A stretch of DNA of 32,040 nt from Rhodospirillaceae bacterium (GTDB taxonomy: Bacteria > Pseudomonadota > Alphaproteobacteria > GCA-2731375). The notes beneath the pieces are model-generated. The model did no database searches and was not told the DNA's origin. It saw nothing but the letters and a program-made list of their open reading frames with translations. Shown piece after piece: positions 1-32,040 of this stretch (positions are counted from its first letter, which is position 1; every line of letters begins with the position of its first letter). The stretch covers positions 1 to 32,040 of the forward strand of contig PCBT01000025.1 in NCBI GenBank assembly GCA_002731375.1. The letters are read 5' to 3'. Position numbers and translations under genes: made by a program.

Positions 1-1655
1 ATTTTCTGGTCTTCCAGCCAATCGGCCAGATCACCGGAGATGTAGGACGAGCCGTTATCGCCGCGCCGCATGGCAAGATAATGATCCCCAACTAGGCCCC
101 AATCCACGGCATCAAGCCGGGCAAAATATGCGGTCACCAGTTCCACCGCCGGCAATGCCGCCAAACAACCGATGGCCGAGGCGACACCGGCGCCAAAGGG
201 GCACAACAGGCGGCGCAGTCCCAATTTGCGCGCCAGGGCATAGGCATGTACGGGCCCGGCGCCGCCAAAGGCGATCATGGCGAAATTGCGCAGATCAATG
301 CCTTTTTCCGCCCCATGGGCCCGGATCGCCGCGGCCATGCTTTCGTTAACCACGTCGTGAATGCCCCAGGCGATCTGTTCCACGGACATATCTAGCCTTC
401 CGGCGATATCGGCCTCGATCGCGGCTTTCACCGCATCCTCATCCAAAGCCATGTCGCCGCCCAAAAAATGCGCCGGATCAAGATAACCCAGCAGCAGATC
501 CGCGTCCGTGACGGTCGGCTGTGCGCCGCCCCGGGCGTAGCAAACCGGCCCGGGATCGGCGCCAGCCGATTTTGGCCCCACATTAAGCAGGCCCAGATCA
601 TTGACATGGGCGATGGACCCGCCGCCGGCGCCAATCTCGAGCAATTCAATTGCGGAAATCTGCAGCGGGAAGCCACTGCCACGCTTGAAACGGTGCACAT
701 GGCCGACTTCGAATTCATGGGTAATAGCCGGCTCGCCGTCCTGGATGACCGATATCTTGGCCGTCGTCCCACCCATGTCGAAGGCAATGGCGTCGGGTTG
801 TTCCAAGGCTTCGCGGGCAAAGTGCGCGGCGGCGATGGCGCCGGCTGCGGGCCCGGACTCAATCATCCGCACTGGAAAGGTATCGGCTACATCGGAGGCC
901 GGGCCGATGCCGCCGTGGGACAGCATCATGGAGGCTTCCTGGCGCATGCCGAGATCGGCCAGGCCTTTGTTCAGCCGGCCCACATAGGTTTGCACCAGAG
1001 GCTTCACATAGGCATCGACGACGGTAGTGGAGGTCCGCTCGAACTCCCGAACCTCGGCCGAGACCTGATGCGAGACGCTGACCGTCAGATTTGGGTACAG
1101 ACGCGCTACGATCTCGGCCACCCGCACCTCATGCGCTGGGTGGGCATAACCATGCAACAGACAGATCGCCAGGGATTCGATGCCGGCATCTCGGACCAGT
1201 TGGGTGAGAACGTCCGCGACCTGCCCCTCGTCCAGGGGCGTCAGGACATTGCCATCAAAATCGACTCGTTCGTTGACCTCCATTCGGCGCTGACGCGGCA
1301 CCAGGGGCGCCGGCATGCGGAGGCCAAGATCATAGATATCATAACGGGCCTCGCGGCCCATTTCCAAAGCGTCGCGGAAGCCGGCGGTGGCGATCATACC
1401 GGTGCGCGCACCCTTGCCCTCAAGAACCGCGTTGGTCGCCACGGTCGTGGCATGCACCACGTCGCGCACAGCGGCTGAAGATATTCCGGTTCTCTGCAGA
1501 ATTTCCCCGGCGCCAGTCAGGGAGCCCTCGGATGGGTCGGCCGGCGTACTCAGAATTTTGGCGAACCAGACCTCGGCGCTACCGTCATCGACGAGGACAA
1601 CGTCGGTAAATGTACCGCCAACATCAATGGCAAGGCGGCAAGATGCTTGAGACAT
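1..1655 (-). CDS. Hydantoinase/oxoprolinase subunit A, N-terminal part (runs off window)
   Basis: This is the large ATP-binding subunit of the ATP-dependent hydantoinase / 5-oxoprolinase family (HyuA type), which couples ATP hydrolysis to opening of a cyclic amide. The visible 551 codons begin MSQASCRLAIDVGGTFTDVV, the N-terminal phosphate-binding signature. Further in are FDMGGTTAK (second phosphate-binding motif) and EIGAGGGSIA, both hallmarks of the family. Family members are usually about 650-700 residues, so the last quarter lies beyond base 1. The ATG at 1655-1653 directly precedes the conserved N-terminus and has AAGGG about 10 nt upstream. It is divergently transcribed from the 1759-10111 operon and is paralogous to the A subunit at 6423-8519. 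Its partner B subunit is presumably outside the window. The substrate cannot be told from sequence. The family call is firm. Confidence 0.93.
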   Translation of the reverse strand, partial: MSQASCRLAIDVGGTFTDVVLVDDGSAEVWFAKILSTPADPSEGSLTGAGEILQRTGISSAAVRDVVHATTVATNAVLEGKGARTGMIATAGFRDALEMGREARYDIYDLGLRMPAPLVPRQRRMEVNERVDFDGNVLTPLDEGQVADVLTQLVRDAGIESLAICLLHGYAHPAHEVRVAEIVARLYPNLTVSVSHQVSAEVREFERTSTTVVDAYVKPLVQTYVGRLNKGLADLGMRQEASMMLSHGGIGPASDVADTFPVRMIESGPAAGAIAAAHFAREALEQPDAIAFDMGGTTAKISVIQDGEPAITHEFEVGHVHRFKRGSGFPLQISAIELLEIGAGGGSIAHVNDLGLLNVGPKSAGADPGPVCYARGGAQPTVTDADLLLGYLDPAHFLGGDMALDEDAVKAAIEADIAGRLDMSVEQIAWGIHDVVNESMAAAIRAHGAEKGIDLRNFAMIAFGGAGPVHAYALARKLGLRRLLCPFGAGVASAIGCLAALPAVELVTAYFARLDAVDWGLVGDHYLAMRRGDNGSSYISGDLADWLEDQK

Positions 1656-1711
1656 ATACTTTAACCCTTACTAGATTTTCAGACGGCATTGAAGCACGGC
1701 GGGAGTGATTG

Positions 1712-1739
1712 TTGACAGGCGCTTTTTTACCCATATTGT
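1712..1739 (+). promoter_or_regulatory. Candidate sigma70-type promoter for the hydantoinase/aminotransferase operon
   Basis: A perfect -35 hexamer TTGACA (1712-1717) is followed after 16 bp by TATTGT (1734-1739), which matches the -10 consensus at four of six positions. Transcription would start near 1746, just ahead of the ATG codons at 1759 and 1771. This argues against the in-frame GTG at 1705 being the start. The site lies in the 103-bp gap between two divergent genes. It is a sequence match only. Confidence 0.45.
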
Positions 1740-1758
1740 CGCTGTTATAAAAACCATC

Positions 1759-2952
1759 ATGGCAGGCCCTATGTCCCCCCCATTATCGAAATTTGGCCAG
1801 TCCGTTGGCGGCTCCACGGTTGTCGGCATGCGCCGTCAAGCCGACGCCCTGGAAGCCAAGGGCATGCGCGTTGTTGATTTCGGCATTGGCGAACCGGATT
1901 TCGAGGCCCCGCCACCCGTTCGGGAAGCCGCCATCAAGGCCGTTCGTGACGGCAAGGGCAATTATATCGATCCGCGCGGGTTAGTCGAACTGCGCGAAGC
2001 CATCGCCGAATTCGAGGCCGGTCAGCATGGCCTTGCGATCAGCCCGGATCAGATTGTCGTGACGCCTGGCTCCTATGGCGGCCTGACGTTGATCACCAGG
2101 GCGCTGCTTGATCCCGGCAACGACGTACTGGTTATCGAGCCCTGTTGGGGGCCGTACAAGGCGATGGTCAAGCTGACGGGGGCAAATCCGGTCGGTGTGC
2201 CCATGGGCACCAGGCAGGGCCGCTTCGTCATCGATGGCGCACGTCTGGAGGCCGCTGTGACGGCCAAGACCCGCGCCATTGTCGTCAACACGCCATGGAA
2301 TCCCACAGGCCGGGTCCTGCTGGCGGAAGAACTCGCCGCCGTGGCCAAGGTCGCCGAACGCCATGATCTTTGGATTGTCGCCGACGAGGTTTACAGCGAA
2401 TTGGTCTATGCCAACGCCACTCATGTTTCCGCCGCCACGTTGTGCGCTGATATCGCCGCGCGCACGGTGATCGCGACCTCACTGTCAAAATCTTTCGCCA
2501 TGACCGGTTGGCGCCTGGGCTATTGCATCGCGCCACCGGAATTAGCCGAGTTGCTGGCCCGCCTCAATCAATATGCCTCGCGCTGCGCCACTTCCATCGT
2601 GCAATACGCCGCCGTCGCCGCCTTTCGCGATAGTGCGTCCTATGTGGCCGAGATGCGCCATGAGTACGAGCTGCGCCGCAATGCTATCGCCGATGGCTTG
2701 AATCGGATCGTAGGCGTCGAATGCCCCCTGCCCGAGGGTACCTTCTATGCCTTTCCGCAAATTCCCAAAGCCTGGGGCGACAGCAAAAACGTGGCTGATG
2801 ATCTGCTGAAAAAAGCCGGGGTTCTGCTAACGCCGGGCTCCTCATACGGGCCGACCAGCCGCCACCATCTGCGCCTTTCCTTCGCCACATCCCTGGAAAC
2901 GATAGAGAATGGTATCGCGCGCCTGCAAGAGGCCTTGCCGCCCCGTGGCTGA
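1759..2952 (+). CDS. Class I/II PLP-dependent aminotransferase
   Basis: This is a fold-type I pyridoxal-phosphate aminotransferase of the aspartate aminotransferase superfamily. It transfers an amino group between an amino acid and a 2-oxo acid in the cytoplasm. Numbered from the ATG at 1759 (397 residues, normal family length), NPTG is at 181-184, the cofactor-binding D209-x-x-Y212 follows, and the Schiff-base lysine is K244 in SLSKSFAMTGWRLGY. A GTG at 1705 would add 18 poorly conserved residues but lies within the predicted promoter, so the start is placed at 1759; the ATG at 1771 is equally possible. It is first in a tightly packed operon and its stop overlaps the next gene by 8 nt. Context with a cyclic-amide hydrolase and a TPP enzyme suggests it converts the released amino acid to its 2-oxo acid. 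Substrate is not assigned. Confidence 0.93.
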   Translation: MAGPMSPPLSKFGQSVGGSTVVGMRRQADALEAKGMRVVDFGIGEPDFEAPPPVREAAIKAVRDGKGNYIDPRGLVELREAIAEFEAGQHGLAISPDQIVVTPGSYGGLTLITRALLDPGNDVLVIEPCWGPYKAMVKLTGANPVGVPMGTRQGRFVIDGARLEAAVTAKTRAIVVNTPWNPTGRVLLAEELAAVAKVAERHDLWIVADEVYSELVYANATHVSAATLCADIAARTVIATSLSKSFAMTGWRLGYCIAPPELAELLARLNQYASRCATSIVQYAAVAAFRDSASYVAEMRHEYELRRNAIADGLNRIVGVECPLPEGTFYAFPQIPKAWGDSKNVADDLLKKAGVLLTPGSSYGPTSRHHLRLSFATSLETIENGIARLQEALPPRG

Positions 2953-3823
2953 CCAGCTGGCACCAAAATGGTTCCAGCATGCCTTGGCACAGGCTCCAGC
3001 GTCGCGCTGGGTCTCGGTGCTGGATTGCGATATTCATTATTTGCGCTGGGGGCCGGCGGCCTCCGACCGGCCGGGCCTCCTGTTCCTGCATGCCGGCGGT
3101 GCCCATGCCCAGTGGTGGTCCTTCATCGCACCCTTCTTGGCCGAGGACCGGGCCGTCGCCGCCATCGACTTTTCCGGCATGGGCGACAGTGGCCGCCGGG
3201 AGCACTACGGCAGCGCATGCCATGTGCCCGAAATCGCTGCCGTGCTGGCCGATGCCGACCTGGGTGAAAGGCCCATCATCGTCGGCCATAGTTTCGGCGG
3301 TTTCATGGCCTTGTGTTACGGCGACCAGCACGGTGCGGATCTATCCGGCATGGTTTTTATTGACACGCCCCTGCGCCCGGAAGTGGAAGCAAAGGCCAAC
3401 CCGACCAAAGCCTACACCCGGCCAAAGCCGGTGCATCCTGACCTGGACACGATCCTCAAGCGCTTTCGCCTTGGTCCCGCTCAGCCTTGCGAGAATGGCT
3501 ATATTCTTGACTTTATCGCGCAGCATTCAGTAGTGGAATGCGAAGGCGGCTGGACCTGGAAGTTCGATGTCGCCGCCCGGGGCGCCGACCACCACGACGA
3601 ACCCCTGGTCGACTATCTGAGCAACATGACCTGCCGCAAGGCTTTGATTTACGGTGCCGATAGTTCAATGGTCAGCAGCGATATCGTCGAATATATGCGC
3701 GGGCTGTTCGCGCCGGGTGAGCCGATCATTTGCATGCCCGAGGCGCATCATCACCTTTTTCTCGACCAGCCACTTGCTTTCATAGCCGCCTTGCGCGCTA
3801 TTCTCTCAGGCTGGAATGCATGA
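2945..3823 (+). CDS. Alpha/beta-fold hydrolase
   Basis: This is a 292-residue alpha/beta hydrolase. The oxyanion-hole region is HAGGAHAQWW, the nucleophile elbow is GHSFGG with S116, a candidate acid lies in YGADSSMVS, and the catalytic histidine is within the run H268-H270 before LFLDQP. The chosen GTG at 2945 overlaps the aminotransferase stop by 8 nt and places the start just before the WFQHALAQ region usual at the N-terminus of such proteins. An ATG at 2909 would give 12 extra residues encoded inside the upstream gene. Translational coupling within the operon is likely. The enzyme could hydrolyse an ester, lactone, amide or C-C bond of a pathway intermediate. Sequence does not decide which. 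Confidence 0.88.
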   Translation: MADQLAPKWFQHALAQAPASRWVSVLDCDIHYLRWGPAASDRPGLLFLHAGGAHAQWWSFIAPFLAEDRAVAAIDFSGMGDSGRREHYGSACHVPEIAAVLADADLGERPIIVGHSFGGFMALCYGDQHGADLSGMVFIDTPLRPEVEAKANPTKAYTRPKPVHPDLDTILKRFRLGPAQPCENGYILDFIAQHSVVECEGGWTWKFDVAARGADHHDEPLVDYLSNMTCRKALIYGADSSMVSSDIVEYMRGLFAPGEPIICMPEAHHHLFLDQPLAFIAALRAILSGWNA

Positions 3824-3847
3824 GCCGGAAATCCATGGGAATCCTAA

Positions 3848-4783
3848 ATGGCCAAGAAACTTGATCCATCCTACCGCCCCGAATTTGCCGTTCTGAATGG
3901 CGAGGTGGTGTCGTTCGGCGAGGCGAAGATCTCCATCATGGCGCCGGGCCTGACCTTCGCCGCCACTGTTTTCGAGGGCATGCGCGCCTACTGGAACCCT
4001 GATCACGAACAGCTATACGTCCTGCATCTGCAGGATCACCTGGAGCGGCTGGAGTTTTCCATGCGCGTGATCGAGCTTGACAATCCACCCTCGACCGAGG
4101 ATTTCACGGCCCAGGTCATGGCCGGGCTGCGAGCCAACAAACTGCGCGAAGATTGCTACATTCGGGTACAGGCCTATGTGGACAATTGGGGCGAGATGAT
4201 CGCCATCGGCCCCGTGGGTAGTTCGGTGATCTGCCGGGCCCGTCCCCGTGCCGATGCCTTTGCCACGGGTAAGCATTTCGCAGTGAGCAGTTGGCGGCGT
4301 AATGCCGATGATGCCTCACCGCCACGCATCAAGGCGACGGCGAATTACCTCAACAGCCGCCTGGCCGGTCTGGAGGCCAAGCGTATCGGCGCCGATGGCG
4401 GCATTATCCTAAACCGTGACGGTACGGTAAGTGAGGGTCCCGGTGGCTGCCTGTTCATCGTGCGCGACGGTTGTCTGATCACGCCGCCGGTGACGGCCGG
4501 TATTTTGGAGAGCATTACCCGGCGTACCTTGTTACATCTGGCCGACGATATGGATCTGGTGGCGGTGGAGCGTGATGTAGGTCGCACGGAGCTTTATCTG
4601 GCCGAGGAGTGTTTCTATTGCGGCACCGGCCAGGAAATCGTGCCGATCCTATCCGTGGACGGCAAGACGTTGGGCAATGGCGAACCCGGCCCCCTGACCC
4701 GGCATCTTCAAACCGCCTATGATAATATCGTCCGTTGCAAGGATGAAGCCTATAAAGACTGGCTGACGCCGGTTTACGAGTGA
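3848..4783 (+). CDS. Class IV aminotransferase, branched-chain type
   Basis: This is a fold-type IV PLP aminotransferase (branched-chain amino acid / D-amino acid transaminase family), 311 residues, which is normal length. The Schiff-base lysine is K162 in RIKATANYLNSR, the cofactor-anchoring glutamate is E196 in VSEGPGG, and the late glycine/threonine turn is GTGQEI. Many branched-chain enzymes read EGxGEN after the anchoring glutamate; here it is EGPGGC, so the Glu-Asn pair is lost and a non-canonical substrate is plausible. GGGA lies 7 nt upstream of the ATG. It lies 24 nt after the hydrolase gene and 9 nt before the hydantoinase B gene, in the same operon. It could act on branched, D- or beta-type amino acids. 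It is probably not the housekeeping ilvE, given its location. Confidence 0.9.
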   Translation: MAKKLDPSYRPEFAVLNGEVVSFGEAKISIMAPGLTFAATVFEGMRAYWNPDHEQLYVLHLQDHLERLEFSMRVIELDNPPSTEDFTAQVMAGLRANKLREDCYIRVQAYVDNWGEMIAIGPVGSSVICRARPRADAFATGKHFAVSSWRRNADDASPPRIKATANYLNSRLAGLEAKRIGADGGIILNRDGTVSEGPGGCLFIVRDGCLITPPVTAGILESITRRTLLHLADDMDLVAVERDVGRTELYLAEECFYCGTGQEIVPILSVDGKTLGNGEPGPLTRHLQTAYDNIVRCKDEAYKDWLTPVYE

Positions 4784-4792
4784 GAGTTTGAC

Positions 4793-6430
4793 ATGAGCAA
4801 GACAGAATTAAACGCGGTCCGCTTGGGTTTGATCTGGCGCCGCCTCGACGGCATTGTCGATCAGGTGGCGGAGACCTTCTTACGTGCGGCGTTCTCCGTC
4901 GTGGTGCGCGATAATTACGACATGGCCTTTAGTGTCTTCGATGCCCAGGGCCGGCAATTGACCCAGTCAAAACGCTCCATCCCCAGTTTCATGGGCACCT
5001 TGCCGCGCACCCTGGACGCGGTGTTGGAGAAGTTTCCGGTCTCGCAACTCAACCCCGGCGACGTCATCATCTCCAACAACGCCTGGATCGGCACCGGGCA
5101 TCTGAACGATATCTCCATGGTACACCCCATATTTCGCGGCAATGATTTGGTCGCCTTCGCCGCCTCCACAGCTCATACGGTCGATATTGGCGGCGCGCCC
5201 TCGCCCAACGCCAAGGATTGTTTCGAGGAAGGCCTGTGCATTCCCATTTGCAAGATCGTCGTGGGCGGCGAGGACAATCCGGTGGTCATGGATTTTCTCA
5301 ATGAAAATCTGCGCCAACCGGCAGAGACCCTGGGCGATATTCGAGCCCAGTTCGCGGCCTACCGTGATTGCAATGCCAAGCTGATGTCTCTGATGGACGA
5401 AGAGGGTTTGGATGATCTGATCCCCGTCGCGGATGAAATCATCGCACGTTCGGAACAAAGCATGCGGGTCGCCATCACGGACCTGCCCGATGGCCACTAT
5501 AGCGATGGCTTTGATATCGATGGCGTCGATATCCCCCTGCGCGTCGAGTGCACGGTAATCATCGACGGCGATCAATTGACCGTGGATTTCGCCGGCACCT
5601 CTCCCCAGGTGCCCTGGCCCATCAACAGTGTTCTAAACTATACCCAGGCCTATGCGCGCTATGCCGTGAAATGCCTGGTTGATCCGGATGCGCCGAACAA
5701 TGCGGGATCGTTGGCGCCGGTACATATCACCGCACCCAAAGGATCCCTCTTCAACGCCACGCCACCCGCGCCGGTCTGGGGCCGACATCTATCAGGCCAT
5801 TACGTACCAGCAGCGATTTTTGGCGCCATGGCGCCGATCATGCGGGACCGAATCGTGGCCGAATCCGGTTCGCCCCTGTGGAATGTTTATTTCGCCGGCC
5901 GCCATGATGATGACCGAGGCAACTTCGTGAAGATGTTCTTCATGAACGGCGGCCATGGTGGCCGTGCGAACGGTGACGGCCCTGGCTGTTTGAGTTTTCC
6001 CTCCAACGTCTCCAACCAACCCATCGAGGCCTTTGAACACCAGGTCCCTATGCTGGTGCGGGAGAAGAGTTTCATCCCCGATTCAGGCGGGGCCGGCAAG
6101 TATCGCGGCGGTAATGCCCAACGGCTGGCGTTCGAGGCGCGCGGTGATAATTCAATCACTATGACCATCCGCCACGAACGTATTCACTATCCCCCGCGCG
6201 GTCTGCTGGGCGGCCTGCCGGGCCGAGCCGGTGTGGACATGGTCAACGGAGAAGTCATTCCCGCTAAATCCCGCACGGAATTGAGCTCAGGCGACCGGGT
6301 TGTCTTTGAAATGCCTGGCGGCGGCGGTTTGTTCCCGCCGTCGGAACGGGATGCGGAGGCAATTAGACTGGATATTGAAAGCGGCCTGACAACGGCCAAA
6401 GCCAGCCAGGCGTCTTACGAGTATGAATAA
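4793..6430 (+). CDS. Hydantoinase/oxoprolinase subunit B
   Basis: This is the B subunit of the ATP-dependent N-methylhydantoinase / 5-oxoprolinase family, 545 residues, the usual size. Family features visible include the N-terminal region RAAFSVVVRDNYDMAFSVFD, the segment PGDVIISNNAWIGTGHLNDI, and the glycine-rich C-terminus with SGGAGKYRGG and FEMPGGGG. The protein works with the A subunit to hydrolyse a ring amide at the cost of ATP. Its last codons overlap the start of the A-subunit gene by 8 nt, as expected for subunits made in equal amounts. The ATG at 4793 follows the preceding stop by 9 nt. Substrate (hydantoin, 5-oxoproline, lactam or acyl-like compound) is not determinable. Confidence 0.95.
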   Translation: MSKTELNAVRLGLIWRRLDGIVDQVAETFLRAAFSVVVRDNYDMAFSVFDAQGRQLTQSKRSIPSFMGTLPRTLDAVLEKFPVSQLNPGDVIISNNAWIGTGHLNDISMVHPIFRGNDLVAFAASTAHTVDIGGAPSPNAKDCFEEGLCIPICKIVVGGEDNPVVMDFLNENLRQPAETLGDIRAQFAAYRDCNAKLMSLMDEEGLDDLIPVADEIIARSEQSMRVAITDLPDGHYSDGFDIDGVDIPLRVECTVIIDGDQLTVDFAGTSPQVPWPINSVLNYTQAYARYAVKCLVDPDAPNNAGSLAPVHITAPKGSLFNATPPAPVWGRHLSGHYVPAAIFGAMAPIMRDRIVAESGSPLWNVYFAGRHDDDRGNFVKMFFMNGGHGGRANGDGPGCLSFPSNVSNQPIEAFEHQVPMLVREKSFIPDSGGAGKYRGGNAQRLAFEARGDNSITMTIRHERIHYPPRGLLGGLPGRAGVDMVNGEVIPAKSRTELSSGDRVVFEMPGGGGLFPPSERDAEAIRLDIESGLTTAKASQASYEYE

Positions 6431-8519
6431 CGCGGCAACTGACGACTGGCGGGTCGGCGTCGACATCGGCGGCACCTTCACCGATGTGGTGTTGTGGCGC
6501 GAAGGCACGGAAAATCTGGTGCAAGTCAAATTGCTGACCACGCCGGATGATCCTTCGCGCGCGGTATTGTATGGCGTGAGTGAGGCTTTGAATGAAGCAG
6601 GCATCACGGCGACGCAACTTACATCCGTCGTGCATGGCACAACGTTGGTGGCGAATGCGCTGATCGAACGCAAGGGCGTCACAACGGCCCTGATCACCAC
6701 GCAAGGTTTTCGCGATGTGCTGGAGATCGGTCGGGAGTGGCGCTACGACCTGTTTAATCTGGATATTGAGATGCCGGCGCCCCTGGTACCACGGCGTCTG
6801 TGTCTGGAGATCAACGAACGCCTTGACGCCACCGGCGCGGTGGACACACCCCTCGACCTGGGACAAATGCCCGCGTTGATCGGGCAGCTTCGTGCCGCCG
6901 ATGTGCGCTCGGTCGGGATCTGTCTGCTGCATGCCTATCTGAACCCGGCCCACGAACAAGCCGTTGCCGCCGCCATCGCCCAGGCCATGCCGGATCTGGC
7001 GGTGTCTCTTTCATCCGATGTCAGCGCCGAAATGGGCGAATACGAGCGCACCTCGACGACGGTCGCCAACGCCTATGTACATCCAATCTTTCGCGACTAT
7101 GTTGAACGGCTTGTCACCGCGCTACAGAAACTCGGCTATAGCCGCGAGCTGTTGCTGGTGCTCTCCGATGGCCGGGGTATTGCGGCCGATGTGGCGGTGA
7201 AATATCCCATCCGCCTGGTACAATCCGGCCCGGCGGCGGGTGCCGAGGCGGCACGTCTGTTTGGCGAATTGGCACAACAAAACGATATCCTGTGTTTCGA
7301 TATGGGCGGCACGACCGCCAAGGCCTGCCTGATCCACGATGGCGAGCCCGAGCGCACGGTCAATTTCGAAGTCGCGCGCGAAACCCGTTTTGCCGAGGGC
7401 AGCGGCCTACCGTTGCTAATTCCCGCCATCGATATGATCGAGATTGGCGCCGGTGGCGGCTCCATCGCACGGATCGACCAGCGCGGTTTGTTGCAGGTTG
7501 GACCGGATAGCGCCGGCGCCGATCCCGGCCCCGCCTGTTATGGCCGCGGCAATGAACTGCCGACCGTCACCGACTGCGATTTGCTGTTGGGCTATCTCGA
7601 CGCGGACTCTTTTCTTGGCGGCAAGATGAAATTGGATCGCGCGGCGGCGGAAAAAGCCATACAGACCCATTTGGCAGATCCCCTGGGCATCAGTGCGACC
7701 GAGGCCGCCTGGGGTGTACACGAAACGGTCACCGCCAACATGGCCCAGGCCGCGACAATTCACGCCATCGAACGTGGCCTGGATGCAACCCGTTTCGCCA
7801 TGCTGCCAATCGGTGGCGCCGGCCCGGTGCATGCCTGTAGCATGGCGCAAAAAATGGGCATCGGGTGTCTGATCTGCCCATCGGGTGCCGGCGTCGCATC
7901 CGCCATCGGGATGCTGGCGGCGGCCAAGTCATTTGAGCTTGGCCGTGCCGCACCAGCCGAGCTTTCGGTCCTGGATTTCGCCAAGGCCGCCGAATTGTTA
8001 CGCGAGATGGCTGGGGAAGCGGCAGCTCTGGTCGCCAACGCTGGCGCCGGGGAGGCAGAGGTAACGCAACGCTTCAGCGCCATGATGCGCTATCTGGGCC
8101 AGGGCTATGAAATCGAGGTGCCCGTGACGCTGGAGATGGTCGAACGGCAAGACCACGATGGCCTGTTGGAGAACTTTTCCGAAAGCTACCGCAATCGCTA
8201 TGGACGCAGCGAAGATATGCCGGCGGAATTGTTATCCTGGCGGCTGGCAGTGACTGGGGAACGTTCCACTCTGGGGGATACCCTAGGCCAACGTGCGGTG
8301 GTGGGAGCCGCCGCGCCGGCCAGCAGGGCCACCCGCCCCGTTTGGTTCGACGATGCCTACGTCGAGGCACCAGTATACAAACGCGCGGACTTTGGCACCG
8401 GCAGCCGGATTGATGGCCCGGCCATTATCGAAGAGAACGAATCCACTTTGGTCTTGCCCACCGGCTTTCAATTGAATGTTGATGGGGCCCTGAACCTGAT
8501 CTTGGAAGCGGCCTCATGA
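6423..8519 (+). CDS. Hydantoinase/oxoprolinase subunit A
   Basis: This is the A subunit (698 residues, full length) of the ATP-dependent hydantoinase family, partner of the B subunit just upstream. The N-terminal phosphate loop is VGVDIGGTFTDVV at about 11-23, the second is FDMGGTTAKA starting at F292, and EIGAGGGSIA follows at about 338-347. AGADPGPACYGRG is also typical. The ATG lies within the last codons of the B gene, and its own stop overlaps the TPP-enzyme start in an ATGA arrangement, so four successive genes are coupled. It is a clear paralogue of the divergent partial gene at 1-1655, sharing long collinear blocks, yet the two differ throughout, so the duplication is not recent. Confidence 0.95.
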   Translation: MNNAATDDWRVGVDIGGTFTDVVLWREGTENLVQVKLLTTPDDPSRAVLYGVSEALNEAGITATQLTSVVHGTTLVANALIERKGVTTALITTQGFRDVLEIGREWRYDLFNLDIEMPAPLVPRRLCLEINERLDATGAVDTPLDLGQMPALIGQLRAADVRSVGICLLHAYLNPAHEQAVAAAIAQAMPDLAVSLSSDVSAEMGEYERTSTTVANAYVHPIFRDYVERLVTALQKLGYSRELLLVLSDGRGIAADVAVKYPIRLVQSGPAAGAEAARLFGELAQQNDILCFDMGGTTAKACLIHDGEPERTVNFEVARETRFAEGSGLPLLIPAIDMIEIGAGGGSIARIDQRGLLQVGPDSAGADPGPACYGRGNELPTVTDCDLLLGYLDADSFLGGKMKLDRAAAEKAIQTHLADPLGISATEAAWGVHETVTANMAQAATIHAIERGLDATRFAMLPIGGAGPVHACSMAQKMGIGCLICPSGAGVASAIGMLAAAKSFELGRAAPAELSVLDFAKAAELLREMAGEAAALVANAGAGEAEVTQRFSAMMRYLGQGYEIEVPVTLEMVERQDHDGLLENFSESYRNRYGRSEDMPAELLSWRLAVTGERSTLGDTLGQRAVVGAAAPASRATRPVWFDDAYVEAPVYKRADFGTGSRIDGPAIIEENESTLVLPTGFQLNVDGALNLILEAAS

Positions 8520-10111
8520 CCGCGTCGACAATCACCTTTTTGGATTGGTTCGCGGCCCGTTTAAGAAGGGCTGGGCTGAACCGCGCATTTGGCGTGCCGG
8601 GTGGCGGCGCCAGCCTGGATCTGATGGAAGCGTTGCGCCGCCATGGCGTAGACACGGTGATCACCGCCCGCGAAGACGCCGCCGTCATGATGGCCGGGGT
8701 CTCTGGCGTGCTTGCCCAGGGCCCCGGCCTGGCCTTCACCACCAAGGGTCCGGGACTGGCGAATGCCGCCAACGGCCTGGCCTCCGCTGCACTGGACCGC
8801 ATGCCGGCATTACTTGTCGCGGAATCCTTTACCGAGGGAGAGCTGGAATTTCTCTCGCATCAAGTCTATCCGCAGTCGGAGCTGGTCGCGCCCCTGTTGC
8901 GTCAAGGTCAGGGCCCAGAACTACCGTCGGACCGGGATGCAGTTGAAGGCTGGCTCAATGGCAGTGGTTCGGCACCAGCGGCAATGTTTCCATCCGCCTC
9001 GGACTTCAACCGGCAAATGTCCGATGATTGGCAGCCACCGGAAAGATCTGAAGTGGCATCACCGAGCCTTGAGCAGGCCCAATCTCTATTGCGCGAATGC
9101 AGCCGGCCTGTTGTCATTATGGGGTTGGAGGCGGCCAATTCAGGCCTGACCGCCAGTTTGCGGGCCTTTGCGGACAAGCTTGCCGCGCCCGTGCTATGCA
9201 CATACATGGCTAAGGGCTGTGTCCCTGATGACGATCCACATTATGCCGGCATCTTCACCGGCGGCGCTATCGAGCAGGCTGCAATGGAGTCCGCCGACCT
9301 GATTGTCCTGGTCGGTCTGGACCCAGTTGAACTGTTGCGCAAACCCTGGGCCTTTTCCGCCCCCGTGCTCGACTTGGCGGAGCGCGCCTACGATCCGCAC
9401 TACATGTCGCCGGCGGGACGGGTCATCGCGCCACTGCAAGAAACCTTGGTGGCCCTCGCCGGCAGGATTGACGGCAGCAGTTGGGATCAGGCCGAAATCG
9501 CCGAACTTCGGGACGGGTTTTTGCGTGGCATGGAAAGCGGCGATAGCGGCGGGCTGTCATCCACCTCGGTGGTCAAGGCTACGCGTGATGCCTTTGTCGC
9601 TCACCCCAGGCTATGCGTCGATGCCGGCGCCCATATGTTTTCCGCCTGCGCCTTTTGGCCAGGCAAGGCACCGCGCGATGTCCTGATCTCCAACGGCCTC
9701 GCCTCCATGGGTTTCGCGGTGCCGTCAGCCATTGCCGCCGCTCTGCACGAGCCTGAACGCGGCGCCATCGCCATGACCGGCGACGGCGGCTTCCTGATGT
9801 GCCTGGGCGAATTGAAAACGGCGGTGGAGACGAAGGCCAACGTGACCATCATCGTCTTCAACGACGGGCGGCTATCACTGATTGACATCAAACGAGAGGA
9901 CCGGCAGATGGCAGATCTGGGATTAAGTTGGTCAGCGCCGGATTTCGCCACCGTAGCGCGCGGTTTCGGTTTCGAAGCCTGGCAGGTGGATAAGGATGAC
10001 GAACTGACGGCGGCCTTGGAAGCCACCGCAAATGCAACTGGCCCGCGCCTGGTTGATATCAGGATCGATACCAGCCCTTATCGGGAGCAGCTGCGCGCCC
10101 TGCGCGGCTAA
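8516..10111 (+). CDS. Thiamine-diphosphate-dependent enzyme (acetolactate synthase / decarboxylase family)
   Basis: This is a 531-residue TPP enzyme with the three-domain layout of acetolactate synthase, benzoylformate decarboxylase and related enzymes. The cofactor-activating glutamate is E53 in AREDAAVMMAG. The C-terminal pyrophosphate/metal motif is G422-D-G-G ending in N449-D. The central domain, about 185-330, looks like the usual nucleotide-binding-type middle domain. The gene starts within the stop of the preceding gene (ATGA overlap) and closes the operon. Such enzymes decarboxylate 2-oxo acids, or condense or cleave C-C bonds next to a carbonyl. With two transaminases in the operon, a role on a 2-oxo acid derived from the opened ring is the simplest reading. 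It is unlikely to be housekeeping acetolactate synthase, since no small subunit follows. Confidence 0.9.
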   Translation: MTASTITFLDWFAARLRRAGLNRAFGVPGGGASLDLMEALRRHGVDTVITAREDAAVMMAGVSGVLAQGPGLAFTTKGPGLANAANGLASAALDRMPALLVAESFTEGELEFLSHQVYPQSELVAPLLRQGQGPELPSDRDAVEGWLNGSGSAPAAMFPSASDFNRQMSDDWQPPERSEVASPSLEQAQSLLRECSRPVVIMGLEAANSGLTASLRAFADKLAAPVLCTYMAKGCVPDDDPHYAGIFTGGAIEQAAMESADLIVLVGLDPVELLRKPWAFSAPVLDLAERAYDPHYMSPAGRVIAPLQETLVALAGRIDGSSWDQAEIAELRDGFLRGMESGDSGGLSSTSVVKATRDAFVAHPRLCVDAGAHMFSACAFWPGKAPRDVLISNGLASMGFAVPSAIAAALHEPERGAIAMTGDGGFLMCLGELKTAVETKANVTIIVFNDGRLSLIDIKREDRQMADLGLSWSAPDFATVARGFGFEAWQVDKDDELTAALEATANATGPRLVDIRIDTSPYREQLRALRG

Positions 10112-10115
10112 TGCC

Positions 10116-10540
10116 TTAGACGCGGTCGGCGCCGTAGTACAGCATCACCTTGTGCTGGGCCTCGGTGAAGAACAGCCAACGCTCCAGAACCACGCCGAGG
10201 CTGACGGACACCGCCGCCAATGCCGCCGCAATTAGGCCGAGTTGGCCGGACGTTGCCGCCTGGATCACGATCAGGAGCAGCGGCACCAGAAACGCCAACA
10301 TATGGGTCAGACGGCGCAGCTTGCCAGCATGCTTCCGCGCCACGGTAAAGCCCATTTCCTTGAGCAGGTAATTGTCCTGCATATGGGGCGGATCAAGTGG
10401 GCGCACATTGCCAAGGCTTTCCAGCCCGGTGGCGGAGGCAATGGTGCTATCACCAACATTGCTATCGATGACGCGCCAATAAGCAATCTTCAACAACCAA
10501 GCCGCCACCAGTGCGATCAAACCTTCATTACCACCGAAAA
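10116..10540 (-). pseudogene. C-terminal fragment of a DmsC-like membrane anchor subunit
   Basis: The reading frame encodes about 140 residues that resemble the C-terminal half of the DMSO-reductase anchor subunit DmsC: KIAYWRVIDSN, the segment after STIASATGLESLG, PPHMQDNYLLKEMGF, ARKHAGKLRRL, then two hydrophobic segments and LERWLFFTEAQHKVMLYYG. DmsC proteins are about 280-300 residues with eight membrane helices; here only the last three or so remain. The similarity stops near 10540, about 30 nt from the stop codon of the selenoprotein gene. Upstream the same frame continues in unrelated residues that shadow that gene. No start codon with a ribosome site fits, and no dmsA or dmsB is present. 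It is best read as a deletion relic. The identification is by remembered family pattern and is fairly strong. Confidence 0.75.
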
Positions 10541-10572
10541 TAGGGTCGGGGCAGGGCTGCCAAGACTTCGAA

Positions 10573-11448
10573 TCAGCCGCCGGTCGCCGCTTCGGCCAAG
10601 CGCTGGTCTTCTTCCAGCTGATAACGCGGGGTCGTATCCCGGGGCGAGCGCACATCGTCGGCGCTTTCGTCCGTAGCCGCCGATTTCCAGGCATCGCCTT
10701 CGGGCCAAGTCTGGTTCAGATTGACGATCTGGCCCGGTTCAGACAAGTTTTCCAATACCGACATGGCCTCCCGTGCGATGGCAAGTTGTTGCTCCGGCGC
10801 AAAAAGTGGGCCGCCGCCATGACCCAAGGGAAAATCGAAAAAAACGGCGCGGGGTGGCGCACCGAACTTAACAATATCCAGGGCCGTACCCACTACTATG
10901 GTGGCAATGCCCCGTTCTTCCAGGTAACGCGCGATCAGACACACGGTCTGATGGCAGACGGGTCACAATGGAACCAGATAGGCGACATCCACGCCCTCGG
11001 CGGCAAAGGCTTCGTATATGGTGGGGGCGACTTCCTCGTCCACGCGCCGTTTGGAATAAACCGCGCCCATGCAGGAGAAGAAATTCTCCGCCAGGCCGCC
11101 GATCACGCCTTCATCCGCCAGCTTCCGCAATGGCTCAATAGGAAAGGCGCAATTAGGATCGCGCCGGGCATCTGGCAGATAATTCTCCGTCAGATGGGAA
11201 AAGCGCAGATTTTCCACCGGCGTATCCGACGGGATCAGCCGATGCGAGGTATCGTCCTTGTAGAAATAGGCCTCCTGCCCGGCCACATAAGTCCCCGCCG
11301 TGGTCATCATGCCAACGCGGCATTCCGACAGCGGTTTAGCCAACCGTGCCCACGGCGGCGTATCCGTCGCCTCGTGCCAGCCATAGGGAGCATAGCCCAT
11401 CTTGCTATACTTCTCCCTGATGGTTCTCATATATTCAACCGTGTTCAC
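10573..11448 (-). CDS. PrdB/GrdB-like reductase, putative selenoprotein (in-frame UGA)
   Basis: The frame encodes a protein of the glycine/betaine/sarcosine/D-proline reductase selenoprotein B family: AKPLSECRVGMMTTAG, RLIPSDTP, RFSHLTENYL, DPNCAFPIEPLRKLADEGVI, then GVDVAYLVPL, and after the stop PVCHQTVCLIARYLEERGIA and FTDFPLG-like FFDFPLGHGGG. One in-frame UGA (10965-10963, codon 162) sits where relatives carry the first Cys of CxxC, so the motif reads U162-P-V-C165. Read through, the product is 291 residues with normal family continuity on both sides. The GTG at 11448 has a consensus AAGGAG 7 nt upstream; the TTG at 11472 does not. In anaerobic clostridia these enzymes reduce amino-acid substrates together with a pyruvoyl subunit and GrdA, none of which is seen here. 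The substrate in this organism is unknown. It follows the acyl-CoA dehydrogenase gene by 54 nt and is probably cotranscribed with it. A plain nonsense mutation is the alternative. Confidence 0.85.
10934..10965 (-). promoter_or_regulatory. Candidate bacterial SECIS element after the in-frame UGA
   Basis: Beginning 11 nt after the UGA (10963-10965), the mRNA can form a perfect 7-bp stem, AUCAGAC (10952-10946) with GUCUGAU (10940-10934), closing a 5-nt loop CGUGU whose second base is G. The loop starts 18 nt after the UGA. After a single C-C mismatch the stem can extend by about three more pairs. These values fit the known bacterial SECIS rules: loop of 3-14 nt, a G among its first two bases, and 16-37 nt between UGA and loop. 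This is the site SelB would recognise for selenocysteine insertion. Confidence 0.75.
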
Positions 11449-11455
11449 GGCTATA

Positions 11456-11461
11456 CTCCTT
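11456..11461 (-). promoter_or_regulatory. Shine-Dalgarno site fixing the GTG start of the selenoprotein
   Basis: The minus strand reads AAGGAG followed by 7 nt and GTG (11448-11446). The in-frame TTG at 11472 lies upstream of this site and has no ribosome site of its own, so translation is placed at the GTG. Confidence 0.8.
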
Positions 11462-11502
11462 ATCCTGCTCAAGCTTCATATTAGGCCAGCCTGGGACCAT
11501 GC

Positions 11503-12645
11503 TCAACCATCGGCAAGTGCCCGGGAAATTACAATCTTCTGGATATCATTGGTGCCTTCATAGATACGGTAGACACGAACATCGCGGAGGATCTTGGCAA
11601 CCGGGAAATCCTCCAAGTAACCGTAACCGCCGAAGGTCTGCATGGCGGCGGAAGCCACCTTTTCGGCCATGTCCGAGGCGAATAGCTTGGCCATGGAGGC
11701 TTCTTTCAGGCTGGGCGCACCACTGTCGTGGATTTCAGCGGCATGCAGATACAGCCGCCGCCCGGCCTCGATCTGGGTTGCCATCTCGGCTAGGCGGAAG
11801 GCCACCGCCTGATGTTCCATGATCGGTTTGCCAAAGGCTTCCCGTTCCTGGGCATAGGCCAACGCCGCCTCGTATGCGGCCCGTGCCCCGCCCACGGCCT
11901 GGGCGGCAACACCGATACGGCCCGCTGAAAGGTTCGCCAGAGCAATCCCGAGGCCGCGGCCTTCCCGGCCCAGCAGATCGGAGGCCGGGACCACCATATC
12001 CTCGAAGGCCAAGGCACAAGTGTCGTTGGTGCGGTGGCCCAGCTTACCTTCCTCGCGCAGCACCTGATAGCCCGGATTATCCGTCGGTGTCAGGAATGTA
12101 GAGATGCCGCGCTTGCCCGCGTCCGGATCGGTGACCGCGACAATCATGGCGACATCGGCGCGGCGCCCGGCGGTGATGAAGCTCTTGCGACCATTCAGAA
12201 CAAAATTCCCGCCGTCCCCCCCAGTACGTTGCGCGCGGGTCAGAATGGATGCGGCATCCGATCCTGTATGGGGCTCCGTCAAGGCAATGCAACCGATCGT
12301 CTCTCCGCTGGTCAAGCCGGGGAAAAAGCGCTGCTTTTGCACTTCAGTACCGTGGTCGCGCAGGGCCGCCAAAACCGGTGAATTGTTCGCCGCCATCAGA
12401 TTGGCAATACCACCGTCGGCGGCTGAAATCTCCTCCATGGCCAGGACGTAAGAGACGAAATCCGCCCCGGCCCCACCCCATTCGGGATCAGTGCAGATAC
12501 CCATCAGGCCTGCCTGCCCCATTTTGTGCAGCAGCTCCCTTGGCACGCCTGATTTGTCCCACTGCTTGATATTGGGGAGGATCTCAGTCTTGGCGAAACG
12601 CCGCGCCGTATCCTGGATCATTCTCTGTTCGTAATTCAGGAGCAT
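11503..12645 (-). CDS. Acyl-CoA dehydrogenase
   Basis: This FAD-dependent acyl-CoA dehydrogenase (380 residues, standard size) removes two hydrogens from an acyl-CoA thioester and passes electrons to electron-transfer flavoprotein. Visible features are the N-terminal helical domain starting MLLNYEQRMIQDTARRFA, the FAD/substrate segment ALTEPHTGSDAAS, MQTFGGYGYLEDFPVAKILRDVRV, and the catalytic base E363 in IYEGTNDIQ. The frame stays open far upstream, but those residues belong to the other-frame end of the DUF427 gene, so the ATG at 12645 is chosen. It lies one base after that gene's TAG, indicating coupling. Chain-length preference cannot be read. Downstream, after 54 nt, comes the putative selenoprotein. 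Confidence 0.94.
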   Translation of the reverse strand: MLLNYEQRMIQDTARRFAKTEILPNIKQWDKSGVPRELLHKMGQAGLMGICTDPEWGGAGADFVSYVLAMEEISAADGGIANLMAANNSPVLAALRDHGTEVQKQRFFPGLTSGETIGCIALTEPHTGSDAASILTRAQRTGGDGGNFVLNGRKSFITAGRRADVAMIVAVTDPDAGKRGISTFLTPTDNPGYQVLREEGKLGHRTNDTCALAFEDMVVPASDLLGREGRGLGIALANLSAGRIGVAAQAVGGARAAYEAALAYAQEREAFGKPIMEHQAVAFRLAEMATQIEAGRRLYLHAAEIHDSGAPSLKEASMAKLFASDMAEKVASAAMQTFGGYGYLEDFPVAKILRDVRVYRIYEGTNDIQKIVISRALADG

Positions 12646-12646
12646 G

Positions 12647-13077
12647 CTATCTGGCGGAACTCCTGCCAGCGACCATGAAAATCTCCGCCTCCTCCTCATA
12701 CCAATGATCCATACGGTCCCAATAAAATGCCACATAATCCTGGATCTCGGCGGTCTCGGGATAGGGCGAGGGATAGCCCCAGACGGCGTTCTCCGCCTCC
12801 CTGTCGCCAACCTTCACGCTCCAATAGGCAGCACATCACCCTTGAAGGGGCAGTGGGTGACATAGTCCGTCACGGCCAGCAAATCCTGGCGCACATCGGC
12901 AAGGGGGAAGTAATAGACCGGGTCGTGCTTGCTTTCGCACAAATACTGCACGTGGGTGGAATCCACGATAGTCTCGCCATTGAAGACGACACGGATGCGT
13001 TTCGGACAAGCCTCGAAATGCACATCATAGTCGGGGTGCTTGTCATAGAGTGATGAGCGCTGGGCGGTCTCTGTCAT
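12647..13077 (-). pseudogene. DUF427 domain protein, frameshifted
   Basis: The first 80 or so codons encode a DUF427 protein (HVQYLCESKHDPVYYFPLADV, then THCPFKGD), a small beta-barrel-like family of unknown function. Right after KGD the frame ends as VLPIGA-stop. Shifting frame restores the family C-terminus, YWSVKVGDREAENAVWGYP, PYPETAEI, YVAFYWDRMDHWYEE, ending at the TAG at 12649-12647. The break is explained by an extra TG dinucleotide in GATGTGCTGCC (plus-strand 12828-12838): removing it gives D-A-A-Y-W-S-V. It is either a genuine 2-bp duplication or a sequencing error. The intact gene would be about 142 residues. The ATG at 13077 has GGAG upstream and is divergent from the phosphotriesterase homologue. 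The following acyl-CoA dehydrogenase begins one base after the restored stop. Confidence 0.82.
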
Positions 13078-13171
13078 GGTTCATCTCCCAGTCCGTATCA
13101 TCGCCTTGTTCGTTGGCTGGCGCAATGCCATGCTAGGCAAAGCTAGCTTTCAACGTATGAGGAGTACCATC

Positions 13172-14221
13172 ATGGCAAGCCTGAATCGAGGTGATTTAAA
13201 GGGCAAGGCGCAGACCGTGCTTGGCGTCGTTGAACCTGAGCAGTTGGGCCAGACCTTGATGCATGAACACCTGCTTTGGGACATCCGCACCCCGGCGATG
13301 CAAGCGAACCCTGACCAGGGACCGGAGATCAGCCTGTGTAACTGTTGGCAAATGAGTTACGGCAGCCTCAAGGCGCCCAACAATTATGTCTTCTTCGACC
13401 GCGAAATCGCCATCGCCGAAGTTGAGCGCATGCGCACGGCGGGCGGCGAGACCATCGTGGAACTATCGACCGGCGGCCTGGCCCCCGACCCCGACGGCCT
13501 GATCAAAATTGCCCACGCCACCGGCACTCATATTGTCATGGGTTGCGGCCACTATGTTGACGACTATCAGGACCCGGCAAACCGCGAGCGCGATATCGAT
13601 AATTTCGCCGCCGAGATGGTGGCGCAGATCTATGAAGGCGCCTGGGGTAGCAGGGCCCGCGCCGGTATCATCGGTGAAATTGGCTGCCAATCACCCTGGA
13701 CGGATTTGGAACAGCGGGTCATGGCTGGCGCCCTAATCGCCCAGCAGGAAACCGGCGCAGCCCTGAACATCCACCCAGGCCGACACGCGGATCAGCCGCA
13801 AGAGGTGGCGGATTTCATTGCTGCCCGTGGTGGCGATACCTCGCGCCTGATCATCAGTCACGTTGACCGCACGGTCTTTGATGACGAACGCCTGTTCCGC
13901 CTGGCCGATAGCGGTTGCGTCATTGAGCTGGACCTGTTCGGCCAGGAACAGTCGTTTTATGGCCTAAACTTAGAGATCGACCTGCCCAACGACGCCGACC
14001 GGCTACGCTGGATCCGCCGCCTGATAGATCGTGGCCATCTGGATCAAGTCGCGATTTCCCACGATATCTGCTACCGTAGCCGGCTCAGCCGTTTCGGCGG
14101 TCACGGCTATGGCCACATCTTCGACAACATCATTCCCTTGATGAACCGGCGCGGTTTCTCGGAAGCGGAGATCAACCGTATAATCGTGGAAACGCCACGG
14201 CGCCTGCTTACATTCGTCTAA
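13172..14221 (+). CDS. Phosphotriesterase-family metal hydrolase
   Basis: This 349-residue protein belongs to the phosphotriesterase / PHP / lactonase branch of the amidohydrolase superfamily. The binuclear metal site is visible: H31-x-H33 in LMHEHLLWD, bridging E169 in GIIGEIG, H201 in NIHPGRH, H230 in IISHVDR and D298 in ISHDIC. The bridging residue is Glu, as in E. coli PHP-type homologues, where true phosphotriesterases use carboxylated lysine. That makes a lactonase or amidase role likelier than organophosphate hydrolysis. The frame is open from 13076, but the ATG at 13172 has GAGGAG 7 nt upstream and precedes the conserved LGVVEPEQLGQTLMHEH, so it is chosen. Its stop overlaps the tail of the convergent crotonase gene by 4 nt. 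Confidence 0.9.
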   Translation: MASLNRGDLKGKAQTVLGVVEPEQLGQTLMHEHLLWDIRTPAMQANPDQGPEISLCNCWQMSYGSLKAPNNYVFFDREIAIAEVERMRTAGGETIVELSTGGLAPDPDGLIKIAHATGTHIVMGCGHYVDDYQDPANRERDIDNFAAEMVAQIYEGAWGSRARAGIIGEIGCQSPWTDLEQRVMAGALIAQQETGAALNIHPGRHADQPQEVADFIAARGGDTSRLIISHVDRTVFDDERLFRLADSGCVIELDLFGQEQSFYGLNLEIDLPNDADRLRWIRRLIDRGHLDQVAISHDICYRSRLSRFGGHGYGHIFDNIIPLMNRRGFSEAEINRIIVETPRRLLTFV

Positions 14222-15015
14222 CCACCGGTAAAGTTTGGCTTCCGCTTGTTGGTAAAGGCGGTTACCGCTTCCTGGTGGTCGGATGAGAAATTGGACTGGG
14301 TTTCGACGCTGATGGACAGGTCCATCATGGAATGGGCCAGCTGGCGCAGGGGAATATTCGTCACCTGCTTGGTCCAGCGGATCGATTTTGAGGCGCCGGA
14401 CGCCAAGCGCCGGGCCAGGCCATAGACCTTGTCATCCAATTCATCGGCACTGACCACATGATTGATCAGGCCAATACGCTCCGCCTCGGTGGCGGACATC
14501 AGATCGCCGGTGAAGAGATATTCCTTGGCCCGCGCGAAACCAACCAACTGCGGCCAGATGACGGCACCACCATCACCGGCGACCAGGCCGGCATTGACAT
14601 GGGGATCGCCGATCTTGGTGTGATCGGCAGCGATGATGATATCGCAGAACAGCGCAACAGTGGCGCCGAGGCCGACCGCATGGCCGTTAAGACGGGCAAT
14701 AATCGGCTTGTCACATTCCAGCATGCGGAAAATGATGCGCTTGGCCTCAGGCACGATCTCGTCCCACTGCGCGGGATCGTCGATTTTCTTTTGCATTGCG
14801 ACAACATTGCCGCCAGCGGAAAAGGCGCGTCCAGCCCCGGTCAGGACAACAACATCGACCTCAGGATCATCATGAATATCACTCCAGATGCGCGACATGG
14901 CATTGTGCAGGCCCGGCGTAAAGGCATTCATGGCGTCCGGCACATTGAGGGTAACCGTCATGACGCCATTGTTTTTTTCGACCAGCAGGTCCTGGTAAAT
15001 ACTGTAATCAATCAT
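14218..15015 (-). CDS. Enoyl-CoA hydratase/isomerase (crotonase) family protein
   Basis: This is a 265-residue crotonase-fold protein acting on CoA thioesters. The oxyanion-hole backbone motifs are FSAGGNV and GHAVGLGATVALFCD. Where hydratases often carry a catalytic glutamate in a PExxxG segment, this one reads GDPHVNAGLVAGDGGAVIWP, so the chemistry may be isomerisation, C-C cleavage or another crotonase reaction, not simple hydration. The ATG at 15015 has GGAGGA upstream within an AAC-rich leader. A perfect palindrome at 15074-15091 sits upstream as a possible operator. Tail-to-tail overlap with the phosphotriesterase homologue is 4 nt. Substrate is not known. Confidence 0.88.
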   Translation of the reverse strand: MIDYSIYQDLLVEKNNGVMTVTLNVPDAMNAFTPGLHNAMSRIWSDIHDDPEVDVVVLTGAGRAFSAGGNVVAMQKKIDDPAQWDEIVPEAKRIIFRMLECDKPIIARLNGHAVGLGATVALFCDIIIAADHTKIGDPHVNAGLVAGDGGAVIWPQLVGFARAKEYLFTGDLMSATEAERIGLINHVVSADELDDKVYGLARRLASGASKSIRWTKQVTNIPLRQLAHSMMDLSISVETQSNFSSDHQEAVTAFTNKRKPNFTGG

Positions 15016-15073
15016 TTGTTGTTTCCTCCATATCCTGTTCTTTGTTGTTTGTTGTTCGGTTCCGCCGAAAATA

Positions 15074-15091
15074 TTTTAGGCCTGCCTAAAA
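15074..15091. promoter_or_regulatory. Perfect palindrome, candidate repressor operator
   Basis: TTTTAGGC-CT-GCCTAAAA is an exact 8-bp inverted repeat with a 2-bp centre. It lies about 60 bp upstream of the crotonase gene, in a 158-bp gap that contains no other gene. Position and symmetry fit a dimeric transcription factor site such as a TetR- or GntR-type operator. A short hairpin in RNA is the alternative; there is no T-run to make it a terminator. The regulator is not identified. Confidence 0.45.
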
Positions 15092-15173
15092 GAGGGCAAT
15101 AATCTAGCAGTCCAACAATACGGCTTCCAAGTCATCAACTCCAATCGGCCAATCGAACCACTGGATTCGCACC

Positions 15174-16259
15174 CTACTCCCCAATCGCGGCAATGGTTTG
15201 CGCAATCAAGGGGTCCAGGGCCGTACCGCTCAACCACCGGGCCACCAGCACCAGGTCATGGGCCGGTTCGACCAGGATCGTGTTGCCCCCGGCGCCGACC
15301 GCCGCCACCGCGCCAGCAGAAGCACTGGAATAACGGGCCCGGTCCGTGTTCAGCCACCACATATAGCCGTATTCAGGGTTAATGGCACAGGGCGTGAACA
15401 TCGCGTCGATCCAGCCTTCGGCCAGCAACTGCCGGTCATCCCAGGCGCCCCTTTGCAATATTAACTGCCCCAACTTTGCCTGATCCGAGGCGCCGATCCA
15501 CAAACCGCCGCCCCAGTGCGACCCGCCTGGCACAGATGGCATCTCGACCCCATCTATGGTCACGGTGGCATTGCGGTAGGCGTTCCAGGACCAATCATTC
15601 GAAGCCCCGATGGGTTCCATGATGCGTTCCCGCAGTACATCCGCCAAGGGCCTACGGAACAGGTGCAGCAGTGACAGGCTCAAACGGTTGACGCGGACGT
15701 CGTTGTATTCCCAATGACTGCCCGGCGCGCCCAGATCCCTGTGCTGGCCCTTGCGGGAATTATCAGGCTCCGCGCCCAGTTGTCTGTTGCGGTCGATCAG
15801 GTCTGATTTGGAAAACAGTGTGCCTTCCCATTCCGAGGTCTGTTGCAACAGATGCAGCCAGGTGATGTCCCGGTTCTGGGCCGAGGAAAAATGATCGTCC
15901 AGCGATGTATCGGCCACCCGGTCGTTGATATCGACAATCAGGCCGTCCGCCAACGCCAATCCAGTCAGGATGGCAAGATAGCTTTTCGCCACGGAAAAGG
16001 TCATGTCCGCGCGCATCACATCGCCCCAGGTGGCCGCAACCTGGCCATGACGCATGATCACCCCGGCTGGGCCGCCGCGCGGCGTGGTTGGGCCCAGGAT
16101 CTCGTTCCAGGGCGGCGGTTCGAATTCTCCCTTGCCCAGTTGATCGTCGATATTCCGGGACCAATTGATTTCATTAGCAAGGGCGAAGGCCACCGCGTCA
16201 GACAAACGGGATGGCGAGAAACCGGCACATTGCGGCTCAACAGCTATTGTCTCTAACAT
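15174..16259 (-). CDS. Serine hydrolase, beta-lactamase / 6-aminohexanoate-dimer-hydrolase-like
   Basis: This 361-residue protein belongs to the penicillin-binding/class C beta-lactamase-fold serine hydrolases (MEROPS S12 type). The nucleophile motif S89-V-A-K92 lies in TFSVAKSYLAI, the tyrosine motif is WEYND, and the late glycine strand is AVGAGGN in place of KTG. The wide family includes esterases, D-aminopeptidases and the nylon-oligomer hydrolase NylB, which it resembles in the GGSHWGGGLWIGASD region. No signal peptide is seen from the ATG at 16259, suggesting a cytoplasmic enzyme. The frame stays open upstream to 16442, but that part runs antisense over a small plus-strand ORF and lacks family similarity. 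The start has no strong ribosome site. Activity is not predicted beyond hydrolysis of an amide or ester. Confidence 0.85.
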   Translation of the reverse strand: MLETIAVEPQCAGFSPSRLSDAVAFALANEINWSRNIDDQLGKGEFEPPPWNEILGPTTPRGGPAGVIMRHGQVAATWGDVMRADMTFSVAKSYLAILTGLALADGLIVDINDRVADTSLDDHFSSAQNRDITWLHLLQQTSEWEGTLFSKSDLIDRNRQLGAEPDNSRKGQHRDLGAPGSHWEYNDVRVNRLSLSLLHLFRRPLADVLRERIMEPIGASNDWSWNAYRNATVTIDGVEMPSVPGGSHWGGGLWIGASDQAKLGQLILQRGAWDDRQLLAEGWIDAMFTPCAINPEYGYMWWLNTDRARYSSASAGAVAAVGAGGNTILVEPAHDLVLVARWLSGTALDPLIAQTIAAIGE

Positions 16260-16323
16260 GCGCGCAGTGTAGCACGGCTGCGGGATGCGAAGACAATTTG
16301 CATCAATTGAAAAAGAGGCAACC

Positions 16324-16452
16324 ATGGCTCTGCCCAAGAAAAATAACCTCAAGGATGTATCCACGGCAATGCAGGCGGCTTTGATCCAGCGGCTGGTTCG
16401 CGCCCGCCCCTTGGCCAACGCGGTCAGAGGCAAGGGATGCAAGGCGGCTTGA
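16324..16452 (+). CDS. Small ORF (42 residues) coupled to the SLC13 transporter
   Basis: An ATG at 16324 with AGAGG 5 nt upstream opens a 42-codon frame, beginning MALPKKNNLKDVSTAMQAAL and ending GKGCKAA. Its TGA shares a base with the ATG of the transporter (TGATG), a classic coupling arrangement. The product is basic, with a predicted amphipathic helix and no membrane segment. I do not recognise a family. It could be a real small protein or a leader peptide that drives translation of the transporter. It was found by reading the sequence; evidence is the ribosome site and the junction. Confidence 0.5.
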   Translation: MALPKKNNLKDVSTAMQAALIQRLVRARPLANAVRGKGCKAA

Positions 16453-17705
16453 TGAAAGTATCATTTTGGATTGCCGCACTGGGCATTCTGGCGGCCCTGG
16501 CACTGGCCTTTATCCCCATCGGGGGTCTGGCGCCGGGGGATGTGGTTTTCGCGGGCTTCCAATCGGCCGGCTTTTGGATGGTCTTCGGCGGTCTGGTGAT
16601 CGGCGTCGGCGTACGCGCCACGGGCCTGGCGGAACGTCTGGCCCATGGCGTCGGCCGGCGCTTTGGCCACCGATACGCGGCGATTATTTCGGGCACAGTG
16701 ATCCTGGGCCTAGTCATGGCCTTTCTGATGCCATCGACCATGGGACGGCTGATGATCCTGATGCCCATCGTACTGGCAATGGCGAACGGCTTTGGCTATC
16801 AAGCCGGCAGCAACGGCCGGGCGGGCATGGTATTGGCGATATCCTTTTCCACCATGATCCCCGGTTTCGCCATCATGCCGGCGACTGTGCCGGCCATGGT
16901 GGTGATCGGCGCCTCGGAAACCTTGTATGGCACTACCCCGACCTATGGCATCTGGCTGCTGCTGCATTTTCCCATCCTGGGCGCCCTAAAAGCGGTTATT
17001 ATTGGCGTTCTGGTAATCTGGCTGTTTCCCGAGGCGGATGCGAAAGCGCCTGCGGAGCATGCTGAAGTCCCAGCCGCCATGGCGAGGCGGGAACGTTTAA
17101 TGACACTGATGTTGTTGCTAGCCCTGGCCCTTTGGATGACGGACTTCCTGCACCATATTTCCCCGGCCTGGGTTTCCCTGGGCGTGGCCACCGTTATTGT
17201 CCTGCCTTTTATCGGCATCGTCGGCGCGCGGGATTTTGACGACAAAATACAGCTTAGCACGCTGCTCTATGTCGCTGGTATGCTAAGCATGGGCGTCTTG
17301 GTGGCCCACGGCGGCACCGGCGATTTGCTGGCGAAATCCGTGCTGCCTCTGCTCAGCCTCGGCCCTGGTGAGACTGTCTGGAATTTTGCCGCCGTGGCCG
17401 GCCTGTCCAGTGGCCTGGCGATGTTCGCGACCCAGCCCGGCGTACCGGCGATCCTGATGCCCTTGGTCGGCCATATGGCGGAAGCGGCCGATTTGCCGGT
17501 CATGGCGATGTTGATGCTGACGGTGGTCGGCTATAGCACGGTGATTCTGCCCTTTCAGGCCCCGCCCCTGGTCGTCGCCATGCAACTGGGCGCCGTGCCC
17601 ATGCGCCAGGGCAATAAATTATGCCTTTGGTTACTGGCGGTTACGGTCTTTGTACTGTTGCCTCTGGATTATCTGTGGTGGCGCCTGCTAGGTTGGCTGC
17701 CATGA
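16452..17705 (+). CDS. SLC13/DASS-type anion:sodium symporter-like permease
   Basis: This is a 417-residue inner-membrane protein with about ten or more hydrophobic segments and the two-half layout of ion-transporter-superfamily carriers (SLC13, CitMHS). The conserved hairpin regions are FLMPSTMGRLMILMP in the first half and MFATQPGVPAILMPL in the second, matching the SNT/TxP-like substrate and sodium loops. Such carriers take up di- and tricarboxylates or sulfate. An upstream ATG at 16437 is in frame, but 16452 is preferred because it overlaps the small ORF stop. The C-terminal end overlaps the DUF1489 gene by 4 nt (ATGA). The substrate is likely an organic acid, which fits a catabolic setting but is not shown. 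Confidence 0.83.
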   Translation: MKVSFWIAALGILAALALAFIPIGGLAPGDVVFAGFQSAGFWMVFGGLVIGVGVRATGLAERLAHGVGRRFGHRYAAIISGTVILGLVMAFLMPSTMGRLMILMPIVLAMANGFGYQAGSNGRAGMVLAISFSTMIPGFAIMPATVPAMVVIGASETLYGTTPTYGIWLLLHFPILGALKAVIIGVLVIWLFPEADAKAPAEHAEVPAAMARRERLMTLMLLLALALWMTDFLHHISPAWVSLGVATVIVLPFIGIVGARDFDDKIQLSTLLYVAGMLSMGVLVAHGGTGDLLAKSVLPLLSLGPGETVWNFAAVAGLSSGLAMFATQPGVPAILMPLVGHMAEAADLPVMAMLMLTVVGYSTVILPFQAPPLVVAMQLGAVPMRQGNKLCLWLLAVTVFVLLPLDYLWWRLLGWLP

Positions 17706-18160
17706 CCGTTCACATAGTTAAACTTTGCGTTGGCATCGATTCGATCGAGCATCTGACCCGCTTTCAGGAAGGCCGCCGGGCCCAGTTTGAGGCCTTGGGC
17801 CTGCCGGCGGAGAATGTCCACCGCACCCGCCACCGCCCGCGCCGGGACGGGGATGTTCTGGACGGCGGATCCCTATACTGGATAATCAAGGGCTTCATCC
17901 GGGTGCGCCAGACCATCATCCGCCTAGACCATTTGCATGATGACGATGGCGGCAAACGCTGCGGCCTAGTGCTTGGCCCGGATCTGGTACGTACCGAACT
18001 GCGCGCCCGCCGACCGCACCAGGGCTGGCGCTATTTCGAGGCTAAGGACGCACCACCGGATCTACCCGCGCACATGCAAGCCGGGGAATGGAACCCGGAC
18101 AGCCACGATGGCCCACCCCCCGAAATGGCCGCCGAACTGCGTGCCCTAGGCTTACTTTAG
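17702..18160 (+). CDS. DUF1489 family protein
   Basis: This 152-residue soluble protein starts MTVHIVKLCVGIDSIEHL, the characteristic beginning of DUF1489, a family of unknown function known mainly in Alphaproteobacteria. Family blocks seen include TRHRPRR, GSLYWIIKGFIRVRQTI and GWRYFEAKDAPPDL. The ATG overlaps the transporter stop by 4 nt. It is useful as a taxonomic hint. No function is proposed. Confidence 0.88.
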   Translation: MTVHIVKLCVGIDSIEHLTRFQEGRRAQFEALGLPAENVHRTRHRPRRDGDVLDGGSLYWIIKGFIRVRQTIIRLDHLHDDDGGKRCGLVLGPDLVRTELRARRPHQGWRYFEAKDAPPDLPAHMQAGEWNPDSHDGPPPEMAAELRALGLL

Positions 18161-18257
18161 GGCGTGGCGAAGTCGCCGCGGAGCCACCCCTGAACCATTA
18201 GCGTATTCTCGATATTAATCGGGGCGCTGGGCCGCCGTCGCGGCTAGATAGCATAGG

Positions 18258-18809
18258 TTATAAACCCCGCCGGCGTTCACGAAAACGATGCACCAGGCGC
18301 AGACTCCACCAATAACCCAGAAAGGCCGAGCCAATGGCCCAGGGTATGCAGCCGATCAGCATGGGTGCGCCCCAGGCTTCGAATATGCCGACGGCATAGA
18401 TCCACAGGGATTCGAAAAAAGTAGCGTCGGTCTGCAGCAATTTCATCAGCCGCTCCGAGAACACGGCGTAGCCGCCCGCCTCGCCCCAGCGGCCCAGCAT
18501 GGCTTCGCCGGTAATCAGGAACGTGTAATAGATCGGCGGCACGGTGAAGATATTGGTCAGCCAGGTCCACAACATGCCGACCACGACATTGAAATCCCAT
18601 GATGGGCGCGTCATGCGCACGACGGCCCAGATACCGGCCACGATGGCCATCTGGATACCCACCGTGGGCGTCATCGCGACAAGTAAACCAACAGCGACAC
18701 CACGAGCCGTGTAGTCAGCGGCGTCGGGTGAGCGCAGGACCGGGATCACCAGACGCAGACGCAACAGACGTCGCAGCCGTTTCCAAGCGCTATGTTTTGC
18801 TGCCGCCAT
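18258..18809 (-). CDS. DUF2062 membrane protein
   Basis: This 183-residue protein has a basic N-terminus (KRLRRLLRLRL) followed by three or so hydrophobic segments and the DUF2062 hallmarks AVGLLVAMTPTVGIQM and WTWLTNIFTVPPIYY. DUF2062 proteins are small inner-membrane proteins of unknown function, sometimes found near glycosyltransferases. Here the ATG lies 7 nt after the stop of the thioesterase gene, so the two form a short operon. The 97 bp between this gene and DUF1489 (convergent) contain no gene and no clear terminator. Confidence 0.87.
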   Translation of the reverse strand: MAAAKHSAWKRLRRLLRLRLVIPVLRSPDAADYTARGVAVGLLVAMTPTVGIQMAIVAGIWAVVRMTRPSWDFNVVVGMLWTWLTNIFTVPPIYYTFLITGEAMLGRWGEAGGYAVFSERLMKLLQTDATFFESLWIYAVGIFEAWGAPMLIGCIPWAIGSAFLGYWWSLRLVHRFRERRRGL

Positions 18810-18816
18810 GCCTGTT

Positions 18817-19257
18817 CTAGCTCTTGCTCGTTTCGCCGCGCCTACCGATCCGCTTCATCACCGCGCTGCAGACAAACAGGATGGTTTCGCCCACGGAAAT
18901 ATGGCCCCGGACAAAAGCCATGCTGCCCGTGCGCCGAACCAGTTCGCCCCGCGCCTCAACTAGATCACCGGCATAACCGGCGGCGACAAATTCAGAATTG
19001 AAGGCCACGGTGACATAGGCGTCGTCGGGCTTCTCCTTGGCGGTGGCCGCCATGGTCAGATCCGCCATAGTCATCATCAGGCCGCCATGGATAACTTCAT
19101 GGGAATTGGCGTGGTGGGCCTCGGTACGCAACACGAAGTGATGGCTGCCGTCGTCGAGCAGCCGCCAATAAAAAGGCCCGGCCTCGTTCTCGAACGGATC
19201 GACCGGGTCATAGATGGTATAGCCGGCCAATGGCGGCGGGGGTGTTTGTTTTGACAT
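18817..19257 (-). CDS. PaaI-type hotdog-fold thioesterase
   Basis: This is a 146-residue hotdog-fold protein of the PaaI/acyl-CoA thioesterase type, hydrolysing acyl-CoA to free acid and CoA in the cytoplasm. The signature N51-x-x-x-x-x-H57-G58-G59 is in NSHEVIHGGLMMTMAD, followed by the central helix and the strand FVAAGYAGDLVEARGELVRRTGS typical of the family. Length is normal. It is cotranscribed with the DUF2062 gene. Substrate is unknown. The following 93 bp towards the glutathione transferase gene hold no recognisable feature. Confidence 0.88.
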   Translation of the reverse strand: MSKQTPPPPLAGYTIYDPVDPFENEAGPFYWRLLDDGSHHFVLRTEAHHANSHEVIHGGLMMTMADLTMAATAKEKPDDAYVTVAFNSEFVAAGYAGDLVEARGELVRRTGSMAFVRGHISVGETILFVCSAVMKRIGRRGETSKS

Positions 19258-19350
19258 GCTATCGATCTAACATCTGCCGCCCATGATGGCGAGAGGCAAA
19301 AATCACACCGAGGGCCGCCTATATATAAGACTATCTAGATTGGAAGCCCC

Positions 19351-20016
19351 TTAAATAGAAGATTGAGCCCGGCCTTGCGAGGCCTTGAATTGATCCTTGC
19401 CGATATTGGCCGCGCGTTCCACCGCCGGGCGGGCACCAACCCATTTGAACCAGGCCCGCAGATGCTCGAATTCCTTCAGATCAATGCCATAGGCCTTGTA
19501 GCCCCGGATCCAGGGCCAGCAGGCCATGTCGGCGATGGAATAGTCACCGGCCAGAAAATCACGGTCGGCCAGACGGTCGTTCATCACACCGTACAGGCGT
19601 ATTACCTCGTTGGTGTAGCGTTCGATCGCATACTCGATCTTGTCCGCCTTGTAGTTGCGGAAATGCGCCGCCTGGCCGGCCATGGGGCCCAGGCCCGCCA
19701 TCTGCCAGAACAGCCATTGTTCCACTTCCGTGCATTGGCGCTGTTCGACGGGATAGAACCAGCCGGTCTTGTTGCCCAGATATTGCAGAATGGCGCCGGA
19801 TTCGAAGACTGAGATCGGCTCCCCGTCAGGCCCATCGGGATCGACGATAGCCGGCATGCGCCCATTCGGCGAAATGGCCAGAAAATCGGGGGCGAATTGC
19901 TCTTTCTTGGACAGATCCACCAGCTTGATGTTGTAGGGTAGGCCGCACTCTTCCAACATAATGGCGATTTTCCAGCCATTCGGCGTGGGCCAGAAATAGA
20001 AATCGATGGGCACCAT
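19351..20016 (-). CDS. Glutathione S-transferase, YfcG/YghU-like
   Basis: This 221-residue cytosolic glutathione transferase has the thioredoxin-fold N-terminal domain (about 1-85) with TPNGWKIAIML at the active site, PNGRMPAIVD carrying the cis-proline, and FESGAILQYLG for binding the gamma-glutamyl part. An all-helical C-terminal domain follows, with the capping motif DYSIADMACWPW. The TPNG motif places it with nu-class, YfcG/YghU-type enzymes, which reduce disulfides or peroxides with glutathione. The ATG at 20016 has AGGAAG upstream. It is divergent from the acyl-CoA ligase. The 170 bp between them has no clear promoter that I can defend. Confidence 0.92.
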   Translation of the reverse strand: MVPIDFYFWPTPNGWKIAIMLEECGLPYNIKLVDLSKKEQFAPDFLAISPNGRMPAIVDPDGPDGEPISVFESGAILQYLGNKTGWFYPVEQRQCTEVEQWLFWQMAGLGPMAGQAAHFRNYKADKIEYAIERYTNEVIRLYGVMNDRLADRDFLAGDYSIADMACWPWIRGYKAYGIDLKEFEHLRAWFKWVGARPAVERAANIGKDQFKASQGRAQSSI

Positions 20017-20186
20017 ATGTCAGCTTCCTTCCCCTACGCCACGAGACTGGCCCGCCGAAACGGCTCCAGCCATGGAATGGATTTATGATCGCATTCTTGC
20101 CAGTCCGCAAGCGACTCCAACAAATCCAAAATTGCTCTATGATCCAGGCAACAATTTAGAACACAGTTACGTCTTGGGAGGACGAA

Positions 20187-21830
20187 ATGGATCTTGGCTT
20201 GGATCTACCACAGAAACGCATCGACGCATTTGTAAAATCTGGCGCCTGGGTTGACCGGACCCTGTTCGACTATCTCGATGACGTGCTGGCCCATGATCCC
20301 GATCTGCCCGCTATCACCGATTACAATGGCGAAACGGGACAGAGTACCTCGCTAAGCTATGGCGAGTTGGATCGGATATCCCGGCGTCTCGCCCTGGCCT
20401 TGATCAAGCTGGGTGTGGGCAAGCGCGACGTGGTATCGTTGCAGATGCCGAACTGGTGGCAGTTCACCGCCATGCATCTCGCCTGTGCCCGCATCGGCGC
20501 CATCACCAATCCGTTGATGCCGATTTTCCGGGAACGGGAATTGAGCTTCATGCTGGGCTTCGCCGAAAGCAAGGTGGTGATCACGCCGCATATCTTTCGC
20601 GGTTTTGAATACAAGCCGATGATCGAATCCATCCGTGGTGATCTACCCAATTTGAAGCATGCTTTTTATGTCGGCGGCGCGGGTGCGGATGACTTCGCCA
20701 CCGCCCTGCTGGACGAAGCGCTAGAAGATACGGCGGACGCGGACGCCACCCTGGCGACCCTGCGCCCTACTCCGAACGATGTCAACGAAGTGATCTACAC
20801 TTCCGGCACCACGGGCCAGCCAAAAGGCGTAATGCATACAGCCAACAGCACCTTGAGCCATTTGAAGAACTGGACGACGCATCACCATCTAAGTAGCGAA
20901 GACAAAGTATTCATGGCCTCGCCCCTGGCCCATCAAACTGGCTTTCTCTACGCCATTCTGATGCCGGTCATGCTCGGTGTCGAAGTGGTGCTGCTGGACC
21001 GCTGGAGTGCCCCCGTCGGCGTGGAGTTGATCCAGAAACACGGCGCTACCTTCACCATGGGGGCAACGCCGTTCCTCAGCGACCTCGTGGAAATGCCCAA
21101 TGTGGAGGATTTTGATCTTTCCAAGTTGCGCACCTTCGTCTGCGCTGGCGCTCCGGTGCCGCCGGCCCTGGTGCAAAAGCAGTCGGAGAATTTCACCTTC
21201 AAGGTGCTATCGGGATGGGGCATGACAGAGTGCGCCTGCCCCACCATCTGCAGCCCCGATGACCCCAATGAAAAGGTCTGGACCTCCGACGGCGGCCCTC
21301 TGCCCCATTCGGAAGTAATCGTCCATGGGCCAGACGGCAAACCCCTACCCCAGGGCAAGGAAGGCATTCTAAAGGTACGCGGCCAGTCCATGTTTGTGGG
21401 CTATTTGAAAAAGCCTGAAATGCATGGCACCGACGGCGACGGCTGGTTCGATACCGGCGATCAGGCCTTCATGCATCCGGACGGCTATATCCGCATCACC
21501 GGCCGGGCCAAGGACATCATCATCCGCGGTGGCGAAAACATCCCCGTGGTCGAGGTCGAGGACGTGCTCTACCGCCACCCAAGCGTGGCCGAGGTAGCGG
21601 TGGTCGGCATCCCCGATGATCGCATGGGCGAGTTGGGCTGTGCCTTCGTCACCCTGCAGGCCGGCAGCAGTTTGGATATGGCGGGCATGATCCACTATCT
21701 CGAGGAAACCAAGACGGCCAAGCAATACTGGCCGGAGCATCTGGAAGTGATCGACGAAATGCCGCGCACCCCCAGCGGCAAAATCCAAAAGTTCAAACTG
21801 CGCGACATGGCAAAAGAGTTCAGCCGGTAG
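20187..21830 (+). CDS. AMP-dependent acyl-CoA synthetase/ligase
   Basis: This 547-residue ANL-superfamily enzyme activates a carboxylic acid with ATP to acyl-AMP and transfers it to CoA. The P-loop-like motif [11 protein letters not shown] starts at Y204. GWGMTEC, the hinge [31 protein letters not shown], and the catalytic lysine K532 in PSGKIQKF are present. It resembles cyclohexanecarboxylate-CoA ligases more than long-chain enzymes, by general sequence style, so an alicyclic or aromatic acid is a reasonable guess. A strong GGGAGG ribosome site precedes the ATG. It heads a plus-strand run with a methyltransferase 4 nt downstream. Confidence 0.93.
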
Positions 21831-21834
21831 CATC

Positions 21835-22680
21835 ATGAGTGAGGATGGCGCCGCAAGGCAGCAACAGGACGAAACCCGCGACAATTGGGTCCTTCGGGCC
21901 GGCGCCTGGAATGAACAGGCCGATCATCTCGCCCGTCTAGCCGGGGGCCTGAACGAACCATTGATTGCCGCCGCCGGCGTCACGCCGGGCCATCAGGTTC
22001 TGGACCTGGCCTCGGGCGTGGGGGAGCCGGCGATCTCCATTGCGGCCCTGGTGGGCCCGGACGGCAGCGTCACGGCTTCCGATCTGGTGGCCGAAATGCT
22101 GGCCGGGACCGAGCGCCGAGCGAAGGAACAAGGCGTCGCCAACATGGCCTTTCGGGTCACGCCCATGGAGGAACTACCCTTCGACGACGACAGGTTTGAC
22201 GTCGTAACCTGCCGCCTGGGCCTGATGTACACACCGTCGCCCGAGCGCGCCCTGGCCCAGGCCCGCCGCGTGCTGCGCCCCAGCGGCCGCGCCGCCTTTC
22301 TGGTCTGGGGCCCGAAGGCGGACAACAGCCAATTCGGCATTGTCGACAGGGTATTGGACGAGGTCACCAGCATCGACCCCCACGAAGGCGCCTTCACACC
22401 GACCCGCCTGGGCAATGACGGCGCCTTGAATGCATTGTTCGAGGCCGCCGGTTTCAGCGCCTGGGAAGAACAGGAATTGCGGTTCAGTCCCCGCGTGGAT
22501 CTGGACAGCAAATTCTGGCGCCCGCAACTAGCCCTGCGTCTGGGCGCCCACCTGGCCAAAATGGATGACGCCGAGCGCCAACGCATCGACGACGCCATGC
22601 GTGAAACCTATGTGGATTTGTTGGATGGCGACCGCGTGCAGCTACAGGTGCACGCGCGGATCGGCGTTGGCACAGTCTAG
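21835..22680 (+). CDS. Class I SAM-dependent methyltransferase
   Basis: This 281-residue cytoplasmic protein has the Rossmann-like S-adenosylmethionine fold, with motif I VLDLASGVGEPAI, the acidic residue in SDLVAEML, the post-I segment PFDDDRFDVVTCRLGLMY and the late strand RVLRPSGRAAFLVWG. It resembles UbiE/Coq5-like C- or O-methyltransferases in layout, but the substrate is not predictable. The gene begins 4 nt after the ligase stop and is very likely cotranscribed. The 134 bp up to the monooxygenase start contain only a short inverted repeat (22696-22709) and no gene. Confidence 0.9.
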   Translation: MSEDGAARQQQDETRDNWVLRAGAWNEQADHLARLAGGLNEPLIAAAGVTPGHQVLDLASGVGEPAISIAALVGPDGSVTASDLVAEMLAGTERRAKEQGVANMAFRVTPMEELPFDDDRFDVVTCRLGLMYTPSPERALAQARRVLRPSGRAAFLVWGPKADNSQFGIVDRVLDEVTSIDPHEGAFTPTRLGNDGALNALFEAAGFSAWEEQELRFSPRVDLDSKFWRPQLALRLGAHLAKMDDAERQRIDDAMRETYVDLLDGDRVQLQVHARIGVGTV

Positions 22681-22814
22681 AAGCGCTGCCCCACGCGTCC
22701 GTATGGACGGGCTGTTGGGGGCTTGCTAGAGTATTCCCAACATTCATTAAACGCCGTGCCGCCGGCTTGACCGGTGCTGTGGCCAACAGCAAAAAAATGC
22801 ATCAGGATGGGGAA

Positions 22815-24440
22815 ATGCCTAATTCGAGTAGTAACGAGTCCGATCAGCACGAAGTGATCATCATCGGGGCCGGCGTGACCGGGATCTATCAACTGTATCG
22901 GCTGCTGGAGCTCGGCGTCGATGTCACGGTGCTGGAGGCCGGGGCTGGGCCTGGGGGGACGTGGTATTGGAACCGCTATCCGGGCGCACGCTTTGATTCA
23001 GAGAGCTATAGTTATGGCTACTCCTTTTCCAAGGAATTGCTGGAAGAGTGGAACTGGTCGGAGCATTTCGCCGGTCAGCCGGAAACCCTGCGTTATTTGA
23101 ACCACGTGGTGGACAAGTTCGACCTGTCCAAGCACATGCAGTTCAATTGTAAAGTGGAGTCGTCAGTCTTTGATGAAGACAGCAACACCTGGGGCATACA
23201 TTTGGCCGATGGCCGCACCCTGACCACGCCGGTGCTGTTGACCGCCGTTGGCATGCTGTCCGCCCCCACCATGCCAATCATTCCAGGCGTGGAGAGCTAT
23301 CAGGGCGAGGCCTATCACACCTATTATTGGCCCCAGGAGCCGGTGGATTTCACCGGCAAGAAGGTCGCCGTGCTGGGCACCGGGGCGACGGCGGTGCAGA
23401 TCATCGGCGAGATCGCCGACAAGGTCGGCGAGATGACGGTGTTTCAGCGCCGCCCAAACTGGTGCGCGCCCCTGCATAACAGCAAGATCAGCGATGAAGA
23501 GATGGCCGGGATCAAGGCCTCCTACGACGAAATCTTCGCCCGCTGCAAGGAGACGCCGGGCGGTTTCATCCACGGCCCGGACCGGCGCAAGTTCGAGGAA
23601 GTCTCGGAAGAGGACCGCTTGGCGTTTTGGGAAGAACTGTATGCCTCTCCCGGCTTTGGCGTCTGGATAGGCAATTTCCGCGATGTCCTAGTCGAGGAAG
23701 GCCCCAACGAAGCGTTTAGCGAATTCATCGCCGACAAGATTCGCCAGCGGGTCGATGATCCAGCCACGGCGGAAAAGCTGATCCCCAAGGATCACGGCTT
23801 TGGCACCCGCCGGGTACCGCTGGAAACGCGCTATTACGAAGCCTACAACCGCGACAATGTGCATCTCGTGGATATCAACGAAACACCCATCGAATGCATC
23901 ACCCCGGCAGGCATCAAGACCTCCGCCGAGGAGCATGAATTCGATGTGATCGTCTACGCCACCGGCTTTGACGCCATCACCGGCGCCTTTGACCGCATCG
24001 AAATCAAGGGTGTTGGCGGCCAGAAACTGAGCGACAAGTGGATGGACGGGCCAATCACCTATCTTGGCCTGCAGGTCGTTGGCTTCCCCAATCTAATCAC
24101 TCTGGCGGGACCTCAGGGCGGCTCCGTCTCCACCAATTTCCCCCGTGGCATCGAGGAAGCGGTGGATTGGGCCACGGATCTATTGCTCCACATGCGCGAG
24201 AACGATTACAGCCGCATCGAGGCCAGCCAGGTGGCCGAGGACGAATGGACGGCGCATGTGAAGGAGACCTATAAGTATTCCCTTCTGGGCAACAGCCAGT
24301 CCTGGTTCACCGGCTATAACTCCAACGTCGCGGGCCATGATAAGCTGCGTTATATGATTTATAATGGCGGCGCGCCGCGCTTTCGCCAACGCCTGGCCCA
24401 GGTCGCGGCGGATGGCTACGCGGGCTTCGATTTCAGCTAA
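22815..24440 (+). CDS. Flavin-containing (Baeyer-Villiger-type) monooxygenase
   Basis: This 541-residue two-dinucleotide-fold flavoprotein has the FAD motif GAGVTG at 18-23, the NADPH motif GTGATA from G188, and between them the Baeyer-Villiger fingerprint in the form Y162-x-G-x-x-x-H168-x-x-x-W172-P. The usual first residue Phe is Tyr here. Such enzymes insert oxygen next to a ketone to give esters or lactones; cyclic-ketone and phenylacetone monooxygenases are relatives. The reading frame is open from a TTG at 22767, but the ATG at 22815 has AGGA 7 nt upstream and directly precedes the FAD-binding strand. With an acyl-CoA ligase upstream, degradation of an alicyclic compound is plausible. 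Confidence 0.92.
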   Translation: MPNSSSNESDQHEVIIIGAGVTGIYQLYRLLELGVDVTVLEAGAGPGGTWYWNRYPGARFDSESYSYGYSFSKELLEEWNWSEHFAGQPETLRYLNHVVDKFDLSKHMQFNCKVESSVFDEDSNTWGIHLADGRTLTTPVLLTAVGMLSAPTMPIIPGVESYQGEAYHTYYWPQEPVDFTGKKVAVLGTGATAVQIIGEIADKVGEMTVFQRRPNWCAPLHNSKISDEEMAGIKASYDEIFARCKETPGGFIHGPDRRKFEEVSEEDRLAFWEELYASPGFGVWIGNFRDVLVEEGPNEAFSEFIADKIRQRVDDPATAEKLIPKDHGFGTRRVPLETRYYEAYNRDNVHLVDINETPIECITPAGIKTSAEEHEFDVIVYATGFDAITGAFDRIEIKGVGGQKLSDKWMDGPITYLGLQVVGFPNLITLAGPQGGSVSTNFPRGIEEAVDWATDLLLHMRENDYSRIEASQVAEDEWTAHVKETYKYSLLGNSQSWFTGYNSNVAGHDKLRYMIYNGGAPRFRQRLAQVAADGYAGFDFS

Positions 24441-24457
24441 GGGCGAGGATAGGCAGC

Positions 24458-25060
24458 ATGGCCATTTTGGAATGCTTTTTCGATTGTTCCAGTCCCTGGA
24501 CCTATCTGGGCTTTCACAATCTGCAGCCCCTGGCCGCCGAGTTGGATGTCGAGATTACCTGGCGCCCAATCCTGGTTGGGGGGCTGTTCAATACGGTCAA
24601 TCCATCCGTCTATCACAGCCGGGAATATCCGGTACCGGCGAAACAGAATTATATGCACAAGGATCTGCAAGACTGGGCCCGTTACAGCGATATCAAGATT
24701 TCCTGGCCCATGACGATCTTCCCCATCAACAGCGTCAAGGCCATGCGCGGCTGTATTGCCGCCGGCCGCCAGGGCAAGCTGGTGCCCTATGCCACCGGCG
24801 TGTTCGAGTCCTATTGGGGCCAAGACAAGGATATCACCCAGGACGATATTCTGGCGGACATCGCCAGCGCCGCCGATCTTGATCCTGTGGAAATGGCGGC
24901 GGCAATGGCGACGGATGAGATCAAGGCCGAATTGCGTGGCAATACTGAGGATCTGGCCAAGCGGGGCGGCTATGGTTCACCTACTTTTTTCGTCAACTAT
25001 GACGATATGTACTTTGGAAATGACCGCATGCCTTTGATCCATGCGGCCCTGACTGTATAG
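24458..25060 (+). CDS. DsbA-family / 2-hydroxychromene-2-carboxylate isomerase-like protein
   Basis: This 200-residue protein has the kappa-class glutathione transferase fold (thioredoxin fold with inserted helices) shared by 2-hydroxychromene-2-carboxylate isomerase. The active-site region is FFDCSSPWTYLG, where the first residues of the family bind glutathione through a serine, and GSPTFFVNYDDMYFGNDRM closes the fold with the cis-proline. No CxxC disulfide motif is seen, so it is not a DsbA oxidoreductase. In known pathways the isomerase acts in aromatic ring degradation. It sits 17 nt after the monooxygenase gene, which suggests a shared catabolic role. The exact substrate is unknown. Confidence 0.88.
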   Translation: MAILECFFDCSSPWTYLGFHNLQPLAAELDVEITWRPILVGGLFNTVNPSVYHSREYPVPAKQNYMHKDLQDWARYSDIKISWPMTIFPINSVKAMRGCIAAGRQGKLVPYATGVFESYWGQDKDITQDDILADIASAADLDPVEMAAAMATDEIKAELRGNTEDLAKRGGYGSPTFFVNYDDMYFGNDRMPLIHAALTV

Positions 25061-25098
25061 TCGGTAACCCACTCCTCTAGTAGACGGACTAGCATCAA

Positions 25099-25992
25099 AT
25101 GACGGCGGATATTATTGACGGCAAGGCCTTTGCCGTGGGCCTGCGTGGCATGGTGGCCCTGCAAAGCGGACAGTTGAAAGCGGACCACAGCCTGGTGCCA
25201 GGCCTAACCGTGGTGATCGTGGGCGAGGATCCGGCCAGCCAGGTCTATGTCCGCAACAAGGGCAAGATCGCAGTGGAAATGGGCTTCCTCTCGGACACCA
25301 TTCGCCTGGCCGAAGAAACGACCCAGGGTCAATTGCTCGACGTGGTCGCAAACTTGAATGAAGACCCCGCCGTGCATGGCATCCTGGTACAGCTGCCCCT
25401 GCCAAAGCATATTGACGAAGGCGCCATTATCCTGGCCATCGATCCCAACAAGGACGTAGACGGCCTGCACCCAATCAATGCCGGGCGTCTGGCCAGCGGG
25501 CAAAGCGCCCTGGTGCCCTGCACCCCGTTGGGCTGTTCCATGCTGCTGGCGGACCAATTCGGCCAGGGCGGGATGAGCGGCAAGCGCGCGGTCATGGTCG
25601 GCCGCTCCAATCTGGTGGGCAAGCCCATGGCGCAGCTGCTGTTGGCGGAACATTGCACGGTGACCATCGCGCATTCACGGACCCAGGACCTGCCGGCCAT
25701 CTGCCAGGAGGCTGATATTCTGGTCGCCGCCGTGGGCGTGCCGGAAATACTGGGCGGCGATTGCATCAAGCCGGGCGCCGTGGTGATAGATGTGGGCATG
25801 AACAGGATTGACGCCGGAGGGGGCAAGACGCGTTTGACCGGCGATGTGGATTTCGATGCGGCGAAAGAGATCGCCGGCGCCATTACCCCGGTGCCGGGAG
25901 GCGTCGGACCCATGACCATCGCCTGTCTGATGGTCAACACGGTGACGGCGGCCTGCTGGGCCGCTGGCATAGATACCGGCCCCGCGGCATGA
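25099..25992 (+). CDS. folD: Bifunctional methylenetetrahydrofolate dehydrogenase / methenyltetrahydrofolate cyclohydrolase
   Basis: FolD interconverts 5,10-methylene-, 5,10-methenyl- and 10-formyl-tetrahydrofolate, using NADP, in the cytoplasm. The 297-residue protein has the full set of catalytic residues at the same positions as E. coli FolD: Y50 and K54 in [11 protein letters not shown]98 in ILVQLPLP and D121 in VDGLHP. The NADP loop GRSNLVGKP and the C-terminal [11 protein letters not shown] are present. Its presence within a run of catabolic genes is common for one-carbon metabolism linked to methyl-group turnover, but it may simply be the housekeeping copy. The ATG follows the isomerase-like gene by 38 nt. 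Confidence 0.97.
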
Positions 25993-26016
25993 ATTAGGTG
26001 AAGTTGGAGGTTGAAG

Positions 26017-26781
26017 ATGCGTTTTCGGCAGTTTGTTTTCGTGGCCGAGGATTTGGAAACAGCGGTGATCGATATCGGCGCCACCCTGGGCCTGGCGGTT
26101 TGCTACAACGATCCCAATGTGGCTGAATTCGGTCTGCACAATGCTCTTCTGCCCATTGGCGGTGACTTGATCGAGGTTGTCGCTCCCTTCAAAGAAGGCA
26201 CCACCGCCGGACGCTACCTGGAACGGCGCGGAGGAGACGGCGGTTATATGATCATCACGGAATGTGATGACGCCCTGGCCCATCGGGAACGTATCGAGGC
26301 CCTTGGCATACACGCCATCTGGCGCCATGACGACGACGATGCCCACGCTACCCATTTCCATCCCGCCGACGTGCCGGGCGCCATTCTGTCCATCGACGAC
26401 ATGGGCCCGGAAGGCAACCCGGCGGAAAAGCTGTCGCGCTGGAAATGGGCCGGCCCGAATTGGCAGGACTTCGTGCAGACCCAGAACACCGAGGCACTGG
26501 TGGCAGTGGAAATTCAGTCTGATGATCCGGATGCCCTGGCCAAGCGCTGGGGCGAGGTTCTGGACCTGGCCGTCGAGAGCATCAACGGCCTGCCGGCGGT
26601 CAAACTGGACAATGCCCATATCCGCTTTGCCGCCGACACGGACGGGCGCGGCGTGGGCATTGGCGCCATTGATGTCATGCCCGCCAACCGGGCCAATATC
26701 CTGGCCATGGCCGACAAGATGGCACTGCGCCGAGGGGACAGTCAGATCATGCTGTGCGGTGTGCGGGTCAACTTGGTCTAG
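26017..26781 (+). CDS. VOC (glyoxalase-like) family protein
   Basis: This 254-residue protein is built of two glyoxalase-like beta-alpha-beta units in the layout of the VOC superfamily: QFVFVAEDLETAVIDIGATLGL at the start, HNALLPIGGDLIEVVAP, then a second repeat from about 155 with VAVEIQSDDPDALAKRWGEVL. Members are metal-dependent lyases, isomerases or dioxygenases, or binding proteins. The start at ATG 26017 has GGAGG 6 nt upstream; a TTG at 26011 overlaps this site. It follows folD by 24 nt and precedes the composite methyltransferase by 2 nt. No particular activity is claimed. Confidence 0.85.
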   Translation: MRFRQFVFVAEDLETAVIDIGATLGLAVCYNDPNVAEFGLHNALLPIGGDLIEVVAPFKEGTTAGRYLERRGGDGGYMIITECDDALAHRERIEALGIHAIWRHDDDDAHATHFHPADVPGAILSIDDMGPEGNPAEKLSRWKWAGPNWQDFVQTQNTEALVAVEIQSDDPDALAKRWGEVLDLAVESINGLPAVKLDNAHIRFAADTDGRGVGIGAIDVMPANRANILAMADKMALRRGDSQIMLCGVRVNLV

Positions 26782-26783
26782 CC

Positions 26784-28124
26784 ATGAGCGGGGACGCGCT
26801 GAGTGCCAACCAGCGGCTGTATGCGCTGTTTGATCATCTGGGCCTGGAGCGGGCCCATTTCGGGGTGCAGAACACTGCCGAGTTAGATTCGATCATCGCC
26901 GCACGGCCGGAACTATTTGCCTCCCTGGCCTTGAGCGGCCTTAATCGTTTGCAGGCCGAAATTGTTATGCCCGTCGAAGACCGTCTGCTGTTGATGTACG
27001 GCGACGGCGGTGCCGGGGTCGATGCCATGGCAGCCTCGATGCCGTCCCTGCCTAATGCGGAGAGCTATTGCTTCAAGGATTACACGGTCCTGACCTGGTC
27101 CGACGTGGCTGGTGATCGCGGCGCGGAGATCGTGCCAAGATGGCTCGATTTTCTGAAACGGGCCGAGGCGCGGGCGCCGGCTTCGCGGCCAAATACCGAT
27201 CAGCGCACCGGCGAGGTTGCCGGTATTAGCTATCGTATCGCCGGCCCTATCAACGGCGGCGGCCCGGCCCTGGTGCTATTGCCCATGTTGCTGTCCGCCT
27301 CGCAGTGGGAGCCTATTGTCGAGCGTTTGGCGCAACATTATTGCGTCATCTCGCTGGGCGGACGCCATCTGGGTGGGGTTGCCTTTATCGATGGCCGGGG
27401 CACGGACCCAGGCTATCTGCGCGGTGTCGAGATGCATGTTAAAGAGATCGGCATTCAGCCCGGCGAGACTGTGCTGGACGTGGGCTGTGGCCCCGGTTCC
27501 CTGGACCGTTGGCTGGCTCGCAAGACGGAAGGCGCCAACCCGATCACAGCGGTGGATGTGAACGGATATTTCCTGCGCGAGGCCGCCGTCATAGCCAAGG
27601 CGGAGGGGTTAAGCGAAATCATCAGCTTCGGCCCTGGTAATGCCGAGGAACTGCAATTTGCCGACAACAGCTTCGATGTAGTGATGTCCCACACAGTGAT
27701 GGAGGAATGCAACGCCGACAAGATGCTGGCCGAACTGATCCGCGTCGCCAAACCGGGCGGCCGGGTCGGGGTCATGGTTCGGGCCGTGGATATGCGCAGC
27801 CTGTGGAACCTGCCTGTATCGGCCACCATCAAGGAAAAGGTCGAAGCACCCGTGCCGTCGGTAGGGATTGGCGGCTGCGCCGATGCCTCGCTGTACCGCC
27901 GTTTCGGGCAAAGCGGTCTGACCAACCTGAAACTGTTCCCCACCACCATGACCGTCTCCGATCCCGAGGGCTATACCTGGAAATATTACGAGCCGTATCT
28001 GTTTTCCATGCTGGACGATGCCGAGACAGCCGAATGGCACGCCGCCAAGGCCCAGGCCATCGCCGACAATTCCATCCTGCTGGCCCGCTGGCTACACTGC
28101 GCCGTGGGTACCAAGGTGGGATAG
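26784..28124 (+). CDS. Composite protein: alpha/beta-hydrolase fragments plus SAM methyltransferase domain
   Basis: The 446-residue protein has a C-terminal class I methyltransferase domain from about 222 (motif I VLDVGCGPGSLD at 230-241, then TAVDVNGYFLREAA, SFDVVMSHTVMEE and RVAKPGGRVGVMVRAVDM). The first 205 residues look like alpha/beta hydrolase pieces in permuted order: residues 1-120 resemble a hydrolase C-terminal half (FDHLGLERAHF, then a late strand LLMYGDG), and 150-205 resemble its N-terminal strands (GISYRIAGP, ALVLLPMLLSASQWEP). The nucleophile elbow expected after RAHF reads GVQNTAEL, with no GxSxG serine, so hydrolase activity is unlikely. I recall similar hydrolase-plus-methyltransferase layouts, so this is probably a true family and not a frameshift artefact. 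The ATG at 26784 lies 2 nt after the VOC stop. Substrate unknown. Confidence 0.8.
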   Translation: MSGDALSANQRLYALFDHLGLERAHFGVQNTAELDSIIAARPELFASLALSGLNRLQAEIVMPVEDRLLLMYGDGGAGVDAMAASMPSLPNAESYCFKDYTVLTWSDVAGDRGAEIVPRWLDFLKRAEARAPASRPNTDQRTGEVAGISYRIAGPINGGGPALVLLPMLLSASQWEPIVERLAQHYCVISLGGRHLGGVAFIDGRGTDPGYLRGVEMHVKEIGIQPGETVLDVGCGPGSLDRWLARKTEGANPITAVDVNGYFLREAAVIAKAEGLSEIISFGPGNAEELQFADNSFDVVMSHTVMEECNADKMLAELIRVAKPGGRVGVMVRAVDMRSLWNLPVSATIKEKVEAPVPSVGIGGCADASLYRRFGQSGLTNLKLFPTTMTVSDPEGYTWKYYEPYLFSMLDDAETAEWHAAKAQAIADNSILLARWLHCAVGTKVG

Positions 28125-28128
28125 TTGT

Positions 28129-28683
28129 TCAAGGCGAGAACGCCTCAACTGCCCGCGATAGGCGGCTCAGTAACTTTTGCGGCAGCGTGGCTGGAAACGC
28201 ATCGGCCATCGTGCGGTAGTACCAGCGGGTCCCCAGCGGGCCGCCGTTGAAACGATCCCAGACAGACTCCCCCAACAAGCGGTAGTCGGCAAGAATGCTT
28301 TCCGCATTATGGGTCTTGTCGGCAAGAACGACCAACAATGAGCGTTCCGGCTTGTTCGGCAGAGCCGCGATATAGTTTTCCTTGCGCAGACGCCATGGCA
28401 GGCGCGGTTCATCCCAGCTGTCGGTACAGTCGGCCACCATATCGGCGATGCCATCGCCGAACACGGCCCGGATCTCCGCCAGAGTTTTAATGCCGCCCTG
28501 GTCCTCAACCGCGTCATGCAGCAAACCGGCGATCGCCTGATCCTCGTCGCCGCCATGCTCGATGACCAACGATGCCACGGTCATCAAATGGGAAATATAG
28601 GGGATCGACGCAATCTTGCGGGTCTGCGCGCGGTGCAGATCGTGAGCGTAACGAAAGGCGCTATCAAAACGTTCTGTCAGCAT
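28129..28683 (-). CDS. Small HD-domain hydrolase (RelA/SpoT-like single-domain)
   Basis: This 184-residue protein has an HD phosphohydrolase fold like the ppGpp hydrolase part of SpoT/Rel or the metazoan MESH1: TRKIASIPYISH with H32, LLHDAVED with H56-D57 and ADKTHN with D122, the four metal ligands. It lacks synthetase and regulatory domains, so it fits a small alarmone hydrolase that could remove pyrophosphate from ppGpp; a related nucleotide could be the true substrate. The start lies 2 nt after the stop of the MaoC-like gene, so the two are cotranscribed. It ends 4 bp from the convergent composite gene. Confidence 0.88.
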   Translation of the reverse strand: MLTERFDSAFRYAHDLHRAQTRKIASIPYISHLMTVASLVIEHGGDEDQAIAGLLHDAVEDQGGIKTLAEIRAVFGDGIADMVADCTDSWDEPRLPWRLRKENYIAALPNKPERSLLVVLADKTHNAESILADYRLLGESVWDRFNGGPLGTRWYYRTMADAFPATLPQKLLSRLSRAVEAFSP

Positions 28684-28685
28684 TT

Positions 28686-29180
28686 TCAGCCGCGTTTCTT
28701 TACCAGCAATTTCTGCTCGCCTTCCAGGATCAGCTCCCGGCGTTGATTGTGCAGGGTGGAGCGCAAAACCACCACGCCCGTGCTGTGGCCCGGCTCCAGG
28801 GCGACGACTTCCAGCATGGGATAGACCGTATCGCCGGCGTAGAGCGGTTTCAGGAACTTGGAGGATTGTTCAATGAAGGCGATTAGGGCATCGCCAAAAT
28901 AATGCGGCAGCATGCCCGCCCCCGGCGCGGTCTGGATCAAGGCCTGAAAACCATGGGCCAACAGATTTTCGTGCCCACGCGCCTGGCAATACGGCAGATC
29001 ATAGTGGATTGGATGATTGTCGCCCGAAGCCAATTGGAAGGCCGCAAAATTGGCATCCGCGATGGTGCGCGAGGGGATGGGGAATTTATCGCCTACCGAC
29101 ACGTCCTCGAAATAATGCGTCTCGCTCATGGCATGTTTGGCGGGGTCAAAGCTCTCGTCAATATCCGGTTCGCCGCGCAT
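28686..29180 (-). CDS. MaoC-like hotdog dehydratase family protein
   Basis: This 164-residue hotdog-fold protein matches MaoC-type (R)-hydratases: YFEDVSVGDKF at about 22-32, then FQLASGDNHPIHYD and LLAHGFQAL, where the Asp and His of the hydratase motif D-x-x-P-x-H occur. It could hydrate enoyl-CoA or act as a related dehydratase on a thioester or diacid. The ORF is open further upstream, but the ATG at 29180 has AAGGA upstream and fits family length. It is divergent from the M19 dipeptidase gene and cotranscribed with the small HD hydrolase. Confidence 0.86.
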   Translation of the reverse strand: MRGEPDIDESFDPAKHAMSETHYFEDVSVGDKFPIPSRTIADANFAAFQLASGDNHPIHYDLPYCQARGHENLLAHGFQALIQTAPGAGMLPHYFGDALIAFIEQSSKFLKPLYAGDTVYPMLEVVALEPGHSTGVVVLRSTLHNQRRELILEGEQKLLVKKRG

Positions 29181-29246
29181 GAGTTTTTCCTTCCAATGGC
29201 ATCTGCTATAAATTCGCAATGATTGAGGTCGTGAAGGGTATTGAGC

Positions 29247-30254
29247 ATGACGGCGGCGGAACTGCAAGAGAAGGCCTTGGTCATCGACGGCCTGTCTTAT
29301 CATAGCGACGGCTATACGGGTGATTTGCGAACGGGCGGCGTTAATGCCCTGAATGTAACGATCGGACATTTCGAGGCGGATTTTGTCGAAAGCTGCGAAC
29401 AAATCGCCGGCTGGCTGGCGTATATGTCGGCGCCAGACAGCGAATGGGCGCCGATCCGCCAAGCCGCCGATCTGGCAGCGGCCAAGGATGCCGGCAAAAT
29501 CGGTCTAATCATGGGTTGGCAGAACATGCGCCCGGTAGCCGACGATCTGGACCGGATATACCTGTTTCATCAACTGGGCGTCCGGGTGATGCAGCCGACC
29601 TACAATTACCGCAACTTCATGGGCGATGGTAATCTGGAAACCGAGGACGCGGGCCTCAGCATACTGGGCCGTGACGCAGTGCGCGTTTTGAACGAATTGG
29701 GCATCGCCATCGACATCAGCCACGTGGGCGATCATACCGCCCGCGATATCCTGGAGCTATCCACGCAACCCGTTCTGGCCACCCATGTGGATGCGCGCGC
29801 CCTGACGCCCCTGCCGCGCAACAAGGACGATGATATCCTGCGCGCGGTCGCTGACAGCGGCGGCGTCATCGGGGTCAGCGTCTATGGCCCCATGCTGTGG
29901 AACGGCGACCGCAACCGCCGTCCCGGCATCGACGATTTCATCGGTCACCTGGAATACATCACCGAACTGGTTGGCATCGAACACATGGGCTTCGGCACCG
30001 ATATCCCGGTCTCCAACGACCTGCGCCGTACCGCCCAGATCGCCTTAAACCGGCGCCTATGGTCCGGCATATCCGATTACGGCGACTGTTTTGGCCATGA
30101 CATTCCGGCCCGCTATGCCGAAGGCGCCAACAACCACGCCAAACTACCCAACATCACCGCCGCCTTACTTGAACGGGGCTGGGCAGAAGCGGATATCACT
30201 GCCTATCTGGGCGCCAACTTCGCCAAGGTGTTCGGTGAGGTCTGGGGTGGTTGA
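29247..30254 (+). CDS. M19 membrane-dipeptidase family metal hydrolase (divergent)
   Basis: This 335-residue amidohydrolase-fold protein is of peptidase family M19 (renal dipeptidase). Metal ligands visible are H19-x-D21 in SYHSDG, the histidines of IDISHVGD and VLATHVDARA, and the aspartate in GFGTDIP. The bridging glutamate, usually in a GIEGG-like segment, is replaced: this protein reads GLIMGWQNMRP. The clade therefore may not be a true dipeptidase and may act on another amide. No signal peptide is apparent, so a cytoplasmic location is likely. The ATG at 29247 follows a GAAGGG site and is preferred over TTG at 29241. The TauE/SafE-like gene begins 19 nt downstream. Confidence 0.86.
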   Translation: MTAAELQEKALVIDGLSYHSDGYTGDLRTGGVNALNVTIGHFEADFVESCEQIAGWLAYMSAPDSEWAPIRQAADLAAAKDAGKIGLIMGWQNMRPVADDLDRIYLFHQLGVRVMQPTYNYRNFMGDGNLETEDAGLSILGRDAVRVLNELGIAIDISHVGDHTARDILELSTQPVLATHVDARALTPLPRNKDDDILRAVADSGGVIGVSVYGPMLWNGDRNRRPGIDDFIGHLEYITELVGIEHMGFGTDIPVSNDLRRTAQIALNRRLWSGISDYGDCFGHDIPARYAEGANNHAKLPNITAALLERGWAEADITAYLGANFAKVFGEVWGG

Positions 30255-30273
30255 GTGACGATCACACGAAAAA

Positions 30274-31020
30274 ATGCCTGACCTTTTCGCCCTTACCGCC
30301 ATTGGCGGAACATTCCTGATCGCCGGCATGGTCAAGGGCGTCATCGGCCTGGGTCTGCCCACGGTCAGTCTGGCGCTATTGACGGTGACGCTTGACTTGC
30401 CTAGCGCCATGGCACTTTTGCTGGTGCCGTCATTTATCACCAACCTCTGGCAAGCAGTGGTGGGCGGCCAGGGCGGCGCCATCCTGCAGCGGATCTGGCC
30501 GTTCCTGCTATTGGCCACAGGCACGGTCTGGATCGGCGCCATCGCTTTGCGGCAGGTGGATCTGTCACTACTGTCGGCGCTGTTGGGCCTGTTGCTGGTT
30601 ATCTATGGGGTGGCAAATCTGGCGGGCTTACGTTTCAGCCTGACACAACACCAGGCAGCCTGGCTCGGCCCCGTGCTTGGCACCGTCAACGGCGTCTTGA
30701 CGGGCATGACCGGCTCGTTCGTGGTGCCGGGCGTGATGTTTCTGCAAGCCATCGGCCTGCCCCGCGACATGTTGATCCAGGCCATGGGAATATTGTTCAC
30801 CCTCTCCACCTTGGCCTTGGCGGTGGCCTTGCAGCGCAATGCCTTTGTTACGGCGGAATTGGCTGGCCTGTCCGCCGCCGCCGTACCGCCGGCGATCATC
30901 GGTATGATCGCGGGCCAACGGCTACGGCAAAATTTGTCCGAACAACTGTTTCGTCGGACCTTTTTCATCGCCCTACTGGTATTAGGCACCTACATCATAT
31001 TCCGGGCCCTGGGCGGTTAG
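30274..31020 (+). CDS. TauE/SafE (TSUP) family membrane transporter
   Basis: This 248-residue protein is almost entirely hydrophobic with about seven or eight membrane helices and the family features GMVKGVIGLGLPTVSLALL in the first half and GTVNGVLTGMTGSFVVPGVMFL in the repeat. The TSUP family exports sulfite, sulfonates or related organic anions. It follows the M19 gene by 19 nt and is likely cotranscribed. It may export a sulfur-containing or carboxylate product. Its stop overlaps the tail of the convergent luciferase-like gene by 4 nt. Confidence 0.9.
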   Translation: MPDLFALTAIGGTFLIAGMVKGVIGLGLPTVSLALLTVTLDLPSAMALLLVPSFITNLWQAVVGGQGGAILQRIWPFLLLATGTVWIGAIALRQVDLSLLSALLGLLLVIYGVANLAGLRFSLTQHQAAWLGPVLGTVNGVLTGMTGSFVVPGVMFLQAIGLPRDMLIQAMGILFTLSTLALAVALQRNAFVTAELAGLSAAAVPPAIIGMIAGQRLRQNLSEQLFRRTFFIALLVLGTYIIFRALGG

Positions 31021-31961
31021 GCGATTCTCGGCGCAATCTCGGCGGCGAAACGGGCAATCTGCCGCTGTTGCTCCCCAGGTTCCTCGCCGCGATAGCGGAT
31101 GATGAAGCCCTGATAGCCCAGATCGCGAATGCGCTTAAAGTCGTCGATGATCTGGCCAATCGATCCGGTGCCCGGCTCCCGCCCACCATCCTTGGCCGCC
31201 ACCGCGTCACCAATATTGATGAAGAGCTTGTGATGCAGGTGCAGACCGTCAAATGAACGCGCTGCGTCCTGGCAGAGCCTGCGAAGCACCGAGAGATGCT
31301 CGCCCAGCGCTTCAATGCGTAGGCCAACCGACAGCCAGCCATCGGCCAGTCGCACCACACGGCGCAAGGCCACCTTCGAGGTACCGCCAACCAGGATCGG
31401 CGGGTGCGGTCGCTGTACCGAAGCCGGATAGGAATGCACCGGATCGAAGCGATAGGTCTCGCCCTGGTAGGCCACCTCGCCACCCGCACAGATGGCCTTA
31501 AAAATCTCCAGATACTCGTCCGTGACCTTGCCGCGCCTGGCGAAATCGAACGCGTCCAGGGCGGCGAATTCCTCCGCCATCCAGCCGACGCCGGCGCCCA
31601 AGACGATGCGGCCATTGGAAAATACGTCCAGCGTGGTCAGCATGCGAGCCAGCAGAATGGGATTGCGGTGGGGCATTACCAAAACCGCCGTGCCGATTTT
31701 CACTCTATTAGTGGAGCCTACCAGAACACCCATGGTGGCGATGGGTTCAAGCAGCGGTTCATCGAGGGGCACTGGAAAACTACCGTCCACGCTATAAGGA
31801 TAGTTCGAGGCAACCTTGGCCGGAAAGACCACGTGATCGGCCAGCCAGACAGAATGAAAACCCTCGCTCTCGGCCAGCAGGGCAAGTTTCAGAACCTCAT
31901 GGGGCACAGCCAACCGGCCATAGACGCCAACATCCAGCCCAAATTCCATTTCGCTTACCAT
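31017..31961 (-). CDS. Luciferase-like (LLM class) flavin/F420-dependent oxidoreductase
   Basis: This 314-residue TIM-barrel oxidoreductase of the bacterial luciferase family starts EFGLDVGVYGRL, has the segment FHSVWLADHVV, RVKIGTAVLVMPHRNP, FSNGRIVLGAGVGWM and PHPPILVGGTS, all characteristic. These enzymes use FMN or F420; the cofactor is not certain from sequence. The frame is open to 32039; the ATG at 31961 has GGAG 6 nt upstream, and M31 of the long frame (ATG at 31949) is an alternative start. The remaining 79 bp to the window end contain no gene that I can support. Confidence 0.88.
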   Translation of the reverse strand: MVSEMEFGLDVGVYGRLAVPHEVLKLALLAESEGFHSVWLADHVVFPAKVASNYPYSVDGSFPVPLDEPLLEPIATMGVLVGSTNRVKIGTAVLVMPHRNPILLARMLTTLDVFSNGRIVLGAGVGWMAEEFAALDAFDFARRGKVTDEYLEIFKAICAGGEVAYQGETYRFDPVHSYPASVQRPHPPILVGGTSKVALRRVVRLADGWLSVGLRIEALGEHLSVLRRLCQDAARSFDGLHLHHKLFINIGDAVAAKDGGREPGTGSIGQIIDDFKRIRDLGYQGFIIRYRGEEPGEQQRQIARFAAEIAPRIA

Positions 31962-32040
31962 CCGCTGCTCCATATGTTTTCGCGGCCACGATAGGCAAAG
32001 CCGGCCGATAGGGTCAACATCATCTATACTCGGCCCCACC

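Follow-up and report, generated by a model that had tools for sequence, protein, structure and literature searches.

A PrdB-like gene with an in-frame UGA in a Rhodospirillaceae genome, probably encoding a stand-alone selenoenzyme

The locus and its gene neighbourhood

A minus-strand PrdB-like selenoprotein gene occupies positions 10573..11448 of the window, the whole stretch of 32,040 nucleotides that was analysed. It starts with GTG at 11448, comprises 291 codons and ends with a UGA stop at 10575-10573. The motif AAGGAG (11456..11461, minus strand), 7 nt 5' of the GTG and taken here to be a ribosome-binding motif, is the probable ribosome-binding site. The frame contains exactly one internal TGA, codon 162 (10963..10965, minus strand), in the motif VPL-U-PVCHQ, and the site reads UxxC (U162-P-V-C165) followed by H-Q-T. 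Ordinary ORF calling cuts such genes in two at the UGA, and the ORF list has the halves as two separate minus-strand ORFs, 10963-11472 and 10573-10944. The initial annotation had joined them into one frame interrupted by a single UGA (10965-10963), as translation of 11448-10573 confirms. The source assembly has a size of 4.55 Mb in 115 contigs, with 96.2% completeness and 6.66% contamination. The nearest named records are metagenome-assembled genomes (MAGs), mostly titled Rhodospirillaceae or Alphaproteobacteria, several of them with marine-sounding isolate names.

Directly upstream, across a gap of 54 nt, lies an acyl-CoA dehydrogenase gene (11503..12810, minus strand; PF00441/PF02771/PF02770) that is probably the operon partner of the PrdB-like gene, and upstream of it a DUF427 gene (12814..13077, minus strand; PF04248). 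Of the 12 closest named loci (L051-L062, at least 63% identity), 10 have the acyl-CoA dehydrogenase gene upstream, 7 of them at a distance of no more than 80 nt, and 8 have the DUF427 gene there. An MFS transporter gene is directly downstream in 10 of the 12 and a molybdopterin oxidoreductase gene nearby in 5, both identified by Pfam on one representative each. Among the loci examined, the acyl-CoA dehydrogenase/MFS arrangement was seen in none outside this group. The downstream side of the window gene holds the 3' remnant of a dmsC-like anchor-subunit gene (10116..10515, minus strand), recognised by alignment with L051; the last 124 aa of its frame align with residues 192-315 of the 315-aa DmsC-like protein of that locus. 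The rest of the DMSO-reductase-type operon of L051 is absent here, and 4.3 kb of L051 have no counterpart in the window. The missing piece, at window positions 10515-10578, corresponds to the molybdopterin oxidoreductase and the 5' part of dmsC. One edge of the gap directly follows the stop of the prdB-like gene, and the flanking blastn pieces are about 84-85% identical. The absence represents either a deletion or an assembly artefact.

Other members of the family have other neighbours. In seven loci (L092, L095, L096, L098, L101-L103), which are proteobacterial MAGs or single-cell genomes by title, one of them titled Gammaproteobacteria, the PrdB-like gene ends a mauB-mauE-mauD-mauA-cytochrome c run. 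By one representative each, MauB, MauE and MauA match their Pfam families, MauD matches thioredoxin-like families and the cytochrome has no match. Since MauA scores 180 against an NCBIfam cut-off of 196.85, 'amine-dehydrogenase-like' is the safe name. The Sec genes that adjoin mau genes fall in two separate subfamily branches, within the sampling of the tree. The paralogues of the window's own genome adjoin Amidohydro_3 and D-serine-dehydratase-like genes (L131), a ThDP enzyme gene (L133), CoA-transferase genes (L134, L136) and an Amidohydro_2 gene (L135). Two Sec paralogues, of the UPLDHQ and UPVCHQ subfamilies, lie within 6 kb of each other (L131:1-5665), with the D-serine-dehydratase-like, Amidohydro_3 and DUF169 genes between them. 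Clustering of ORFs of at least 100 aa within 6 kb, which covered the window and 80 of the named loci, many on contigs that end nearby, gave lineage-specific partners only and no partner gene common to all orthologues. The differing neighbours suggest different small-molecule substrates and not one housekeeping role.

Decoding of the in-frame UGA

Comparison of sequences indicates that codon 162 is almost certainly decoded as selenocysteine, which would make the two halves one enzyme; the reading draws on a conserved site and on the co-occurrence of the gene with selA. The initial annotation had proposed a search of the genome for selA, selB, selC and selD. All are present, each over its cut-off: selA with 580 bits, selB with 366 bits, selD with 381 bits and a tRNA-Sec of anticodon tca with 73 bits. 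The selA gene adjoins selB. The tRNA-Sec search also gave matches in all 14 control genomes, above cut-off in only 5; in the own genome 2 of 14 matches pass, the second being a tRNA-Ser. The own selD is itself of Sec type, with one in-frame TGA (L018:1501-2427), and a second selD match above cut-off lies within a stop-free open frame of 756 aa (L019).

The TGA form of the gene and the Sec machinery occur together across the class, as judged from selA, the one machinery gene on which the class-wide comparison rests. The survey took in 387 genomes that are 90% complete or more, searched at E 1e-15 with scoring limited to 6 candidates per genome. A selA match over cut-off was found in 38 of 40 genomes with a TGA form, in 0 of 13 with sense-codon forms only (Fisher p 1e-10 for this contrast) and in 28 of 333 without any family match. 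A 14th sense-only genome, G216, was left out, its match being a fragment that ends before the site. The site codon was read in 6 of the 13 sense-only genomes and is Cys in all 6; a seventh Cys gene that was read, L148, comes from a genome (G104) that also carries TGA forms and selA. A survey of relatives gave selA in 15 of 17 genomes with the gene as opposed to 3 of 44 without it. A TGA form with no selA match over cut-off was found in G244 and G287 of the class and in G003 and G025 of the relatives; the listed completeness is 100% for G244 and 77-95% for the other three. The match in G287 contains two TGAs. Recent loss of Sec decoding is possible in G244 and G287.

A bacterial SECIS-type hairpin (10931..10955, minus strand) follows the UGA and is supported by core pairing and by compensatory changes at 4 pairs. 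Its 7-bp stem (10952-10946 / 10940-10934) begins 10 nt 3' of the UGA and closes the loop CGUGU (10945-10941); two outer pairs are formed by 10955-10954 and 10932-10931. The 5-bp core pairs +16 to +20 with +26 to +30, the U of the UGA being +1. In a first set, made up of 80 of the named loci, the 8 genes of the own genome, Peptoclostridium PrdB and two Cys genes from plasmids, the core is paired in 75 of 78 Sec genes versus 1 of 13 Cys genes. The Sec genes without the core in the same register are L109, the own paralogue L017 and Peptoclostridium PrdB. A second set gave 14 of 15 Sec genes versus 0 of 7 Cys genes; L155, which has no site, was dropped from it, and the L137 protein is the same as L068 of the first set, so that 6 of the Cys genes are new. 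L123, from an uncultured Rhizobiaceae, has a Cys codon and one other in-frame stop and retains the SECIS core pairing; it may have switched from Sec to Cys recently or be in decay.

The two sides of the core change jointly, giving the variants CAGAC/GTCTG, CAAAC/GTTTG, CAATC/GATTG and CGCGC/GCGCG. Covariation was measured on 28 rows picked for diversity from 77 proteobacterial Sec rows, including all 8 own genes and both rows of the 77 that fail the core. Pairing is present in 95.6% of cells, and 4 pairs have changed on both sides, in 19 cells. The covariation score is 0.267 against a shuffled mean of 0.146, a value reached by 0 of 500 shuffles; of the five covariation measures, the one that counts further pair types does not exceed the shuffles (147/500). 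Slid registers are 24-35% paired. Folded alone, the 44-nt stretch of the window has the SECIS hairpin as its centroid structure, and another, competing fold has the lowest energy; a 61-nt stretch folds weakly (z -1.46). The G of the small loop matches one described as typical of bacterial SECIS elements (PMC1088965).

The protein search found 8 members of the family in the own genome, each with exactly one TGA inside the match and at the same motif, which reads UPVCHQ in five of them and UPLDHQ, UPNCTR and UPLCTR in the others. Matches are present in 17 of 61 relatives (own genome counted), with 6-11 per genome in 11 genomes of the genus. An in-frame TGA is carried by 96 of the 98 matches, one of which (in G003) also has a TAG; the remaining 2 (G004, G008) are short pieces in which the site is not covered. 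Of the named loci, the 71 nearest (L051-L121) have a TGA at the aligned place in 69 cases and a Cys codon in 2 (L068, L112), a ratio that comes from a biased survey, as the named loci, at least 80 in all, were gathered by peptide patterns. L105 carries a second TGA further on. Alignment with homologues, also proposed at the outset, shows Cys or Sec at residue 162 in 27 of 27 rows, clostridial PrdB among them. In a quick tree of 70 rows, Cys forms are nested among Sec forms in several subfamilies, with a minimum of 6 changes, and the window's own subfamily includes the Cys forms L068, L112 and L137. Orthologues 51-53% identical to the query occur in MAGs titled Klebsiella pneumoniae and Bordetella parapertussis (L076, L080, L114, L119), and these titles are probably wrong. 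The long form of the family (L016, L017, L035) reads UP-x-C-T-R in the own copies, with open frames of 410 and 429 aa; the part of L017 after the UGA has no Pfam match.

Substitution patterns indicate purifying selection on the part of the gene 3' of the UGA. The dN/dS ratio 3' of the codon is 0.10-0.35 in 11 of 11 comparisons, all of which share the window gene and some of which have dS values above 1; 5' of it the ratio is 0.07-0.28 in the 10 computable comparisons. The ratio is mostly higher after the UGA than before, and protein identity is 0.47-0.87 after versus 0.58-0.93 before. The lower downstream identity would fit a less constrained C-terminus and not untranslated DNA.

These observations also bear on the two ways in which the UGA might have no link to selenium. 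It could be a nonsense mutation or a sequencing error, the halves then being the remnants of a pseudogene. A single in-frame stop has just such an appearance, and the adjoining dmsC is truncated in the same assembly. However, an in-frame UGA is carried by the 7 other own paralogues and by the best match in each of the 10 genus-mates, purifying selection persists beyond it, the hairpin is broken in 12 of 13 Cys genes and selA co-occurs with the UGA forms, which together leave a pseudogene a negligible probability. The open frame alone would equally allow the UGA to be read by near-cognate suppression or to be reassigned to Trp or Cys. That is extremely unlikely, as UGA also terminates the same gene, tRNA-Sec and SelB are present, and both the hairpin and the selA co-occurrence track the UGA.

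Family placement and missing partners

The initial annotation assigned the product to the PrdB/GrdB reductase family. The gene is indeed a homologous relative, but it is not PrdB itself. The best curated family is TIGR04483 (PrdB), with 138.5 bits; the cut-off is 300, and the control PrdB of Peptoclostridium reaches 310.2. The match to PF07355, the GRDB superfamily, has 21.7 bits (E 1.4e-4) against a gathering cut-off of 22, and the paralogue L016 scores 46.4 bits. In the 70-row tree, the six PrdB rows (5 Sec, 1 Cys) group together with full support, and the window gene lies outside their branch. The window's 32-row group, the UPLDHQ group, the long forms and a second UPVCHQ group of 23 rows all stand apart from PrdB; the order of PrdB and the long forms relative to each other is uncertain, as long branches are flagged between the two. 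An SCMG Cys and a C-terminal segment around PRD...P-x-Y/F-Q occur in the window's group and are absent from the Peptoclostridium PrdB row. The earlier description of a redox motif holds for UxxC with U162 in first place. The UxxCxxC motif given for the GrdB family (PMC13188914) is not found, as the window gene reads U-P-V-C-H-Q-T and the further Cys of GrdB is missing; Cys165 is not universal either, since one own-genome paralogue has UPLDHQ.

The earlier statement that no reductase partner lies in the window can be extended to the genome. PF09338 (PrdA/GrdE) and PF04723 (GrdA) gave matches in 0 of 15 draft assemblies, namely the own genome, 10 genus-mates, 3 family-mates and G041. The positive-control records of Acetoanaerobium and Peptoclostridium match, with the PF09338 matches beside prdB, and prdA is close to prdB in annotated regions of Ligilactobacillus, Enterococcus and Terrisporobacter. 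With PrdA/GrdE and GrdA not found in these drafts, D-proline and glycine reduction by the known reactions is scarcely feasible here. The product is very probably a stand-alone redox enzyme of the PrdB/GrdB superfamily. A true D-proline reductase subunit whose PrdA had been missed would explain why TIGR04483 is the best family and why the Sec aligns with the clostridial Sec. This is very unlikely, given a score far under the cut-off that Peptoclostridium PrdB passes, a fully supported PrdB branch that excludes the window gene, and the lack of any PF09338 match in the 15 genomes when both control records were positive. D-proline reductase is the nearest curated name, and the tests made here do not support it.

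Several known systems resemble this stand-alone enzyme. UGA-containing 'PrdB' genes were reported from sea-water metagenomes in 2005 and 2008, where they were among the commonest selenoproteins of the Sargasso and GOS data, with 42 Sec genes in the Sargasso set and 235 Sec and 110 Cys homologues in GOS (PMC1088965, PMC2398784). These genes of Zhang and Gladyshev share the UxxC, the in-frame UGA, pfam07355 and a bacterial SECIS element; in the accessible text they are labelled PrdB and come without genome partners, numbers of paralogues per genome, subfamilies or operons. Likened by description, the window gene probably belongs to that pool and here has a genome context. Clostridial PrdB is homologous and has Sec at the aligned site; the differences lie in N- and C-terminal extensions, in separate branches of the tree and in PrdA, which was not found for the window protein. 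GrdB, GrdF and GrdH (TIGR01917, NF040794, NF040795), the substrate-specific protein B of glycine, sarcosine and betaine reductases, align in their C-terminal Sec-bearing part with 24-33 bits; their models have 431-435 positions versus 291 aa in the window, and GrdE-type and GrdA proteins were not found here.

A further parallel, compared by description, is FarB/FarE of Cloacibacillus porcorum, in which a GrdB-type predicted Sec protein is reported to cleave fluoroacetate (PMC10838667). The FarE partner is without pyruvoyl processing, the far operon has an MFS transporter, and that one anaerobe genome has eight predicted-Sec grdB copies (PMC10838667). The likeness lies in a GrdB-like predicted Sec protein with a substrate other than an amino acid, an MFS transporter and multiple copies; unlike the window's genome, that of the host belongs to an anaerobe and supplies FarE as partner as well as a GrdA system. 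A 2016 survey reported 131 proline reductases in 110 organisms, about one per organism (PMC5029168), and a 2006 account listed Alphaproteobacteria with one selenoprotein family, FdhA (PMC1794560). Among the titles and abstract openings listed from the literature, in which subscription papers are thinly covered, none describes the subfamily in alphaproteobacteria, which is weak evidence of novelty. What is apparently new is a conserved stand-alone subfamily, with 6-11 family matches per genome in one genus and members beside different catabolic genes.

Proposed chemistry and lifestyle

An AlphaFold2 model, built with 11 orthologues and with C replacing U, has a pLDDT of 82 and a pTM of 0.87. 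Residue 162 is predicted to follow a strand (155-159) and to precede a helix (163-178), and Cys165 lies three positions further along in the model. A nucleophile is often found at such a place, at the start of a helix that follows a beta strand. A fold search of the PDB with the model found no solved structure at E <= 0.001; 988 matches up to E 10 were scattered over unrelated folds. The best PDB sequence match (E 0.066) was at chance level.

We are highly confident in the overall explanation, an intact gene for a stand-alone Sec enzyme of the PrdB/GrdB superfamily whose decoding is directed by a hairpin. Sec162 would be inserted by the cell's own SelA, SelB, tRNA-Sec and SelD, directed by the hairpin after the UGA. 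Our best guess for the product is a selenol-dependent reductive enzyme. Its selenolate might attack an electrophilic atom of a small substrate at a C-N, C-halogen, C-S or heteroatom bond; by analogy, no pyruvoyl partner would be needed if the target bond is already activated. Cys165 or another thiol could then resolve the intermediate as a Se-S bond, and a dithiol reductant would reset the enzyme. For the window copy, a role in a catabolic step linked to the neighbouring acyl-CoA dehydrogenase is probable, and its paralogues would serve other pathways. For D-proline reductase, a review describes a mechanism, which it terms hypothetical, with a pyruvoyl adduct, in which Sec attacks the alpha carbon of the substrate and a thiol cleaves the selenoether (PMC10298544). 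Reductive bond cleavage is, by this analogy, a tentative proposal for the chemistry, to which we give somewhat less than an even chance.

The main competitor is a general antioxidant role, as a thiol peroxidase or disulfide reductase with a Sec-Cys couple and no specific metabolic substrate. The UxxC motif and the haem-copper oxidases of the host speak for it, as does the prominence of Prx-, Trx- and Grx-like families reported among marine selenoproteins (PMC2398784). It is nevertheless unlikely, because the own paralogues adjoin differing catabolic genes, which points to different substrates, and because the homology is to substrate-specific reductases. Cys165 is, moreover, missing from one paralogue; the UPLDHQ subfamily has Asp in its place, so not every paralogue can work by a UxxC redox cycle.

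All 14 genomes tested for it have a haem-copper oxidase, in keeping with the initial description of the organism as likely aerobic. Other evidence favours a facultative lifestyle over a strictly aerobic one: several record titles among the closest loci (SI072, SI074, Arabian10, BS150m, casp150), which we read as low-oxygen sites, and the DmsABC-type (DMSO-reductase-type) operon that adjoins the gene in some relatives. The lifestyle is probably aerobic-capable and facultative. Taken at its broadest, the proposal is of a family of one-component Sec reductases in oxygen-respiring bacteria, each paralogue cleaving its own activated bond (C-N, C-S or C-halogen) for its own catabolic pathway, with neither a pyruvoyl partner nor a GrdA carrier. 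We regard this as possible but doubtful. If it is true, selenium-based reductive bond cleavage would belong to the ordinary metabolism of marine heterotrophs and would not be special to anaerobes that ferment amino acids.

The subfamily is now resolved at the level of genomes, with a natural comparison of Sec and Cys forms and a controlled partner search in which the canonical partners were not found. It also has defined neighbours, acyl-CoA dehydrogenase and MFS genes in the window's genus and methylamine-dehydrogenase-like genes in seven other proteobacterial MAGs. The role of the marine 'PrdB' selenoproteins, a question since 2005, thereby becomes directly testable with single purified proteins. 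The Sec region of Peptoclostridium PrdB (P0004) weakly resembles the UGSC family of selenoproteins (E 4.7e-4, a score far under the family's cut-off), and the UGSC and PrdB-type families, both abundant in marine data, may be related.
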